In this document: in pieces, positions 1-64,000 of the stretch
Numbering within the stretch: position 1 is the first letter of the stretch
How the letters are laid out: the number at the start of each line of letters is the position of its first letter
NCBI RefSeq assembly: GCF_008806955.1
Contig: NZ_CP031727.1
Coordinates: forward strand, 3,858,001-3,922,000
DNA from: Cellvibrio sp. KY-YJ-3
GTDB taxonomy: Bacteria > Pseudomonadota > Gammaproteobacteria > Pseudomonadales > Cellvibrionaceae
DNA length: 64,000 nt
Direction of reading: 5' to 3'
Translations under genes and position numbers: made by a program
Notes under the pieces: generated by a model
Told to the model about the DNA's origin: nothing
Seen by the model: the letters and a program-made list of their open reading frames with translations, nothing else
Databases searched by the model: none

Positions 1-798
1 GGTGGATGTGTCCGAGTCATCCAAACGTTTTGCAGTAAGAGTGATTACTGAATCCGGTGTACCGGGTGCGAGTTTTACCCACACGGCAGCGTCGTACTGA
101 TTGCCGCTGGTAAGTGAACCCACGGCAAAGGTCAAGCCATGCCATGCGGCGGTGCGGCCGGAAATTAATGCACTGGCCGAACCGCTGCGTTTATCTGCCG
201 TTGAACGAGTGACAGTGGCGGCAGTAGTTCCCCAATTGGTCAAGCCAGATTCCACACCACCATTTTGTGCAAAATTATTGGCGGGAGCTGACGAAACGGC
301 AGCGCTGCTGGAAGGTGAACTGCTTGCAGGTATTGAACTGGGTGCAACACTTGCGCGCGATGATGAACTGGCTACCGCACCACCACACAAGCTGCCATTG
401 ATGGTTGGGCGCTCGGCGCTGCCACCATTTTTATTCACCTGAAACCCGAAGGAAACCGATTGCCCAGCGGCAATATTTCCATTCCAACTCATATTGGTGG
501 CAGTGTAAGGATTACTGCCAGAGAGATTGGCGTTCCAACTATTCGTTATGCGATTGCTACCGTACTGCCAGTTCACACTCCAATTGTTCACCGCTGCATT
601 AGTATCATTTTTTACGGTGATGCTGGCGGTATAACCCGTTGACCATTCATTGTCCACTGTGTATGTACAGGCAGCGGAGGCCAGATTAGTCATCGCGAGC
701 AGGCTTGCGCCCAAACCAATTACACCGCAACTTTTGCGCAATAATTGCGACAAGGTTGGCGGCAATAAATGGACGGAGTTATTTTGCTTATTCATCAT
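1..798 (-). CDS. Secreted CBM2-linker-CBM22-like protein, 5' part of a probable xylanase (runs off left edge)
   Basis: The minus-strand reading frame is open from an ATGATG start at 798/795, preceded by GGAG, to base 1, so the 3' end lies outside the window. The translation begins with a signal peptide ending near ASA|ACTYT. A CBM2 cellulose-binding module follows (motif WNANLSGSNPYTATNMSW, with Cys near both ends), then a Ser/Ala/Pro linker and a CBM_4_9/CBM22-like module (NNFAQNGGVE, HGLTFAVGSL, YDAAVWVKLAPGTPD). The same module order and near-identical sequence occur in the GH10 xylanase at 3110-4960, so this is a paralogue. The catalytic domain is not visible; GH10 is the likely guess by analogy, but another xylan-active domain is possible. 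Module identification is confident, enzyme class is not. Confidence 0.85.
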   Translation of the reverse strand, partial: MMNKQNNSVHLLPPTLSQLLRKSCGVIGLGASLLAMTNLASAACTYTVDNEWSTGYTASITVKNDTNAAVNNWSVNWQYGSNRITNSWNANLSGSNPYTATNMSWNGNIAAGQSVSFGFQVNKNGGSAERPTINGSLCGGAVASSSSRASVAPSSIPASSSPSSSAAVSSAPANNFAQNGGVESGLTNWGTTAATVTRSTADKRSGSASALISGRTAAWHGLTFAVGSLTSGNQYDAAVWVKLAPGTPDSVITLTAKRLDDSDTST

Positions 799-981
799 TA
801 GTCTCCATTGATTAATAAAGTTCTTTTGAGCATTCTTTGTTAAAAAGTGCTTTGTTAATAAGTGCTTTGGTAAAAGCACCGTGTTAAACAGCATTTCTGA
901 TTGTGATCAGATATTTTTTGATTGACCGAGCCGATATTTCTATAATTTGATTGGATAAGTTTATAAATTGATTAAATGGCT

Positions 982-3003
982 TTATGGATTAATTCGATAA
1001 TAATCAAAATCCACATAACCCCCGGTAGCTTGGGTGGCATAATTAAATAACGCAAAGCGATAGCCCATAAAATGCTTGAGGTCGTAAGTCATGCGTAGGG
1101 TGTTGCCGATTACCGTCCAGTTATTGCCATCCAGGCTGTAATAAAATTTCGCCTGATCTGTTTGATTGCGAAAATCCATGTCGATACGGAAATAAACACG
1201 ATCCTGATACAAACCAATACGCGTAATTTCCTGTGGTGTACCTGACGTGGTATCCACCATCACAATGGATTTATTGCCGTTGGATTTATTCACACCCACA
1301 AAACCATAACGCGCTTGCAGTGCACCCAAGCCTGCGTAATCGCCATCTTTCATCGCTGCCGTTTCCAGTGCGATACGCGCGGAACTCTGTGGGCCGAAAG
1401 TGCGCTGCGTAAGCGTGTTGCGTGTAAACTCAAAAGTGGAATCCAGACGCTTATTGGTGATGCGCAAAAAACCCGGGCGCGCGAGCAGTGACCAAGCGGA
1501 ATTATCCGGGTTGTGATTCCATTGCCATTGCAGTGGCAATGTTGCTGAACCCTGCGAGCCCTGATTGAACTCATCGCTGGTTACAATGCCGTTTAGGGCT
1601 TTATTTTCGACAGTGAAGCCCAACTTTTGCGGCACTTTTCCACTCACACCTATTACCGGCCAACCGTCTTGCCAGCTCACGGGCACCAAATAAGGAATAC
1701 GCCCTACTGCGCCGCTATCGCGAAATAAATAGGCGTACCAATTACCAGTAGGAGTGTCGATTAACCCACCCTGCGCCACACCTTGATCCTGTAAGGCGAC
1801 ACGCCCTTCATAAGGCCCGGTTAAATTTGTGGCACGGAAAATTAATTGTGTGCGCGATTTTCCCGAGGGCCAGGTGATTAATGAAATGTAATAGCGGCCA
1901 TTGATTTTTTGCAGGTGCGTACCTTCGGGGCGCACAATAAAATTGGTTCCTGCCACCGCAGAGGATTTAGCAATAATGGTTTGATTTAAACCGCCTGTTT
2001 TAATTGCCGAAGCATCCGCCGTGAGTTCAATAATTTTTATATCATCAATACCGTAAGCCAAAAATGCGCGACCATTTTCAAAAAATAACGAGGCGTCGTG
2101 ATACACACCATTCAAGGCGGAAACCGACCAAGGGCCGCGTTCAATATTATTGGTTTTGTAGATATAGGTTTTATTGGTGGTATAAGAAAAGGTGCTCACA
2201 TAATAAATGCCGTTCACGTAGCGGATACTGCTTGCCCATGAACCCTTGCTGTAGGCGTTTTGGCCATTTTCCAAATTGAGCGCGCTGGTGTTATCCAATG
2301 TGGTGTAGGCGTAATTTACCAATGACCAATTCACCAGATCAGTGGATTTCATAATCGGTACACCAGGGCTCATGTGCATGGTGGTACTGCTCATGTAATA
2401 GGTATTACCGACACGAATTACCGATGGATCGGGAATATCGGCCCAAATATTCGGATTGCTCGCTTCAATCAAACTAATAGCGGAATACGAACTGCTAGTG
2501 ACCACCGACGAGAGTGTGGATGATGCAACAGAAGTGACAACTGAAGAATTTACTGATGAGCGCAGTGACGATATTGCAGAGGAAGCAGCGGATGACACTG
2601 GTACAGAATTGCCACAGAGCGCTCCGCTAACCTGCGGAATTTCTGCGGCCGCCGAACCCTTGGTGCCTTGAAAACCAAACTCTACGGTTTGATTCGGTTG
2701 AATACTGCTGTTCCAACTTAACTGTGTTGCTGAATAAGGGTTACTGCCCGAGACATTGGCATTCCAACTGTTACTGATGCGGTTATCACCAGCGTATTGC
2801 CAATTCACTGCCCAGCCATTGATAGCAGCTGTCGTATTATTGGTAATTTTTATCGCCGCTGTAAAACCGTTGTTCCATTGATTGGTAACTTGGTATTGGC
2901 AGCTTGCGTTTGCATTCCACGCAAAAAATAATGCACATAAACTGCTAGAAATTTTTGCAAATTGCGCCGCATGGCGAACACTTGCCTTGATAGTAGTAAA
3001 CAT
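982..3003 (-). CDS. Secreted CBM2-GH43 beta-xylosidase/alpha-L-arabinofuranosidase-type enzyme
   Basis: This 673-residue protein has a signal peptide (about 1-34), a CBM2 module (35-131, Cys35 and Cys130 able to form the family disulfide) and a Ser/Val linker (about 135-178). A GH43 five-bladed propeller follows (about 183-465), then a C-terminal beta-sandwich (about 470-673) like those of xylosidase/arabinofuranosidase members. Expected GH43 acids are visible: Asp192 in IPDPSVIR (base), Asp303 in YHDASLF (modulator) and Glu360 in RPEGTHL (acid). The opening [15 protein letters not shown]...STTMHMSPG pattern resembles GH43 subfamily 12. It probably removes arabinose or xylose from xylan outside the cell. 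The start has an AGGGTGA ribosome site. It lies 106 bp after the xylanase in the same direction, so co-expression is plausible. The exact substrate cannot be read from sequence. Confidence 0.92.
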
Positions 3004-3109
3004 GGGAATTCACCCTGATTATTGTTAAATGGGCGTGGTTTAACCAAGGGTGTGATCCACAAAATCCATTTTATGGATCACAGCAAAGCTGGTTTACTTG
3101 TTAGCCTGG

Positions 3110-4960
3110 TTATTTATTAATGTAATTGTTTAGCAACCAGGTCATTGCAGGGCGTGGCGTACCGTTTTCGGAAATCAAGCCGGAGCCTTCAATCCAGGTT
3201 CTGCCGTTGACATAGCCCCAAATGGTGATGCCCTTAACCTGTGGGTGATCCCAAAATACCGGGAAGTGCGCCTGGAAGTTCTGCAGCTGAACCTGGTCAT
3301 TGGTATCGCCAATATCGTATTCAGAAATATAAATAGGCTTACCTACTTGATTCCAAATATTGTCGATTGCCGTTTTCACTTGCGCGGCGGTCATCCCCTT
3401 CAATTCGTGCGCTTGCAGGCCGACTGCATCTATGTAGTTGCCTTGCGCTTTGGCGAGCGCAATAAACTCATTGTGCTGCCAGCGAATATTGTTGTAGTCG
3501 TTGAGGATAAGAATGGAGTTGGGGCAATATTGGCGCGCTAATTGGAATACACGTTGAATCCAGTTATTGCCATACGCCCGCTGTGCATAACCCGCTGGTT
3601 GATGGCCGGGCACTGCTTCGTTCACCACATCGATCATTGCGGTATCCGGGTAGCGGGCGCAGTAATCGCGAATCCACTCTTCAATTTCTGCAGCAGTTTC
3701 CGTCGCACTCAAATTGTTGAGCCATGAAGGCGACTGCGCACCCCATATAAAGGTGTGTGCTTTTACTGGGATATTGTGTTGGCGTGCGTAGGCATAAATG
3801 CGATCAACCGGCGCCCAGTTGTACACATCGCGGGTACCTTCCACTGAGCCCCACTTGCCTTCATTTTCGCCGGTAATTTGATTCCAGTAATTAATGAAGT
3901 CAGAGCGAACTGCACCTGAGGTGGTGATATTGCCGATAAATTTGCGTGTGGTGCCGCCCGTTGAGCTGCTGCTGGAACTGCTACTGGACGAAGCCGCTTG
4001 CCCACCGATGGAGAAATCATCCGCGTAGTAACTTACCGTGGTGCTTTCGCCTTCAATAATAAAATGTTGGAACCCGGTGGTGCCGCTTTGGGTGTAATAA
4101 CCTTGCAACAAACGCCACTCAGTGGATGATGCCGTCACGGTAGAGACACGGGTGTATTCGTTGTAGGTTGTGCTGTCGCTATCATCCAGACGTTTGCCGG
4201 TGAGGTGGATAACACTGTCAGGTGTGCCCGGTGCCAATTTCACCCACACCGCTACATCGTACTGGTTGCCACTGACCAATGAACCCACATTGAAGGTAAT
4301 GCCGTGCCAGTTGGCAGTGCGGCCGGAAATTAACGCACTCGCAGCACCGCTGCGTTTGTCTTGTGTGCTGCGCGTAACTGTTGCTGCGGTACTGCCCCAA
4401 TTGGTCAAATTATTTTCCACACCGCCATTTTGCGCAAAATTGTTCGCAGGAACGGTATAACCACCGGATGAAGATGAACTGCTGGAAGTGCCTGGCATAG
4501 AACTGGGCACTGAGCTTGAAGACGGCGGCACTGAGCTGGGTGCTGAACTTGCCGATGAAGTTGTTGCACCACCACAGGCGGCGCCATTTACACTGGGGCG
4601 CTCGGCAGGTGCACCATTTTTATTACCCTGAAAACCGAAGGTGACAGATTGGCCCACGGCGATGCTGCCGTTCCATGCCATGTTGGTTGCTGAATAAGGG
4701 TTGGAGCCAGAAAAATTGGCATTCCAGCCACTGGCCATACGGTTGTTCACATATTGCCAATTCACATTCCAATTATTAATGGGCGCACCCGTATCATTTT
4801 TAATAGTGATGTTGGCAACAAAACCGGTATTCCATTCACTTTCAATGGCGTAGGTACATGCCGCCATACTGGTTTGCGACAGCGCCGCAAGTGCGACACC
4901 AGCACCAATCAGCGCACAGGAGCGCTTGACTGTGTGGGTAATAAAGTTTGTTTTGTACAT
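3110..4960 (-). CDS. Secreted GH10 endo-beta-1,4-xylanase with CBM2 and CBM22-like modules
   Basis: The 616-residue protein hydrolyses internal beta-1,4 bonds of xylan. Domains in order: signal peptide (1-34), CBM2 (35-129), Ser/Pro linker (132-168), CBM_4_9/CBM22-like module (about 171-320), poly-Ser linker (323-332) and GH10 barrel (about 338-615). The acid/base is Glu447 in DVVNEAVP and the nucleophile is Glu546 in YISEYDIGD. Substrate-site markers KAHTFIWG and TIWGYVNGRTW are intact. The start is preceded by GGAG nine bases upstream. The CBMs should hold the enzyme on plant cell wall. The gene is followed by the GH43 gene and a paralogue of its own N-terminal half, and preceded by an AraC-type regulator on the same strand. 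The GH10 assignment is secure. Confidence 0.96.
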   Translation of the reverse strand: MYKTNFITHTVKRSCALIGAGVALAALSQTSMAACTYAIESEWNTGFVANITIKNDTGAPINNWNVNWQYVNNRMASGWNANFSGSNPYSATNMAWNGSIAVGQSVTFGFQGNKNGAPAERPSVNGAACGGATTSSASSAPSSVPPSSSSVPSSMPGTSSSSSSSGGYTVPANNFAQNGGVENNLTNWGSTAATVTRSTQDKRSGAASALISGRTANWHGITFNVGSLVSGNQYDVAVWVKLAPGTPDSVIHLTGKRLDDSDSTTYNEYTRVSTVTASSTEWRLLQGYYTQSGTTGFQHFIIEGESTTVSYYADDFSIGGQAASSSSSSSSSSTGGTTRKFIGNITTSGAVRSDFINYWNQITGENEGKWGSVEGTRDVYNWAPVDRIYAYARQHNIPVKAHTFIWGAQSPSWLNNLSATETAAEIEEWIRDYCARYPDTAMIDVVNEAVPGHQPAGYAQRAYGNNWIQRVFQLARQYCPNSILILNDYNNIRWQHNEFIALAKAQGNYIDAVGLQAHELKGMTAAQVKTAIDNIWNQVGKPIYISEYDIGDTNDQVQLQNFQAHFPVFWDHPQVKGITIWGYVNGRTWIEGSGLISENGTPRPAMTWLLNNYINK

Positions 4961-5357
4961 AGTGTTAATCTCCGCTTTTTATTAGTCGAATACCCGGTGC
5001 ACATGTAAAAAAACCTGCGCAAAAAAACAGGCTGTGCACTAGCTCCTTGATGTTAATCACAATGAGTAAAATAGAGCTGCTCAGCAGTAACCCAAGGCTA
5101 TTGCTGAAGCGCGAGAATAGGTAAGCGGAGCAGAAAAAAATGGAATTATTGAAAGATTTTTTAAGAAATGTAAAAAGTTGAAGGTTTGCTGTAATTATTT
5201 TAATGTAAATTTAAACGACAAATTGCAAAATGATAACTAGTTTGTAGTGCATTTCCTTGCTGTGAAACGACGCATCTGTTACAGCTGTCTGTTACAGAAT
5301 ATTTATAAAAAATATCGAAAAAAATAAAACCAACATCACATCAACGTGAAACTAATA
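4961..5357. promoter_or_regulatory. Non-coding, AT-rich 397-bp upstream region of the xylanase gene
   Basis: No credible gene lies here. The stretch separates the end of the AraC-type gene from the xylanase start and must hold the xylanase promoter (minus strand). It is AT-rich between about 5140 and 5360. The clearest motif is a direct repeat of CTGTTACAG at 5276-5284 and 5289-5297, about 320 bp upstream of the xylanase start codon. A short CCTG/CAGG stem sits near 5010-5030. Confidence 0.5.
5276..5297. repeat. Direct repeat of CTGTTACAG, possible activator site
   Basis: Two identical 9-mers, starting 13 bp apart, lie between the AraC-type regulator gene and the xylanase gene. AraC-family proteins often bind paired direct repeats, so this is a candidate site for the neighbouring regulator. 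The repeat is seen; its role is inferred. Confidence 0.35.
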
Positions 5358-6518
5358 TCAAGACAGCTCTTTAATGGGATACAAGGCTTTAAAGGTTTTA
5401 GGCACACAACCATATTCCGCTTTAAATAATTTATTGAAATAAGACACATTGTTGTAACCCACCAAATACGCAATTTCCGATACGTTCGCCTCTTCATTTT
5501 CCGACAGCAAGCGCGCCGCCTCGGTCAAACGTAATTTATTTAAATAAGCGGTGAAGGTAAGCCCCAACTCCTCTTTTAAAATGTCATTAATTTTGGTGCG
5601 GTTGGTTCCCAGCGTGGTTGCCGCGATTTCCAAACTCAACTCAGGGTTGGCGTATTCCGTTGCCATAAACCGCAACACTGCACTTTTTTCTTTATCTTTT
5701 TGTGGCGCTATAGATAGTTTTTTATACGCCATCAAGGGCTGATCCAACCTGACCCTTTCGCGAATATCCACGGTTAATACCGCCACATAGCGACGCAATA
5801 AAACAATCAAGAACACAACCCACAACAGCACTACCAGCGCTATCGCTACATAGAGATAGGTAAAATTATTACCGAGCAACTGCACATCGGTTATTTTTAC
5901 GTAGGAAGGAGTATTGAGCGGGCTTTGCAGCGAATTTACCCAGGCGAACCCCATGGTTTTATCCAAGCGGTAGCCGGTATCACTGTGCTCAAAGCCATAG
6001 CGCCCCAACCACCAATAAGGAGTGTCCAATTCATCAAATTGGATATTGATGGTGGCCCAATCATGACTGCATGAGAAAGCCGTAGAGGACACGCGGCGGG
6101 TTATGGGTTTATTAATATCGGTGACTTTGTCATCAAAACTAAACAGGGCAAATAGCAGCACATTTTTGGGGTCGCACAACACCTTAAACGACACGCTGCT
6201 GAATTGTGTAAGGTCAACCACTTTTTGGGGCTGTGCAGAATCCATAAACGCAATGGTGTAATGGGTATAGGGAAAGGGTTTGTGCGGGTCAAGAAAAAAC
6301 TCGTATTCAACAGTCCCTACTTCATTCTTAAGGGAGAGACGGGTTTTGCCATCGGGGACTTTGGGCTCCACTGCGGAATGCCATAAATAATTGCCATCGC
6401 GCGCGGGAAACAGTGATGCCGTCAACTGTGATTTGGAGGCGCCCAGCTGCAACAACGCAGCCGAAAGCAGAAGCAGTGCAATAAAAGCGGCGAGTGCATT
6501 TTTATAAAACGTCAACAT
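5358..6518 (-). CDS. Membrane-anchored AraC-family transcriptional regulator
   Basis: The 386-residue protein has an N-terminal membrane segment (about 8-27) and a probable periplasmic beta-rich region (about 30-210). A second hydrophobic segment follows (about 216-240, YLYVAIALVVLLWVVFLIVLL), then a cytoplasmic AraC/XylS DNA-binding domain (about 275-385) with the second helix-turn-helix motif VSEIAYLVGYNNVSYFNKLFK. The layout suggests direct sensing of a periplasmic signal, probably a sugar or oligosaccharide, coupled to DNA binding. It lies next to the xylanase cluster on the same strand, so control of xylan-degrading genes is a reasonable inference, not shown. The ATG at 6518 starts the first membrane segment directly. 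Confidence 0.88.
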   Translation of the reverse strand: MLTFYKNALAAFIALLLLSAALLQLGASKSQLTASLFPARDGNYLWHSAVEPKVPDGKTRLSLKNEVGTVEYEFFLDPHKPFPYTHYTIAFMDSAQPQKVVDLTQFSSVSFKVLCDPKNVLLFALFSFDDKVTDINKPITRRVSSTAFSCSHDWATINIQFDELDTPYWWLGRYGFEHSDTGYRLDKTMGFAWVNSLQSPLNTPSYVKITDVQLLGNNFTYLYVAIALVVLLWVVFLIVLLRRYVAVLTVDIRERVRLDQPLMAYKKLSIAPQKDKEKSAVLRFMATEYANPELSLEIAATTLGTNRTKINDILKEELGLTFTAYLNKLRLTEAARLLSENEEANVSEIAYLVGYNNVSYFNKLFKAEYGCVPKTFKALYPIKELS

Positions 6519-6901
6519 GATTAAAAGTGGCCATTAAGTTTATGCAAAATACCCCAGCGCTATTTCCATAGCTGCTGCAAACAGTGGGTGCGCGCCTCAC
6601 CCATTACCACAACCCACAGCCAGCTACTGTGATAACACAGGCCAGCAGCGACAGGCGGTAATAAATTGTTATGGGAATCAATGCAATTAAACGAAAACTT
6701 TTATTATGTTGACCGAATAAAAACCAGCCGAATTTACCTATGAAAGAATTACTTTGCCTATAAAAAGAATGAACCGCGTATAGGCAACTGCGCAGGCAGG
6801 AGTGCATAGGATTTTATCGCGAGGCAAAGGTACCACCGATACCAGAGCAAATGCACCCACTGGGTAAATATTTTTTAACTAACAAAAATCACCGGAGCGA
6901 C
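6519..6901. other. Intergenic stretch of 383 bp without a convincing gene
   Basis: This lies between the 3' end of the binding-protein gene (6902) and the AraC-type gene start (6518). A 67-codon minus-strand frame at 6604-6807 has no recognisable family, no good ribosome site and unusual composition. I treat the stretch as the AraC-type gene promoter plus the 3' region of its neighbour. Confidence 0.4.
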
Positions 6902-8173
6902 TTACTGCACTTGGGACAATACTTTTTCCACATCAACACCAAAAATCATTACCCCCAATGGTTCAAATTTTTGGATGGTGTAAAGCGGCACACTCAGCTG
7001 TAATTGGAAGCGCTTGGTGGATTCATCGTAACTAATATCGCCAAAAATAAGGCTGTTGGCCGGCTTGTTGTAAGCGCGAATAAATTTCTCTTCATCGCCC
7101 TGCCAGTAATCCGAGGTCATATCGCTAATCGCCACATTAAGGCCGCGCTTGTCGGTCACTATGACCTCGGTGATCATATCCGGCGCCTGTTTTTTCATTT
7201 CGCGCAGCTCCGCAGAGAGCGGTTGATTGACCAATTCAATAGAGTAGGCAAAATCATTTTCTGCGAAAGCGTGTATCCATTGTTTATCGCGCGCATTAAT
7301 TTCCTGCTGGCTCAATTTCGCGCTGGTTTTATTCGCCGCAACCAGCGCAGGCTCCAAACTGGGCAAGCGTTTCCAGCGCTCAATTTTTCGCCCGAGTAAT
7401 TCTTTTATTTGTAACTGCTCGTAATCGGTTACTACAAAATTAACCGATGAGCAGCGCGTGATATGGCGATTGAATTCCACCAAAAAGCCTGGGTTCTGGT
7501 TTAAAAACTGTTCATTAAAGTAAACACCGAGCGGCACATAGCGAAAGAAGCGCGACTGGAAGTGATTCACATCCATATTCAGCTCTTTGCTCGCCTGTAT
7601 AAAATGTTCACGGTCAGCAAGAATCACATCAATACGTTTGGACTGTAGCATTTTGATGAGCTGGGGCAGATTATTGCCACTCATCTCCACCTTGTAACCC
7701 GCCTCGGCGAGCCAGGTCTCCTGCTGGCTGCCCAAAATGGAACCCAGCCTGTACCCCTCACGCCAGGATTCGGGAGCGATAGTGTCATTGCGCCAAAACC
7801 AGTACCAATTTTCCAATACCAAAGGCGATGACAATACCGCATAAGGGTCAATTTGACGCATGGGAATGGCGGTGAAAAAGCCATCAATACGGTTGCTTTT
7901 TACATCCTGATAGGCGCGCCGCCAGGGCATGATTTGTACCGCATATTCGCGCTGCATATGGTTAAAAATACACTGTAAGTGTGGCAGCAGGTTCTGCTCA
8001 TAACCCGTGGCCGAGTCAGCACTAAAGGCAGAGGAGATATTAGTGGCTAAATTAATAACCGCGTCGGGTTTTCCGGGAGAGTCCAGCGGGGTATCGGCGG
8101 CAATACTTGATTCAGCCAATGCACCACCTGCCCACAGGGAAATCGCGATGAATACCAACAACAGTGACCGCAT
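6902..8173 (-). CDS. Secreted solute-binding (SBP_bac_3-like) protein with a C-terminal PDC-like sensor region
   Basis: The frame is open to 8632, but the upstream part overlaps cobQ. The ATG at 8173 has a GGGAG ribosome site and begins a clear signal peptide (MRSLLLVFIAISLWAGGALA), giving 423 residues. The first part (about 40-265) reads like a family 3 periplasmic binding protein (PWRRAYQDVKSNRIDGFF, GSILGSQQETWLAEAGY, KRIDVILADREHF). The C-terminal part (about 290-420) resembles a PDC/Cache-like ligand domain (VTDKRGLNVAISDMTSDYWQ ... PLGVMIFGVDVEKVL). No membrane anchor or output domain follows, so it is a free periplasmic protein of unknown ligand. A partner histidine kinase or diguanylate cyclase may lie elsewhere. 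The domain calls are moderately sure. Confidence 0.75.
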   Translation of the reverse strand: MRSLLLVFIAISLWAGGALAESSIAADTPLDSPGKPDAVINLATNISSAFSADSATGYEQNLLPHLQCIFNHMQREYAVQIMPWRRAYQDVKSNRIDGFFTAIPMRQIDPYAVLSSPLVLENWYWFWRNDTIAPESWREGYRLGSILGSQQETWLAEAGYKVEMSGNNLPQLIKMLQSKRIDVILADREHFIQASKELNMDVNHFQSRFFRYVPLGVYFNEQFLNQNPGFLVEFNRHITRCSSVNFVVTDYEQLQIKELLGRKIERWKRLPSLEPALVAANKTSAKLSQQEINARDKQWIHAFAENDFAYSIELVNQPLSAELREMKKQAPDMITEVIVTDKRGLNVAISDMTSDYWQGDEEKFIRAYNKPANSLIFGDISYDESTKRFQLQLSVPLYTIQKFEPLGVMIFGVDVEKVLSQVQ

Positions 8174-8279
8174 AACAAAGCTCCCGCCCATTCTGTCGCC
8201 ATCCGCACAGTAATGATAATACCCAGAGAAAAGATTATAGATTGGATGTGCCGCTATGCCATTCTGATGACTGGCGCAA

Positions 8280-9791
8280 CTAGGGGACAGAAGAGAACTG
8301 CTGCAAAAAGTCGCTGCGCAGTGCCGTTTCGGTGGCGCTCGCAAGGCGGGCGATGGAGTCCTCGCGCTGCTGATTGATGTCCAACCTGGTTGCAGATTCT
8401 GCACCAGCCCACGCCAGCAGTTTCTGCAGTGCAGCGGGCTGATCAAATAATCCGTGCAAGTAGGTGCCCATAATCGCACCGTCGTCACTGAAAGCACCAT
8501 CGGGTACTTGTTTGTCGGCGCCATCATTAGAGCAATTGAAATAACACGCCGGTTGCAATAACGCGGCACCGCGACTGATGCCAGTGTGAATTTCATAACC
8601 GGCGAGCACAGTGTGTTTGTCCCACAATACACCGGTGCGCTGTTGCAATATTTTTTCTTCGGTCAGTTCAGTGCTGAGCGCCAAATACCCCAACCCGAGG
8701 GATGTACCCGGTGCAGATTCCACACCTTTGGGGTCGGCAATCGTTTCGCCCAGCATTTGAAAACCACCGCAAATACCGATTAGCTTTCCGCCATAACGCA
8801 GGTGTTTTTGAAGTTGTACATCCCAACCTTGCGCGCGCAAAAACTGCAAATCGGCACGGGTATTTTTGCTGCCGGGAATAATTACCAAGTCGCACGCAGG
8901 AATGGGTTGATTGGGCCCAACCCAGTGAAAATTAATCTGTGGGTGCAAACGCAGTGCGTCAAAATCGGTGTGATTGGAAATACGCGGCAACGCGAGCACT
9001 GCTACCTTTAATTGCGCCGCGGTTTTAGGGGCAGATGCGGTGAGCGCGTCCTCCGCATCCAAATACAAACCCTGCAAATAAGGGATCACCCCTAATACCG
9101 GTTTACCGGTTTTTTGCTCCAGCCAATCCAACCCGGATTGCAATAAACCTAAATCGCCGCGAAAGCGATTAATTACAAAACCTATCACTCGTGCTCGCTC
9201 GGATTCACTTAATAATTCCAGTGTGCCGACCAAATGCGCAAACACACCGCCACGATCGATATCCGCAATTAAAATCACCGGGCAATCCACCGCTTCGGCA
9301 AAACCCATATTGGCAATATCGCGGTCGCGCAAATTAATTTCCGCCGGGCTGCCCGCACCTTCTACCAAAATCACATCGTATTGCTGCTGCAAGCGTGCGT
9401 AGGAATCCAATACATAACCCATCGCCTCGGTTTTGTAATCGTGATAAACCGCCGCTTCCATATCGGTGACTGCTTTTCCCTGCACGATTATTTGCGCACG
9501 GGTATCACTGGTGGGTTTGATTAAAATCGGGTTCATATCCGTATGCGGTTCAAGCCCCGCCGCTTGCGCTTGCAGCGCTTGCGCACGGCCAATCTCACCA
9601 CCATCAGTTGTGACAGCGGAATTGAGAGCCATATTTTGCGGTTTAAATGGCACTACCGAAATGCCGCGATTTTTTAAAATACGACACAAAGCCGCCACCA
9701 ACGTGGTTTTACCCGCATCGGAGGTGGTGCCTTGCACCATTAAGGTCTTAGCGCCTTGGATCATTAGGGTTTTGCTAGAGAGGCTTACCAC
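8280..9791 (-). CDS. cobQ: Cobyric acid synthase CobQ
   Basis: CobQ is a cytoplasmic glutamine amidotransferase that amidates four carboxyl groups of adenosylcobyrinic acid a,c-diamide. The 503 residues show the N-terminal ATP-binding region ([42 protein letters not shown]). The C-terminal class I-type glutaminase-like domain has Cys in [12 protein letters not shown] and His in [12 protein letters not shown] chose the GTG start at 9791 because AAGGG lies six bases upstream and it overlaps the end of cobO, suggesting coupled translation. An ATG at 9764 or 9740 is possible. Residues 8-14 (KTLMIQG) and 16-22 (KTLMVQG) form a short tandem duplication. It is likely co-transcribed with cobO. Confidence 0.95.
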
Positions 9792-10423
9792 TCAATACCC
9801 TTCTGTGCTTTTACGCCGGCGTTAAAGGCGTGTTTGATGGCTTTGACTTCGCTAAAAGTATCAGCCAAGTCTTCCAGATATTTTTTAGCACCGCGCCCGG
9901 TGATGATTACGTTTTGGTTGCGCGGGCGATTTTGAATTGCAGCAATGACTTTATCTTTATCCAGATATTTGTAGTTGAGCATGTAGGTTAATTCATCCAG
10001 CAATACCAAATGAATATCCGGATCGCGGAATACATGTTCACATTCTTCCCAGACTTTTTCGGCAGCGGCTTTATCTTGTTCGGCGCTTTGGGTTTCCCAA
10101 GTAAAACCGGTGCCCATCACAAAATATTCCAACTGCGCATTCTCGCCGCGAAAAATACTTTCAGTTAAAAAGTTTTTTTCGCCACATTCCCAAGTGCCTT
10201 TAATAAATTGCACGATTGCCACTTTGTAGCCGTGCCCTAAACAGCGTAGCGCGGTACCAAAACCAGACGAGCTTTTCCCCTTACCGTCACCGGTTAATAC
10301 AATGACTACACCGCGCTCCTCATCGGCACGGGCGATAGCGGCATCAACAATTTCTTTGCGCTGCTGCATACGTTCTTGATGGCGTTTGGCTTTGTCGTCG
10401 CTTTGGTTATGGTCGTCGGTCAT
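9785..10423 (-). CDS. cobO: Cob(I)yrinic acid a,c-diamide adenosyltransferase CobO/BtuR
   Basis: This cytoplasmic enzyme moves the adenosyl group of ATP onto reduced corrinoids, making adenosylcobalamin or its precursors. The P-loop [12 protein letters not shown] and the conserved [12 protein letters not shown] and [16 protein letters not shown] motifs are present. The frame extends to 10477, but the ATG at 10423 ([15 protein letters not shown] upstream) gives the usual length of 212 residues. It overlaps the cobQ start by 7 bases. The gene follows btuB with a 152-bp gap holding a hairpin and a REP-like element, so the riboswitch may only partly govern it. The family is certain. Confidence 0.95.
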
Positions 10424-10461
10424 GATGCGGCTCGCTAGTAAGTTAAGTGGCGGATATTTAG

Positions 10462-10528
10462 CGTCATACCCGCACATGCGGGTATCCAGAGTTTTAAACT
10501 TTGGACTCCTGCTTGCGCAGGAGTGACG
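10462..10528. repeat. Paired REP-like palindromes
   Basis: Two palindromic units are joined by an AT-rich spacer: TACCCGCACATGCGGGTA and ACTCCTGCTTGCGCAGGAGT, flanked by CGTCA and TGACG in mirror orientation. Similar single units occur at 23330-23354 and 47669-47695. This arrangement is typical of intergenic REP/BIME-like elements in gammaproteobacteria. Confidence 0.65.
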
Positions 10529-10537
10529 AAGATTAAA

Positions 10538-10560
10538 TTCCTCCCGTTACAGGAGGAATG
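10538..10560 (-). terminator. Hairpin downstream of btuB, possible terminator
   Basis: On the minus strand, TTCCTCC and GGGAGGAA form a stem around a six-base loop, followed by TTTAAT, 15 bp after the btuB stop codon. The T-run is weak, so it may be an attenuating hairpin rather than a strict terminator. Confidence 0.45.
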
Positions 10561-10575
10561 GGTTTAATTAAACCA

Positions 10576-12507
10576 TTAAAAACGATAAGTGATGCTAGCT
10601 TCGTAATTGCGTTCTGGTTGTGGGTACTGCCCCCAGCTTGCTTGCAGGCCAGCATAACGCTCGTTCGTCAGGTTTTTAATGCGGCCAGCCAACTCCAATT
10701 GTTTGTATTCCCAAATTACATTCAAGTTAAACAACTGCAGTGCACTGACTTTTTCCATCGCGTTGGCGTCATCGTCATTTAAATAACGTGTACCGAGGTA
10801 AATGGATTCCAGGTTTACGATAAGCGATTCCGTCGGCACAAAGTTAATAGCAAAGTTCAGGGTATTTTCGCTCACATAGGGTACAGCATTGCCTTTATTA
10901 ACACCTTCGCTCAGCTCTGCATCAGTGTAGGTGTAATTAGCGCGCAGGCCAATTTCGTCACTCAGCTGCAATTGCCCTTCAAAAATAAAACCTTGACGCT
11001 CGGAATCAGGCAAGTTGATGTTTGCATAAGCAAAACTGTCAAAGGTGATTTCGTCATTCAAGGCCATATGGTAAAGCGAGTAAGTCACACTGGCTTTTTC
11101 GCCCGCCCATGCAGCACCAGCCTCGTAGGATTGACTGGTTTGCACCTCCAAAAATTCAACACCGGGTAACACCGCACCATTTTCATCTGCATTGGCGAAA
11201 CGGAAACCGTCTGCATAGCGGGCAAAGAGTCGCCACTGGGGATCAATTTGGTAATTCAAACCCAATTCACTCGCGTTGACTTTATCGTCGTGTGCGGTTC
11301 CCAGTGCAAAATTTTCATCATCCACTGTGCTGTAGCGTACGCCAGTGGAAACGTTGAGTTTTTCCGTAATGGGATAAACCAACTGCGCATAGACACCTTC
11401 TACTTTTTGCGCAATATTGGTAAAGCCATCTTTAGTGGTGTAATCCGCATCCGTGTGATCGTAGCCCATAGTAACCACCGCCACACCATTGCTGGTTGCA
11501 ATATTGCCTACTACACGCGGAGTAATATTTTTTACTCGCAAATTACTGTCAGAACGCCAAGGCGAGTAGCCGTCCACCAAATAGTAATCATCATAAAAGG
11601 CGATACTGTCTTCATCGCGGTCAGCATATTCAGCAAGGAATTGCCAAGCCTCGGTAATATCTATACCGGTACCAACACGGATTAAATCGGTTTGCTGATC
11701 ACCGTAGTTATTCGGCGAGTAGGTAACGCGAGCATCCACCGCCGCTTGCGCATTACTAATCGCACCAGGTAAACGCAGCTCATCATCAATCGCCTGCCCT
11801 TCAACAAACACAAAGCCTTTTGCAAAATCGTAACGCACATTTCCCAGTACGTTTTCATAGGCATTTTGGTTGTTATCGCGGTAGTTATCTGCATTGCGCT
11901 TTTGTGCGGAGACACTGTAACTCAAACCATTTTCAAAACCCTGACGCACACTGGCGGTGTAGTCTTCCAAATTATCGGTGCCACTGGTGGCGCTAATGGT
12001 GCCGTCGGTTTCGCCGACTGCTGCACGTTTGGTAATGATGTTGATTACACCACCGACTGCCTGATCGCCGTACAACACACCCGCACTACCCTGCACAATT
12101 TCAATGCGCTCTACATCTTTTAACGAGACAGTGTTTAATGCCGGTGCTGCGAGGCTTGGGTTATTTAATTTGCGGCCATCCACCAATACCAACACGTTGT
12201 TGGCGCCTGACAAACCGCGCATTGATGCAGTGACATTACGCGCGCCGCTACCATCTGAATCGGTGAGTTGAATACCCGCTTGGGTACGCAGTACTTCCGA
12301 CAATAATTTTGCGCCGCTCACGCGAATTTCTTCTTCGCTAATGACTTTGATTTGCGTCGCAACCGGCATGGTTGCGGTTTCGCTGCGGGTTGCACTCACA
12401 TACACGGTATCTAGTTTTTTCTCGGCGGCGATAGACACCGGCGCGACAATAGAAATAATCGCGGCACTGAGGCCACTCAGTAAAAACACGGTTGATTTGC
12501 TAGACAT
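10576..12507 (-). CDS. btuB: Vitamin B12 TonB-dependent outer membrane receptor BtuB
   Basis: The protein imports cobalamin across the outer membrane using TonB energy. From the ATG at 12507 (ribosome site GAGGA, then a signal peptide ending near SIAA|EKK) it has 643 residues. A TonB box-like DTVYVSAT follows the signal peptide. The plug domain (about 45-165) carries SMRGLSGANNVLVLVDGRKL and GVLYGDQAVGGVINIIT, and a 22-strand-type barrel ends in the expected terminal aromatic (ITYRF). The longer frame to 12669 runs through the riboswitch and is rejected. Assignment to BtuB rests on the family pattern plus the cobalamin riboswitch directly upstream and cobO-cobQ downstream. Confidence 0.93.
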   Translation of the reverse strand: MSSKSTVFLLSGLSAAIISIVAPVSIAAEKKLDTVYVSATRSETATMPVATQIKVISEEEIRVSGAKLLSEVLRTQAGIQLTDSDGSGARNVTASMRGLSGANNVLVLVDGRKLNNPSLAAPALNTVSLKDVERIEIVQGSAGVLYGDQAVGGVINIITKRAAVGETDGTISATSGTDNLEDYTASVRQGFENGLSYSVSAQKRNADNYRDNNQNAYENVLGNVRYDFAKGFVFVEGQAIDDELRLPGAISNAQAAVDARVTYSPNNYGDQQTDLIRVGTGIDITEAWQFLAEYADRDEDSIAFYDDYYLVDGYSPWRSDSNLRVKNITPRVVGNIATSNGVAVVTMGYDHTDADYTTKDGFTNIAQKVEGVYAQLVYPITEKLNVSTGVRYSTVDDENFALGTAHDDKVNASELGLNYQIDPQWRLFARYADGFRFANADENGAVLPGVEFLEVQTSQSYEAGAAWAGEKASVTYSLYHMALNDEITFDSFAYANINLPDSERQGFIFEGQLQLSDEIGLRANYTYTDAELSEGVNKGNAVPYVSENTLNFAINFVPTESLIVNLESIYLGTRYLNDDDANAMEKVSALQLFNLNVIWEYKQLELAGRIKNLTNERYAGLQASWGQYPQPERNYEASITYRF

Positions 12508-12621
12508 GAGATTCCTCAATCCAAAATGGGATGAGGGAGGGAAAGCGGAAAAAGAGGTATGAGCCATAGCCCAAAACGCACACAGATTTCCACCGATGTT
12601 GCCCTCCGCGACATCGTGAAC

Positions 12622-12640
12622 AAAAAGGAGCAAATGCTCC
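12622..12640 (-). terminator. Rho-independent terminator of the cobalamin riboswitch leader
   Basis: On the minus strand GGAGCA-TT-TGCTCC is followed at once by TTTTTG. It lies directly downstream of the riboswitch 3' strand and 115 bp before btuB, so it is the likely expression platform: B12 binding would favour termination. Confidence 0.75.
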
Positions 12641-12820
12641 GGTTTGAGGCTGGTATCGGACTCATTCACGCGGGATTAACACAGCGCAAATACACCGTTG
12701 CGGGGGCAGTGTCGGGATTGCATCGCCGTTAATAACGCAGGCGATACGCACCGACTTCCCATTGACTCTGATCCTGGCTTGCTCTGGTTAAAGAGCGATT
12801 ACCCATCAGACACCTCGGGC
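12641..12820 (-). ncRNA. Cobalamin (AdoCbl) riboswitch
   Basis: Read on the minus strand, the leader contains the conserved core GGGAAGTCGGTG, a variable arm, AATCCCGACACTGCCCCCGC followed by AACGGTG, and the 3' closing element GAGTCCGATACCAGCCTC. Terminal GAGG (near 12813-12816) and CCTC (near 12646) can close P1. These match the cobalamin riboswitch consensus family. It precedes btuB and the terminator at 12622-12640. The ends are approximate. Confidence 0.95.
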
Positions 12821-12911
12821 GCGCAAGGTAAAGGCGCGCGCCATGCAAGTCAATCAATTCCTGCCAGCGGTACATCATGTAAATCACTACCCTTTAAAAC
12901 AATATTACAAT

Positions 12912-12926
12912 TGATATTATTTATCA
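12912..12926. promoter_or_regulatory. Fur box-like site before the siderophore receptor
   Basis: TGATATT-A-TTTATCA matches the 7-1-7 Fur pattern TGATAAT-N-ATTATCA at 12 of 14 positions. It lies 50 bp before the receptor start codon, in the promoter region. Iron repression is inferred. Confidence 0.6.
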
Positions 12927-12975
12927 TTTGAGAATAAAATGGCGTCATTTACATCAGCCCCGAGAGCCAGACACC

Positions 12976-15105
12976 ATGACCCACACCAAAACCCTGCTTG
13001 CCAGTGTTATCGCCAGCCTGTTATTGGCACCTGCTACCAGTTTTGCTGCAGAGCAACCGGGCAAACTCAAAACCGTAAAAGTGGAAGCCGACGCACTGGG
13101 CAATACCACGGAACAGACCGACGCCTATACCACCGGCAGCATGAGCACCGCGACCAAACTGGATTTGAGCATCCGCGAGACACCGCAATCGGTGTCGGTG
13201 ATTACCAGCCAACAAATTGAAGACTTGAACATCACCACTATTAATGAAGCTCTCGATACCGCAACCGGTGTGAGCGTGAAGCGTTCGGAAACCGACCGCA
13301 CCTACTTTGAAGCGCGCGGCTTTAACATCAACAACTTCCAAATGGATGGCGTAGGCATTCCCTTGCACTGGGGTTTGCTGGAAGGCGATATCGATATGGC
13401 CACCTATGACCGCGTGGAAATAGTGCGCGGCGCCAGTGGTTTGATGAGCGGTTTAGGCAGCCCCGCAGCCACCGTCAACCTGATCCGTAAACGCCCTACG
13501 GCGGAAACCCAAGCCAGTGCCAGCCTGACCCAGGCGCGCTGGGATGACACCCGCCTGCAAGCCGATGTGTCCGGCCAGGTAGCAGAACCCATTCGCGCCC
13601 GTGTGGTGGTAAGCGAACAGAGCCGCGACTCCTATTTGCAGGATTACCACAAAGACCTGAGCAGCACCTATGGTGTGGTGGAGGCCGATTTGGGCCTGAA
13701 CACCCTGCTCACCGCCGGTATCAGCCGCCAAAAAAGCGAAGCCGACAGCCCTATGTGGGGCGCCCTCACCCTGACTTATCTGGCCGATGATGGCAGCAGT
13801 CGCCCCACCAACTTCCGTCGCTCTATGAACAGCTCGGCCGACTGGGCTTATTGGGATGTAAAAGACACCCGCAGTTTTGTGGAGCTGGACCACACCTGGG
13901 CCAACGGCTGGAATACCAAAGCCACCTACAACCGCACCAAAACCCAGGGCGCACAAGAGCTGCTTTATGTATACGGCACACTCAATGAAGATATGTCTGG
14001 CCTGGGTGGCTGGGCGGGCAAATTTGACCGCGAAACTGACATCAAACTCTTTGATGTCGCCACCAGCGGCGAATTTAAAACCGGTGACTTAACCCACAAA
14101 TTGGTAGTGGGTTTCAATCAAGCCGACAACGAGGTGGATGAGTACGCTCTATATGACTACACCACCGGCAACGGTTTTCCGGCCATTACCAATATGGCCG
14201 AATGGACGGGCGATACCCCATACCCCACCTTTGCCGACATGCCCAATGGTGAAATCACCAGCGACAAACAAACCGGTGTTTACGTGGCGGGCCAGTTCAG
14301 TTTGAGCGACGACTTGAAACTGCTAACCGGCGCCCGTTCAGCGCGCTATGAAAGCGACAGCGTCAGCTACGGCGCCAATCTGAGTAAAAAAGATGATGTA
14401 GTGGTGCCCTACGCTGGCCTGACTTACGACCTGAGCAAACAACTCACGCTCTACACCAGCTACACCGAAACTTTTACCCCGCAAAGCGAGAGCAAGCTGT
14501 CCGGCGAGCGCCTTGATCCGGTGACAGGTGTAAATAAAGAAGTGGGTTTAAAAGGCGAATTCTTTGAAGGCAAACTCAACACCAGTTTCGCGGTGTTTGA
14601 AACGGCGCAAGAAGGTTTGGCGACAGTTGCCGGTTTTAATACCGACCCCACCCAGGGTGAAACCGGTAATTATTACGAGGGCGATAACTATGAATCGCGC
14701 GGTTTTGAATTTGAAATCGCCGGTGAACTGACCGAGCAAATCAACCTGGTGCTGGGTTACACCAACCTCACTATCGACGATAACAAGGGCGAAGTCTCGC
14801 GCACCTTTACGCCCAAACAATCCGCCAAATTTACCGTCAATTACTACCCGCAATTTGCGCCAGGTTTGAAGTTGGGAAGTTTTGTGGAATACCGTTCAGA
14901 TACCTATCTGCGCGGCACAGTGATCGAGCAGGATGCATTGACGTTGGTGGATCTCTTTGCCAGCTACGAATTCAACGACAACTGGTCGGCATCACTCAAC
15001 CTGAGCAATATCACCGACGAAACCTACCTGACCAGCTTCGAATACAGTCAGGCTTACTACGCCGAACCACGCAACATCAGCGCGACGATTCGTTGGCAAT
15101 ACTAA
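12976..15105 (+). CDS. TonB-dependent ferric siderophore receptor (FpvA/FhuE/FoxA-type)
   Basis: The 709-residue outer membrane protein starts at the ATG at 12976 with a signal peptide ending near SFAA|EQPG. The upstream in-frame codons from 12928 lack a signal sequence at their start. The plug shows siderophore-receptor marks: SIRETPQSVSVITSQQI, INEALDTATGV, FEARGFNINNFQMDGVG and ERVEIVRG-like DRVEIVRGASGLMSGLGSPA. The barrel ends in IRWQY. It imports a ferric chelate of unknown identity, probably hydroxamate- or mixed-type by family. A Fur-like box lies upstream and a strong terminator follows, so it is a single-gene unit. No siderophore synthesis genes are in the window. Confidence 0.92.
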   Translation: MTHTKTLLASVIASLLLAPATSFAAEQPGKLKTVKVEADALGNTTEQTDAYTTGSMSTATKLDLSIRETPQSVSVITSQQIEDLNITTINEALDTATGVSVKRSETDRTYFEARGFNINNFQMDGVGIPLHWGLLEGDIDMATYDRVEIVRGASGLMSGLGSPAATVNLIRKRPTAETQASASLTQARWDDTRLQADVSGQVAEPIRARVVVSEQSRDSYLQDYHKDLSSTYGVVEADLGLNTLLTAGISRQKSEADSPMWGALTLTYLADDGSSRPTNFRRSMNSSADWAYWDVKDTRSFVELDHTWANGWNTKATYNRTKTQGAQELLYVYGTLNEDMSGLGGWAGKFDRETDIKLFDVATSGEFKTGDLTHKLVVGFNQADNEVDEYALYDYTTGNGFPAITNMAEWTGDTPYPTFADMPNGEITSDKQTGVYVAGQFSLSDDLKLLTGARSARYESDSVSYGANLSKKDDVVVPYAGLTYDLSKQLTLYTSYTETFTPQSESKLSGERLDPVTGVNKEVGLKGEFFEGKLNTSFAVFETAQEGLATVAGFNTDPTQGETGNYYEGDNYESRGFEFEIAGELTEQINLVLGYTNLTIDDNKGEVSRTFTPKQSAKFTVNYYPQFAPGLKLGSFVEYRSDTYLRGTVIEQDALTLVDLFASYEFNDNWSASLNLSNITDETYLTSFEYSQAYYAEPRNISATIRWQY

Positions 15106-15110
15106 TAAAA

Positions 15111-15157
15111 AATCCCGCCGGGCCAGTTCCGGCGTTAGACCCGGCGGGATTTTTGTT
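15111..15157 (+). terminator. Strong rho-independent terminator after the siderophore receptor
   Basis: AATCCCGCCGGG and CCCGGCGGGATT form a 12-bp perfect stem, followed by a T-rich run. It starts six bases after the stop codon. Confidence 0.9.
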
Positions 15158-15220
15158 TTTTTAGATCACATTCGTTTTTAACTTCCGATCTTCCCTCATC
15201 GCCTCATTCACTGACCTAAC

Positions 15221-17695
15221 TTACTGCCCCAACTCACTAGCCGTATAGGGTTGGTTGCGGTTTGCGGTTTGTGCACGAACCTTGGCGACTTCATCAGCGC
15301 TGATTGCCTGTGCGGCATTGCCCCAGTTGTTGCGAATGTAGGTGGCTATGTCGGCAGTGTCCTGATCGCTGAAATTTGGATTAGCGCCCAAGCCCGGCAT
15401 CATCATCGGTAATTGGTAATGCACACCATTTACGGTAATCGGGCCATTTAAACCGTGCAGTAATATTTTGATTAACCGCTCCGGCTCACCGGTAACCCAT
15501 TCACTCTGTGCCAGTGGCGGTGCCATGCCGTCCATTCCCTGCCCTTGTTTGCCGTGGCAACCAAAACAGGCTGCGCCACCGTCAAATAACGCCTGACCAC
15601 GGTAGTATTGGTTTTGCTGCTGGGTAACAAGTTTGTTGAAATTACTTTCGATAATTTTTTGTTTGCCCACCAAATCCAACAACGCAATTAATTCCTGACT
15701 GGCATCAGCGCCTAACAATGTTTTTAACGCTTGTTCGCGACCCGCGATACCACTGACTACCGCCTGATTGATCAACGGCTGATCGCCATAATTCGCCAAC
15801 AGGGTTTTGATCAGCGCCAAACTGGAATCGATTTTTAATTCACCGGCGCTAAGTGCAATTTGCAGGGCGACTTCATAGTCGCTCTTGGCCAGCTCTGTCA
15901 AACGCGGGGCAAATTGTTGCTGCTCGGCTTTGGACAAATGCATTAGCAACGCGATTGCTGAAATTTGAACCTTGGGGTGAGAAGAATGCAAGCCGGCGCG
16001 GATGCTGTTGGCATTAACAGCATTTAATCCCTCCAGCGTCCAGAGTGCATTGATTTGTGCGCGGTGATCGCGGCTTTGTTGCACAAGGCGACTAATCGCC
16101 TCAGTCACACTTTTATCGTTCTGTTGGATGATCAAGCGTCTGGCGGTATCGCGATACCAACCATTGGCGTGCGCCAAATAGGGAACAAATTGCGCAGTGG
16201 TTTTACCCTCCAATTGTGGCTTGGGAGCCAAAGGGTTAGTAGCCCAACGCAGGCGATAAATGCGCCCCAGCGTGCTGTTATGTTTATGGAGTTGCCGGCT
16301 TTCTGATTGCTCACGCAAATAGCTGGTTAAATATTCTTTATGCTGGATAACACCGTGGTACATATCGAGAATATAAAGTGAACCATCGGGTGCGGTGTAT
16401 AAATTTACCGGGCGGAATCGTTCATCGGTGGAGGCAAGAATTTCACCTTGCGGATAAATCTCCTCGCCGCGAAATTGCCCTTGCTCCTCGATAATACGTC
16501 TGGCCGAGATTAAATTGGCCGCTGGTTCCGGGGTAAAAGCAACGCCATAAAATTCAGCGGGAAATTGATCCCCGCGATAAACCACACTGCCGCTTGCCGC
16601 AGTGAAATTAATTAATTTGCCTTTATTTGGCCCTGTAGCAACCAGGGTCTCCGGCAGATAAGCGCGGTTCACGCCCGGGTTAATTCGCGCTGGATATATT
16701 TGGTTGCCACCAATGCTCTGCGCTTTTATTTCCTGCACCAAACCGGGGTTTTTATTCAATGAATTAGGGCGCAAATATTCGCCCTGCGCTGGCGCACTGT
16801 TCCAGGTGTGAAACAGGCGGCCATAGTCATCCATGCTCATGCCCCACTGGCCGCGATATTCAGTCGTGGCGCTCGCCATTTTCCAGTAACGGTTGCGATA
16901 AATTTCTTCCGCACCCGCAGGCAATTCACTATCGAGTGGCAATATTTTGTAACGGCGATCACTTTTGGCGTTGTAGTACCAATTGTCCAACCCAAACAAC
17001 ATGCCATTGGCTTTGTGCTCAACACTGCCGCCTTGGGCATAGGTTGGATCAACCACTTCACGCACGCCCAATTTATCACCTGCCAGAACTTCGGCAAAAT
17101 ACAATTGAGTTTGATCCGCGTAGAGAATACCGCCTTTAACCAACACAATGGTGCGCGGTAAAATCAAATCATTTAAAAATACTTTGCGCTTATCAACTTT
17201 ACCGTCGCCGTTTGTATCCTCAAGGATGGCGATATTACCTTTAGGGATTTCTTCATTATTGCCATCTAAATCCGGCATAAAGGTATTCATCTCCGCCACC
17301 CACATACGCCCGTTGCCATCAAAACTCATGGCTACCGGGCTAAAAACATGGGGTTCGGCAGCAACATTTTCTATGACAAAACCAGGCTGCAACTGCATGG
17401 ATTGCAATGCTTGTGGCACCGCTAAAACCGGCGCGGGAGGAATTTCATCTGCCGCAATCGGTGGCGTCATATCCTCGCCATTGCGATCACCGAGATTTCT
17501 TACCGGCGTGCTTTTTGTTGCATCAGGTTTTGTTGCTTCGTTTTTTTGGGCATCAGGCGCGGCGCTTTTTTCTGAATGTAAATTATCTGTACTGCAGCTG
17601 ACTATTGATAAACCCAGCAGTGCACAAATCAACAGATGTGCGTTTGATTTTTTGAAATTTATTCTTGGTTTTTTGAAATCTATTGACGTAGACAA
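15221..17695 (-). CDS. Lipoprotein with PVC-type dehydrogenase-like propeller, HEAT-like region and C-terminal cytochrome c
   Basis: The 824-residue protein has a lipobox (LSIVSC, Cys about 34). A beta-propeller of the membrane-bound dehydrogenase/sorbosone dehydrogenase-like class follows (about 95-480; MSFDGNGRMWVAEMNTF, FRPVNLYTAPDGSLYILDMY). A helical HEAT-like part spans about 500-690. A c-type heme domain holds CFGCH at 710-714 and a probable Met ligand in LPMMMPGLG. Such proteins are thought to oxidise sugars or similar substrates at the cell envelope and pass electrons to heme, but the substrate is not known. The start is 3 bp after the DUF1080 gene stop, so the two form an operon. 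Family members are common in Planctomycetes and Bacteroidetes. Confidence 0.8.
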   Translation of the reverse strand: MSTSIDFKKPRINFKKSNAHLLICALLGLSIVSCSTDNLHSEKSAAPDAQKNEATKPDATKSTPVRNLGDRNGEDMTPPIAADEIPPAPVLAVPQALQSMQLQPGFVIENVAAEPHVFSPVAMSFDGNGRMWVAEMNTFMPDLDGNNEEIPKGNIAILEDTNGDGKVDKRKVFLNDLILPRTIVLVKGGILYADQTQLYFAEVLAGDKLGVREVVDPTYAQGGSVEHKANGMLFGLDNWYYNAKSDRRYKILPLDSELPAGAEEIYRNRYWKMASATTEYRGQWGMSMDDYGRLFHTWNSAPAQGEYLRPNSLNKNPGLVQEIKAQSIGGNQIYPARINPGVNRAYLPETLVATGPNKGKLINFTAASGSVVYRGDQFPAEFYGVAFTPEPAANLISARRIIEEQGQFRGEEIYPQGEILASTDERFRPVNLYTAPDGSLYILDMYHGVIQHKEYLTSYLREQSESRQLHKHNSTLGRIYRLRWATNPLAPKPQLEGKTTAQFVPYLAHANGWYRDTARRLIIQQNDKSVTEAISRLVQQSRDHRAQINALWTLEGLNAVNANSIRAGLHSSHPKVQISAIALLMHLSKAEQQQFAPRLTELAKSDYEVALQIALSAGELKIDSSLALIKTLLANYGDQPLINQAVVSGIAGREQALKTLLGADASQELIALLDLVGKQKIIESNFNKLVTQQQNQYYRGQALFDGGAACFGCHGKQGQGMDGMAPPLAQSEWVTGEPERLIKILLHGLNGPITVNGVHYQLPMMMPGLGANPNFSDQDTADIATYIRNNWGNAAQAISADEVAKVRAQTANRNQPYTASELGQ

Positions 17696-17698
17696 AAT

Positions 17699-18400
17699 TT
17701 ATTCCAGTTCAGTGATAAATACATTGCGAAAGCGAACGATGTTATTGGTGGTGCCTGTGGTTTTCAGCAATTCACTGCCGTGGTGCTGCAAGCCAATAAA
17801 ACCCTGGGTGTCTTTGTTATCTTTGACGTGAGTAGTGAGCACACCGTTGAGATAAATTTTAATATCACTACCGCGGCATTCAATGCGGTACTGGTTCCAC
17901 TGCAAATGGCGATAGGCATTTGCCATTTCAGTAGTCCATGCGCCCAGGTAACTTTTTTCAAAATCAGCATCGGGGAACGAGCGTGTTGCATGTACGGGAT
18001 GCAACCATTCACGCCGCGCCTGATCATACAAACCGCCGCTCCACTTGCGCTCGCTCGGGTCCACTTCGGCCTGATAACCCATCGCTTGCTGACGATTGTT
18101 ATCGGTTTTGATCTGACCGCGAAACATGATGCCGGAATTACTGTATTCACTCACATCCGGCATCAAGACTTCAGCCGTCAGAATAAAATTCTTATAGGTT
18201 TTTTTGGTGGTTAAAAACCAATTGTCGGTAGAGTTAAGAATCAACTCACCCGCTTTGACCTGGGCACTGCCATAGTCATAAATATTGTTAAATTGACTTA
18301 ATTTATCGTCAATCAAATTAACCGGTTGGGGCTCTTGTGGCCCTGCACAGGCAGTAATAGGCATGAGTAACAAAAGGGAAATTATTGTATTTTTTAGCAT
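17699..18400 (-). CDS. DUF1080 (3-keto-disaccharide hydrolase family) lipoprotein
   Basis: The 233 residues begin with a lipobox signal (LMPITAC, Cys18). A single concanavalin-like beta-sandwich of PF06439 type follows: NSGIMFRGQI, YQAEVDPSERKWSGGLYD, WNQYRIECRGSDIKIYLNG and TQGFIGLQHHG. Members of this family have been linked to cleavage of 3-keto-glycosides. It is translated just ahead of the dehydrogenase/cytochrome c lipoprotein (3-bp gap). A joint role, oxidation of a sugar followed by hydrolysis of the keto-sugar in the periplasm, is an inference. The promoter must lie in 18401-18643. Confidence 0.85.
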   Translation of the reverse strand: MLKNTIISLLLLMPITACAGPQEPQPVNLIDDKLSQFNNIYDYGSAQVKAGELILNSTDNWFLTTKKTYKNFILTAEVLMPDVSEYSNSGIMFRGQIKTDNNRQQAMGYQAEVDPSERKWSGGLYDQARREWLHPVHATRSFPDADFEKSYLGAWTTEMANAYRHLQWNQYRIECRGSDIKIYLNGVLTTHVKDNKDTQGFIGLQHHGSELLKTTGTTNNIVRFRNVFITELE

Positions 18401-18504
18401 GGCAAATGAGACTCAAGGGAACAATGAGAAAATCTTAGGGCGCTTTTTTAAATCGAACATAATACAAATAAGACTTAAATGACACTTGGTTTGCATAAGT
18501 TTAA

Positions 18505-18523
18505 ATTTACTTTTGATGTAAAT
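18505..18523. promoter_or_regulatory. Inverted repeat ATTTAC-N7-GTAAAT in a divergent promoter region
   Basis: This perfect 6-bp inverted repeat with a 7-bp gap lies between the DUF1080 gene and the FecA-like receptor gene, which diverge from here. It does not match the Fur pattern. Operator function for one or both promoters is only suggested by position. Confidence 0.3.
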
Positions 18524-18643
18524 AGTTCCTGTTTGCTATAGTGCCGCATCTGAAAAATAATGCTTTGCGTATTTGATTGCCATAATCACTTGCCGTGAAG
18601 CACATATACCATTGCAACCCACTGTTAACCGAAGGAACTTCAC

Positions 18644-20752
18644 ATGCGTCACTCTGCTCTGCCTGCTGCACACGCAGTCAAATTTTTACCAAAACCATTG
18701 GCCATGGGTATCGCGCTGGCCTTGAGTGGCGGTGCTTTTATGTCATTGCCTGCTATTGCTGAAACCAAAGCCCTGCCGAAAGTGGTAGTGGTAGGAACGG
18801 AATTGGGCGATGCCGAGCGTCAACCCGGTTCGGTAGGGATTGTCACCGAAGAAGAATTAGAGCTGCGCCAACCCCGCTCGACCGAAGAAGCGCTCCGCTC
18901 CGTACCCGGTGTGGCGATTAAACCCGAAGAAGAAAGCGCGATTGTGGCCAATATTGGTATTCGCGGCTTAAGCTCTGCCGATTACAAAACCCTGATCCTG
19001 GAAGACGGCGTGCCCATCGCACCCGGCCTGTTTGTGGGCAATGGCCGCTACTACAACCCGCGTATCCAGCGCATGGAAACCATTGAAGTATTAAAAGGCG
19101 CTGCTTCATTGCGCTACGGCCCCAGCACCATCGGTGGCGTGATCAACTACATCACCAAACAACCGGAAGACGGCGTGCAGTTAGAAGCCCGCGCTGGCTC
19201 CTTTAATAGCCGCGAAGCGACTCTGGAAGTGGGTGGCTCCAGCCCATCACAAGAGGCCCAGTTTGGCGCGTTCATTACCCATGCCAGCAGCGATGGTTTT
19301 ATGGACAAAGGCTATGACATGACCGATGTGATGATCAAAACCGGCATGGCAATAGGCGATAACCAATGGCTGGGAGTGAAAATCAGCGATTACGATAGCG
19401 AAGCTAATATTTCCTATCGCGGGGTGTTCCTGCAGCAATATAAGGATGGCGTGGACGAAAACCCGGCACCGGACGACTACTTCATCAGCGGCCGCCGTGG
19501 TGTAGATATCAACCACGAGTGGGATATCAACGCCACCACAAAACTCACCACCTTGGTATTTGGCAGCGAAACCTATCGCGATTACTGGCGTTACAACACG
19601 GACAACACCGCTTCTGCCGCTGCTGGTCAGTGGGTTTATCTGGACACACTCAACGGCAACAACCGCAGCTTTGAACGTTTTGGTGTAGATAGCCGCCTCA
19701 AGCTGCAACACCAATTGTTTGGCATCGCCAACGAAGCCGAATTTGGTGTGCGTTTGATGAATGAATCCATGGATGACGTGACTGTCGCCGCTATTCGCGC
19801 TACCCCGCGCACCGGCACCATCAACAAAGACCAGGTTGAATCTGCCGATAGCCTGGCGCTGTATGCGCAAAACCGTTTTGTGGTTACTGAACGGTTAGCG
19901 GTTACTGCTGGTCTGCGCGTGGAAAGTTACGAGCAAACCACTAAAAACAAACGCGCCGCGACCAACAACGAAGCGGACACCTCCAACACCGAAGTGCTGC
20001 CCGGTTTAGGTGCCACCTACCAAATCAACAGCGCCTTGCAAGGTTTCGCCAGTGTTTATGAGGCCTTCTCACCCGCACTGAATGGCGATGCATTGAATGG
20101 TTTGGAAGACCAGAAGTTGGATGCCGAGCGCTCAGTCAACGTTGAGGCTGGCCTGCGCGGCGCGCGCGACAAGGTGAACTACGAGTTAACCTTCTTCCGC
20201 ATGGATTTCGACAACCAGATCATCCCCGCCAACTCCAACAGCCAGTTCCAACGCACCAATGGCGGTGAAACTCTGCACCAAGGTCTTGAAGCGGCACTGG
20301 GCTGGGATTTGGGTGCTGGTTTTAGCCTGAACTCAAGCGCCACCTATATCCCGGATGCAGAATTTGTCGGCGCACGCCGCGATGCCAACGGCAATATCAC
20401 CACCCCCGATGGCAACCGTGTGACCTATGTTCCTGAGTGGGTAACCAACCTGAGCCTGGAATACAAAACCGGCAAACTGCGCACCGCAATCAGCTTGCAC
20501 CACACCGGTGAGCAATACACCGACGTGCAAAATACCAAGCCGATCACCGAAAGCACCTCAGGTTTCTTCACCGGCCAAATCGACAGCTACACCTTGGTGG
20601 ATTTGAATGCTATCTATGAATTCAGCAAAGACCTGAGCATCAGCGCCAGCGCCAAAAACCTGACCGATGAAAACTACATCGCCAGCCTGCGCCAAGGTAT
20701 CTACGTGGGTACTGAACGCACTATCGATGTGGGAGTGAAGTTTAAGTTCTAA
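18644..20752 (+). CDS. TonB-dependent receptor, FecA-like
   Basis: The 702-residue outer membrane receptor starts at ATG 18644 with GAAGGAA upstream. A long signal peptide ends near AIAETK. The plug (about 55-165) contains SVGIVTEEELELRQPRS, NIGIRGLSSADYKTLILEDG and IEVLKGAASLRYGPSTIGGV. The barrel ends in VGVKFKF. The plug and early barrel resemble ferric-dicitrate-type (FecA) receptors, but there is no FecR-binding signalling domain before the plug and no adjacent fecIR. No Fur-like site was found upstream. The ligand is therefore open: iron chelate or another small molecule. It is divergent from the dehydrogenase/DUF1080 pair. Confidence 0.85.
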   Translation: MRHSALPAAHAVKFLPKPLAMGIALALSGGAFMSLPAIAETKALPKVVVVGTELGDAERQPGSVGIVTEEELELRQPRSTEEALRSVPGVAIKPEEESAIVANIGIRGLSSADYKTLILEDGVPIAPGLFVGNGRYYNPRIQRMETIEVLKGAASLRYGPSTIGGVINYITKQPEDGVQLEARAGSFNSREATLEVGGSSPSQEAQFGAFITHASSDGFMDKGYDMTDVMIKTGMAIGDNQWLGVKISDYDSEANISYRGVFLQQYKDGVDENPAPDDYFISGRRGVDINHEWDINATTKLTTLVFGSETYRDYWRYNTDNTASAAAGQWVYLDTLNGNNRSFERFGVDSRLKLQHQLFGIANEAEFGVRLMNESMDDVTVAAIRATPRTGTINKDQVESADSLALYAQNRFVVTERLAVTAGLRVESYEQTTKNKRAATNNEADTSNTEVLPGLGATYQINSALQGFASVYEAFSPALNGDALNGLEDQKLDAERSVNVEAGLRGARDKVNYELTFFRMDFDNQIIPANSNSQFQRTNGGETLHQGLEAALGWDLGAGFSLNSSATYIPDAEFVGARRDANGNITTPDGNRVTYVPEWVTNLSLEYKTGKLRTAISLHHTGEQYTDVQNTKPITESTSGFFTGQIDSYTLVDLNAIYEFSKDLSISASAKNLTDENYIASLRQGIYVGTERTIDVGVKFKF

Positions 20753-20774
20753 CATCAGCACTGCTGCAGTAAAT

Positions 20775-20813
20775 AAAACCAAAAAGCCACCCTCGCGGTG
20801 GCTTTTTGGTTTT
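20775..20813 (+). terminator. Bidirectional-looking rho-independent terminator
   Basis: AAAACCAAAAAGCCACC pairs with GGTGGCTTTTTGGTTTT around a five-base loop. A-tract and T-tract are on either side. It begins 22 bp after the FecA-like receptor stop. Confidence 0.9.
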
Positions 20814-20845
20814 ATGGCTACGCACAAAAGGTTGCCTCATCAAAT

Positions 20846-20860
20846 TGTTATAGTATAACA
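20846..20860. promoter_or_regulatory. Zur box-like palindrome upstream of the zinc receptor
   Basis: TGTTATA-G-TATAACA is a perfect 7-1-7 palindrome and fits the gammaproteobacterial Zur motif core GTTATANNATAAC-like pattern. It lies 70 bp before the ZnuD-like start codon, where a repressor would block the promoter. The palindrome is seen; Zur binding is inferred and agrees with the histidine-rich products of both downstream genes. Confidence 0.75.
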
Positions 20861-20929
20861 TCACCCAAAATTTGAGAGACTCGGTATATCGCGCTGGGTT
20901 GATGGCTTTCTGATGTTGGTGAGGATGTT

Positions 20930-23293
20930 ATGACGATGAACAAATCCCTTTTGTGGTTGGCGCTGGCGGCGGCGAGTGGTTCGGCCTTAGCGCAAGTTGA
21001 AGGTGTGGTGCGTGACCCGGCGGGGATGCCGATTGCGGGGGCGACGATTGAGGTGGTGGGTACCAAAATCCGTACTACCGCGAATGAGCGCGGTGAGTTT
21101 CAGTTGCCGCAGGTGAAGGATAAACACGTCGAGCTGCATGTGCGTGCGCCCGACTACACCCACAGAACCTTGCATGTGCATGAAGGCGATGGCCCGGTGG
21201 AGCTGGTACTCACCAGCACCACGCTGGAAATTGTGAATGTGGTGGGCCTGCCTTGGCATGCGTCCAATATGGAATCGGCCCAGCCGGTGAATGTGCTCGG
21301 CGGCGAGACGTTGCGCGAGCGTCAGGCATCTACTCTGGGTGAAACCCTGAAGCATGAAGTGGGTGTGCATTCCAGCTATTACGGCCCGGTGGCAAGCAGC
21401 CCGATTATTCGCGGCTTGGAAGGCCCACGGGTATTAGTCACCCAAAATGGTTTGGATGCGGGCGATGCCTCCCGTGTTGGCCCCGACCATGCAGTCGCGG
21501 CGGAAGCCTCTACCGCGCGCCAAATTGAAATTCTGCGCGGCCCGGCGACGTTGTTTTACGGCAGTGGCGCGATCGGCGGGGTAGTGAATGTGGTGGATGA
21601 CCGCGTTCCGCAAAGCACCGATACCTTTGGTGAGTGGCGCTTGCAACAGGATTCCGTCGCCGATGACCAACTCGTCTCTGCCAGTGGTAATACCGGCATG
21701 GGCAGTATGGGTTTGCATTTGGATGGTTTCTGGCGCGAGGCGGATAACTACAAAATCCCCGGTGCTGCAGAAGTAGAAACCCACGAAGAGCATGAAGAAG
21801 AAGGCCACGACGAGCACAGCGATGATCGCCTTGCCAACTCCTGGAGCGAAGCCAAGGGTTTTAATGCTGGTGTCAGTCAGGTAATGGATGAAGGATTTGT
21901 TGGCCTGTCCTACGGTTTGTTGGATCGCCAATACGGCATTCCCGGTCATGGCCACGGTGGCGACGAAGAAGTGGACGTGTACGCCGATGTGAAACAACAT
22001 CGCCTGCAGTTTTTGAGCGAGTTGAATCTGGATCACGAATTTTTTAGCGCCAGCAATACACGTTTTGGTTTTACCGATTACGAGCACAGCGAAATCGAAA
22101 ACGGTGAAGTGGGAACAACCTTCCGCAATGAAACCGCTGAAGCGCGCTGGGAATTATTCCATCACCCGATTGCCGAATGGCGCGGCGCATTGAGCCTGCA
22201 TTACAAACACAGCGATTTTGAAGCGATTGGTGAAGAGGCATTCACACCGCCGAGCGAAACCGGAACGCTCGCGCTCGGTTTGATGGAAGAGCGTCACTTT
22301 GGCGATGTGTTAGTGCAGCTCGGTGCACGTATCGAGCAGGTAAAAATTACGGCGGATAATTTGCAGGTTGATCTGAATGAACACGATCACGCCGATGAAG
22401 ATGAGGACGCTGAAGAATACCTGCGCGTATTTTCCATCAACCAGGAAGCAACGCCTTTTAGTGCATCAGCGGGTGTGGTATGGGATTTCACTCCCGGTTA
22501 CAACATCGGTGTTTCTTATACTCACGCCGAACGCACGCCCTCTGCTGCCGAATTATTATCCTTCGGCCCACATATTGGTTCCGGTTTGTACGAAGTGGGT
22601 GCGCTGTTGCAATTAGTGAATGATGAAGACGGCGAATTCCATTTTGATTTAGCGCGCTCCGATTTGGAATTGGAAACCTCTAACAATATCGATATTTCCC
22701 TGCGCAAATTTGAAGGCGATTTTGGTTTTATCCTCAACGCCTTTTACAACCGCATCGGCGATTATTATTACCTCGCCGACACCGGTTTAACCCGTGAAAG
22801 TGGTGATGCGCACGATCATGGCGCGGAAGATGAGCACGATCACAGCAGCGAATTACCGGTGTTTATTTATCAAGCGCGCGATGCCGAACTCTACGGTTTT
22901 GAAACCGAATTTGTGTGGCAATTAGCCGCGCCGTTAAAGCTCAGCCTCACTAGCGATTACATTCGCGCGCAATTAGTGGACGGCGGCGATTTACCGCGCA
23001 TTCCACCGCTGCGTGTGGGCGTGCGTGCAGAATATGAGGTAGGTAACTGGCGCGCGGAATTAAGCAGCCAACATTATTTTGAGCAGGACAACATCGATTC
23101 ATTTGAAACCACTACCGACGCTTACACCCTGGTGGATATGCAAGTGAGTTATGCGCTGAGTGACGGCTTAAAAATTTATGTGAAAGGTAACAACCTCACC
23201 GACGAATACGCGCGCGTCCATGCGTCATTCCTTAAAGACAAAGCTCCCCTGCCCGCACGCTCCTTTGCGCTGGGTGTGAGCGGTAGTTTTTAG
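20930..23293 (+). CDS. znuD: ZnuD-like TonB-dependent zinc receptor with histidine-rich loops
   Basis: The 787-residue outer membrane receptor has a signal peptide (1-21) and a small carboxypeptidase-regulatory-like beta domain (about 23-95; VEGVVRDPAGMPIAGATIEV). The plug (about 115-225) contains SSPIIRGLEGPRVLVTQNGL and LFYGSGAIGGVVNVVDD, and the barrel ends in LGVSGSF. Four acidic His-rich segments sit in probable outer loops: 283-298, 340-345, 484-496 and 624-637. These are expected for metal capture and resemble ZnuD. GAGG lies before the ATG. A perfect Zur-type palindrome lies 70 bp upstream, and a His-rich lipoprotein follows. Zinc is the most likely substrate; another divalent metal cannot be excluded. 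Confidence 0.88.
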   Translation: MTMNKSLLWLALAAASGSALAQVEGVVRDPAGMPIAGATIEVVGTKIRTTANERGEFQLPQVKDKHVELHVRAPDYTHRTLHVHEGDGPVELVLTSTTLEIVNVVGLPWHASNMESAQPVNVLGGETLRERQASTLGETLKHEVGVHSSYYGPVASSPIIRGLEGPRVLVTQNGLDAGDASRVGPDHAVAAEASTARQIEILRGPATLFYGSGAIGGVVNVVDDRVPQSTDTFGEWRLQQDSVADDQLVSASGNTGMGSMGLHLDGFWREADNYKIPGAAEVETHEEHEEEGHDEHSDDRLANSWSEAKGFNAGVSQVMDEGFVGLSYGLLDRQYGIPGHGHGGDEEVDVYADVKQHRLQFLSELNLDHEFFSASNTRFGFTDYEHSEIENGEVGTTFRNETAEARWELFHHPIAEWRGALSLHYKHSDFEAIGEEAFTPPSETGTLALGLMEERHFGDVLVQLGARIEQVKITADNLQVDLNEHDHADEDEDAEEYLRVFSINQEATPFSASAGVVWDFTPGYNIGVSYTHAERTPSAAELLSFGPHIGSGLYEVGALLQLVNDEDGEFHFDLARSDLELETSNNIDISLRKFEGDFGFILNAFYNRIGDYYYLADTGLTRESGDAHDHGAEDEHDHSSELPVFIYQARDAELYGFETEFVWQLAAPLKLSLTSDYIRAQLVDGGDLPRIPPLRVGVRAEYEVGNWRAELSSQHYFEQDNIDSFETTTDAYTLVDMQVSYALSDGLKIYVKGNNLTDEYARVHASFLKDKAPLPARSFALGVSGSF

Positions 23294-23329
23294 CGCTCAC
23301 GCTTCCTAAACCACTGGCTTGAACTCAAG

Positions 23330-23354
23330 CATGCCCGCTAATGCGGGCGTGACG
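23330..23354. repeat. REP-like palindrome
   Basis: GCATGCCCGCTAATGCGGGCGTGACG holds the stem GCCCGC/GCGGGC with a TGACG flank. It lies between the ZnuD-like and AztD-like genes. It resembles the elements at 10462 and 47669 and could modulate mRNA stability between the two genes. Confidence 0.5.
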
Positions 23355-23411
23355 GGACAGCTTTTACCATTAGTTTTTATTTACAGATGAATATTTAAAA
23401 GGGCAATTTAA

Positions 23412-24743
23412 ATGATGAAAAAGAACGCCGTTTCCAGCCTAACGCTAATCATGATCGCCGCCTTGTTGGGCGGCTGTGGTGGCAGCGACACTAAAATAGT
23501 TGAGCGCGAACCCGTGCCCATCGAAGACGATCATGACCATGACGACGACCATGATCACGACGATGAGCTGACGCAAGGCCGTTTGCTGATCAGCGCAAAA
23601 GACCAAGCCAAAGTCAGCATCATCGACATTAAAGAAAAACAATTGCTGGAGGAATTTACCTTCACCGAAGCGCCCAGTGCGATTTACGCCAGCCCAAGTT
23701 ATCGCTACGGTTATGTTATTCAACGCACAGCGGATTTGGTGAATGTGATTGACAGCGGCTTGTCGCAAGAAGATCACGGCGACCATAAAGACGACGTGAT
23801 TGAAGCACCGATGCAAATGAGTTTTAACGCGAATGGTTCGCGCCCAACCCACTTCACCGGCAACCACACCCAATCGGTTATTTTTTACGATGGCAATGCC
23901 ACCACTGCCACACCAGCGAGCGTTGCTGTGTATACCGAAAGCGATATCGCCAACAACACGGCGGGCACGCGTTTGCAATACACCACTCACATGCACGGTG
24001 CTGCACAAGGGCGCGGTGATTATTTAATTTCCACGGTGCGCGATGCCGCAACAGAAAGCACACTGCCCGATCGCGTTGCAGTTTATAAAGCAGAAGCAGG
24101 TGTATTTACTGAGCAAGAAATATTTACCGAAACCTGCCCCGGTTTGCACGGCAGCGCACAAAATGAAAATCAAATCGCCTTTGGTTGCACTGACGGTGTG
24201 TTAGTTATCACCCAAAATGGCGACAACTTTACTGCCGCAAAAATTACCAACCCCACCAGTTTTACCGGCACTACCCGCATTGGCACAGTGCTGGGCGATG
24301 AAGCGCTAGAGCAGTTTGTGGGCATAGCAGCAGGGCAATTTTTTGCACTGGATACAACGGCCGCCAGCATCACCGCCATTAACTGGTTGGACACCAGCCT
24401 TGCTACACCACCCACTGCACTGGCCTATGGTTTTGCCGATGCCGGTGAACTGTTTGTGATTTTGGACAACCAAGGCGGCCTGACCGTTATTCACACCCAT
24501 GATTGGGTCGTGGTGGATCGCCTGCAAGTGATCACCAGCAACATCGCCGCCCTGCCCACGGGCAGCCGCTTTGAACTGGCAATCACACCGGGCCACCATA
24601 TTTATGTGAGCGATCCAATCGCCAACCAAATTAAACAGGTGGATCTGGATTCATTAAATGTGACAGATAGCATCCAGTTGGATTTTGTACCCAACAAATT
24701 TACCTGGCTGGGTATCGCCGAACCCGAGGGTAATCACCACTAA
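23412..24743 (+). CDS. Histidine-rich beta-propeller lipoprotein, AztD-like zinc metallochaperone
   Basis: The 443-residue protein has a lipobox (LLGGC, Cys22). A flexible acidic His stretch follows (41-50, HDHDDDHDHD), then a repeated beta-rich body typical of a propeller (RLLISAKDQAKVSIIDI; YGYVIQRTADLVNVID; GELFVILDNQGGLTVIHTHD). A second short DHGDH segment is at 121-125. Possible metal ligands are His147, His152, His193, His195 and His246 with Cys242. This plan matches AztD, a periplasmic zinc chaperone with a His-rich flap on a propeller, which normally works with the AztABC transporter. No AztABC gene is present here, and the protein looks lipid-anchored. It follows the ZnuD-like gene by 118 bp and ends at a strong terminator. 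The AztD identity is a family-level inference. Confidence 0.75.
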   Translation: MMKKNAVSSLTLIMIAALLGGCGGSDTKIVEREPVPIEDDHDHDDDHDHDDELTQGRLLISAKDQAKVSIIDIKEKQLLEEFTFTEAPSAIYASPSYRYGYVIQRTADLVNVIDSGLSQEDHGDHKDDVIEAPMQMSFNANGSRPTHFTGNHTQSVIFYDGNATTATPASVAVYTESDIANNTAGTRLQYTTHMHGAAQGRGDYLISTVRDAATESTLPDRVAVYKAEAGVFTEQEIFTETCPGLHGSAQNENQIAFGCTDGVLVITQNGDNFTAAKITNPTSFTGTTRIGTVLGDEALEQFVGIAAGQFFALDTTAASITAINWLDTSLATPPTALAYGFADAGELFVILDNQGGLTVIHTHDWVVVDRLQVITSNIAALPTGSRFELAITPGHHIYVSDPIANQIKQVDLDSLNVTDSIQLDFVPNKFTWLGIAEPEGNHH

Positions 24744-24782
24744 CGTGAACCACGCCTAACCCCTCAGGGGTTCACGCCTTGC

Positions 24783-24811
24783 AGCGGTGCCTTTTGGCAC
24801 CGCTTTTTTTT
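24783..24811 (+). terminator. Rho-independent terminator of the zinc unit
   Basis: AGCGGTGCC-TTTT-GGCACCGCT is followed by eight T residues, 40 bp after the lipoprotein stop codon. Confidence 0.9.
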
Positions 24812-24986
24812 GCCCACGCACAGCCACAATCCCCAGAGTTTTTCAGCCGGTTTCATTGCAGTAAGTTAATTTTCATCCACACTCAACTTTTAGAGGGCGG
24901 GCGACGTGCTGACACTGAATGTGCGATAACACCGCCGCAACACAGGAACATCATCTGAGTGCCGTTGGAATGAAAGGAGTTTGGCT

Positions 24987-27290
24987 ATGATCGGTCGCAC
25001 CAACAAAACCTTTAAACGCCATGTGCTGGTGGTTGAAGATCAGCTGGCTAATTTGGATAGCACGCGCGGCCGTGCCTTGCATGATTTGGTGAGCGAATTC
25101 CAACAGCGGCAAGTAGAGCTGGTGCAAGCGCGCTCCTATGATGACGGCCATGCAGCCATTATTTCGGATGCGGGTTTTCACTGCATTTTTGTGGATTGGA
25201 CCCTGGGCGACAACGAAGCGGAGAGCCATGCTGAAGTGATGGAGCTACTGCGCACCATTCGCCAACGCAACGCCAATGTGCCCATCTTTTTAATGGCGGA
25301 TCGCGCCGCTAAACAAACTCTGACCGTGGAAGCCATGGAGCTGGCCGATGAATTTGTATGGACACTGGAGGACACTGCCCCCTTTATCGTGGGCCGTGCG
25401 CTGGCTGCAGTGGATCGCTACCTGGATAACCTCTTACCGCCCTTTACCGACGCCCTGTTGCGCTACAGCCAAAAAGACGAACACTCCTGGGCAGCGCCCG
25501 GCCACCAAGGCGGCATTGCTTTTACCAAGTCAGCAGTAGGCCGGGTATTTTTTGATTTTTTTGGCGAGAATTTATTTCGCACCGATGGCGGCATAGAGCG
25601 CGGCAGCCTCGGTTCGGTGCTCGACCATACCGGCCCGGTAGAGGCATCGGAAAAATTTGCCGCACGGGTATTTGGTGCCCATGAATCCTACGCGGTACTC
25701 AATGGCACCTCCGGCTCCAATCGCGCCATTTTTATGGCCTGCGTCGGTGAAAACCAGTTTGCCCTGTGCGATCGCAATTGCCACAAATCTATTGAGCAGG
25801 GGCTGGTATTGTCAGGCGGTATTCCGGTGTATTTCACCCCCACCCGCAATCGCTACGGCATCATTGGGCCAATCCCGGCCGATAGGTTCAACCCCCATGC
25901 CGTAGCCCAAGCGATTCAGCAGCACCCGCTGCACGCGCAGGCCAGCAGCGACAAACCCGTCTACGCCGTAGTCACCAACTGTACCTACGACGGCATGTGC
26001 CTGGATGCCGCTCGCGCCGAGGCGGTGCTCGCGCAGTCGGTAGACCGTATTCATTTTGATGAAGCCTGGTATGGCTATGCGCGCTTCAACCCTATGTACG
26101 AAGGCCGCTATGCCATGCGTGGCGACCCGCGCGACCACACCGAACCGGCGCCCACTGTTTTTGCCACCCACTCCACTCACAAGCTGCTCGCGGCGCTGTC
26201 GCAATCCTCCTATATTCATGTGCGCAATGGCCGCAACCCTATCGAACACAGCCGTTTTAATGAATCGTTTGTGATTCAGGCGACAACATCGCCGCTCTAT
26301 ACGCTGTTTGCCTCTAATGAAATTGGCGCCGCGATGATGGAGGGCAGCAGCGGCTATAGCCTGACGCAGGATGTAATTCGCGAAGCAGTGGATTTCCGTC
26401 AGGCGCTGGCACGGGCGCACCGGGAGTTTGCGCAAAAAGGCGATTGGTTTTTTCAGCCCTGGAACTCACCGGAAATTCGCGACGCACAAAGCGGAAAATG
26501 GGTTGCTTTTGCCGATGCCGACCCGGAACAACTGGCCACTGACCCAAGCTGCTGGGTACTGGAACCAGGCGCGGCCTGGCACGGTTTTGGCGGTCTGGAA
26601 AAACACTGGTGCCTACTCGACCCGATGAAAGCCGGCATTATGGTGCCGGGCATGGGGCTGGATGGGCAGATGGAAGCGGTGGGCATTCCCGCCCCCGTGT
26701 TAAGCGCGTTTCTTTATCGCAACAATATTATTCCCTCGCGCACCACCGATTTTATGGTGCTCTGCCTGTTCAGCATCGGCATTACCAAAGGCAAGTGGGG
26801 CACCTTGATCAACGTGCTGCTCGCCTTCAAACGCCACTACGACAACAACACTCTGCTGGAGCAGGTATTACCAGACTTGGTGGATTTAGCCCCCGCCCGC
26901 TACCGCGCCATGGGTTTACAAGACTTGGCCACCGAAATGTTCAACTACATGCGCACCAGCCACATGGATGCATTACAGGCCGAAGCATTTAGCAACTTGC
27001 CACAAATTGCCTGCACGCCGCGCAAAGCGTTTCAACAACTGCAAGCGGGTGCGGCGGAGTTACTGCCGCTGGTACAAACGGCCAACCGCGTTACCGGTGT
27101 GGGCATCATGCCCTATCCACCGGGTATTCCCATTGTCATGCCCGGTGAAAACCTCGGCCCACTCGACGGCCCTTGGCTGAGTTACATCACCGCCCTGCAG
27201 GATTGGAGCAAACGCTTTCCGGGCTTTGAAAAAGAAGTTGAAGGCGCAGTACACAAAGACGACGGCTATCATTTTTGGTGTTTGAAATAA
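24987..27290 (+). CDS. Biodegradative-type Orn/Lys/Arg decarboxylase, AdiA-like
   Basis: The cytoplasmic PLP enzyme removes CO2 from a basic amino acid, most likely arginine. I chose ATG 24987 (AAAGGAG seven bases upstream) over an upstream TTG, giving 767 residues. An N-terminal receiver-like wing domain (about 8-140) is followed by the PLP core with NGTSGSNRAIF, DRNCHKSIEQGL, HFDEAWYGY and the Schiff-base Lys399 in HSTHKLLAALSQ. A C-terminal domain completes the fold. Length and the DRNCHKSIEQGL...NRYGIIGP pattern are closer to AdiA than to lysine or ornithine enzymes. No amino acid/agmatine antiporter gene is adjacent, so a role in acid resistance is unproven and polyamine supply is an alternative. 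Confidence 0.9.
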   Translation: MIGRTNKTFKRHVLVVEDQLANLDSTRGRALHDLVSEFQQRQVELVQARSYDDGHAAIISDAGFHCIFVDWTLGDNEAESHAEVMELLRTIRQRNANVPIFLMADRAAKQTLTVEAMELADEFVWTLEDTAPFIVGRALAAVDRYLDNLLPPFTDALLRYSQKDEHSWAAPGHQGGIAFTKSAVGRVFFDFFGENLFRTDGGIERGSLGSVLDHTGPVEASEKFAARVFGAHESYAVLNGTSGSNRAIFMACVGENQFALCDRNCHKSIEQGLVLSGGIPVYFTPTRNRYGIIGPIPADRFNPHAVAQAIQQHPLHAQASSDKPVYAVVTNCTYDGMCLDAARAEAVLAQSVDRIHFDEAWYGYARFNPMYEGRYAMRGDPRDHTEPAPTVFATHSTHKLLAALSQSSYIHVRNGRNPIEHSRFNESFVIQATTSPLYTLFASNEIGAAMMEGSSGYSLTQDVIREAVDFRQALARAHREFAQKGDWFFQPWNSPEIRDAQSGKWVAFADADPEQLATDPSCWVLEPGAAWHGFGGLEKHWCLLDPMKAGIMVPGMGLDGQMEAVGIPAPVLSAFLYRNNIIPSRTTDFMVLCLFSIGITKGKWGTLINVLLAFKRHYDNNTLLEQVLPDLVDLAPARYRAMGLQDLATEMFNYMRTSHMDALQAEAFSNLPQIACTPRKAFQQLQAGAAELLPLVQTANRVTGVGIMPYPPGIPIVMPGENLGPLDGPWLSYITALQDWSKRFPGFEKEVEGAVHKDDGYHFWCLK

Positions 27291-27357
27291 AACGTTCAAT
27301 AGATGCTCGCCATACTGGGTGAGTACCGAAATATCCCCCTAACAAGAGACGGAGTTT

Positions 27358-28063
27358 ATGCTGAAAACAAGACCCACACTTTCATTTATCCAGTCACCTA
27401 CCGAACCTCGCCGCACCACTTACCTGCGGCGCACAACCCTCGCCCGGCTGATGGGGGCAGTGCTACTGGGGTGCATTGCCCTGCCCGCGGCCGCGAGTAA
27501 CTTCGGCTTTATGAAAAACACCCTGCCCAGCCAATTGTCTGACAGCGACATGCAGCAATTGAAAGTGGAAATTAGTACCGTACTGGAGCAAACGCCCGAC
27601 AAAAAAAATCACCCAATGGCAAGCACCGCAATCCAAACTCAGCGTAAAAATCCTGCCTAAACTCAGTTACACCGAAGCGGGAATTCCCTGTCGTCGCACG
27701 CTGTTAAATTTCTCTTCTGCGCCCAAAAACACTGAAACCTATGGCTTCACCATTTGCAAAAATGCACAAGGTCAATGGCAGATTAGCCAATCGCGCCTGC
27801 AAACCCTGGGCAACGAGGATTTGGCCCTGATCGAAACTCACGCCCTGCAAGCGCTGAATGACAATAACATCGGCACCCCTATCACCTGGTTTAACCCCAA
27901 TTCCAAAATCAACGGCACAGTGGTGCTGGTGAGTGCAGCGCAAAAAAATCAACAGCCCTGTAAAACCCTCGCCATCAGTTTATTTGATGCCGAAGGTGTA
28001 TCGCTCGAAGGGCAGTATTTGTTGTGCAACGGCGCAGAGGGTTGGAAGCGCGCCAGTTTCTAA
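27358..28063 (+). pseudogene. Frameshifted exported protein with two RT0821/Lpp0805-like surface-antigen repeats
   Basis: The ATG at 27358 opens a frame with a signal-like hydrophobic stretch (GAVLLGCIALPAAAS) that stops at 27660. Shifting frame at the run of eight A residues at 27601-27608 restores a continuous protein to 28063. The joined product has two similar halves: LSDSDMQQLKVEIST...ITQWQAP...CRRTLLNF...YGFTICKNAQGQW, and LGNEDLALIETHAL...ITWFNP...CKTLAISL...YLLCNGAEGW. The L-x-x-x-D, W-x-x-P and C-R/K pattern resembles the RT0821/Lpp0805 surface-protein family. The break may be a sequencing error, a true mutation, or slippage-based switching at the A tract. Function is unknown. Confidence 0.7.
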
Positions 28064-28135
28064 GATTGTTAAGCGTTGCGTTTTTATCAAAATCTATCGA
28101 TCAATATTGTGCTTAGTCCTATGGAGAAAATGGCA

Positions 28136-29548
28136 ATGATTGTTCGCAACAGCTACACCAAAACCGACATTAAAACCAAAATCGATTTCATTTTTTTAAA
28201 AGGTTTGAGCCTGGCGATACCGTTAATAATTAGCAGTGTTTTTTTCACTGGTTCTGCCGCCGCACAAACTCCGTCACCAACCACCGTGTTATTTGAAAAT
28301 GTGAAAGTGTTCGACGGCAAAAGCAGCAAACTTTCTGCACCCACCAATGTATTGGTCCGCGGCAATAAAATAGAAAGTATTTCTGCTACACCTATCCCCG
28401 TAAATAAACGTGCAGACACGCTGATTATTAATGGCGAGGGGCGCACCCTCATGCCGGGGTTAATTGATGCGCACTTTCACATGATGATGACAGCAACACC
28501 CCTGCAGGTGGCGCTAAACGGTGAGCCGGGGTATTTGAATTTAATTGCTGCGCGCGAAGCAAAAAAAACATTGCTGCGTGGTTTTACCAGTGTGCGCGAT
28601 TTGGCCGGGCCAGTGTTCAGCATCAAACGGGCGATAGATGAAAGTTTGATTGAAGGGCCGCGCATTTGGCCTTCGGGGGCGATGATTTCGCAAACCAGTG
28701 GCCACGCGGATTATCGCAGCCTGAATGAATTACCGCGCACCGCCAACAGCCATTTACATCATTCAGAAGTCACCGGTGGTGCCGCGATTGCCGATGGCGC
28801 CGACGAAGTTTTACGCCGCACCCGCGAACAATTAATGCTCGGCGCATCGCAAATAAAATTAGCGGCAGGCGGTGGTGTTTCCTCCAATTACGACCCACTG
28901 GATGTTGCGCAATATACCGAAGCGGAATTTCGCGCAGCGGTGGATGCTGCAGAAAATTGGGGTACATATGTCACCGTGCATGCCTACACACCGCGCGCTA
29001 TTCAAACTGCCATTAATGCGGGCGTAAAAGTGATAGACCACGCGCAATTAATTGATGAAGCCACCGCAAAACTCGCGGCAAAAAAAGGCGTGTGGCTCAG
29101 CTTACAACCCTTTCTGGATGATGAAGATGCCAACCCGCAACCAGAAGGTTCCGCCAATCGGGCGAAACAATTGCAAGTCACCCAGGGTACCGACACTGCA
29201 TTTGCCTTGGCAAAAAAATACAACATCAAGGTCGCTTGGGGCACCGACAGTTTATTCGACGCCAAACTCACCGCACGCCAGGGTGCGCAGCTCGCCAAAA
29301 TGATCCGCTGGTACACACCCGCCGAGGTATTAATGATGGCCACCAGTGGCAATGCCGAACTGCTGGCGCTCTCCGGCCCACGCAACCCCTACCCCGGTAA
29401 ATTAGGGGTAATCGAACCGGGAGCATTGGCAGACCTGTTACTGGTTGATGGCGACCCGCTGGCCGATATCAATTTGGTGGCAGACCCGGAGAAAAATTTT
29501 CTGGTGATTATGAAAGACGGAAAAATTGCGAAACAAATAATGCGCTAA
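28136..29548 (+). CDS. Exported metal-dependent amidohydrolase (imidazolonepropionase/prolidase-like)
   Basis: From the ATG at 28136 (GGAG at nine bases; an upstream TTG/ATG set gives an unlikely leader) the protein has 470 residues. A signal-like segment is LSLAIPLIISSVFFTGSAAA. The amidohydrolase fold shows LMPGLIDAHFHM (HxH metal pair), a Lys-bearing strand in QIKLAAGGGVSS, His in VTVHAYTPRA and VIDHAQLI, and the metal Asp in VAWGTDS. The C-terminal GVIEPGALADLLLVDGDPL returns to the small beta domain. Relatives act on Xaa-Pro dipeptides, acyl amino acids or organophosphates, so the substrate is undecided. An RND efflux pair starts 45 bp downstream and may be co-transcribed. Confidence 0.88.
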   Translation: MIVRNSYTKTDIKTKIDFIFLKGLSLAIPLIISSVFFTGSAAAQTPSPTTVLFENVKVFDGKSSKLSAPTNVLVRGNKIESISATPIPVNKRADTLIINGEGRTLMPGLIDAHFHMMMTATPLQVALNGEPGYLNLIAAREAKKTLLRGFTSVRDLAGPVFSIKRAIDESLIEGPRIWPSGAMISQTSGHADYRSLNELPRTANSHLHHSEVTGGAAIADGADEVLRRTREQLMLGASQIKLAAGGGVSSNYDPLDVAQYTEAEFRAAVDAAENWGTYVTVHAYTPRAIQTAINAGVKVIDHAQLIDEATAKLAAKKGVWLSLQPFLDDEDANPQPEGSANRAKQLQVTQGTDTAFALAKKYNIKVAWGTDSLFDAKLTARQGAQLAKMIRWYTPAEVLMMATSGNAELLALSGPRNPYPGKLGVIEPGALADLLLVDGDPLADINLVADPEKNFLVIMKDGKIAKQIMR

Positions 29549-29593
29549 TCCCTAGCCAGAACTATCGCCCACCACCTCAAAAGGATCGCCGCC

Positions 29594-30772
29594 ATGCAGA
29601 CCCGTGCTCTTATTGCTGCCGTGTTTTGTTTAGCTTTAGTTGGTTGTGACAAACCCGCTCCGGCGGGCCCAAGCCCGGTGCAAGTCAGTGCTCAACAACC
29701 GGAGCGACGTGCGATAGAAATTGAGCGGGATTTTATCGGCGAGGTAGCGGCCGTTGAGGAGGCGGAAATTCGCTCCAAAGTGAATGGCCGTGTGCTTTCG
29801 GTAGAGTTTGAGGAAGGCAGTTTGGTGCAGCAGGGGCAGCCGCTGTTTCGTATCGACAGCGACAGTTTACTCGCGGCCCTGAACGAGGCCAAAGCCAATG
29901 TGAGCAAGGCGCAAGCCGACCAAACCAAGGTGCTGGCCGATCAAACGCGCTATAAAACCCTGGTGGAGAAAGGCACTATTTCCCGCCAGGCTTACGACGA
30001 CATTATCAACAAAGTCGCGCAAGCCAAAGCCGCACTGGACGCAGCGCAGGCACAATTAAATCAGGCACAAACCATGATGCAGGAGTCCGCGATTGTGTCG
30101 CCCTACAATGGTCGCATCGGGCGGGCACAAGTCAAAATTGGCGAATTGGTGACGGCCAACCAAACGCTGATGGCGACGGTATCCACCACCGAAAGTGTGC
30201 GCGTGGATTTCGCCCTGAGCGAGCGCGATTATCTGCAACTGGTGCGCCCGATTCTGGAATCCAACCAACCCCGCCCGCTGCTTCCGGTCAAACTTCTTTT
30301 GGCCGACGGCAGCCTCTACCCCGAGAGCGGTTTAATCACCTTTTCTGACCGCACCATCTCCAGCGATACCGGCACTTTTGCCGTGGCCGCCACCTTCCCC
30401 AACCCGCAGGAAGTATTACGCCCGGGCATGTTTGGGCGCATTCGCGCCGTGGTAAAACAAATTGATGACGCCCTGTTAATTCCCAACCGCGCCGTGCAGG
30501 AAGTGCTGGATAGAAATTTTATTAGCCTGGTGGATAGCAGCGGCACGGTAGAACAGCGGGAAGTCAAACTGGGTGCCCAGGCCAATGGTTTTGTGCAAAT
30601 CATCAGTGGCCTGAGTGAAGGTGAACAGGTGATTGTGGATGGTCACCATAAAGCGCGCCCCGGCATGCAGGTTAAGGCCATCGCCATCGATAGCGCAGCT
30701 GTTATTGAGAGCCACACTGTTATTGAGAGCGCCGGCCCCGACGCTGCAGTCAACGCTGCACAGGGGGATTAA
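29594..30772 (+). CDS. RND efflux periplasmic adaptor (membrane fusion protein) lipoprotein
   Basis: The 392-residue protein bridges the inner-membrane pump and an outer-membrane channel. It has a lipobox (LALVGC, Cys18), a lipoyl-like half (VNGRVLSVEFEEGSLVQQGQ), an alpha-helical hairpin (about 95-155, rich in Ala/Gln), the returning lipoyl strand (VSPYNGRIGRAQVKIGELV), a beta-barrel domain and a C-terminal membrane-proximal domain. It is two bases ahead of the pump gene and an obvious operon partner. No TolC-like channel gene is in the window. The pump substrate is unknown. Confidence 0.95.
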   Translation: MQTRALIAAVFCLALVGCDKPAPAGPSPVQVSAQQPERRAIEIERDFIGEVAAVEEAEIRSKVNGRVLSVEFEEGSLVQQGQPLFRIDSDSLLAALNEAKANVSKAQADQTKVLADQTRYKTLVEKGTISRQAYDDIINKVAQAKAALDAAQAQLNQAQTMMQESAIVSPYNGRIGRAQVKIGELVTANQTLMATVSTTESVRVDFALSERDYLQLVRPILESNQPRPLLPVKLLLADGSLYPESGLITFSDRTISSDTGTFAVAATFPNPQEVLRPGMFGRIRAVVKQIDDALLIPNRAVQEVLDRNFISLVDSSGTVEQREVKLGAQANGFVQIISGLSEGEQVIVDGHHKARPGMQVKAIAIDSAAVIESHTVIESAGPDAAVNAAQGD

Positions 30773-30774
30773 CC

Positions 30775-33700
30775 ATGGCGCACTTTTTTATTGATCGCCC
30801 CGTGTTTGCAATTGTGCTGTCGCTGTTTATTTCACTCTGCGGCGCATTGGCGCTGATTGTGTTGCCCATTGCCCAATACCCGCAAATCACCTTGCCCACC
30901 ATCAACGTCAGTACCGCTTATGTGGGCGCCAATGCCGAGGTAGTGCAGGAAAGTGTGGCGCAGGTGATTGAGGATAAGGTCAACGGTGTGGAGGGCATGC
31001 TGTATATGGATTCGCAATCCAACGGCAGTGGGCTCTATTCACTCAACGTCACTTTTGGGCTGGAACGCAACGCCGATATGGCCGCGGTACTCACCCAAAA
31101 CCGTGCCGCTACCGCCAACCCGAGTTTGCCCGGCGAAGTGACTCAAGCGGGCGTCACCATTCGCAAACAGACACCCGATGTACTCATGTACTACGCCCTG
31201 CATTCCCCCAAGGGCAGTTACGACCAGTTGTTCCTGAAAAACTACGGCAGCATCTACATTACCGATGTGCTCAAACGTATTCCCGGTGTAGGTAACGTGA
31301 ATGAATACGGCGCCGATTTTGGCATGCGTATTTGGCTCGAGCCCACTCAAATGGCCAAACACGGGGTGACCGCCAACGATGTAAGCCAAGCCCTGCGCGA
31401 ACAAAATACCCAGGTGCCAGCCGGAACCTTTGGCCAATACCCGGCGCCCGCCACCCAAAGTTCACAATACTCAGCGCTGGTACAAGGGCGATTGGTGCAA
31501 CCAGAAGAATTCTGTGCGGTGATCCTGAAAAGCAACAGCAAAGGCGATTTTGTGCGCTTGGGCGATGTCGCCCGCTGTGAATTAACCGCAAAAGATTTCC
31601 TCTACTTCGGCTCCTTCAAAGGCAATCCGGCCGCTATTTACGCCATCAACCTCACACCGGATGCCAATGCACTGGACGTTGCCGAGCAAATCCGCGCGGA
31701 ACTGGCCCGCGTGCAAGGCGATTTCCCGCCCGATCTGGCGCTGGATATAGTCACCGACAACACCATTTTTGTGACTGAATCCATGCGCGAGGTACTCAAA
31801 ACCTTTGTGGAGGCCATGCTATTGGTGCTGGTGGTCGTCACGTTATTTTTGCAAAGCTGGCGCGCCACGCTGATTCCCATGCTCGCCGTACCGGTGAGCC
31901 TGATTGGTACTCTGGCGGTATTTGTGGCCTTGGGTTTTTCCATCAATACCCTCACCCTGTTTGCGCTGGTATTGGCGATAGGCATAGTGGTGGACGATGC
32001 CATCGTCGTGGTGGAAGCGGTTGAACATCACATGGAACACAATCGCTTAACCGCACGGGACGCTACTGTCCGCGCCATGCGCGAAGTCTCGGGACCGGTG
32101 ATTGCCATCGCCCTGGTGCTCTGTGCGGTGTTTGTGCCGGTGGCACTGTTGGGGGGAATATCGGGTGTGATGTTTCGCCAGTTTGGTTTGACGGTCGCGG
32201 TCGCGGTGTTGATCTCGGCGCTGGTCGCCCTGACCCTCACCCCCGCCCTGTGCGCCATGCTGTTACGCCACAAAGACCCCAAAGATAACAGCCTGATCCA
32301 ACGCTTTTTTGCCGGATTCAACCGCCAGTTTGACGCCATCACCACCCGCTATGGGCGCGGTGTAGCGCTGGGTATTCGCCGCAGTACCCTCGCATTGCTG
32401 CTACTGGTTGGGCTGGTGATCGCCACCGGCGGGTTATTCAAACAAGTGCCCACCACCTTTGTGCCGGATGAAGATCAGGGTTACTTTTTAGCCGCTGTCA
32501 CCCTGCCGGAAGCGGCCACCTTGGCGCGCACGCAAGAAACCATGCGCCGGGTGGAAGCCCTGGCACTGCAAATTCCGGGGGTGGATAAAACCATTGGCGT
32601 CAGTGGTGTGAACCTGTTGGTCGGGGCGCCGCAATCCAACGCGGGGTTATTGGTGATCCGGCTTAAGGATTGGTCAGAGCGCACCACGGCGGAGACCTCA
32701 CTGCGCGCGATTATCGGCAGTTTCTACGCCCAGGCGCAGGCGATTACCGAGGCACAGGTACTGCCGTTTAACCCACCGGCCATTCCCGGGCTATCAGCCA
32801 CCGGCGGCTTTAGCATGATGCTGCAGGATAAATCCGGTAAAGGTGCCAAAGCGCTGGAAGAGGTCGCCAATAATTTTGTGGCAGCGGCGCAACAGCGGCC
32901 GGAAATTGGCTCGGTATTCTCCAAACTGCAAACCTCCACCCCGGCCATTCGTATTCATGTGGATCGCGAAAAAGCAAAAAAACTGGGCGTTCCGCTCTCG
33001 GAAGTGTTCTCCACCCTGCAGGCCATGCTCGGCGGTTTACAGGTGAACGACTTCTCGCAGTTTGGTCGCACCTATAAGGTCACCTTGCAAGCCGACAGCG
33101 CCTTTCGCGACAACACCGAAGCACTGGGGTTGCTATTTGTGCGCAGCAACCAAGGCCATATGGTGCCGCTCTCCACGCTGGTGAGCACCGAAAAAACCGG
33201 CACGCCGTTTGTGCTGAAACGCTTTAACGGTTACACCGCCGCCGAGATTGGCGGGAAGCCAGCTACAGGTTTCAGCTCTGGAGAAACCCTGGCAGCACTG
33301 GCCGCCGTAGCGGCGGAAACCCTACCCGAGGGCTATGGTTTTGAATGGGCGGGGCTGTCGCGGCAAGAGCAGGAAAGTGCGGGGCAAACCGCACCTATTT
33401 TGGCCCTGGCGCTGGTGGTGGTATTTCTGTTCCTCGCGGCACTCTATGAGAGCTGGGCGATTCCCTTTGCAGTGCTCTTGTCCCTACCCTTCGGAATTTT
33501 TGGTGCCATGTTTACCCTGTGGATTACCGGCGCGCCGGGGTCGGTTTACACCCAAATCGGTTTGGTATTGGTGATTGGCCTCGCCGCCAAGAACGCCATT
33601 TTGATTGTGGAGTTTGCCAAAATGAAATACGAACAAGGCCAAGCCCTGCGTGATGCGGCACTGGAAGCAGCACTGCTGCGCCTGCGTCCAATACTTATGA

Positions 33701-33921
33701 CCTCCTTCGCATTTATCCTCGGGGTAGTGCCTTTGGTTCTGGCCTCCGGTGCCGGTGCTGGCGCGCGGGTAACATTGGGGTTAACAGTATTTGGTGGGAT
33801 GTTGGTTGCGACCCTGCTGGCGATTTTTATGGTGCCCCTGCTCTACTGCCTGGTGCAGGGACTGGCAGAAAAAATCAGCGGAAAACCGAGGTTAGCTAAA
33901 TCCGCGACAGCGGAGCATTAA
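30775..33921 (+). CDS. RND efflux pump, HAE-1 (AcrB-like) family
   Basis: The 1048-residue inner-membrane proton antiporter exports hydrophobic or amphiphilic compounds. AcrB-type marks include the N-terminal FFIDRPVFAIVLSLFISLCG, the proton-relay Asp pair in GIVVDDAIVVVEAVE and the relay Lys in GLAAKNAILIVEFAK. Two large periplasmic loops are present, with twelve predicted membrane helices in two repeats. Length is normal. The gene follows its adaptor with a two-base gap. A GC-rich hairpin lies between it and the convergent gamma-glutamyltransferase gene. Confidence 0.97.
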   Translation: MAHFFIDRPVFAIVLSLFISLCGALALIVLPIAQYPQITLPTINVSTAYVGANAEVVQESVAQVIEDKVNGVEGMLYMDSQSNGSGLYSLNVTFGLERNADMAAVLTQNRAATANPSLPGEVTQAGVTIRKQTPDVLMYYALHSPKGSYDQLFLKNYGSIYITDVLKRIPGVGNVNEYGADFGMRIWLEPTQMAKHGVTANDVSQALREQNTQVPAGTFGQYPAPATQSSQYSALVQGRLVQPEEFCAVILKSNSKGDFVRLGDVARCELTAKDFLYFGSFKGNPAAIYAINLTPDANALDVAEQIRAELARVQGDFPPDLALDIVTDNTIFVTESMREVLKTFVEAMLLVLVVVTLFLQSWRATLIPMLAVPVSLIGTLAVFVALGFSINTLTLFALVLAIGIVVDDAIVVVEAVEHHMEHNRLTARDATVRAMREVSGPVIAIALVLCAVFVPVALLGGISGVMFRQFGLTVAVAVLISALVALTLTPALCAMLLRHKDPKDNSLIQRFFAGFNRQFDAITTRYGRGVALGIRRSTLALLLLVGLVIATGGLFKQVPTTFVPDEDQGYFLAAVTLPEAATLARTQETMRRVEALALQIPGVDKTIGVSGVNLLVGAPQSNAGLLVIRLKDWSERTTAETSLRAIIGSFYAQAQAITEAQVLPFNPPAIPGLSATGGFSMMLQDKSGKGAKALEEVANNFVAAAQQRPEIGSVFSKLQTSTPAIRIHVDREKAKKLGVPLSEVFSTLQAMLGGLQVNDFSQFGRTYKVTLQADSAFRDNTEALGLLFVRSNQGHMVPLSTLVSTEKTGTPFVLKRFNGYTAAEIGGKPATGFSSGETLAALAAVAAETLPEGYGFEWAGLSRQEQESAGQTAPILALALVVVFLFLAALYESWAIPFAVLLSLPFGIFGAMFTLWITGAPGSVYTQIGLVLVIGLAAKNAILIVEFAKMKYEQGQALRDAALEAALLRLRPILMTSFAFILGVVPLVLASGAGAGARVTLGLTVFGGMLVATLLAIFMVPLLYCLVQGLAEKISGKPRLAKSATAEH

Positions 33922-33930
33922 AGAATAAGC

Positions 33931-33962
33931 GCGCCGCGCAGATGAAAAAATCCGCGCGGCGC
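33931..33962 (-). terminator. GC-rich hairpin between convergent genes
   Basis: GCGCCGCGC and GCGCGGCGC form a perfect 9-bp stem. On the minus strand it is followed by a T-rich stretch, so it probably ends the gamma-glutamyltransferase transcript and may also slow readthrough from the efflux pump. Confidence 0.6.
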
Positions 33963-33990
33963 ACATGAATCGCTGAAAACCTTTTAGAAA

Positions 33991-35718
33991 TTATCGCCCG
34001 CTGTTTTGTTCAATCACCCGCGGTTCGGCCACGGGAATTAATTTGCCATCGCGCAATTCAATCGCCTGTGAAGCACCCATGCGCGACCAGACTTTCAGGT
34101 TGTGGCCTTTTTCCTGCAACGCTTCCTGTACCGGTTGCGGCATGCGCGCTTCCACAAATAATTGATTCGGGTTCCACTGCTGGTGAATACGTGGCTGTGC
34201 CATGGCTTCCGCCAGTGGCATATTGTCCTGCAGGCGATACAGCAGCGTTTGCACTACTTGCGAGATAATCGTGGGCCCACCCGCCGCGCCGAGCGTCATC
34301 ACCGGTTGGTCGCCTTTAAATACCAGCGTCGGGCTCATGCTGGACAATGGGCGTTTTTTTGCAGCAACTGCGTTCGCATCTGACCCCACCAAACCAAACG
34401 CATTGGCTGCACCCACCTGCGCAGAAAAATCATCCATTTGGTTGTTGAGCACCACACCGGTACCGGGAATAACGACCTTGCTACCAAAACTGGTGTTTAC
34501 CGTTGAGGTAATGGCAACCCAATTGCCGTGCAAATCCGCCGCCGCAATATGGGTGGTGTGTTTGTTCATCAGGTGCTGGATATCCACTTCAGGATTGCCG
34601 TGGGTAATCGCGGCCGTGGTTTTTTCCAAACTGATTTTTTGGGCAATGCTGCGCGCGTAATTTTTATCGGTAAGGCCGCGCGGCACACGGGTGAAATCCG
34701 CATCGCCCAACCAATGGGCGCGATCGGCAAAGGCAAATTTCATCGCCTCGGCAATCAGGTGATAACGCTCGCTGGTGGTGGTTTTTTCCAAATCAAATTG
34801 TTCAAGAATATTCAGGATTTGCGCCACATGGGTGCCGCCGGAACTGGGTAGCGGAAAACCATAAAGGGTGTAACCGGCAAATTCGGAAACGATTGGTTTG
34901 CGCATTTTGATTTGGTAATTGGAAAAATCTTTGCGGGTGATCAAACCACCATTTTGCTGCATCCAGCGCTCGGTTTTGCGCGCAAAATCGCCCTGATAAA
35001 AATAGGCTGACCCTTGTTTCGCAATAGAGCGATAAGTATCTGCCAAATCTTTCTGACGCAGCTCACTGCCAGCCACCCAAGGCTGTTGTTTAGCGTCCAG
35101 ATAAATCGCGGCGCTGGCAGGGAATTTCGCCAAATTAGGTGCGGTTGCCGCCAATCGCTCCGCAAGGCTATGGGACACCACAAACCCCTCATCCGCCAAT
35201 TCGGCGGAGGGCAAAATTAAATCCCGCCAGCGCAACGCAGCACCCAATTGCCGCAACTTATCCAGCGCCAATACCGAACCGGGAACTCCCACTGCCAACG
35301 CACCGGTGCGGCTCAACTCCGCATCGGCCTTGCCATCCATCAAAAACATATCGCGTGTTGCCGCCGCTGGCGCCATCTCACGCCCATCAATCGCAAGCAC
35401 CCGCCCATCGGCCAAACGCACCAGAATAAAACAGCCACCACCAATGCCCGAGTTATGGCCATCCACCACACCCAGTGCAAAGGTTGCTGCAATCGCCGCA
35501 TCCAACGCATTACCACCGCGCGCCACCGTATCCATCGCAATCTGCGTGGCATAGGGGTTCACCGTCGCCACCGCCACCTTGCCGTCAGCACTGACGCGGG
35601 CGTAGTCATTTTCCGTAGAGTGTGATGGTAATTTTGTTTCAGCGGTACTTGCGGCTGCCGCAGAGGCGTAAATCAGACAACTCAGGGCAGCAAAGGTAAA
35701 TAGCCAGTTCTTCATCAT
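33991..35718 (-). CDS. ggt: Gamma-glutamyltransferase
   Basis: This periplasmic N-terminal nucleophile hydrolase cleaves glutathione and other gamma-glutamyl compounds, or transfers the glutamyl group. From the first ATG of the pair at 35718 (AGGAA upstream) it has 575 residues with a signal peptide ending near AAAAS. Maturation splits the chain before Thr388 in NKHTTHIAAAD. Conserved motifs VDGHNSGIGGGCF, PLPSSGGTHV, PLSSMSPTLVF and TLGAAGGPTI are intact. The frame continues slightly upstream from 35742 but without a better start. It stands alone between convergent and tandem neighbours. Confidence 0.95.
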   Translation of the reverse strand: MMKNWLFTFAALSCLIYASAAAASTAETKLPSHSTENDYARVSADGKVAVATVNPYATQIAMDTVARGGNALDAAIAATFALGVVDGHNSGIGGGCFILVRLADGRVLAIDGREMAPAAATRDMFLMDGKADAELSRTGALAVGVPGSVLALDKLRQLGAALRWRDLILPSAELADEGFVVSHSLAERLAATAPNLAKFPASAAIYLDAKQQPWVAGSELRQKDLADTYRSIAKQGSAYFYQGDFARKTERWMQQNGGLITRKDFSNYQIKMRKPIVSEFAGYTLYGFPLPSSGGTHVAQILNILEQFDLEKTTTSERYHLIAEAMKFAFADRAHWLGDADFTRVPRGLTDKNYARSIAQKISLEKTTAAITHGNPEVDIQHLMNKHTTHIAAADLHGNWVAITSTVNTSFGSKVVIPGTGVVLNNQMDDFSAQVGAANAFGLVGSDANAVAAKKRPLSSMSPTLVFKGDQPVMTLGAAGGPTIISQVVQTLLYRLQDNMPLAEAMAQPRIHQQWNPNQLFVEARMPQPVQEALQEKGHNLKVWSRMGASQAIELRDGKLIPVAEPRVIEQNSGR

Positions 35719-35887
35719 TATTTCCTGGGCAATAACAAACAATCAGAGGTGAAAAGCCGACCCAGCATACAAGCATGCCAACAACGACGGCAAATAAGAA
35801 AAGTTAATACCAAGAAATACCGCGCAATAAACAACGGTAACGCGTAGAAGTGAGGCAGGAAAGAAAAATATAAGGTAGGCGAAATAA

Positions 35888-35957
35888 CTCGGTCTAAACA
35901 ACTGGATCTAAACCATTCAATCTAAACAATTCAACCTAAACAACGCAGCCTAAACAA
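35888..35957. repeat. Five tandem copies of a 14-bp unit
   Basis: The unit is N6-CTAAACAA. Copies lie end to end at 35888, 35902, 35916, 35930 and 35944; four carry the exact CTAAACAA core and one has CTAAACCA, while the leading six bases vary. The array sits about 170-240 bp upstream of ggt and just after the amylase gene. It could be a variable-number repeat or a multi-site operator. Confidence 0.85.
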
Positions 35958-35960
35958 CAA

Positions 35961-35989
35961 GCGCAGAATTTTTTTTATGAATTCTGCGC
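35961..35989 (-). terminator. Hairpin downstream of the GH13 gene
   Basis: GCGCAGAATT and AATTCTGCGC form a perfect 10-bp stem around a T-rich nine-base loop, 11 bp after the minus-strand GH13 stop codon. No strong T-run follows on the minus strand, so it may act as a 3' stabiliser or a weak terminator. Confidence 0.5.
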
Positions 35990-36000
35990 CCGAGAAAAAA

Positions 36001-37755
36001 TTAAAAAATCAACGCCTCCGCCGGTTGTAAGGTAATGCGTTCAGTCAGGTTGATTTCTTTACCGCTGAGTTTTTCGGTGCGTGCACCTTGCAGTGCGTTG
36101 GGGATTTGTACTTCGGCGGCTGTGCTTGAATTTAAATTAATCACTACCCACAGGCTGCCGGTCTCGCCAATTTTTTCTACCAGCCAAACATCCTGATTAT
36201 CCACCGGGTAATAACGGATTTCGTCCGGTTGTTTGAGGGTTGGGTTGTTGTTGCGCACGGCGATTAAACGTTTGTAGTGATTGAGCAGGGAATTTGCGTC
36301 GGCACTTTGCGCCGCGACTGATAAGCCTTTGCCTTGCAGCCCTTGCCAATAATTGGCAAACCAGCCTTCGTGGTTTTGCACCCAGGGGAACCACTTGCCT
36401 TGATCCAACCAAAAATTGGCGGTGCTATTAAAACCGGCGGAGGGCTCGTCGTTCCATTGCATAATCGCGCGGCGGTATTGATCATCGCCGGTTTTGTATT
36501 GCGACATACCAATTTCTTCGCCGTAATACAGGTACAAAGTGCCAGGAGTTGTCATTAATAAACTCGCGGCAATTTTTGCTTTGTTCATATCGCCGTTGAG
36601 CGACAACATGATGCGGTTTTGATCGTGATTGGTGAGGAAGGGTGAAAAATAATTCATCGGTGCGGCCGCTTTGCGCGCTTGCAAATTGGCCCACAGGTTT
36701 TCGCGATTTTGTTGCATTGTATTGTTGCCGAGGGTGCCGAAATCTGCGCTTTGTTTAACCGCGGGGTTGAGGATATCAACCACCATGGTGCCAAAATCAA
36801 AATCAAAAGCGGAGTCCAAACCTTTGCCGTTATCGCGGTATTTGCCGATGGTATTTAGATCCGCCCAAGCTTCGGCGACTAACATGGCATCCGGTTTTAT
36901 GGATTTCACGTGTTGGGTAAAAATAGTCCAGTAGTCGATTGTGCCTTGGGTATCCGCTTGTAATGGATAACCGCCCTCTTCCACCGCATAACGCACTGCA
37001 TCCAAACGGAAACCATCCACACCTTTTTCTAACCAGAAAGTGGCGAGTTTATTTAATTCATCGATCACGACTTGTTTGGTGAGATTTAAATCCGGCTGGC
37101 TGCCACCGAAGGCGCCGTAATAATAGGCTTTGCGTGTTTCATTCCAATGCCATACCGCCGCAGGGTTGGATTCGCTCGACCAGGGCTGGCCCCAACCGCT
37201 TTCGGGGCGGTCGTCGCGCCAAATAAAATAATCCTCGTAACCCGCTTCTTTATTGGCAGATTTAATAAACCAATCGTGTTTATCGGAGATGTGATTGAGC
37301 ACTAAATCCAGAATCACTTTGATGTCGCGCTTGTGGGCTTCGGCGATAAAGTTTTCAAACTCTGCCATGGTGCCGTAGTCGGATTCGACGTTGTAAAAAT
37401 CCTGAAAGTCGTAACCGTGATAAGAAGGCGCTTCAAACACCGGCGTCAGCCAAATACCGTTCACCCCCAACCCTTTCAGGTAATCCAGCTTGCTGGTCAT
37501 GCCGTTGAAATCACCGCTGCCATCGCCGTCGGCGTCCTGAAAAGAGCGCGGCCAGATCTCGTAAATAATGGCGTTATGCCACCAGGCATTGGCATCTTCA
37601 TTAATCACAAGGGATTGATAAGCCGCACTGCTGGCATTTGCACTGGTGGGCGTTTGGTTGAGAAGTTGGTTTTGATTGGGGGGAGTGGAAGTACCGGATT
37701 CGGAACAACCAGCGAGCAGGCTCGCAGCAATAAACAGGGAAAGCAGGCGTTTCAT
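36001..37755 (-). CDS. GH13 alpha-amylase-family lipoprotein
   Basis: From the ATG at 37755 (GGAG upstream) the protein has 584 residues with lipobox LLAGC (Cys17); the frame above it to 38001 overlaps the next gene and is rejected. The GH13 barrel begins with IIYEIWPRSFQDADGDGSGD. It contains the four conserved regions: DLVLNH, GFRLDAVRY (nucleophile Asp), VAEAWAD (acid Glu) and LTNHDQNR (third Asp). A C-terminal beta domain follows. The pattern resembles oligo-1,6-glucosidase/alpha-glucosidase-like exo-acting members as much as endo-amylases. It probably trims malto-oligosaccharides in the periplasm or at the surface. The exact specificity is not decidable from sequence. Confidence 0.92.
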   Translation of the reverse strand: MKRLLSLFIAASLLAGCSESGTSTPPNQNQLLNQTPTSANASSAAYQSLVINEDANAWWHNAIIYEIWPRSFQDADGDGSGDFNGMTSKLDYLKGLGVNGIWLTPVFEAPSYHGYDFQDFYNVESDYGTMAEFENFIAEAHKRDIKVILDLVLNHISDKHDWFIKSANKEAGYEDYFIWRDDRPESGWGQPWSSESNPAAVWHWNETRKAYYYGAFGGSQPDLNLTKQVVIDELNKLATFWLEKGVDGFRLDAVRYAVEEGGYPLQADTQGTIDYWTIFTQHVKSIKPDAMLVAEAWADLNTIGKYRDNGKGLDSAFDFDFGTMVVDILNPAVKQSADFGTLGNNTMQQNRENLWANLQARKAAAPMNYFSPFLTNHDQNRIMLSLNGDMNKAKIAASLLMTTPGTLYLYYGEEIGMSQYKTGDDQYRRAIMQWNDEPSAGFNSTANFWLDQGKWFPWVQNHEGWFANYWQGLQGKGLSVAAQSADANSLLNHYKRLIAVRNNNPTLKQPDEIRYYPVDNQDVWLVEKIGETGSLWVVINLNSSTAAEVQIPNALQGARTEKLSGKEINLTERITLQPAEALIF

Positions 37756-37873
37756 GAAGTGGGCTCCATTGGGTATTAGCATTATGAGAATGAACTTTGT
37801 GAGTAAAGCCCATTCATAACACCAGTGCCAAGCCCTGCTTTGCCCCTGCGCCCATGAATACGTATGCGTCAGC

Positions 37874-39163
37874 TTAATTATCGTCTTCCTGATCGATTTT
37901 ACAGGCGAGCACCTTGTCGATGCGGCGGCCATCCATATCCACAATTTCCAGCTGCCAGCCTTGCAATTGGGCTTTGTCGCCCGTAGCGGGCATGCGCCCA
38001 ATCAGCAACATCATCAGCCCGTTAAGGGTTTGGTAATCACCCTCGTCCGGCAGTTCGGCAAGCTCAAGGCAGTCTTTAATATCCAGCACTGGCAGCATGC
38101 CATCGAGCAGGAAGGAGCCGTCATCGCGGCGAATAATAAACGCATCCTGATCATCTTCACTGATAAATTCACCGGTGAGTGCTTCCAGCAAATCCTGCAA
38201 GGTGACTATGCCTTTCATATCGCCATATTCATCCACGACAAACACCATTTGGCTGCGCGAGGAACGGAAGAACTCCAATAACTCCATCGCCGTGAGCGAT
38301 TCCGGCACTACCTGGCAGGGTTGCGCCATAGTCGCCAAATCCACTTGATTGCCGCGAATGGCTTCAGCCAATAACTCTTTGGCGTTGATGATGCCAATCA
38401 CATTGTCATTTTGTTTGGTGCACACCGGAAACCGCGTATGGGGCGATTGCATAACACGCGCATAGTTGTCCTCCAGCGACAAAGCAGTATCCAGATAGAT
38501 GACATCCGCGCGCGGCACCATCAGTGACACAATGCTGCGCGCTTCAAGACGCAGTACATTTTTCACCATGGTGTGCTCTTGCTCCTCCAATATGCCCGAG
38601 CTTGAGCCCTCATCCAGCATCGCGTGAATATCCTCTTCAGTAACCTGATGCCCCTGCATTTGGTGAAAACCCATAATGCGCATTAAATAACGGGTGGACA
38701 TAGAAAGCAGCGCGACAAAGGGTTTGGTGAGGATCGCCAATAACTGCATGGGTCTTGCCATCACGCAGGCGATGCGCTCGGCACTGAGTTGACCGATACG
38801 CTTGGGCACTAACTCGCCCACCACAATGGATAAATAAGTGACCACCACTACCACCAAAATGGTGGCGAAATTATCGCTAATATTGGTGGGCACACCGAGG
38901 GTTTGCAGCCACAGGGCAAAGGGTTCGGCGAATACAGACTCCCCAAAAATACCGTTCATGATACCGATAGAGGTAATACCGATCTGGACAGTGGAGAGGA
39001 ACTGGGTGGGCTCTTCCGCGAGTTTTAATGCAGCCGCCGCCGATTGGCTGCCCTTAGCCGCCAGAGCAGTAAGGCGGGACTTTTTTGCCGTCACTATGGC
39101 AATTTCCGACATGGCAAATACGCCGTTAAGCACAATAAGACCCAGCAGTACAAAAAATTCCAT
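37874..39163 (-). CDS. CorC/HlyC-family membrane protein (CNNM-CBS, PaeA/YtfL-like)
   Basis: The 429-residue inner-membrane protein has a DUF21/CNNM membrane domain (about 1-190; LNGVFAMSEIAIVTAKKSRL), a CBS pair (about 210-330; MVPRADVIYLD, FVVDEYGDMKGIVTLQDL) and a C-terminal CorC_HlyC domain (about 340-425). Relatives export magnesium/cobalt or polyamines; the GDMKGIVTLQDLLEALTGE type is close to YtfL/PaeA. An annotation as haemolysin is historical and not supported. The gene is divergent from the acyltransferase at 39313. Confidence 0.9.
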   Translation of the reverse strand: MEFFVLLGLIVLNGVFAMSEIAIVTAKKSRLTALAAKGSQSAAAALKLAEEPTQFLSTVQIGITSIGIMNGIFGESVFAEPFALWLQTLGVPTNISDNFATILVVVVVTYLSIVVGELVPKRIGQLSAERIACVMARPMQLLAILTKPFVALLSMSTRYLMRIMGFHQMQGHQVTEEDIHAMLDEGSSSGILEEQEHTMVKNVLRLEARSIVSLMVPRADVIYLDTALSLEDNYARVMQSPHTRFPVCTKQNDNVIGIINAKELLAEAIRGNQVDLATMAQPCQVVPESLTAMELLEFFRSSRSQMVFVVDEYGDMKGIVTLQDLLEALTGEFISEDDQDAFIIRRDDGSFLLDGMLPVLDIKDCLELAELPDEGDYQTLNGLMMLLIGRMPATGDKAQLQGWQLEIVDMDGRRIDKVLACKIDQEDDN

Positions 39164-39312
39164 AAATGCCTACTAAAATATTCATAAATAGTGGAGCCTT
39201 TGGCGCCACTCTGTTACAAGAGCGGGCGAGTATAGCACTCATCAATTTAATCGATGCAGTGCTACGCTGTAGCCATTTCCCGTTGATTCACTATTCCCGT
39301 GCCAAGGATTTT

Positions 39313-40158
39313 ATGAAGACGCAAGCATTGCCCAGCCAGCCGTTAGAGCCGCAAGCTACCCCTACAGACACAAGTGCACCAATCACCAATAAAAACCCCG
39401 CCGGAGCGATTGACCGCGAAGATGCCATGGCAATTGCCAAGCACTTCTCGCAGTACCTAACGCCACAATTGGCGCTGAGCGAGACCCTGAAGCACGAGGT
39501 TTATCAATTGCGCCACAAAGTCTATTGCGAAGAGTTGCATTTCGAGGACACCAAACCCGAACAAATCGAGCAGGATGAATTTGACCAGCGCTCGGTTCAC
39601 TGCGCCATTCGCCATATCAAAAGCGAACAACTGGCAGGTACAGTGCGTGTCATCACCACCAAAAGCAGCGATGATTTACTGCCACTGCAAAAATACTGTG
39701 CACAGGCTGTAACCCACGAAAGCCTTGCCCCCCACAACTTTTTACCTCATCAAATTTGTGAGTTGTCGCGCCTGGCCGTGCCCGCGCTGTTTCGCAAACG
39801 CCAATCCGACCAGCAGGAAGGTGCAGCGACCGGGGTAATCAATGAAGAGACTTTCTCCGCCCACGAAATGCGCGCGTTTCCCTACATTGCGGTGAGCCTG
39901 TACTTATCTGCCATGGCGCTGTGTCACAAAACCCGCCGGGTGCATATTTATTTGATGATGGAGCCGCGCCTGGCGCGCAGCCTCAAATTTGTAGGGATTC
40001 ACTGCACCCAGCTGGGGCCGGTGGTGGAATATCACGGTCAGCGTGCCGCCTATTATGTGGATGTACGCGAAGCGCGCCGCACACTAAACCCCGGCTACCG
40101 TAAACTGCTCAGTTTTATCGAAGCCGAGCTGTTTAATCACACACTGGTTAACACCTGA
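39313..40158 (+). CDS. PEP-CTERM/exosortase system-associated acyltransferase-like protein
   Basis: The 281-residue protein begins at ATG 39313 (AAGGA upstream); codons upstream to 39166 lie in the promoter region. The sequence reads as a GNAT/acylhomoserine-lactone-synthase-like fold: YQLRHKVYCEELHFED, DEFDQRSVHCAIRH, LAGTVRVIT, CELSRLAVPALFRKR and HIYLMMEPRLARSLKFVGIH. This pattern fits the family found beside exosortase (PEP-CTERM) loci. No exosortase, PEP-CTERM protein or polysaccharide cluster is in the window, so it is an orphan here. Its stop is five bases from the stop of the convergent FUSC gene. Substrate and product are unknown; an acyl-homoserine-lactone synthase is less likely. 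Confidence 0.75.
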   Translation: MKTQALPSQPLEPQATPTDTSAPITNKNPAGAIDREDAMAIAKHFSQYLTPQLALSETLKHEVYQLRHKVYCEELHFEDTKPEQIEQDEFDQRSVHCAIRHIKSEQLAGTVRVITTKSSDDLLPLQKYCAQAVTHESLAPHNFLPHQICELSRLAVPALFRKRQSDQQEGAATGVINEETFSAHEMRAFPYIAVSLYLSAMALCHKTRRVHIYLMMEPRLARSLKFVGIHCTQLGPVVEYHGQRAAYYVDVREARRTLNPGYRKLLSFIEAELFNHTLVNT

Positions 40159-40163
40159 ATATT

Positions 40164-41219
40164 TTAGGAAGAACAGCGACACAACCGTATCAACCAGCGC
40201 TCCATCCGCTCAAATGCGGTTGGGTGATATACCACCCAACCGCCAATCAGCCCCAGCAAACTACCCAAGACAATATCCAACAAGCGCGCCCGCAATAGCA
40301 CCTCAGGCACCCAATTCACAGCAGTCGCCTCTGCAAAGAGTACGGTCAACGGCGTGATAAAAATCACCGCGAGGCCGTAATTGCGCATCACTAAAAACTC
40401 CACAACAAAGGTCAACAGCATTATTAAGAGTGCAATAGCTACAGGGGTAAGTGGCAGCGTGAATAACAGTGCAGCCAAAACCAGCCCGAGCGCCGTTCCA
40501 AACACCCGATGCAGCTTGCGCTGCACCACCATGCGGAAACTGGCACCCTGCATAACTGCAGCACAGGAAATAGGTACCCAATAGGGGTTATCCAGCGACA
40601 AGGCAATTGCAATCACATACGAAGTGGCGACAAAAAAGGCGATGACACCCGCTTCCAGTATCAGCGCAAAAGGGCGCACCACAGTGGCTGCAGCGGGAGC
40701 CTCCTGCGGCGGATAAGCGCGCGGAAGAAGGCTGTAAAGCAACGCCAAAAAGCAGGAAAACCCCGCACCGGCAGCGACCAACCCCGCGCGCAGAGGCAAC
40801 TGGGCAACCCCTAAGGGTTGAATAATGCCAATCACCGTCACCAGGATAAAAAAGAAACTACCCGGCGGTGCTACAGCGTAAAACCGGGTGATAAGTGTGG
40901 CGCCAAACACCGCCACAAAAAGCGCCGCTGTCCCCGTATAAACGCTAAAACTGGCACCGAGCCCCAAGGCAAAACAGGCAACTAATCCCAGAGAACACCA
41001 AAATAAGCGACGCATGCGTTGCAACAATGGCAGCGGTTGGATATACAAAAACACCATGGCCCCCATCGCCGCCAAAATAGCCAGATCCACGCGCCCAAGC
41101 AGTGCCCCAACCAGCGCAGGAACACCCGCCCCCAGCGCGACCATAAACGGAATATGCCAAGGGCGATTGGCGGTTTTTATCTGGATCAAGGTTTGCAGCT
41201 GGGAGGGGAAACCGGGCAC
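40164..41219 (-). CDS. FUSC-family membrane transporter
   Basis: The 351-residue inner-membrane protein has about nine to ten hydrophobic segments. The FUSC/aromatic-acid-exporter pattern is seen in DNPYWVPISCAAVMQGASFRMVVQRKLHRVFGTALG (split here at its key residues W, S, R, R, G) and in repeated membrane halves. It lacks the long cytoplasmic domain of full-length AaeB-type members. It follows the periplasmic binding-protein gene by nine bases, so the two are probably one operon. An efflux role for aromatic or related acids is a family inference only. Confidence 0.8.
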   Translation of the reverse strand: MPGFPSQLQTLIQIKTANRPWHIPFMVALGAGVPALVGALLGRVDLAILAAMGAMVFLYIQPLPLLQRMRRLFWCSLGLVACFALGLGASFSVYTGTAALFVAVFGATLITRFYAVAPPGSFFFILVTVIGIIQPLGVAQLPLRAGLVAAGAGFSCFLALLYSLLPRAYPPQEAPAAATVVRPFALILEAGVIAFFVATSYVIAIALSLDNPYWVPISCAAVMQGASFRMVVQRKLHRVFGTALGLVLAALLFTLPLTPVAIALLIMLLTFVVEFLVMRNYGLAVIFITPLTVLFAEATAVNWVPEVLLRARLLDIVLGSLLGLIGGWVVYHPTAFERMERWLIRLCRCSS

Positions 41220-41228
41220 ATAAACTCC

Positions 41229-42164
41229 TTAGTCGAGGAAGCTGGGCACCTTTTGCAGGTGGGCGGGCAGCAGCGGGTTGTGCAGCACAAAGTAGTCCCC
41301 CTGCTGCTGTTTGATCAAGGCGATTTCAGCGGCAAAGGTGCGCGTAAACAACTCATCAAATGAACCATCGGACTGGGCAATGCGCAACCCCTCCTCCAGG
41401 CGCTGGGCCAATTCCGACTCATGAATGCTCACATAAAACACAAAAGGCAAAGGAAAATAGAGCAAAGGGCGCTGTGCCACTACCATCTTGTAGCCCCGTT
41501 CAGCCTGACTCTCCAGTAGCAGTGGCGCCTCCACAATACTCATGGGGACATAGTCATAGCGCTTGGCGTTTAACATCGCCAGTACATTGCTGATATTGGA
41601 GCTGTCTTGCACCTGATAGCCATTGGCGCGATAAACATCCGTATCCACCCAGCCACGCACTTGCCCCGCCACGAGACGTTTTAAGGCAGATACCTGGGTG
41701 ATGGCGGCAAAACGAGCCTGATCCTCGCTCCGGACAATCAAGTGACGATAGCCCAGCAAGCCTTTATAAAGCGGGATATCAATCCGGATAGCAGGATCAG
41801 CGCTTCGCCCCACCGACTGACTCACCCGCCGCCAAGGGCCAACCTGCACATTGATTATTTTCCCCCGGCTCAGCTCGCGTCGCACACGGGGCGTGGAGAA
41901 TTCGGCTTTTACGCGCAGGATTTTGAATGCACCATGACTGCTACGGGTTTTATCCAGCGCCAGCCGTAACAGCTGCACCTGATAATCATCGCGCTTGGGG
42001 GTTACTCCCCAATCCCAATAGCGGTATTCCATGGTTTCTTTGGTGCCCGGCTCGGTATTCGGCTGGGCGCTGACCAAGGGCGCGCCCAGTGCCAACAGCA
42101 CTAACAGGCCGTAGCCGACAAGGGCATGGTTAGAGAAAAAATGCTCTCGATTGATTTGACTCAT
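41229..42164 (-). CDS. Periplasmic solute-binding (SBP_bac_3-like) protein
   Basis: The ATG at 42164 gives 311 residues; a GTG at 42176 is an alternative start. A signal peptide (LVGYGLLVLLALGAPLVSA) is followed by a type 3 periplasmic binding fold: YWDWGVTPKRDDYQVQLLRLAL, SALKRLVAGQVRGWVDTDVY and ESELAQRLEEGLRIAQSDGSFDELF. There is no ABC permease beside it; instead a FUSC transporter gene follows at nine bases. Such orphan proteins are often sensors or remain uncharacterised. The ligand is unknown. Confidence 0.75.
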   Translation of the reverse strand: MSQINREHFFSNHALVGYGLLVLLALGAPLVSAQPNTEPGTKETMEYRYWDWGVTPKRDDYQVQLLRLALDKTRSSHGAFKILRVKAEFSTPRVRRELSRGKIINVQVGPWRRVSQSVGRSADPAIRIDIPLYKGLLGYRHLIVRSEDQARFAAITQVSALKRLVAGQVRGWVDTDVYRANGYQVQDSSNISNVLAMLNAKRYDYVPMSIVEAPLLLESQAERGYKMVVAQRPLLYFPLPFVFYVSIHESELAQRLEEGLRIAQSDGSFDELFTRTFAAEIALIKQQQGDYFVLHNPLLPAHLQKVPSFLD

Positions 42165-42416
42165 AACGGCAAACACAATTTTTTATTAGCTTTATATACA
42201 AACACAGGGGGCAAGCACTGATCGCGACTGCTGGGTAGGTTAACACCCGCAGGCCGCATTTACCCTTGGCTGGATGGTTTTTTATTTCTTAAAAATCCCG
42301 CTAAATCAAGCTTTTAGGAATAAGAACAGCCAGAGCCTTCACCGGTAACCCAGCCAATTGTTCAGGCAATCGCTCGCTTTCTTTGACTAAACAGGAGTTT
42401 ATATTGCCTTTACATT

Positions 42417-42431
42417 TGAGAAGAATTATCA
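42417..42431. promoter_or_regulatory. Fur box-like site upstream of tonB
   Basis: TGAGAAG-A-ATTATCA matches the 7-1-7 Fur pattern at 12 of 14 positions, with a perfect right half, 49 bp before the tonB ATG. The rest of 42165-42479 (315 bp) holds no gene; it carries the divergent promoters of tonB and the binding-protein gene. Confidence 0.6.
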
Positions 42432-42479
42432 TTAACACTGTTTTGTTATTTAACCCTTGCCAAGGCTAGTGCTTCGTTG

Positions 42480-43115
42480 ATGTCGTCCAAACACAGCTCA
42501 CTGATTTCTCTTCTGCTCGTTGCTGGTGTGCATCTGGGAGCATTAGCGGCAATCGTTTTGTCCGCGCCTGAACCCGCGCCGGTGGAGATAGTTCAACCCA
42601 CTATTCAAGGTGTGATTGTGATGGCGGAACCAGAGCCAACGCCACCACCGCCCGAACCGCTCCCGCCACCACCACCCCCGGAAAAAAAGCCGGAACCAAC
42701 GCCCAAGCCAAAACCCAAACCGCTGCCCAAAGCACCGCCGTCCGAGCGGGCAGTAAAGGCACCCGAACCAGAACCACTACCGACTCCACCGGTCGCACAA
42801 CCGGCTGAACCCAAACCGGCAGCACCTGCACCCGTAGTGCCACCGCGCGCCGATGCCGGGCAAATCAGCAACCCCGCACCAGCCTACCCCAGCCTCTCGC
42901 GGCGTTTACGGGAAGAAGGGCTGGTGGTGCTTGAAATTCTCATTCGCGCCGACGGCAGCGTCGGCGAGATAAAACTGAAAGCCAGCAGTGGTTTCAAACG
43001 GCTGGATGAAGCGGCGATCAATGCTGTGAAACGTTGGCGTTACCAACCCGCCACCCAGGGCGGCCAAGCCATCGATTTCTGGTACGAACAGCCACTCGAA
43101 TTTAATTTGCACTGA
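42480..43115 (+). CDS. tonB: Energy transducer TonB
   Basis: TonB couples the proton motive force harvested by ExbBD to outer-membrane receptors. From the ATG at 42480 it has 211 residues. One N-terminal membrane anchor (about 8-28) is followed by a long Pro/Glu/Lys-rich rigid spacer (about 48-125) and a TonB C-terminal domain (about 133-211; YPSLSRRLREEGLVVLEILI, AAINAVKRWRYQPA). It leads an exbB-exbD operon under a Fur-like site. It is presumably the partner for some or all of the five TonB-dependent receptors in this window. Confidence 0.95.
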   Translation: MSSKHSSLISLLLVAGVHLGALAAIVLSAPEPAPVEIVQPTIQGVIVMAEPEPTPPPPEPLPPPPPPEKKPEPTPKPKPKPLPKAPPSERAVKAPEPEPLPTPPVAQPAEPKPAAPAPVVPPRADAGQISNPAPAYPSLSRRLREEGLVVLEILIRADGSVGEIKLKASSGFKRLDEAAINAVKRWRYQPATQGGQAIDFWYEQPLEFNLH

Positions 43116-43173
43116 TTGTTTTACTCGGATTGCCACAACTGATTTTTACTTCTACCGCTACAACGAGGTTTTT

Positions 43174-43890
43174 ATGGATTCACCTTACGGCATAGCTTCC
43201 ATCTGGGCACAGGGCGACGCACTGATCAAAGGTGTCGCAATTATTTTGCTCGTCATGTCCATCGCCAGCTGGTGGGTAATTGTGGTGCGCGCCTGGGGCC
43301 TGTGGCGCCTGCGCAGCTCGGCTCAGGGCTTAAACGATTTCTGGCACGCCCAAAGTTTTGCCGAGGGTTTGCGCACCTTGGGGGAAGATCGCACCACTCC
43401 ATTTCGCCATTTAGCCGAAGAAGGTCAGGCGGCGCTGGATCACCACAGCAACCACAAAGATGACTTGCACGGTCACTTGCCGCTCGCCGAATGGCTCACT
43501 GCCTGCTTGCGTGGTTCTATCGATGAAAGCGCCGAACGTTTACAGCGTGGTTTGGCGGTGTTGGCGTCAGTGGGATCTACCGCGCCGTTTGTAGGTTTGT
43601 TTGGCACCGTGTGGGGTATTTACCATGCGTTGGTTGGCATTGGTGTATCGGGTCAGGCGAGTATCGACAAAGTAGCCGGCCCGGTAGGTGAAGCATTGAT
43701 CATGACCGCCTTTGGTTTGGCCGTCGCCATTCCAGCGGTGCTGGGCTACAACGCCTTAAACCGCGCCAATAAAGGTGTACTCAACAAGCTCAACCGTTTT
43801 GCCCATCAGCTGCACGCTTATTTCATCACCGGCAGCCCAATGCAAAACAAAGGCACCATCACCAAACTTACTCCGCGCAAAGAGGGTTAA
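43174..43890 (+). CDS. exbB: Biopolymer transport protein ExbB
   Basis: The 238-residue inner-membrane protein is the MotA/TolQ/ExbB proton-channel subunit. It shows a first membrane helix near 18-38 (IILLVMSIASWWVIVVRAW), the family motif GSTAPFVGLFGTVWGIYHAL before helix two, and AFGLAVAIPAVLGYNAL in helix three. It lies 58 bp after tonB and three bases before exbD. Confidence 0.95.
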   Translation: MDSPYGIASIWAQGDALIKGVAIILLVMSIASWWVIVVRAWGLWRLRSSAQGLNDFWHAQSFAEGLRTLGEDRTTPFRHLAEEGQAALDHHSNHKDDLHGHLPLAEWLTACLRGSIDESAERLQRGLAVLASVGSTAPFVGLFGTVWGIYHALVGIGVSGQASIDKVAGPVGEALIMTAFGLAVAIPAVLGYNALNRANKGVLNKLNRFAHQLHAYFITGSPMQNKGTITKLTPRKEG

Positions 43891-43893
43891 GCC

Positions 43894-44307
43894 ATGGCAT
43901 TTGGTGGAGGTCTCGACGACGATAGCGAAGTCATGAGCGAAATCAACATGACGCCCTTGGTGGATGTCATGTTGGTATTGCTGATTATTTTTATTATCAC
44001 CGTGCCGGTATTAACCCATTCGGTAAAAGTGGATTTACCGCGTGCCGACAATACCCCCAATGAATTAAAACCGGAAACTATCAGCCTTGCCGTCAATGCC
44101 GACGGGGCGATTTTCTGGAACGAAACCCAAGTCAGTTTTGAGGATTTGGAAGCCCGCCTCACCGCTGAAGCAAGCAAACAACCGCAACCGGAAATTCACA
44201 TTCGCGGCGATAAAGCGGCGGCCTACGAACATGTGATACAAACCATGGCGGCGGTGCAGCGAGCGGGTATTTTAAAATTAGGATTTGTCACCGAACCCGG
44301 CAATTAG
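43894..44307 (+). CDS. exbD: Biopolymer transport protein ExbD
   Basis: The 137-residue protein has a short cytoplasmic start, one membrane helix carrying the essential Asp in NMTPLVDVMLVLLIIF, and a periplasmic domain ending near ILKLGFVTEP. Together with ExbB it forms the proton-driven motor for TonB. It ends at a strong terminator whose stem begins inside the last codons. Confidence 0.95.
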   Translation: MAFGGGLDDDSEVMSEINMTPLVDVMLVLLIIFIITVPVLTHSVKVDLPRADNTPNELKPETISLAVNADGAIFWNETQVSFEDLEARLTAEASKQPQPEIHIRGDKAAAYEHVIQTMAAVQRAGILKLGFVTEPGN

Positions 44308-44320
44308 CCGGGTTTTTTAT
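44296..44320 (+). terminator. Rho-independent terminator of tonB-exbB-exbD
   Basis: CCCGGC-AATTA-GCCGGG is followed by TTTTTTATTTTT. The stem overlaps the exbD stop codon. Confidence 0.9.
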
Positions 44321-44347
44321 TTTTAGCGGGCTTAATGCTGTGCGGGG

Positions 44348-44491
44348 CTAATGCGGTGCGGGTTTTGGCTGTCCATCGTCACGCCAGGGTTTGCCATCGC
44401 AAGTGGCATAGTGCGGGCAAGTGTCCATACAACCCCGGCAGGGCAAATGCACCGGGGTATTATTTTCGGTGGGGCTGACTGGCTGCGACAT
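44348..44491 (-). CDS. Small cysteine-rich protein of 47 residues (hypothetical)
   Basis: A minus-strand ATG at 44491 has GGAGAG at a good distance and opens a 47-codon frame ending in TAG. The product carries a tight motif CRGCMDTCPHYATC with four Cys and one His, then DGKPWRDDG. The spacing suggests a metal- or redox-active knuckle. Ribosome site, compact composition and Cys pattern argue for a real gene, but no family is recognised. It lies between the exbD terminator and the MATE gene; on the plus strand only a shadow frame exists. The remaining bases to 44644 hold the MATE promoter. Confidence 0.5.
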   Translation of the reverse strand: MSQPVSPTENNTPVHLPCRGCMDTCPHYATCDGKPWRDDGQPKPAPH

Positions 44492-44644
44492 ATTCTCTCC
44501 ATTATCTATTTAGGTGGGTTATCCGGTTATACGCAAGTCGCCGCCTTTTAGGCGCATATCCATGCAGTTATTCTTCGCCCAACTGATATATTCACTCGAC
44601 TCCCTATCAATAACTCACCATCCCGTTGAATAACTTCTTACCCA

Positions 44645-46018
44645 ATGAATAACACCACCACTTCAGATCACCCACAGCCAGCCCCGCTGGTTAATACCCG
44701 TCACAGCGCGATTATTCGCTTGGCGATTCCGATTATTCTCGCCAATGCCGCCGTGCCCTTGCTCGGTTTGGTGGATACCGCCGTGATCGGCCACAGCGGC
44801 ACCGCTGCAGATTTGGGCGCAATTGCGCTGGGTTCGCTGATTTTCAGTTTTCTCTTCTGGGGTTTTGGTTTTTTGCGCATGGGCACCAGCGGTTTTACCG
44901 CCCAGGCGGCGGGCGCCGGTGATTACCGCGAAGTGCGCACGGCTTATGGACGAGCGCTGCTGCTGGGCGTTGCAATTGGGTTGCTACTGATCTTGCTGCA
45001 GTACCCGTTAAATCTGCTCGCGTTTTGGTTGTTGGATGGCAGTGTTGCCGTTGAGCAAGCCGCGCAGGTTTATATGCATACGCGCATTTGGGGCGCACCA
45101 GCCACACTCGCCACCTACGCGATTATGGGCACGCTGATTGGCCTTGGGCACACCCGGCAATTACTCTGGTTACAACTACTGCTGAATGGCGTGAACTTAA
45201 TTCTGGATGTGGTTTTTGTTGTGGGGTTTGACTGGGGGGTGCGCGGCATAGCGTTAGGTACGGTTATCGCCGAATGGACTTGTGTGCTAGTGGGCGCGCG
45301 GGTTCTTTATCGGCTGCTACGCAAACCGCAGGCGGAATCTTTTTTTATTTGGTCCCATATTTTTCAGCGCAGCGCATTAGTCAGTACCTTAAAAACCAAT
45401 AGTGACATCATGTGGCGCACGCTGTTTATGCTCACCGGTTTTGGCTGGTTCGCTAATCAAGGGGCGCAATTTGGCGATACGGTGCTCGCGGCCAACCATA
45501 TCCTGTTACAGTTTTTGTCCTTTGCGGCGTTTTTTCTGGATGGTTTTGCTTTTGCGTTGGAGTCGCTGGTAGGTAAAGCCATAGGTGCGCGCAATCGCCA
45601 GTTGTTTGATCGCGTGATTGTGGTCTCCACCCAAATTGCTGCTGCCTGTGCCGCCGGATTAATGCTTTTATTGTTGCTGTTTGGACCGCTGGCGATTAAC
45701 GCATTGAACCCGCATCCAGCCATCCAACTGCAAGCGCAAACTTACCTGCCCTATGCCGCTACTTATGTGTTGTTGTCATTTATGGCATTTCAGCTGGACG
45801 GGATTTTTATTGGCGCCACCGCCAGCCGCGCCATGCGTAACGCGGCGCTGGTATCGCTGCTGATATTCCTCGCTGCCGCGTGGCTGCTCGTTGAATGGGC
45901 GGGCAACCAGGGTCTGTGGTTGGCATTTATTCTCTACGTTATCGCCCGCGCACTTGCGCTCGGGGCTTATTTACCGGCGTTGCGTCGGCAGTTGCCACCC
46001 ACCGCAAGCACCGGCTAA
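44645..46018 (+). CDS. MATE-family efflux transporter, DinF-like
   Basis: The 457-residue inner-membrane protein has twelve probable helices in two related halves. The first half has LAIPIILANAAVPLLGLVD, AVIGHSGTAADLGAIALGS and FGFLRMGTSGFTAQA, which is the DinF pattern. It exports cationic drugs or metabolites using sodium or proton gradients; the substrate is unknown. The gene converges with the small regulator-like gene at 46085. Confidence 0.92.
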   Translation: MNNTTTSDHPQPAPLVNTRHSAIIRLAIPIILANAAVPLLGLVDTAVIGHSGTAADLGAIALGSLIFSFLFWGFGFLRMGTSGFTAQAAGAGDYREVRTAYGRALLLGVAIGLLLILLQYPLNLLAFWLLDGSVAVEQAAQVYMHTRIWGAPATLATYAIMGTLIGLGHTRQLLWLQLLLNGVNLILDVVFVVGFDWGVRGIALGTVIAEWTCVLVGARVLYRLLRKPQAESFFIWSHIFQRSALVSTLKTNSDIMWRTLFMLTGFGWFANQGAQFGDTVLAANHILLQFLSFAAFFLDGFAFALESLVGKAIGARNRQLFDRVIVVSTQIAAACAAGLMLLLLLFGPLAINALNPHPAIQLQAQTYLPYAATYVLLSFMAFQLDGIFIGATASRAMRNAALVSLLIFLAAAWLLVEWAGNQGLWLAFILYVIARALALGAYLPALRRQLPPTASTG

Positions 46019-46084
46019 CGAGCCCGACTAACAAACTCGGTTAACGATCTCGACTAAAAAGTTACGCTTTATAAAAAATACGCA

Positions 46085-46414
46085 TCAACTACTGACTTGA
46101 TGCTTTTGCAGGTGTTTCTCCAACAACTGCATAAAGCGCGGCTCGGGGCCGATATCCTCATACAGCGGATCACCCATTTCATCGGTGGCGATCACTCGAT
46201 TGCCCTGCACATAGGGAAAACTTTCCTCCACCATATTTAACGCGGCGGATAAAAGTTCACGAATTAATTGCTCCTTGGTGCGTTTGGGGTACATCTCCGC
46301 CAAAGCATCAATACGCGCCGCATCTTCAATGGTGAGATGCACATTGTAGGTATCCTTGGTCAGAATCCCCTGCGCCTGTTTTTCCCACTCGCTAACCAAA
46401 CCTTTTAACGACAT
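46085..46414 (-). CDS. Small ribbon-helix-helix-like conserved protein
   Basis: The 109-residue protein contains VHLTIEDAARIDALAEMYPKRTKEQLIRELLSAAL (key residues: T, E, A, L, Y, T, L), which reads as a strand plus two helices of a ribbon-helix-helix type DNA-binding fold. A conserved tail follows (VIATDEMGDPLYEDIGPEPRF). Close relatives in Pseudomonas have been labelled pilin assembly or type 1 pili tip component, a name the sequence does not support. A small regulator is my inference. It is a single-gene unit. Confidence 0.75.
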   Translation of the reverse strand: MSLKGLVSEWEKQAQGILTKDTYNVHLTIEDAARIDALAEMYPKRTKEQLIRELLSAALNMVEESFPYVQGNRVIATDEMGDPLYEDIGPEPRFMQLLEKHLQKHQVSS

Positions 46415-46757
46415 ATATCTGCTCCTTTTACTGCAATTAAGAGAGAAACAATTGTTCGCTGCCCAGACTGAACGGTAAATGAACTGTGAGGCGCAATGTG
46501 AGGTGTACCCTGCGTTGTGTCATGTATTGAGTGTAGTCCACCGATTGTCATTAACGCCCTGCGCACGTAAAAAATCCTTACAAATATTCACATTAGCCCA
46601 GTGACAAAATGGCAACCTACCGTAGCAAATTCAACCTACAGCAGCTATGGTTAGCAACACAAAAACAATAATCGCCATCCGTTAAATAGGTTCAGCCGCA
46701 CCCACAAAAACAATCACCTTAGAAACATTCACAATAGAAACAACAGAGACAAAAACA
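46415..46757. other. Intergenic 343 bp with a 45-bp-periodic 11-mer
   Basis: No gene is seen. The region carries the divergent promoters of the small regulator-like gene and the deacetylase. ACAAAAACAAT occurs three times at 46659, 46704 and 46749, exactly 45 bp apart, the last copy running into the deacetylase start codon. Confidence 0.5.
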
Positions 46758-47573
46758 ATGACGAAAAAAATAATTCCTTTAGTTGTCAGTCTGGGGCTGG
46801 CTTTCGGCAGCCAACTCACTCTCGCGGCAGACAAAACTTTCAAATGGCCAAACGGTGCCAAGGCGGCAATAAACCTGGCCTATGACGATGCCCTACCCTC
46901 GCAGTTGGATAACGCGATCCCGGCGCTGGACAAATACGGCTTAAAAGGTAGTTTTTATTTAACGCTGGGGGCAGACACAGTTGCTACGCGCATGGCTGAC
47001 TGGCGCAAAGCAGCGGTGAATGGCCATGAGCTTGCCAACCACACACTGTTTCACCAGTGCTCACGTAAAGGTGCCGGGCGCGAATGGGTTCATCCGGAAA
47101 ATGATTTGGACAAGGTCAGCGCTACCCAACTCGCCGCACAAATTCGCGTAGGCAATATTATGCTGCATGCGATTGATGGCAAAACCGAGCGTACTTTCAC
47201 GACTCCCTGCGGCGATTTAAACGCAGCCGGCACGCCCTATTTACCCTTGGTAAAAAGTGAATTTGTTGCGGCCAAAGCCGCGTTTGGTACTGTGGTGCCG
47301 GACATGAAAACCCTTGACCCCTACGCGGTAGTAGTGGCTACCCCGGCCGAGGTAAGTGGTAAGGAATTAATTGCACTGGTAAAAGAAGCGGCTGCAAAAG
47401 GCACCATGATGAATTTCACCCTTCATGGTATTGGCGGCGATCACCTGAGTATTTCTAATGAGGCGCACGAAGAATTGTTAAAGTATCTCGCGGACAATAA
47501 AGATATTTATTGGACCGATACTTTTATCAATATTATGAAGTACGTGAAAGAACAACAGAAAACCCTGAATTAA
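46758..47573 (+). CDS. Exported polysaccharide deacetylase (NodB/CE4-like)
   Basis: The 271-residue protein has a signal peptide ending near LTLAAD and a NodB-type fold. Motif 1 is changed from TFDDG to AYDDA (Asp pair kept), and the metal His pair appears in NGHELANHTLFH. The GDLNAAG and MNFTLHGIGGDH segments correspond to later motifs. It may remove acetyl groups from xylan, chitin or peptidoglycan, or belong to a non-catalytic branch. The translation start lacks a good Shine-Dalgarno sequence, being preceded by an A-rich repeat. Confidence 0.8.
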   Translation: MTKKIIPLVVSLGLAFGSQLTLAADKTFKWPNGAKAAINLAYDDALPSQLDNAIPALDKYGLKGSFYLTLGADTVATRMADWRKAAVNGHELANHTLFHQCSRKGAGREWVHPENDLDKVSATQLAAQIRVGNIMLHAIDGKTERTFTTPCGDLNAAGTPYLPLVKSEFVAAKAAFGTVVPDMKTLDPYAVVVATPAEVSGKELIALVKEAAAKGTMMNFTLHGIGGDHLSISNEAHEELLKYLADNKDIYWTDTFINIMKYVKEQQKTLN

Positions 47574-47668
47574 ATTCTATCATCCACCACATCCGCTACA
47601 GCGAAATCGCGCACACCAAACAGATTGACTCTACTGGTGTTCGCGACTGAAAAAACACACTTACTTCA

Positions 47669-47695
47669 TCGTCCTACCCGCGAACGCGGGTATCC
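47669..47695. repeat. REP-like palindrome
   Basis: TACCCGCGAACGCGGGTA forms a perfect stem with a short loop, preceded by CGTCC and followed by TCC. It matches the left unit at 10462 in stem sequence. It lies between convergent genes. Confidence 0.6.
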
Positions 47696-47714
47696 ATAAA
47701 AATCAAGAGCTTAA

Positions 47715-49262
47715 TTAAACTTCCAAAAATAACTTTTCTTTGCTGGCAATTAATAATTCATGCACCGCGCTGCGTTGATTATTGGCATTGAGCTTTTTCA
47801 TCAACTCGGCATATTCCTGTAAGCGCCTGTCACCATATTCATAAGCTTCACGCTCAACTAATTTATAATTTTCAAACTGCTGACGCTCGGTTTCTTTATT
47901 GACTTCTTGTTCCATCCAGAGATTATTCACCCGGTCACCCGTCATGGATAAAATGCGGCTATTATCTGCAGTTTTACGCTCATGCACATAGGTGTAATTA
48001 GCACCCAACATATCCAGCGAGTCATTAGGGGTATGTTCAAATTTGCTGTAACTAAAGTCGTAACGGGTATTTTGTTTTATCAACAAATTATCACCGTTTT
48101 GCTCGGTACGAGTCTGTTGCTCCAGTGTCAAACTCATCGCGGCCACTTGTGAGTAATAACCCGGGTTGTGATACACCGGAGAGCGAAAGCTGGCCGTAAA
48201 ATCCGGCATGCCGGAATCAAATGCGGCGATGGCTTCTTGCGCAGCATCACTCTCCGTATCCCCTTCAGCAATAACAGATTTTAAAAAACTGCCAAACACT
48301 GAATTAAACGCATCCAACATAAACCGCTTGGAAGCATTGGGAGCTGCACTTTCGTCGCTTGCCTGCGCGATTAAATCCAGGTATTGCTGTAGCACATCGC
48401 GTTCAAGGTTTGGTGTGCCCGCCAAACTTTGCAACTGGCTGGTGATATTGACGCTATAACCCTTTACATCCTCTGCGCGCAGGGTTTGGGTTTGCGCGAC
48501 CTCATCCACACTGAATTCATAACTGTGTTCAACGTAGGTATCCGTCGCAGGATTGAAGCGCTGCAAGGTGAAATTGAACCCGGTAATAAATTGGGTATCA
48601 ACATCTTTTAAGCCGCGCAGTTGGGTAGTGTCGGCGCGAAAAAATTCATCGCCCATAGCCCCCAATTTTTCCATTAAGGCGGCCAGCGCTTTTTGTTCGC
48701 CTTCTGACAAATCGCCATCCACAACCAATGAAAACTCCATCACTGAAGTGCCATCGCGAATATTATTGCGGCTGAATTGGATATTGATGCTATCGCCATC
48801 TTTCGTGCGCAGATTCAAAAATACTGACTCAATGCGCTTGCCTTTCGCGGCGGAGAAATCCGGGGAAAACTTATCGACAGCTACCTTGGGTGGTACGCGA
48901 AATTGACGAACCTCATTGCGATATTCACTGGTTTCGCGGCTCAGTGCCGCAACCTGACTAAACAGGCTGCTCACGGAAAATTTGGCTTTGTTGTCTTTGA
49001 TTTGCGCCAGTGAATTCACCAGCGCCTGGTTCGCGGCCTGGGCGGCAGCACCGGTGTGGGATTTGTCGCGTACATAGGTCGCAACTACCATGGGCTCGGA
49101 ATAAACCGGCGGTGGGTCAATCACCGGATTAATGGTGACAATCGCAGCGGGCGAGCCTACCGCTTCAGGTGAGACAGGCGCCGGGGTTGGGGCCAATGGC
49201 GCCGTGGTAACGGGGCTGTTACGGGATATAGCATCAGTCAGATTCAGGACAGAAATTTCCAT
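47715..49262 (-). CDS. Hypothetical protein of 515 residues, no recognised family
   Basis: The product lacks a signal peptide and membrane segments. A Pro/Ala/Val-rich N-terminus (about 15-60) leads to a beta-rich region (about 125-260; SVFLNLRTKDGDSINIQFSR, VMEFSLVVDGDLSEGEQKAL, YVEHSYEFSVDE) and a mostly helical second half (about 270-515) with a charged coiled-coil-like tail (NKETERQQFENYKLVEREAY). Codon use fits the neighbours and ATG 49262 is a plausible start, so the gene looks real. It stands alone between the REP element and trehalase. A role as a structural or secreted non-classical protein is possible but not supported by motifs. Confidence 0.75.
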   Translation of the reverse strand: MEISVLNLTDAISRNSPVTTAPLAPTPAPVSPEAVGSPAAIVTINPVIDPPPVYSEPMVVATYVRDKSHTGAAAQAANQALVNSLAQIKDNKAKFSVSSLFSQVAALSRETSEYRNEVRQFRVPPKVAVDKFSPDFSAAKGKRIESVFLNLRTKDGDSINIQFSRNNIRDGTSVMEFSLVVDGDLSEGEQKALAALMEKLGAMGDEFFRADTTQLRGLKDVDTQFITGFNFTLQRFNPATDTYVEHSYEFSVDEVAQTQTLRAEDVKGYSVNITSQLQSLAGTPNLERDVLQQYLDLIAQASDESAAPNASKRFMLDAFNSVFGSFLKSVIAEGDTESDAAQEAIAAFDSGMPDFTASFRSPVYHNPGYYSQVAAMSLTLEQQTRTEQNGDNLLIKQNTRYDFSYSKFEHTPNDSLDMLGANYTYVHERKTADNSRILSMTGDRVNNLWMEQEVNKETERQQFENYKLVEREAYEYGDRRLQEYAELMKKLNANNQRSAVHELLIASKEKLFLEV

Positions 49263-49321
49263 GGGATAGCATCTCCATTAATTCCCTATGCTTATCGGCA
49301 GATATCCCAAAAACTTTTGCC

Positions 49322-50935
49322 TTATTCCGCCAACAATGCCAATAACACGCCATTCGTCCAGCCAAAACCGTCCTGCAACTCGTATTCGCCGCCGCCGCCG
49401 GGTAGGTGAATATCGTAAACGTTATATTTCTCTACCAACTTACCGGTAGTGTGGTAGACCTCGCGATTTAAATTTACCCAGCGGGATTTAACCTGATCCG
49501 CAGTGTCGTAGTGTTGGTAATGACGCAGACCTTGAATCGCCAACCACTGCAGGGGTGCCCAGCCGTTGGGGGCGTCCCACTGCTGACCGGTGTTGGCCAG
49601 TGTGGTGGTGAGGCCACCGGCTTGTAAAAAATCCTGCGCGATTTTTTGTGCAACTTGATCGGCCATGGACTGATCCACCATGCCGAAATACAGTGGAAAA
49701 ATGGCTGCGAGCGACAGCACTGGCGTTTGTTGTTGCGCGCTAACATCGTAGTCGTGAAAGAAACCGGTTGTTTCATTCCAAAAATATTTCAATACAGCCT
49801 GCTGACGCTGCCCAGCCAAACGCAAAAATTTATCGGCTTCAGCGCGATTACCTTCCAATGCATAAATGTGCGCTAACATTTTTTCCATATTAAACAGCAG
49901 CGCATTGAGATCCACCGGGACTATGTCAGTGGTGTGAATAGTTTTCATGTCCGCAGGATTTTTAAACCAGCGGCTGCTGAAATCCCACCCGGATTCCGCT
50001 GCCGCGCGCACATGGCGATAAAGCTCTGCTTTGTTCGCACCCGCCCCTTCCGCCAGTTCATAGTCTTCTTTGAATGATTCCGGCCGCGGTGCGGCTATAT
50101 CGTCCCAGTAGCGATTCAATACACTGCCATCGGCCATTCGCACCACGCGGCGATGAGCAGGTGCCGCTGCCGTTAATTGCAACGCTCCGCTCATCCAGAA
50201 TTCATATTCTTTAACAAGCGATGGCAAATACTGCGCATAGATTTTTTCGCCTTTATGCTGCGCCAATAACTCGACCATCAATGCAAAAAAGGGTGGTTGT
50301 GAACGGCCTTCGTAGTATGTGCGGTTGCCATTGGGAATAAACCCACGGCTATTAATCAGGTAAGAAAAGTTATTCACCATGCCTTCAATTAAATCCCAGC
50401 GACCAGAAACCTGCAGGCCAAGCATAGTGAAATAACTATCCCAATAATAAACTTCGCGAAAGCGCCCACCGGGCACCACATAGGCATTGGGTAGGGGAAT
50501 TAAACTGCCATTGGTATTCACGGCAGTATGGGGTTGGCGCGTCAGCAAATCCCAGAGCTGGCTAATATGCTGTTCCACCGGTTGATGGATATCACTTTTA
50601 AAATCAGCGGCAACCCCATGGGGTAATTCAAAATGTTCACGCACGAATTTTTCCAAATCAAAATCCGGTTGTGTTTTTTGAGTTTGGTACAGCGCCGCAA
50701 TTTGCACCATGGGCTGATGGGGAATGCTATCCACAAAGGTTTTGGAGTCGGGAAACAAATTGGATAGCTGAATTTCTTTAAACATAATTGCTTGGTTGCC
50801 ATCGACAGAAGTGAAAAGAATGGACGATGTGGCGCTTGTCTGCTGGGTAGAATTTTGCGCTGATGGGATTTCATTGTTGTCACTACAGGCCATCAGCAAT
50901 AGTGCCAGTAGCAAGCCGATAATTGCTGGTTTCAT
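49322..50935 (-). CDS. treA: Periplasmic trehalase (GH37) lipoprotein
   Basis: The enzyme hydrolyses trehalose to two glucoses. The 537 residues start at ATG 50935 (GGAG upstream) with lipobox LLMAC (Cys17). Trehalase signatures are present: PGGRFREVYYWDSYFT, QWDAPNGWAPLQWLA and a Gly-rich GGGGEYELQDGFGWTNG that carries the catalytic Glu. The catalytic Asp lies in AAESGWDFSSRWF. It follows the TonB-dependent receptor by 65 bp on the same strand. With the divergent MFS transporter and LacI regulator it defines a trehalose uptake and cleavage locus. Confidence 0.95.
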   Translation of the reverse strand: MKPAIIGLLLALLLMACSDNNEIPSAQNSTQQTSATSSILFTSVDGNQAIMFKEIQLSNLFPDSKTFVDSIPHQPMVQIAALYQTQKTQPDFDLEKFVREHFELPHGVAADFKSDIHQPVEQHISQLWDLLTRQPHTAVNTNGSLIPLPNAYVVPGGRFREVYYWDSYFTMLGLQVSGRWDLIEGMVNNFSYLINSRGFIPNGNRTYYEGRSQPPFFALMVELLAQHKGEKIYAQYLPSLVKEYEFWMSGALQLTAAAPAHRRVVRMADGSVLNRYWDDIAAPRPESFKEDYELAEGAGANKAELYRHVRAAAESGWDFSSRWFKNPADMKTIHTTDIVPVDLNALLFNMEKMLAHIYALEGNRAEADKFLRLAGQRQQAVLKYFWNETTGFFHDYDVSAQQQTPVLSLAAIFPLYFGMVDQSMADQVAQKIAQDFLQAGGLTTTLANTGQQWDAPNGWAPLQWLAIQGLRHYQHYDTADQVKSRWVNLNREVYHTTGKLVEKYNVYDIHLPGGGGEYELQDGFGWTNGVLLALLAE

Positions 50936-51000
50936 CGACCACTCCGTGAAGTCAAAAAGGGAGCCGGCCTTGGGCGCGGCTCCAAAGGCTATAGCGCGGA

Positions 51001-53325
51001 TTAGAAGTTGTAACCCAGGCTCAGCTTCACATTGCGCGGCAGAATGTAACGGCCATTAGCCGATGCACCAGTCGCACGAGGGTCACTTTCGGTCAGCGCC
51101 AACTCATCGGTGGCATTGTCTACCGCTAACTGGATATTCAGGTTGTCGATATTCACTTGCACACCGAGATCCAATTTAGTGTAGCTGTCCAACGTATTGG
51201 TGTTGGCATTATCACCATAGCGATCACTGATCACACTGTAAGTCGCGTAGAGCGATGTCTCCACATTGCCGCCCAACGTGAGGTTATAGCTCGGGGTTAA
51301 GCGCATCATGTGGGTTGGCTGACGCAATACTTGATTGCCCGCCAGTGGTCCGTTGTCGATCTCTGGTTCTTGTACCGTCGCGTTTAAATCCAGCGTGAAA
51401 TCTCCCAAGTACAATTTACCATCCAGCTCCACACCAATCGCTTTGGTTTCCAAACGAGTACAGCTGGCCGCGCCCACATCACAGAAAGGTTGGCCTTTGG
51501 TTTTGTTGGAAAAACCGGTGGCATAAAGTGAGTAGTTATCGCGCGACAATTTGTAACCCAACTCCAACTGACTGACATCAATAATCAAATCCGAGCCGTT
51601 GTTAAAATCGCCACGGAAATCGCGGTAGGCATCAAAGTCCGGATATTTAAAACCGTCGTTGATACGCACAAACACGCCCATGTCATCGCGGAAATTCCAG
51701 TTGGCGGCGGCGGTATAAGCGGTGTTACTTTCATCGGCATCGACAAAAAAATCATCGCGGCCATCCAGCGCGCCGTCATCTACCGCGTAACTGGTTTTGC
51801 GATTCGCAAGGCGCACACCGGCGTCCAACGTTACATCGCCAATGTAGGTTTCACCGGCGATATAAAACGCATTTTCACGGGCGTCGCCGCGGGCATCCAC
51901 ATCGTATTTCCAACCACAGGTGGCAACATCAGCCCCCTGGCAGGGATCACTAATACTCGCCGCACTGACTTGCTCGCCGTTGTGACCCAGTTGATACCAT
52001 TTTTGGTTGCCGATGGACCATTGCTCACTGACATCCCACGCGGAACTGTAATAACCTAGGGTGAGTTTAAAATCGTCCCAGCGTTTGCCCAGGCTTAAAT
52101 CGTTGTTAAACGCACTGATATCTTTTTTCACCACCCAGGGGCCAAATTGTTGCACCAGTTGGTTGGCTGCAAGGGGTGCACCGGTCACCGTCTCACCCGC
52201 TACGCCGCCGTTCAAACTGCCCAAGGTCACTGCTGCGCCCTGAGGCACAAAACCAAAAGTATCGGCATCACCTTTGGTCAAACTGAAGCGATCGATAAAG
52301 GTCCAGTCGTTGGCCAGGTTTAATTCCAGCGAGCCGCCGGTCACACTGCCATCCCAACCGCGCCCTTCGCCCATATCCATGGATTCCCAATTGATCGCCG
52401 AACCGCCGTTGCCATCCGCGCCAGACATAGGCACTAATACGTGGCGATTACGTTGGCCGACCTGGGTGTAACCCGCATCCAACCCGGTTTCAACACCGTT
52501 TACATCCAGCGCCACCGGCAAATACCAGGTGCCGTGGTCGTCGGTGCTGCGATGGAACAGATTGGCTTTGCCGTTATCGAGGATTTTGGTGAGGTTGACG
52601 GTGAACTGATGACCCTCTTCCGCATTAAAACCGGCATCGCGCACACCGGGCGATGAGCTGACATAACCGCCGATCATGTAATACAAATCATCGTCCAATT
52701 TGCCGCTGACCATACCGTCGATGCGCTGCAAATCGTAATCCGAGGTGGTGTAACGCAGCGCGCCTTCCGTTTCTTCACCACCCTCTTTCAAAATAAAGTT
52801 AGTGGTTAAACCGACCTGGCCGTTGGAGTACACGGGGTTGGGGCCACCGCGCAAACCCTCCAGCCGCTCAATGGTTTCATCCACCCGGAACAGGGTGGAG
52901 TTCTCCATAAACGACAAAGTCGGTGCAGGGAAAATTGCCAGGCCATTAATCGCTACGGTGACAAAATCCGCATCGCCACCACTGGGCAGGCCACGCACAA
53001 AAATATTGGCGCCGGACACACCGCCCGAACTCTCCACCCACACACCGGGGATGGTTTTTAACAAATCGGCAGTACTGGCCGGCGATACTTGTTTGATCTC
53101 TGCATCGTCCACCGTGGAAATCGCGAAGCTGGCATCAAAGCGCTTCACGCTGGCGCCGCCCGGTGTACCGGTAACGATCAACTCTTCAATTGTGTCACCG
53201 CCGTCCTGCGCCATAACCGGCGCCTGCACCAAACCCAGCGCAACCGCACCAAGGGCAAGGTTCAGGCAGGATTTACGGTGATGATTAACCTTAATAATGG
53301 CTCGTGTAAGTAGATTGATTTTCAT
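51001..53325 (-). CDS. TonB-dependent receptor, probable trehalose/oligosaccharide importer
   Basis: The 774-residue outer membrane protein has a long signal sequence ending near VMAQDG and a TonB box-like IEELIVTG. The plug (about 60-180) shows STADLLKTIPGVWVESSGG, NIFVRGLPSGGDADFVTVAI and IERLEGLRGGPNPVYSNGQ. The barrel ends in LSLGYNF. It is transcribed with trehalase and sits behind the triple LacI-type operator, so trehalose or a trehalose-containing glycan is the likely substrate. Iron-chelate transport is unlikely from context. The ligand is inferred from neighbours, not from the sequence itself. Confidence 0.88.
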   Translation of the reverse strand: MKINLLTRAIIKVNHHRKSCLNLALGAVALGLVQAPVMAQDGGDTIEELIVTGTPGGASVKRFDASFAISTVDDAEIKQVSPASTADLLKTIPGVWVESSGGVSGANIFVRGLPSGGDADFVTVAINGLAIFPAPTLSFMENSTLFRVDETIERLEGLRGGPNPVYSNGQVGLTTNFILKEGGEETEGALRYTTSDYDLQRIDGMVSGKLDDDLYYMIGGYVSSSPGVRDAGFNAEEGHQFTVNLTKILDNGKANLFHRSTDDHGTWYLPVALDVNGVETGLDAGYTQVGQRNRHVLVPMSGADGNGGSAINWESMDMGEGRGWDGSVTGGSLELNLANDWTFIDRFSLTKGDADTFGFVPQGAAVTLGSLNGGVAGETVTGAPLAANQLVQQFGPWVVKKDISAFNNDLSLGKRWDDFKLTLGYYSSAWDVSEQWSIGNQKWYQLGHNGEQVSAASISDPCQGADVATCGWKYDVDARGDARENAFYIAGETYIGDVTLDAGVRLANRKTSYAVDDGALDGRDDFFVDADESNTAYTAAANWNFRDDMGVFVRINDGFKYPDFDAYRDFRGDFNNGSDLIIDVSQLELGYKLSRDNYSLYATGFSNKTKGQPFCDVGAASCTRLETKAIGVELDGKLYLGDFTLDLNATVQEPEIDNGPLAGNQVLRQPTHMMRLTPSYNLTLGGNVETSLYATYSVISDRYGDNANTNTLDSYTKLDLGVQVNIDNLNIQLAVDNATDELALTESDPRATGASANGRYILPRNVKLSLGYNF

Positions 53326-53459
53326 GGGTTCTCCCCTGTCGTGGGCTAGTTATTGTTGGATTGCTATCGTTCTGTGTTGATTGTGTTGCCTCTTGCCGCA
53401 GGAAATTCACCCTTACAAAGCCCCTGTCCAAATAATATTAGAACCCAAAAAAACAAATT

Positions 53460-53515
53460 GCAATCGTTTGCAATATATTTTGCAAACGATTGCGAAAAAA
53501 TCTGCAAACGATTGC
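53460..53515. promoter_or_regulatory. Three phased LacI-type operators
   Basis: GCAATCGTTTGC (53460-53471) and two copies of GCAAACGATTGC (53482-53493, 53504-53515) are the same sequence in opposite orientation. Their centres are exactly 22 bp apart, about two helical turns, so three dimers would line up on one face. They lie between the divergent TBDR-trehalase and MFS-LacI units. The even-length, CG-centred dyad is typical of LacI-family sites. Confidence 0.85.
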
Positions 53516-53612
53516 CAAAGGAAAAATAGGTGATTAGACTCATTTCTCGGGCGATACTTAACGCCGTTAATAACAATGGCGCGACAAAAAACACAATAAC
53601 GAGAACAGTGTT

Positions 53613-54902
53613 ATGGCAATCACCAACCGACACCTGATGATTCTGGTGCTCATGTGCAACTACTTCCTGTTCGGCTTACTGCTGAACAGCGTCGGCATAG
53701 TCATCTTGCAATCCATCAACAGCTTTGGCGTAAGCAAAGAAAACGCAGCGCTGCTGGAAGGTTTTAAGGATTTACCCATCGCCATAGTGTCGTTTTTTGT
53801 CGCCTCGCTCCTGCCTCGTCTCGGCTACCGCAAGGCAATGCTGATTGCTGTATCACTGGTATTGTTGGCCTGCCTCGCCATGCCGGTGATTGCCAGTTTT
53901 TGGGCGACTAAATTATTTTTTCTCTGCGTAGGCTCGGCATTTGCGCTGATTAAAGTCTCGGTCTATGCCAGTGTCGGGCTGCTCACTAACAGCAAACAAA
54001 ACCATGCCAGCCTGCTCAATAGCATTGAAGGGATTTTTATGTGCGGGGTGTTATCGGGCTATTGGATTTTCAGTGCGTTTATCGATGACCAGAACCCGGC
54101 CAGCAGCGCGTGGCTTAATGTGTATTGGCTGATTTCCGGGCTCTGCGCCTTCAACCTGTTGCTTATGTTCGCGGTTAAATTTGATGATCGCCCAGCTACT
54201 GATTCCACAACTGAACTCACTACCGAACCCACTAGCAAACTCACTACCAACACCAACCCAGCATCACCGGTAACCAGTCCCTTTGAAGACTTTATTGCCA
54301 TGCTCAAGTTGGTATTGCGGCCCTTGGTATACAGCTTTATGGGCGCGATGTTTTTGTACGTACTGATCGAACAAGGCATAGGTACCTGGCTTCCCACTTT
54401 TAACAGTGAAGTGCTCAGACTACCCGCGAGTATCGCCGTGCAGATCACCAGTTTATTTGCGCTCAGCCTGGCTTTGGGGCGTTTGGGTGCGGGCTGGCTG
54501 CTGCGTTTTATTCCCTGGCACCTGTTTCTCGCCGGCTGTATTTTGGCTATGGCAACGCTGGTTATTCTCACCCTGCCCCTCGCCCACAATGTGGAAGCCA
54601 AGGCCGACAGCCACTGGTTTAACCTGCCGTTGGCGGCTTATATTTTCCCGCTGATTGGTTTGTTTATGGCGCCCATCTACCCGCTGCTTAATTCGCTGGT
54701 GCTCAGCTCCCTGCCCCAGCGCCAACAATCATCCATGACGGGTTTGATTATTATTTTCTCCGCTTTGGGCGGCACGACCGGCTCGATTATCACCGGCACG
54801 GTGTTTAATCAGTTCAGCGGTCAAACCGCGTTTTACTTGGCGCTGGTGCCTATGGCTTGTATTTTTCTGCTTATTTTTCATTTAAAACGCATAAGCAAAT
54901 AA
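53613..54902 (+). CDS. MFS sugar transporter, probable trehalose or glucose permease
   Basis: The 429-residue inner-membrane protein has about twelve hydrophobic helices. A charged, Thr-rich central loop spans about 190-225 (TELTTEPTSKLTTNTNP), as in the fucose/glucose-galactose-type MFS branch. Typical family motifs include RLGYRKAML in loop 2-3. It is the first gene of the MFS-LacI unit, divergent from the TBDR and trehalase and behind the triple operator. It would carry trehalose or the glucose released by periplasmic trehalase into the cell. Confidence 0.88.
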   Translation: MAITNRHLMILVLMCNYFLFGLLLNSVGIVILQSINSFGVSKENAALLEGFKDLPIAIVSFFVASLLPRLGYRKAMLIAVSLVLLACLAMPVIASFWATKLFFLCVGSAFALIKVSVYASVGLLTNSKQNHASLLNSIEGIFMCGVLSGYWIFSAFIDDQNPASSAWLNVYWLISGLCAFNLLLMFAVKFDDRPATDSTTELTTEPTSKLTTNTNPASPVTSPFEDFIAMLKLVLRPLVYSFMGAMFLYVLIEQGIGTWLPTFNSEVLRLPASIAVQITSLFALSLALGRLGAGWLLRFIPWHLFLAGCILAMATLVILTLPLAHNVEAKADSHWFNLPLAAYIFPLIGLFMAPIYPLLNSLVLSSLPQRQQSSMTGLIIIFSALGGTTGSIITGTVFNQFSGQTAFYLALVPMACIFLLIFHLKRISK

Positions 54903-54979
54903 CGTAAACCGGCGCGCGGTTGTATAAAACAAACGACTTACATACCATGCACCCAACAGAATCAGGGTGTTGTTATCTC

Positions 54980-55993
54980 ATGAGTAAAATGTCATCGCCG
55001 CCAGTCTCCATTGCCGACATCGCACGACGCGCCGGAGTGGCGGAATCTACCGTCTCCCGCGCACTGAATAACAACCCGATTATCAACGAACAAACGCGGG
55101 AAAAAATTCAGGCGCTCGCGCGCGAAATGAATTACAAACTCAACACCGGCGCCCGCAATTTACGCCTGCAACGCAGCCATGCAATCTCTGTCGTAATTAA
55201 CGCCCAAACCCACGACGGCCAAAAATTTTCTGACCCGTTTATGATGGATATGATCGGCGCAATTGCCGATGAATTACATCAGCATAATTACAGCTTATTG
55301 TTTTCCAGCCCCGCCATTACCAGCGACGATTGGCATTCCCATCTGCTCAGCTCCAAACGTTCCGATGGCATTATTGTGATAGGCACAGGGCGCGACGATA
55401 CGCCGCTGCAAAAACTGCACGCTATGGGTGATGCACTGGTGGTATGGGGCGCCGCAACACCGGATACGCAATATTGCGTGGTGGGCAGCGATAATTATCA
55501 GGGCGGCCAAATTGCGGCGCAGCATTTACTCCAACGCGGCTGTAAACGTTTGGTTTTTTTAGGCGATATTGCCCACCCGGAAATTAACCAGCGCTTTCAA
55601 GGTTATTTTGATGTACTCAAAAAAGCGGGATTAGCAACTCAGGAGCGCCACGTGCAAGCGGCGTTTTCCATTGAATCCGGTTTTAATCACGTGAATGAAT
55701 TACTGCAAGGCGAATTGGATTTTGATGGCATTTTTGCCGCAAGCGACAACATCGCCATGGGTGCGATTAACGCTCTGCAACAACAAGGTTATCGCGTACC
55801 AGAGGATGTTTCAGTCGTAGGTTTTGACGATATTCCTATCGCCCCGTTCTTTAGCCCACCGCTGACAACCATTCGCCAGAATATTCACGCGGGCGGAAAA
55901 TTATTGGTAGAAAAAATTCTTAAACAAATTAACGGCGATGAAACCGTGAGCTCGCAAATGCTCGCCACGGAATTAGTCGTACGCAGCTCTTAA
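54980..55993 (+). CDS. LacI-family transcriptional regulator of the trehalose locus
   Basis: From the ATG at 54980 the protein has 337 residues; ATG 54989 is also possible and the longer frame from a TTG at 54920 lacks support. The DNA-binding head is SIADIARRAGVAESTVSRALNNNP with hinge MNYKLNTGARNLRLQRS. A periplasmic-binding-like sugar domain follows (GVVGSDNYQGG-like CVVGSDNYQGGQIAA; FDGIFAASDNIAMGAINALQ; VSVVGFDDIPIAPFFSPPL). It is 77 bp after the MFS gene. It most likely binds the three operators at 53460-53515; the inducer is inferred to be trehalose or a derivative. Confidence 0.92.
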   Translation: MSKMSSPPVSIADIARRAGVAESTVSRALNNNPIINEQTREKIQALAREMNYKLNTGARNLRLQRSHAISVVINAQTHDGQKFSDPFMMDMIGAIADELHQHNYSLLFSSPAITSDDWHSHLLSSKRSDGIIVIGTGRDDTPLQKLHAMGDALVVWGAATPDTQYCVVGSDNYQGGQIAAQHLLQRGCKRLVFLGDIAHPEINQRFQGYFDVLKKAGLATQERHVQAAFSIESGFNHVNELLQGELDFDGIFAASDNIAMGAINALQQQGYRVPEDVSVVGFDDIPIAPFFSPPLTTIRQNIHAGGKLLVEKILKQINGDETVSSQMLATELVVRSS

Positions 55994-56036
55994 TATTGAA
56001 AATAATCTTGGGACTGATACCGAGAATGAAGCTGAA

Positions 56037-56073
56037 CTTGATGGGCAACGCGTAATGCGTAATGCGCATCAAG
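56037..56073. terminator. Inverted repeat between convergent lacI-type gene and rlmE
   Basis: CTTGATG and CATCAAG enclose a GCGTAATGCGTAATGCGC-like interior. It lies between two stop codons, so a shared termination hairpin is plausible, but there is no clear T-run. Confidence 0.35.
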
Positions 56074-56079
56074 ATTTGA

Positions 56080-56700
56080 TTACCCTTTAAATCCCTTACC
56101 CACCACATACACTTCGCGCGAACGTGGGCGCGATGCATCGGGCTTACGAATCACCACTTTTTCAAATGAAGTACGCACTTCTTTCACGTAATCATCGTAG
56201 CCTTCACCGTGAAAAACCTTGGCGACAAAATCCCCTTTAGGTTTTAACACGCTGCGCGCCATATCCAACGCAAGCTCAACCAAGTACATGGACGATGCCT
56301 GATCCACCGCATCCACCCCGCTGATGTTGGGCGCCATATCGGAGATCACCACATCAGCGCGGTTACCGCCGAGCTTCTCCATGATTTGATTAAACACCAC
56401 CTCTTCCGTGAAATCACCCTGAATAAAATCCACGTGCTCCAATGAATCCATCGGCAAAATATCCGACGCGATCACCCGCCCTTTTACCCCGACCAAACGC
56501 CCAGCGATTTGCGACCAGCTACCCGGAGCCGACCCCAAATCCACCACCATCATAGCGGGGCGAATCAGCTTATCTTTTTCATTCAACTCCAGCAGCTTAT
56601 AAGCCGCGCGCGCTCGATAGCCATCCACTTGCGCCTTTTTAACATAGGGATCGTTGACGTGTTCTTCCAACCAACGGTTACTGCTTTTGGATCGAGCCAT
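56080..56700 (-). CDS. rlmE: 23S rRNA (uridine-2'-O)-methyltransferase RlmE
   Basis: RlmE (FtsJ/RrmJ) methylates U2552 of 23S rRNA in the late 50S subunit using S-adenosylmethionine. The ATG at 56700 gives 206 residues; a GTG at 56709 is less likely. Motifs include [28 protein letters not shown] (first catalytic Lys), [11 protein letters not shown] (SAM), SDMAPNISG (catalytic Asp) and [11 protein letters not shown] (second Lys). Length and motifs match the family. In many genomes ftsH follows, but here the minus-strand downstream side ends at the converging regulator gene. Confidence 0.96.
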
Positions 56701-56914
56701 AAATATCACAAGTGTTCTGGAGAGATGGGCGTAGGCTCAAAGAAAATGAGCCCAAAAGGGTTGCTATTGTATGCCCTAAGGAACGATAAAACAAAAGCAC
56801 TCAGCTACAGCCAGTGACGCATCGGTAGAAACCAGCGTAAAATACGCGCCACTCCATTGCTCTATTATTCTTTTACCTATCCCTTTGCCGGAAAGTTACC
56901 GGCCAGGAGCCATT

Positions 56915-58537
56915 ATGATTCGCATTACCGAACTCCAACTGCCGTTGGACCACCCTACCGAAGCCCTGCGCACTGCCATCGTTAAACGCCTGAAAATCAA
57001 AGACGCAGATTTACTTGATTTCACCGTATTTAAACGCAGTTACGATGCGCGCAAAAAAAATAGCGAGATCATGTTTGTTTACATCATCGATTTGAATGTA
57101 ACCAACGAAGAGAAAATTCTCAGCCGTTTTGCCGACGACAAAAATATTCGCCCCGCGCCGGACACTAATTACTACCCCGTTGCGGAAGCGCCCACCGATT
57201 TAAGCGAGCGCCCGCTGGTGATAGGTTTTGGCCCCTGCGGTTTATTCGCCGCACTCACTCTTGCGCAAATGGGTTTTAAACCGATTGTGTTGGAGCGCGG
57301 TAAAGATGTGCGCAGCCGCACCAAGGACACCTGGGCGCTGTGGCGCAACAAGGTACTAACACCCGAATCCAACGTACAGTTCGGTGAAGGTGGTGCCGGT
57401 TTATTTTCTGACGGAAAACTCTATAGCCAAATTAAAGATCCAAAATTTTACGGTCGCAAAGTGATGCACGAATTTGTGCGCGCCGGTGCGCCGGAAGAAA
57501 TTATGTATGTGAGCAAACCGCACATAGGTACTTTCCGTTTGACCGGCGTAGTTGCCGCGATGCGCGAAGAAATTAAAAGCCTCGGCGGTGAAGTGCGCTT
57601 TGAAAGTAGAGTCACTGATTTTCTGATCGAAAATGGCCGCATTGAAGGGGTAACACTGGCCGATGGTGAAACACTGCGCAGCCGTTATGTAGTACTCGCA
57701 CTCGGCCACAGCTCACGCGATACTTTTCGCAAATTACATGAACGCGGTGTGTATGTAGAAGCAAAACCGTTTGCGGTTGGCTTTCGTATCGAACACCCAC
57801 AATCATTAATTGATGAGGCGCGTTTGGGCAAATACGCAGGCCACCCTGAACTCGGCGCCGCCGATTATAAAGTTGTCCATCACGCTAAAAATGGCCGCGC
57901 GGTGTACAGTTTTTGTATGTGCCCCGGTGGAACCGTGGTAGCCGCCACTTCGGAACCCAATCGCGTTGTTACCAACGGCATGAGCCAATATTCGCGCAAC
58001 GAGCGCAATGCAAACTCAGGCATAGTCGTGGGTATTAATCCCGCAGAAGATTTCCCCGGTGGTCCACTCGCTGGTGTCGAGTTGCAAGAAAAATTGGAAT
58101 CACACGCATTTGAATTGGGCGGAAAAGATTACTGCGCACCTGGGCAATTGGTCGGCGATTTTATTCGCGGCAAAGCGTCAACTGAATTCGGTGAAGTTGA
58201 ACCGTCCTACAAACCCGGCGTGCTACTGGGCGACCTCGCCTCTTCACTGCCTGATTATGTTATCGAAGCGATCCGCGAAGCCCTGCCCGCATTTGGCAAA
58301 CAAATTCGCGGCTTTGATCGTGACGATGCCATTCTCACCGGCATTGAAACCCGCACCTCATCACCTGTGCGTATTACCCGTGAGCATGAATCGCTACAAA
58401 GTTTAAACACTCGCGGTTTATACCCCGCCGGAGAAGGTGCTGGTTATGCTGGTGGTATTTTGTCGGCAGGTGTCGATGGTATTAAAGTTGCCGAAGCCGT
58501 TGCTAAAGCCATGCTCGCCGATTTACAAGGTGAATAA
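56915..58537 (+). CDS. FAD-dependent oxidoreductase, COG2509-type
   Basis: From the ATG at 56915 (AGGAG five bases upstream) the protein has 540 residues. A small N-terminal domain (about 1-75) precedes a Rossmann FAD site VIGFGPCGLFAALTLAQMG and further flavoprotein motifs (QFGEGGAGLFSDGKL, VVLALGHSSRD, LYPAGEGAGYAGGILSAGVD). It belongs to the widespread uncharacterised FAD-dependent dehydrogenase group often found near tRNA/rRNA modification genes. The TrmH-type gene begins two bases after its stop, so the two are co-translated neighbours. The reaction is unknown. Confidence 0.9.
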   Translation: MIRITELQLPLDHPTEALRTAIVKRLKIKDADLLDFTVFKRSYDARKKNSEIMFVYIIDLNVTNEEKILSRFADDKNIRPAPDTNYYPVAEAPTDLSERPLVIGFGPCGLFAALTLAQMGFKPIVLERGKDVRSRTKDTWALWRNKVLTPESNVQFGEGGAGLFSDGKLYSQIKDPKFYGRKVMHEFVRAGAPEEIMYVSKPHIGTFRLTGVVAAMREEIKSLGGEVRFESRVTDFLIENGRIEGVTLADGETLRSRYVVLALGHSSRDTFRKLHERGVYVEAKPFAVGFRIEHPQSLIDEARLGKYAGHPELGAADYKVVHHAKNGRAVYSFCMCPGGTVVAATSEPNRVVTNGMSQYSRNERNANSGIVVGINPAEDFPGGPLAGVELQEKLESHAFELGGKDYCAPGQLVGDFIRGKASTEFGEVEPSYKPGVLLGDLASSLPDYVIEAIREALPAFGKQIRGFDRDDAILTGIETRTSSPVRITREHESLQSLNTRGLYPAGEGAGYAGGILSAGVDGIKVAEAVAKAMLADLQGE

Positions 58538-58538
58538 C

Positions 58539-59267
58539 ATGCATTTAAAAATCGACGATGCAAAAAAACTCCATCAAAAAAAATATCGCACGGAATTCGG
58601 CTATTTTTTGGTGGAAGGTGAGCACCTGATTTTGGAACTGGAGAAAGCTGCAGAAACAAACGCAGCTTTGCAAGACTGTGAATTATTTGTAACTGAAAAC
58701 TATCAACACTTTGCCAGCCGGTTTAAAAAGAATCTGGTCAGCGAAAAAAATATGGCACAGCTATCGGACACCAAAACTCCGCAAGGTATTATCGCCGTCG
58801 CACCGCTGTTGCCATCTGCAAAAACCAGCAACCAAAACGAACGTGCGATTTACCTGCATGAAGTGCAAGACCCGGGCAACCTCGGGACTATTTTGCGCAG
58901 CCTCGCCTGGTTCGGCAATTTTCGCTGCCTGCTAAGCCCTGGCTCGGTAGACCCCTACAATCCCAAAGTGGTTCGTTCCAGTATGGGCGCGATTTTTCAT
59001 GTACCAACGGAATTGGATGTAACGCTAGAGTCTATCGCGTCGCGCTTTCAATCCATCGCCACCCTAGACATGAACGGCAAATCGCTCGGCGATAACAGCT
59101 TCAAACATTTTGATTGTTACGTGTTTGGCAACGAAGCACGCGGTATACCGCGTGAAGATTTGCAGACCATGAATGCACAGCCATTTACGATTTCTGGTTG
59201 CGGTGCAATTGAATCGCTGAATTTAGCGTCTGCGGTAAATATGTGTGTATATGAGCTGATGCGTTAA
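58539..59267 (+). CDS. TrmH/SpoU-family RNA 2'-O-methyltransferase
   Basis: The ATG at 58539, preceded by AAGGTGA, gives 242 residues; the longer frame from 58437 overlaps the flavoprotein gene and is rejected. An N-terminal substrate-binding subdomain (about 1-95) precedes the SPOUT fold with its three marks: LHEVQDPGNLGTILRSLAWFG, VFGNEARGIP and SLNLASAVNMCVYEL, which form the trefoil-knot SAM site. The exact rRNA or tRNA target cannot be told. It is translated just after the FAD enzyme gene. Confidence 0.92.
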   Translation: MHLKIDDAKKLHQKKYRTEFGYFLVEGEHLILELEKAAETNAALQDCELFVTENYQHFASRFKKNLVSEKNMAQLSDTKTPQGIIAVAPLLPSAKTSNQNERAIYLHEVQDPGNLGTILRSLAWFGNFRCLLSPGSVDPYNPKVVRSSMGAIFHVPTELDVTLESIASRFQSIATLDMNGKSLGDNSFKHFDCYVFGNEARGIPREDLQTMNAQPFTISGCGAIESLNLASAVNMCVYELMR

Positions 59268-59277
59268 CAACACAAGG

Positions 59278-59297
59278 CGCAACGCAAATGTGTTGCG
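59278..59297. terminator. Short hairpin between convergent genes
   Basis: CGCAAC and GTTGCG form a six-bp stem around an eight-base loop, 11 bp after the methyltransferase stop and before the convergent esterase stop. A weak terminator is possible. Confidence 0.3.
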
Positions 59298-59318
59298 TAC
59301 CTTATTTCCCCCTGACAT

Positions 59319-60194
59319 CTACTTTTTAAGCGGGATTGCCGCCATCAAACCACGAGATAATAATCCGGGAAATACACTGTGATGATTTTCTCCTTTTATA
59401 ATTTCAACCTGCAAATCCAGCCCGGCATAATTACGCGAGCGCAAGACTTTTTCAAAAGCCAATACATCATCAGCCATTTGTTTATTATTCAAGCTGCTAT
59501 CATTTTGATCAGCATAAATCATTGCATGTGCACTTAAGGATTTATTTTTTTCTGCGTATCGCTTCTCCATCTCAAAAATCACTTTGTTGTCATACCACAA
59601 TGAAGGACTGCCAATAATATAGTGATCAAATATCTCAGGCCTGTTGACCAAAATATAGCAACCTAACAAGCCACTAAATGAATGACCAACGAAAATTTTA
59701 TTATTAGCATCGACACGATAAGAATTTTTCAATAACGGAATAACCTGATCAGCAAGAAAAACAGTGTACTCTTTCGCATGACCAGAGGCTTTACGTGCTG
59801 CTGATGAATGACCCTTAGACTCCTCAGGGGAATAGGTTGGAGTATAATCCCGCGTACGACTGATCGTGCGATCATCACCCTTTGAATAAGAAACACCTAC
59901 AACAATAGCCTCTTTTACTACATTCCCACCCATTAGAGCCATAGCACCATTGGTAATCGGAAAGCCCCAACTAGTGTCATTAACGATGATTAGCGGATAA
60001 GCAGTTTTAGTGTCCCAATAAGACTTTGGCAGCTGTATATAAAGCTCATAATCCTTATTATTACTATTTGCATGAATACTTCTTGTTTCATACGCAGGAT
60101 AACCAAAAGGCGGTATTTCGCTGGCATAAACATTAGTTGCAAAACTATTAGCTCCTAAAATGCAGGACAACAAAAACACCTTCTTGAATGACAT
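59319..60194 (-). CDS. Exported esterase (esterase D/IroE-like alpha/beta hydrolase)
   Basis: The 291 residues begin with a signal peptide (LLSCILGANSFATNVYAS). The alpha/beta-hydrolase fold has the nucleophile Ser172 in VGHSFSGLLG, where the usual second Gly of GxSxG is Ser. A PSLWYDN element and a late His in GENHHSVFPGLL agree with the enterobactin-esterase-like group (PF00756). It may hydrolyse an ester of a sugar, siderophore or feruloyl group; the substrate is not known. The coding sequence is AT-rich (sampled lines near 35% GC, against about 55% in the decarboxylase gene), hinting at recent acquisition together with the next gene. Confidence 0.8.
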   Translation of the reverse strand: MSFKKVFLLSCILGANSFATNVYASEIPPFGYPAYETRSIHANSNNKDYELYIQLPKSYWDTKTAYPLIIVNDTSWGFPITNGAMALMGGNVVKEAIVVGVSYSKGDDRTISRTRDYTPTYSPEESKGHSSAARKASGHAKEYTVFLADQVIPLLKNSYRVDANNKIFVGHSFSGLLGCYILVNRPEIFDHYIIGSPSLWYDNKVIFEMEKRYAEKNKSLSAHAMIYADQNDSSLNNKQMADDVLAFEKVLRSRNYAGLDLQVEIIKGENHHSVFPGLLSRGLMAAIPLKK

Positions 60195-60252
60195 TTAATT
60201 TCCTTAGTTATTGGTGATTAGCAATTATTGATTGGTTATTTCGATTTACTGA

Positions 60253-61167
60253 CTAGAGATCAACAAGCACACCCGCTTTCGCAAAAGCCTGATCAAGATA
60301 CTGTTCATTTTCCGATGGATGACGCAATTCAGACTCAGGAACACCTTTGCTATTGGCGATAGCAGCAACTCGACCCTGCTTGTGAAATACAGTATTGGGA
60401 AAGTTACGGGCGATAGGATCCTCATAGGCTTTTTGAGGAGCAATAATTTTCCAACCTTTAGCGCGCAAATGCGCAATAAGATCACCGACAAACAATGCTG
60501 CCGCATCGTTTTCGTGTAAAAGCATTACATGCCGTGGCGAACGCCCGAGAGTTTTTTTAGCGATTGCGTCATAAAACTCGATGGATTCATACAGCGTATC
60601 CACATAAAATTTTCGCGCGTTATCGTAATTGAGTGTTTTTTTATCTTCTGCGGCTTTAGTTAGCAGCGAACTAATGTACCAATCAAAATTATCAATAGTA
60701 ACGTAACCATCTTTATACCCCAGATCAGTAAGCGACTGCTGCAAAGCAATGATAGCCGCCAAGTCTTTACCGTAATGCAAGTACGGAAAACGATGGTAAG
60801 GTAAAACATTTCTTTGTGACTTCAATAATAAATGCGCTTTATAAACATCGGCAGGGTAATCCAGCAATCCCAGCTCACTGGCTGATTGATGGCTATAGCT
60901 GTGATTGGCAAGATGGAAACCAGCAGCGGCGTACTGTTCCAAACGTTGTTGCGTATCTTTATTTATGTAGTCCGCTTTCACGAAAAATAATGTATCTGGA
61001 ACTTTGGCTTTCACCAATATATCGATCAGCTTTCGGGTTCGCTCGGCGCCGGTCATTAATGCTGAATCGGGTGTTGGCGCATCGTCAAAGGTAAGGGCGA
61101 TTTCACGAGCATGGCAAAGTGAGCTAGCAAACAGCAGCACGAGGGCTGTTAGGAGAAAATAGTTCAT
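60253..61167 (-). CDS. Exported polysaccharide deacetylase
   Basis: The 304-residue protein has a signal peptide (ALVLLFASSLCHA) and a NodB fold. Motif 1 is EIALTFDDAPTPDS (both Asp kept) and motif 2 is FHLANHSYSHQS (metal His pair). A late His is in RHVMLLHENDAAA. It could remove N- or O-acetyl groups from a surface or plant polysaccharide. It lies 58 bp ahead of the esterase on the same strand, a possible two-gene deacylation unit. Base composition is AT-rich like the esterase. Confidence 0.85.
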   Translation of the reverse strand: MNYFLLTALVLLFASSLCHAREIALTFDDAPTPDSALMTGAERTRKLIDILVKAKVPDTLFFVKADYINKDTQQRLEQYAAAGFHLANHSYSHQSASELGLLDYPADVYKAHLLLKSQRNVLPYHRFPYLHYGKDLAAIIALQQSLTDLGYKDGYVTIDNFDWYISSLLTKAAEDKKTLNYDNARKFYVDTLYESIEFYDAIAKKTLGRSPRHVMLLHENDAAALFVGDLIAHLRAKGWKIIAPQKAYEDPIARNFPNTVFHKQGRVAAIANSKGVPESELRHPSENEQYLDQAFAKAGVLVDL

Positions 61168-61349
61168 CGCTGATCCAGATTATTATTGGTTATTCCAAAA
61201 AGGCACGAGTAACTGACACGAACAGTAATAATAAGTTCCATTACAGCGAAATTCAGGTTTTAGCCTTTAAAACACCGTAGAATGATGTTCTCGCCAAGCG
61301 CCCCAGTCTTTCGCATGAGTTGCTTTGTATCACTTTTTATAGGCAAATC

Positions 61350-62006
61350 ATGACAACCCTTCGCGTTCGCTACCAAACCCTTGAGTTTGGCACCACTGAT
61401 ATCCATATTCGTAGCCTGCGTGATAATCAGGAATTTTCTGATGATGAGGGTGCTGCCGCTGCCTTGGGTATTTCGTCGGCATCCTGGCCGATATTTGGCA
61501 TTGTATGGCCATCGGGTGAAGTGTTGGCGCATTTAATGGCGGAATTTGATTTCGCAGGAAAACGAATTTTAGAAGTGGGCTGTGGCATCGCGCTGGCGAG
61601 TTTAATCCTTAATCATCGCCGTGCCGATATTACGGCTACAGATTATCACCCTGGCGCGGCAGATTTTCTCAACAAAAATACCCAGCTAAATAAAGATCGT
61701 TTGATTCCATTTGTACGCACAGGTTGGAGTGATGCGCTGAGCGACCTGGGCTTGTTTGATGTGATTATTGGCAGCGATTTGCTCTATGAAGCAGAGCATG
61801 TTGAATTGCTGGCAGGATTTATCAATCAACATGCAGCAGCCCAATGCGAAGTTATTCTGATTGATCCAGGTCGCGGCCATCACGCCAAATTCAGTAAAAA
61901 AATGCTCTCACTGGGTTACTCACACAGCCAAAACAAGGTGCAGGTACACACTCAAGAAGGGCGCCAAAACTTTAGCGGTCAAATTCTTCGCTACCAGCGC
62001 ATTTGA
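61350..62006 (+). CDS. SAM-dependent methyltransferase, METTL21-like class I
   Basis: The ATG at 61350 gives 218 residues; the frame upstream to 61320 is unsupported. Motif I (KRILEVGCGIALASL), the acidic motif II strand (ADITATDYHPGA) and DVIIGSDLLYEAEHVELL identify the Methyltransf_16-like group, which includes protein-lysine methyltransferases. The target protein or molecule is unknown. It converges with spoVR at a ten-base gap. Confidence 0.85.
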   Translation: MTTLRVRYQTLEFGTTDIHIRSLRDNQEFSDDEGAAAALGISSASWPIFGIVWPSGEVLAHLMAEFDFAGKRILEVGCGIALASLILNHRRADITATDYHPGAADFLNKNTQLNKDRLIPFVRTGWSDALSDLGLFDVIIGSDLLYEAEHVELLAGFINQHAAAQCEVILIDPGRGHHAKFSKKMLSLGYSHSQNKVQVHTQEGRQNFSGQILRYQRI

Positions 62007-62016
62007 ATCAATTTCC

Positions 62017-63516
62017 CTAGTCAGGTTTTTGCAGCGGACAGTGATAACTTTGTTTTATCTCACCACCATCCACCGAATGCAAATGCACATCAAACCCCCA
62101 CAAACGGTGCAAATGTTTTAGCACTTCATGGGTTGAGCCAGCCAATGGACGGCGATTATGCATGTAGTGATGTAGGGTCAACGACCTGTCGCCGCGCACA
62201 TCAACACTGTAAACCTGGATATTGGGTTCTCGATTACCTAAATTGTATTGTCCCGCCAAATTTTCGCGCAGCTTCTTAAAGCCTTTTTCGTTGTGGATTG
62301 CATCCACCCGGATTTTTTCTTGTTCGTCATCATCGACAATACTGAACAGTTTCAAATCACGCATTACTTTGGGCGACAGAAATTGCAAAATAAAACTTTC
62401 ATCTTTGAAATTTTTCATCGCAAACTGCAATGTCTCTTTCCAATTGGAGCCGGCAATTTCCGGGAACCAGTGCCTGTCTTCGTCCGTAGGATTTTCGCAG
62501 ATGCGGCGAATATCGCTCATCATCGCAAAACCCAGTGCGTAAGGATTAATCCCACTGAAATAAGGATGATCATAAGCAGGCTGGGCCACTACACTGGTAT
62601 GGGATTGTAAAAACTCCAGAATAAACCCATCAGTTACATAACCGCGCGTATAAAGTTCATTCAATAAAGTGTAATGCCAAAAGGTTGCCCAGCCTTCATT
62701 CATGACCTGAGTTTGCCGTTGGGGGTAAAAATACTGGGCAATTTTACGCACTATGCGGATAATTTCCCGCTGCCATGGCTCAAGTAGCGGTGAATTTTTT
62801 TCCAGAAAATATAAAATATTCTCTTGGGGTTCAGGGGGGTACCGTGGTACGCTTTTTTCAGGATCTTGCACGGCCGACTTGGGAATGGTGCGCCACAAAT
62901 CATTGACATGTTTTTGTAAATACTCCTCACGTTCACTTTGGCGGCGCTCCTCTTCATGTGCCGAAATGGGCGATGGACGTTTATAGCGATCGACCCCATA
63001 ATTCATAAGCGCATGACACGAGTCCAGAATATTTTCCACTTCACTAACACCATAACGCTCTTCACACTTACTGATATAATTTTTAGCAAACACTAGATAA
63101 TCAATAATCGAGCTGGCATCAGTCCAGGTACGAAATAAATAGTTTCCCTTAAAAAAAGAATTGTGCCCATAACAGGCATGAGCAATGACCAGTGTCTGCA
63201 TGGTCATGGTATTTTCTTCCATTAAATAGGCAATGCAGGGGTTGGAGTTAATCACAATCTCATAAGCCAGCCCCATTTGACCACGTTTATAGGAGTGCTC
63301 CGTACTTAACAGTTGTTTACCATAGGACCAATGGTGGTAGCCAATTGGCATACCTACCGATGAATAGGCATCCATCATTTGCTCAGAGCTAATCACTTCA
63401 ATTTGATTGGGGTAAGTATCCAAACCAAATTCGGCAGCCAGCTCACTCAGCACTGCATCGACATCCCGAATTAAATCAAAACTCCATTCTGATGTGGTAA
63501 ACAGTGGTTTACTCAT
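62017..63516 (-). CDS. SpoVR-family protein (YcgB-like)
   Basis: The 499-residue cytoplasmic protein matches SpoVR/Ycg[13 protein letters not shown] at the start, [38 protein letters not shown] and a His-rich core ([17 protein letters not shown]). In many bacteria it sits with yeaH and the kinase gene yeaG/prkA in a stress- and nutrient-response set. Here it overlaps the yeaH stop by four bases (ATGA), which points to coupled translation. Molecular function is not established. Confidence 0.95.
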
Positions 63517-64000
63517 GCGACCTTCTTATGAAAAAGTTCACGAAACACCGGGTAGATATCACTCGCATCGCGAATATGCTGCAGCGCAAAACGCTCAGGA
63601 TATTCTGCATGAATGGTATCGTAGGTTTCCCAGAGCGCTTGATGTTGGTTTTGAGTAATTTCTATGTAGGAAAAATATTGGCAATTGGGCAATAACTCAT
63701 CAATCAAAATATCGCGGCAAAGATCTGAATCCTCTCCCCAGTTATCACCATCTGACGCTTGTGCGCCATAAATATTCCAAATTTCGGGAGAGTAACGATC
63801 CTGAATAATTTCCTGCATTAAACGCAGTGCGCTGGATACGACTGTGCCGCCTGTTTCACGCGAATGGAAAAAATCGTCTTCATTAACTTCTTTGGCAATG
63901 GTGTGATGGCGGATAAAAACTATTTCAGTTTTTTCGTAATTTCGCTGCAAAAATAAATACAACAAAATAAAAAAACGTTTTGCAATATCTTTGGTGCCTT
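63513..64000 (-). CDS. yeaH: YeaH/YhbH-family protein (DUF444), C-terminal part
   Basis: The frame stays open from the stop at 63513 to the right edge, and residues at the edge read [17 protein letters not shown], so the gene continues outside the window. The fragment includes [45 protein letters not shown] and [16 protein letters not shown], which identify the C-terminal half of YeaH with a von Willebrand-like domain. An apparent TTG start at 63965 is internal. It is followed by spoVR with a four-base overlap; yeaG would be expected upstream, beyond the window. Confidence 0.93.

Follow-up and report, generated by a model that had tools for sequence, protein, structure and literature searches.

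A ZnuD-like receptor gene and a lipid-anchored AztD-like protein gene behind a Zur-type operator in Cellvibrio sp. KY-YJ-3, a candidate zinc import unit

To our knowledge, the passage of zinc across the periplasm after its release from a TonB-dependent receptor is poorly understood. The closest described systems to the locus studied here are the zinc receptor ZnuD of Neisseria meningitidis, the chaperone AztD of AztABCD, and the Zur regulon of Acinetobacter baumannii, in which zigA is listed (in the accessible part of PMC6103462). According to the portion of PMC6689063 available to us, Paracoccus denitrificans AztD gives zinc to AztC and not to ZnuA, and only nearly half of AztD genes are tied to a ZnuA-family protein. 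The original prediction for this locus took AztD proteins to be known as soluble partners, a description that stands in part and is incomplete, as the same portion of that source reports the Gram-positive homologues to be extracellular lipoproteins. The gammaproteobacterial Zur box consensus is quoted as GAAATGTTATANTATAACATTTC in the part of PMC2706843 that we could consult.

We analyzed a 64-kb window of the genome (64,000 nucleotides of contig NZ_CP031727.1). On its forward strand, a single open reading frame at 20930..23293 encodes a ZnuD-like TonB-dependent zinc receptor of 787 amino acids (aa), and the next gene, at 23412..24743, encodes a predicted lipid-anchored AztD-like zinc chaperone of 443 aa. 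An intrinsic terminator at 24783..24804 on the same strand, with a 9-pair stem (7 GC pairs), a loop of 4, and a following T run, closes the unit, as had been predicted. The FecA-like receptor gene at 18644-20752 was considered as a further member but is not supported: downstream of it, at 20781-20807, a hairpin trailed by T residues was recognized by eye and not listed by the terminator scan, and the operator lies only beyond that hairpin. No sigma-70-like promoter was found by scan in 20740-24990. A two-gene unit of receptor and lipoprotein genes is supported. The 118-nt gap between them folds at -31.5 kcal/mol (z -2.04) and contains a hairpin at 23329..23351 (forward strand), and the terminator scan found no terminator-like site there; our guess is that this hairpin might tune the relative expression of the two genes.

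Upstream of the receptor gene, at 20846..20860 and 69 nt from its ATG, lies the perfect 7-1-7 palindrome TGTTATAGTATAACA (TGTTATA-G-TATAACA), a Zur-type operator with zero mismatches that places the box core TGTTATAnTATAACA, derived from the consensus as quoted in the accessible part of PMC2706843, in a zinc-gene promoter. It is the only match at ≤3 mismatches in the window, where shuffled sequence gives 1.96 such matches, so that the box count alone is not significant. Across the 4.49-Mb genome, ≤3-mismatch boxes numbered 76 per strand and 221 in the reversed control; as these counts are uninformative, we relied on boxes with 0-1 mismatch. On that basis the predicted palindrome is confirmed as the sole perfect match in the genome, and it is kept in relatives: a Zur-type box precedes 72/88 testable homologous pairs (control pattern, 0/88) and 10 of 13 other lipoprotein loci (control pattern, none), and is absent from the scanned stretch in 16/88 pairs. 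At two loci (L058 and L079), a one-mismatch box falls inside an open reading frame that had been given too early a start. A one-mismatch box also stands ahead of the gene for a ZigA GTPase in this genome (707 bits; cut-off, 600). The box that the original prediction proposed to seek at znuABC has a counterpart between zur and znuA, but with 3 mismatches, level with abundant chance matches. From this sequence pattern, control of the two-gene unit by Zur appears highly probable.

The receptor consists of a carboxypeptidase-regulatory-like N-terminal extension (residues 22-86), a plug (113-218), and then the barrel. Its best structure match by sequence is ZnuD (4rdr), and although the pLDDT of its model is only 72, a Foldseek search of the PDB placed ZnuD at ranks 1-4 (4rdt/4rdr/4rvw), followed by the copper receptor OprC. 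In the accessible part of the ZnuD paper the first ligand is printed as D90; once the numbering is shifted by 14, position 90 turns out to be Thr and position 99 Asp, so we took D99 as the first ligand. The high-affinity ligands D99, H100, E340, and H499 then correspond to receptor residues D186, H187, E388, and H548, which are invariant in 42/42 sequences. The ZnuD profile NF038289 matches with an E value of 6.7e-112 and 375.3 bits, below its 950-bit naming cut-off, and we consider the predicted ZnuD-like identity upheld at that level. Four acidic stretches bear His residues, at 285-299 (4 His), 339-347 (2), 483-496 (2), and 626-640 (4). Because three of them coincide with segments modeled at low confidence (280-297, 484-496, and 626-639), while 339-347 sits between two predicted strands, the prediction of four His-rich loops holds, though two carry only two His.

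The lipoprotein is laid out as a signal peptide, a lipobox (LGGC, with Cys22), a His/Asp stretch at 40-52, a beta-propeller at about 53-437, and a C-terminal His-His. The comparison with AztD that had been proposed recovered the AztD beta-propeller fold, and the body is all-beta in the predicted structure. Three His form site 1 (H147, H195, and H246 by alignment to 6ck1), invariant in 34/34 and 58/58 homologues. Site 2 of AztD, a His-x-x-His-x-Asp flap plus a C-terminal His, has its equivalent in the flap EDHGDHKDD at 120-128, where H122 and H125 are invariant (58/58); residue 127 is Asp here, an Asp shared by 14 of the 58 homologues, whereas 44 have His. By sequence, a His occurs within the last six residues in 57/58. 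At least 3 His within 60 residues after the lipid Cys were seen in 40/58, so this stretch is not universal. Family matches to generic YncE/WD40 propellers, a class we rejected, were weak, and AztD stood far above other propellers by fold score. Against the AztD profile NF038015 the lipoprotein scored 119.7 bits, below the 400-bit naming cut-off; three relatives scored 84.5, 95.6, and 108.8, and the control Sinorhizobium AztD 409.8. Since both proteins fall below NCBIfam naming cut-offs, we call them "-like" branches; that they belong to the ZnuD-like and AztD-like superfamilies, respectively, is in our judgment nearly certain.

The lipobox pattern and the +2 sorting rule were established in enterobacteria. 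A lipobox is present in 105/106 distinct homologues, the exception being an N-terminally cut fragment, and the residue after the lipid Cys is Gly in 101 of the 105 (as here), Asp in 3, and Asn in 1. We rejected a soluble periplasmic protein on account of the lipobox, and the lipobox Cys with no Asp at +2 marks the protein, by sequence, as a predicted outer-membrane lipoprotein. Fold, both zinc sites, and Cys22 thus bear out the prediction of a putatively lipid-anchored AztD-like protein with flap and propeller.

The genome also has znuA and zur-znuC-znuB away from this locus, and the module is therefore not self-contained, as it had been described; "without the ABC genes" is correct at the locus and fails genome-wide. 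Against the Zur model, the homologue encoded beside znuCB reaches 115 bits (cut-off, 167). One PF01297 protein was found in this genome, with 229 bits to the ZnuA model (cut-off, 268) and 115 to the AztC model (cut-off, 350); with no AztC over the cut-off, the partner AztC and aztABC genes of AztABCD were not recovered. AztC exceeded the cut-off in 0/34 lipoprotein-bearing genomes of the family, and in no control genome either; in two family genomes (G043 and G060), another binding protein scores about 205 bits (cut-off, 350). ZinT had no match in this genome, and in the ZrgA search the control gave no match anywhere. The ZinT and ZrgA folds are not known to be related to that of AztD.

The lipoprotein branch occurs at 103 distinct loci, and many aquatic bacteria carry the pair. 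Of 80 lipoprotein loci recovered by scanning named genomes, 69 have a ZnuD-like gene immediately upstream, so the arrangement, which had been put forward as a novelty, is widespread across many genera and not peculiar to this genome. Same-family relatives have it directly upstream in 31/33 (two of these in pieces). Among 120 family genomes, 34 have the lipoprotein and 92 the receptor; all 34 also have the receptor, as do 11/11 exceptional genomes of the named-genome set. The lipoprotein had no match in 58/92 receptor-bearing family genomes, and in nine Pseudoalteromonas loci and one Colwellia locus the receptor gene is not beside it; coupling is thus not obligatory. The receptor match extends into the extra N-terminal domain in 33/34 lipoprotein-bearing family genomes and in 25/57 determinable receptor-bearing genomes without the lipoprotein (of the 58, one was not assessable), an association that is suggestive only, as the genomes are related. 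Many of the other loci have ZigA-like, DUF1826, and Zur-like genes in the vicinity of the pair. A class-wide search found the branch in 4/369 genomes, this one included, and it is therefore rare in that sample.

A plasmid collection contained 148 matching records, most frequently from Sinorhizobium (69). Of three inspected records, one holds a Sinorhizobium AztD without adjoining ABC genes, one a Thermus homologue that adjoins a metal ABC binding protein, and the third is an unannotated Pseudoalteromonas record.

We propose that, under zinc scarcity, Zur would leave the operator. By homology, the receptor would bind zinc via its outside His-bearing loops and the conserved D-H-E-H site, and TonB energy would bring it through the receptor into the periplasm. 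The AztD-like propeller, presumably held by its lipid on the periplasmic side of the outer membrane, may catch zinc at its two conserved sites and pass it on; the likeliest acceptor would be the single ZnuA-type binding protein, with ZnuBC carrying out the import. The tether would keep the catcher where zinc emerges. We favor this reading, of an inner-face, receptor-fed zinc chaperone in a Zur-repressed two-gene import unit, as reasonably probable. As P. denitrificans AztD does not feed ZnuA, delivery to ZnuA here would need a different specificity. It is conceivable, if somewhat doubtful, that zinc is never free, with receptor and lipoprotein in a standing complex docked via the extra N-terminal domain of the receptor; were the lipoprotein to face outward, the two would instead make a surface pair like TbpAB or SusCD.

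Alternatively, the lipoprotein might be a periplasmic zinc buffer or store within the zinc-starvation response, taking no zinc straight from the receptor, with adjacency reflecting shared control. The lipoprotein genes apart from the receptor in Pseudoalteromonas and Colwellia, mostly with their own box, and the same-type receptors without a lipoprotein are consistent with this, as is a P. denitrificans aztD knockout that, in the available portion of PMC6689063, pointed to periplasmic zinc accumulation, not growth. Order and adjacency kept in 31/33 and 69/80 loci across many genera, and receptor co-occurrence in 34/34 and 11/11 genomes, argue against it, and we hold it to be unlikely.

An outward-facing lipoprotein that captures zinc at the cell exterior and supplies it to the receptor, like transferrin-binding or SusCD lipoproteins, would fit the gene order of receptor then lipoprotein. 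SusC-type receptors bear a carboxypeptidase-regulatory-like domain, as does this receptor, whose residues 22-141 weakly match the SusC/RagA model (E 1.3e-6). The extracellular Gram-positive homologues also favor such a co-receptor, whereas the AztD proteins of solved structure that come nearest in fold are described as periplasmic in Gram-negatives (both from the accessible part of PMC6689063); we regard it as improbable. His-rich sites bind several metals, and the rank of OprC directly after ZnuD would suit a cargo of another transition metal or a metal complex, but the Zur-type box, the ZigA- and Zur-like neighbors, and the conservation of ligand positions from ZnuD and from the two AztD sites make such a cargo very improbable. 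If the favored reading of a receptor-fed chaperone is true, the operon of receptor and tethered chaperone offers a concrete model of a zinc relay and extends AztD-like proteins to a setting where ZnuA or another acceptor must be served. It also gives a function hypothesis for a branch whose tested members score far below naming thresholds.

AztD without adjacent ABC genes is not new in itself, as the Sinorhizobium AztD, which exceeds the naming cut-off, likewise has none nearby. In a literature thin in subscription journals, we found no paper naming both AztD and ZnuD, and our literature search found none linking ZnuD to a propeller-type zinc lipoprotein. The accessible parts of papers on AztD and TonB do not describe the receptor-lipoprotein pair. 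Searches on Zur in Alteromonadales, or on chaperone with receptor and lipoprotein, returned only unrelated work, and none of the matches listed for Cellvibrio and Zur was relevant by title.

Taken together, the locus combines known parts in a widespread variant, in which an AztD-like protein is bound to the membrane and, in most cases, coupled to ZnuD. The lipoprotein shares 21-24% identity in structural alignment with AztD of P. denitrificans (6ck1) and Citrobacter koseri (6cmk/6n01), and it differs from AztD of AztABCD in being predicted to be lipid-anchored in a Gram-negative bacterium, usually beside a ZnuD-like receptor gene. The proposed periplasmic handover to ZnuA resembles the role of ZinT, as described in the available portion of PMC6689063. 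With the A. baumannii Zur regulon (znuD, zigA, znuA, and zurznuCB), the locus and genome share the box consensus and the znuA / zur-znuC-znuB layout (PMC3516566, accessible part), whereas the available parts of PMC3516566 and PMC6103462 name no AztD-like protein. The receptor shares with N. meningitidis ZnuD (4rdr/4rdt/4rvw) the fold and the four high-affinity ligand positions; it differs in a carboxypeptidase-regulatory-like domain outside the 4rdr match, in four His-bearing loops, and in having a lipoprotein gene as its partner.

The ZnuD-like receptor and the AztD-like lipoprotein are encoded as a two-gene unit in the window, which spans 3858001-3922000 of the 4.49-Mb, single-contig Cellvibrio sp. 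KY-YJ-3 genome. A perfect Zur-type palindrome, TGTTATA-G-TATAACA (20846-20860), is followed by the receptor gene (20930-23293, plus strand, 787 aa), the lipoprotein gene (23412-24743, same strand, 443 aa), and, 3' of the latter, a terminator identified by terminator scan (24783-24804), an arrangement in which both the elements and the order of the original prediction were recovered. The 118-nt gap between the genes has stable predicted folding (z -2.04) and gave no terminator-like site in the terminator scan. It contains a GC-rich hairpin lacking a T run (23329-23351), which may set the receptor:chaperone ratio. Upstream of the box lies a separate siderophore/FecA-like TonB receptor gene (18644-20752) with its own hairpin (20781-20807); 3' of the terminator is an Orn/Lys/Arg decarboxylase gene (PF01276, 24990-27290), for which no zinc connection was seen.

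The top NCBIfam family for the receptor was ZnuD (E = 6.7e-112; 375 bits, under the 950-bit cut-off), and Neisseria ZnuD was the closest solved structure both by sequence and by fold (fold ranks 1-4), with fold details rough because the model has a pLDDT of 72. PMC4557270 describes the Neisseria zinc site as D90/H100/E340/H499. Provided that the printed D90 is D99, these ligands align with receptor D186, H187, E388, and H548, each invariant in all 42 aligned homologues. H340 and H342 are equally invariant and correspond to H241 and H243 in a Neisseria metal cluster. The lipoprotein has a lipobox and an AztD-like fold. Cys 242 and Cys 259 of its propeller are invariant across both alignments (34/34 in A1 and 58/58 in A2) and, judging from sequence, perhaps form a disulphide.

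The lipoprotein was present in 34 of the 120 family-sample genomes. Among the 33 family loci fetched besides the window's own, a ZnuD-like gene lay immediately 5' in 31 (fragmented in L054 and L085), and the two genomes without an adjoining receptor gene (G056 and G012) carried one elsewhere. A named-genome scan found 200 relatives, with the same adjacency in 69 of the 80 loci examined (the best 80 of 200); genera included Cellvibrio, Rheinheimera, Alishewanella, Arsukibacterium, Marinimicrobium, Zhongshania, Pseudoalteromonas, Colwellia, Catenovulum, and Alteromonas. Of the 11 exceptions, nine were Pseudoalteromonas loci without an adjoining receptor gene (L120, L126, L136, L144, L145, L147, L148, L152, and L167; L136 was judged on only ~500 nt of upstream sequence) and one was from Colwellia echini (L158). 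In the last, from Lampropedia (L165), a receptor-like gene lies 3' rather than 5'. All 11 exception genomes had a ZnuD-like match at E ≤ 1e-30, the weakest being Lampropedia (5.6e-42). The converse fails, as a lipoprotein match was absent from 58 of 92 receptor-bearing family genomes. Downstream ORFs listed for 17 receptors without an adjoining lipoprotein gene, inspected by eye, included four zur-like and four COG0523 GTPase-like genes and no substitute lipoprotein.

With duplicates removed, the two overlapping samples comprised 90 pairs and 13 other loci, 103 in all. We scanned these for a Zur-type box in a stretch running from 300 nt before the called start to 130 nt after it; PMC2706843 gives GAAATGTTATANTATAACATTTC as the gammaproteobacterial Zur box. 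With up to two mismatches, a box was found in 72 of the 88 pairs with enough sequence (two were omitted), with at most one mismatch in 49 and perfect in 11, and in 10 of the 13 other loci; a reversed-pattern control gave 0/88 and 0/13. The Pseudoalteromonas loci without an adjoining receptor had two boxes just 5' in eight cases and one in L167. This conserved operator suggests that Zur would repress the two-gene unit. The genome encodes two FUR-family proteins, and the one adjoining znuCB matches the Zur model at 115 bits (cut-off, 167).

Boxes with at most one mismatch numbered three in the genome. Besides that of the window receptor, one (G000:C1:2098282-2098296; L017:8283-8297) is 5' of a ZigA GTPase (over cut-off) and then a DUF1826 gene; the called ORF overlaps the box, the likely ATG start being ~21 nt 3' of it. 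Other genomes repeatedly carry DUF1826-like genes close to the receptor-lipoprotein pair, making DUF1826 a candidate zinc-starvation protein. The third (G000:C1:3823959-3823973; L018:7960-7974), outside the window, lies ~13 nt ahead of the earliest start available to a siderophore-type TonB receptor of 708 aa. This protein scores 313 bits against TIGR01783, above the cut-off, and is a candidate Zur-regulated zincophore receptor. A search for the Zur box at znuABC had also been suggested; the znuA/zur-znuC-znuB locus (~725-728 kb) has only a three-mismatch site.

Zinc is the probable cargo, and the lipoprotein would be tethered at the inner face in a relay running from receptor to chaperone to ZnuA. 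ZnuA would be the likeliest acceptor of any zinc that the lipoprotein delivers, since the genome encodes a single ZnuA-family protein, AztC exceeded its cut-off in 0 of 34 lipoprotein-bearing genomes (a search run without a positive control), and ZinT had no match in the Cellvibrio sp. KY-YJ-3 genome. The single ZnuA-family protein is itself nearer ZnuA than AztC (229 versus 115 bits, both under cut-off). Against ZnuA as acceptor, PMC6689063 reports that in P. denitrificans ZnuA is not supplied by AztD. Two family genomes, G043 and G060, encode a second binding protein that scores ~205 bits against the AztC model, whose cut-off is 350, and may be an AztC-like partner.

AztD genes that lack ABC neighbours are not new in themselves, one such gene being present in Sinorhizobium. 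Our literature search found no paper treating AztD and ZnuD together; we regard the pair as known parts whose coupling is unreported as far as that search reaches. The AztD survey in PMC6689063 required E below 1e-20 to P. denitrificans AztD, so the AztD-like branch seen here may lie outside it. The neighbours described there are ZnuA-family, ABC, Fur, and CobW genes, whereas the AztD-like lipoprotein is usually adjoined by a ZnuD-like gene. The receptor, in turn, shares its zinc-site ligand positions with Neisseria ZnuD but has a carboxypeptidase-regulatory-like domain (residues 22-86) beyond the region matching 4rdr.
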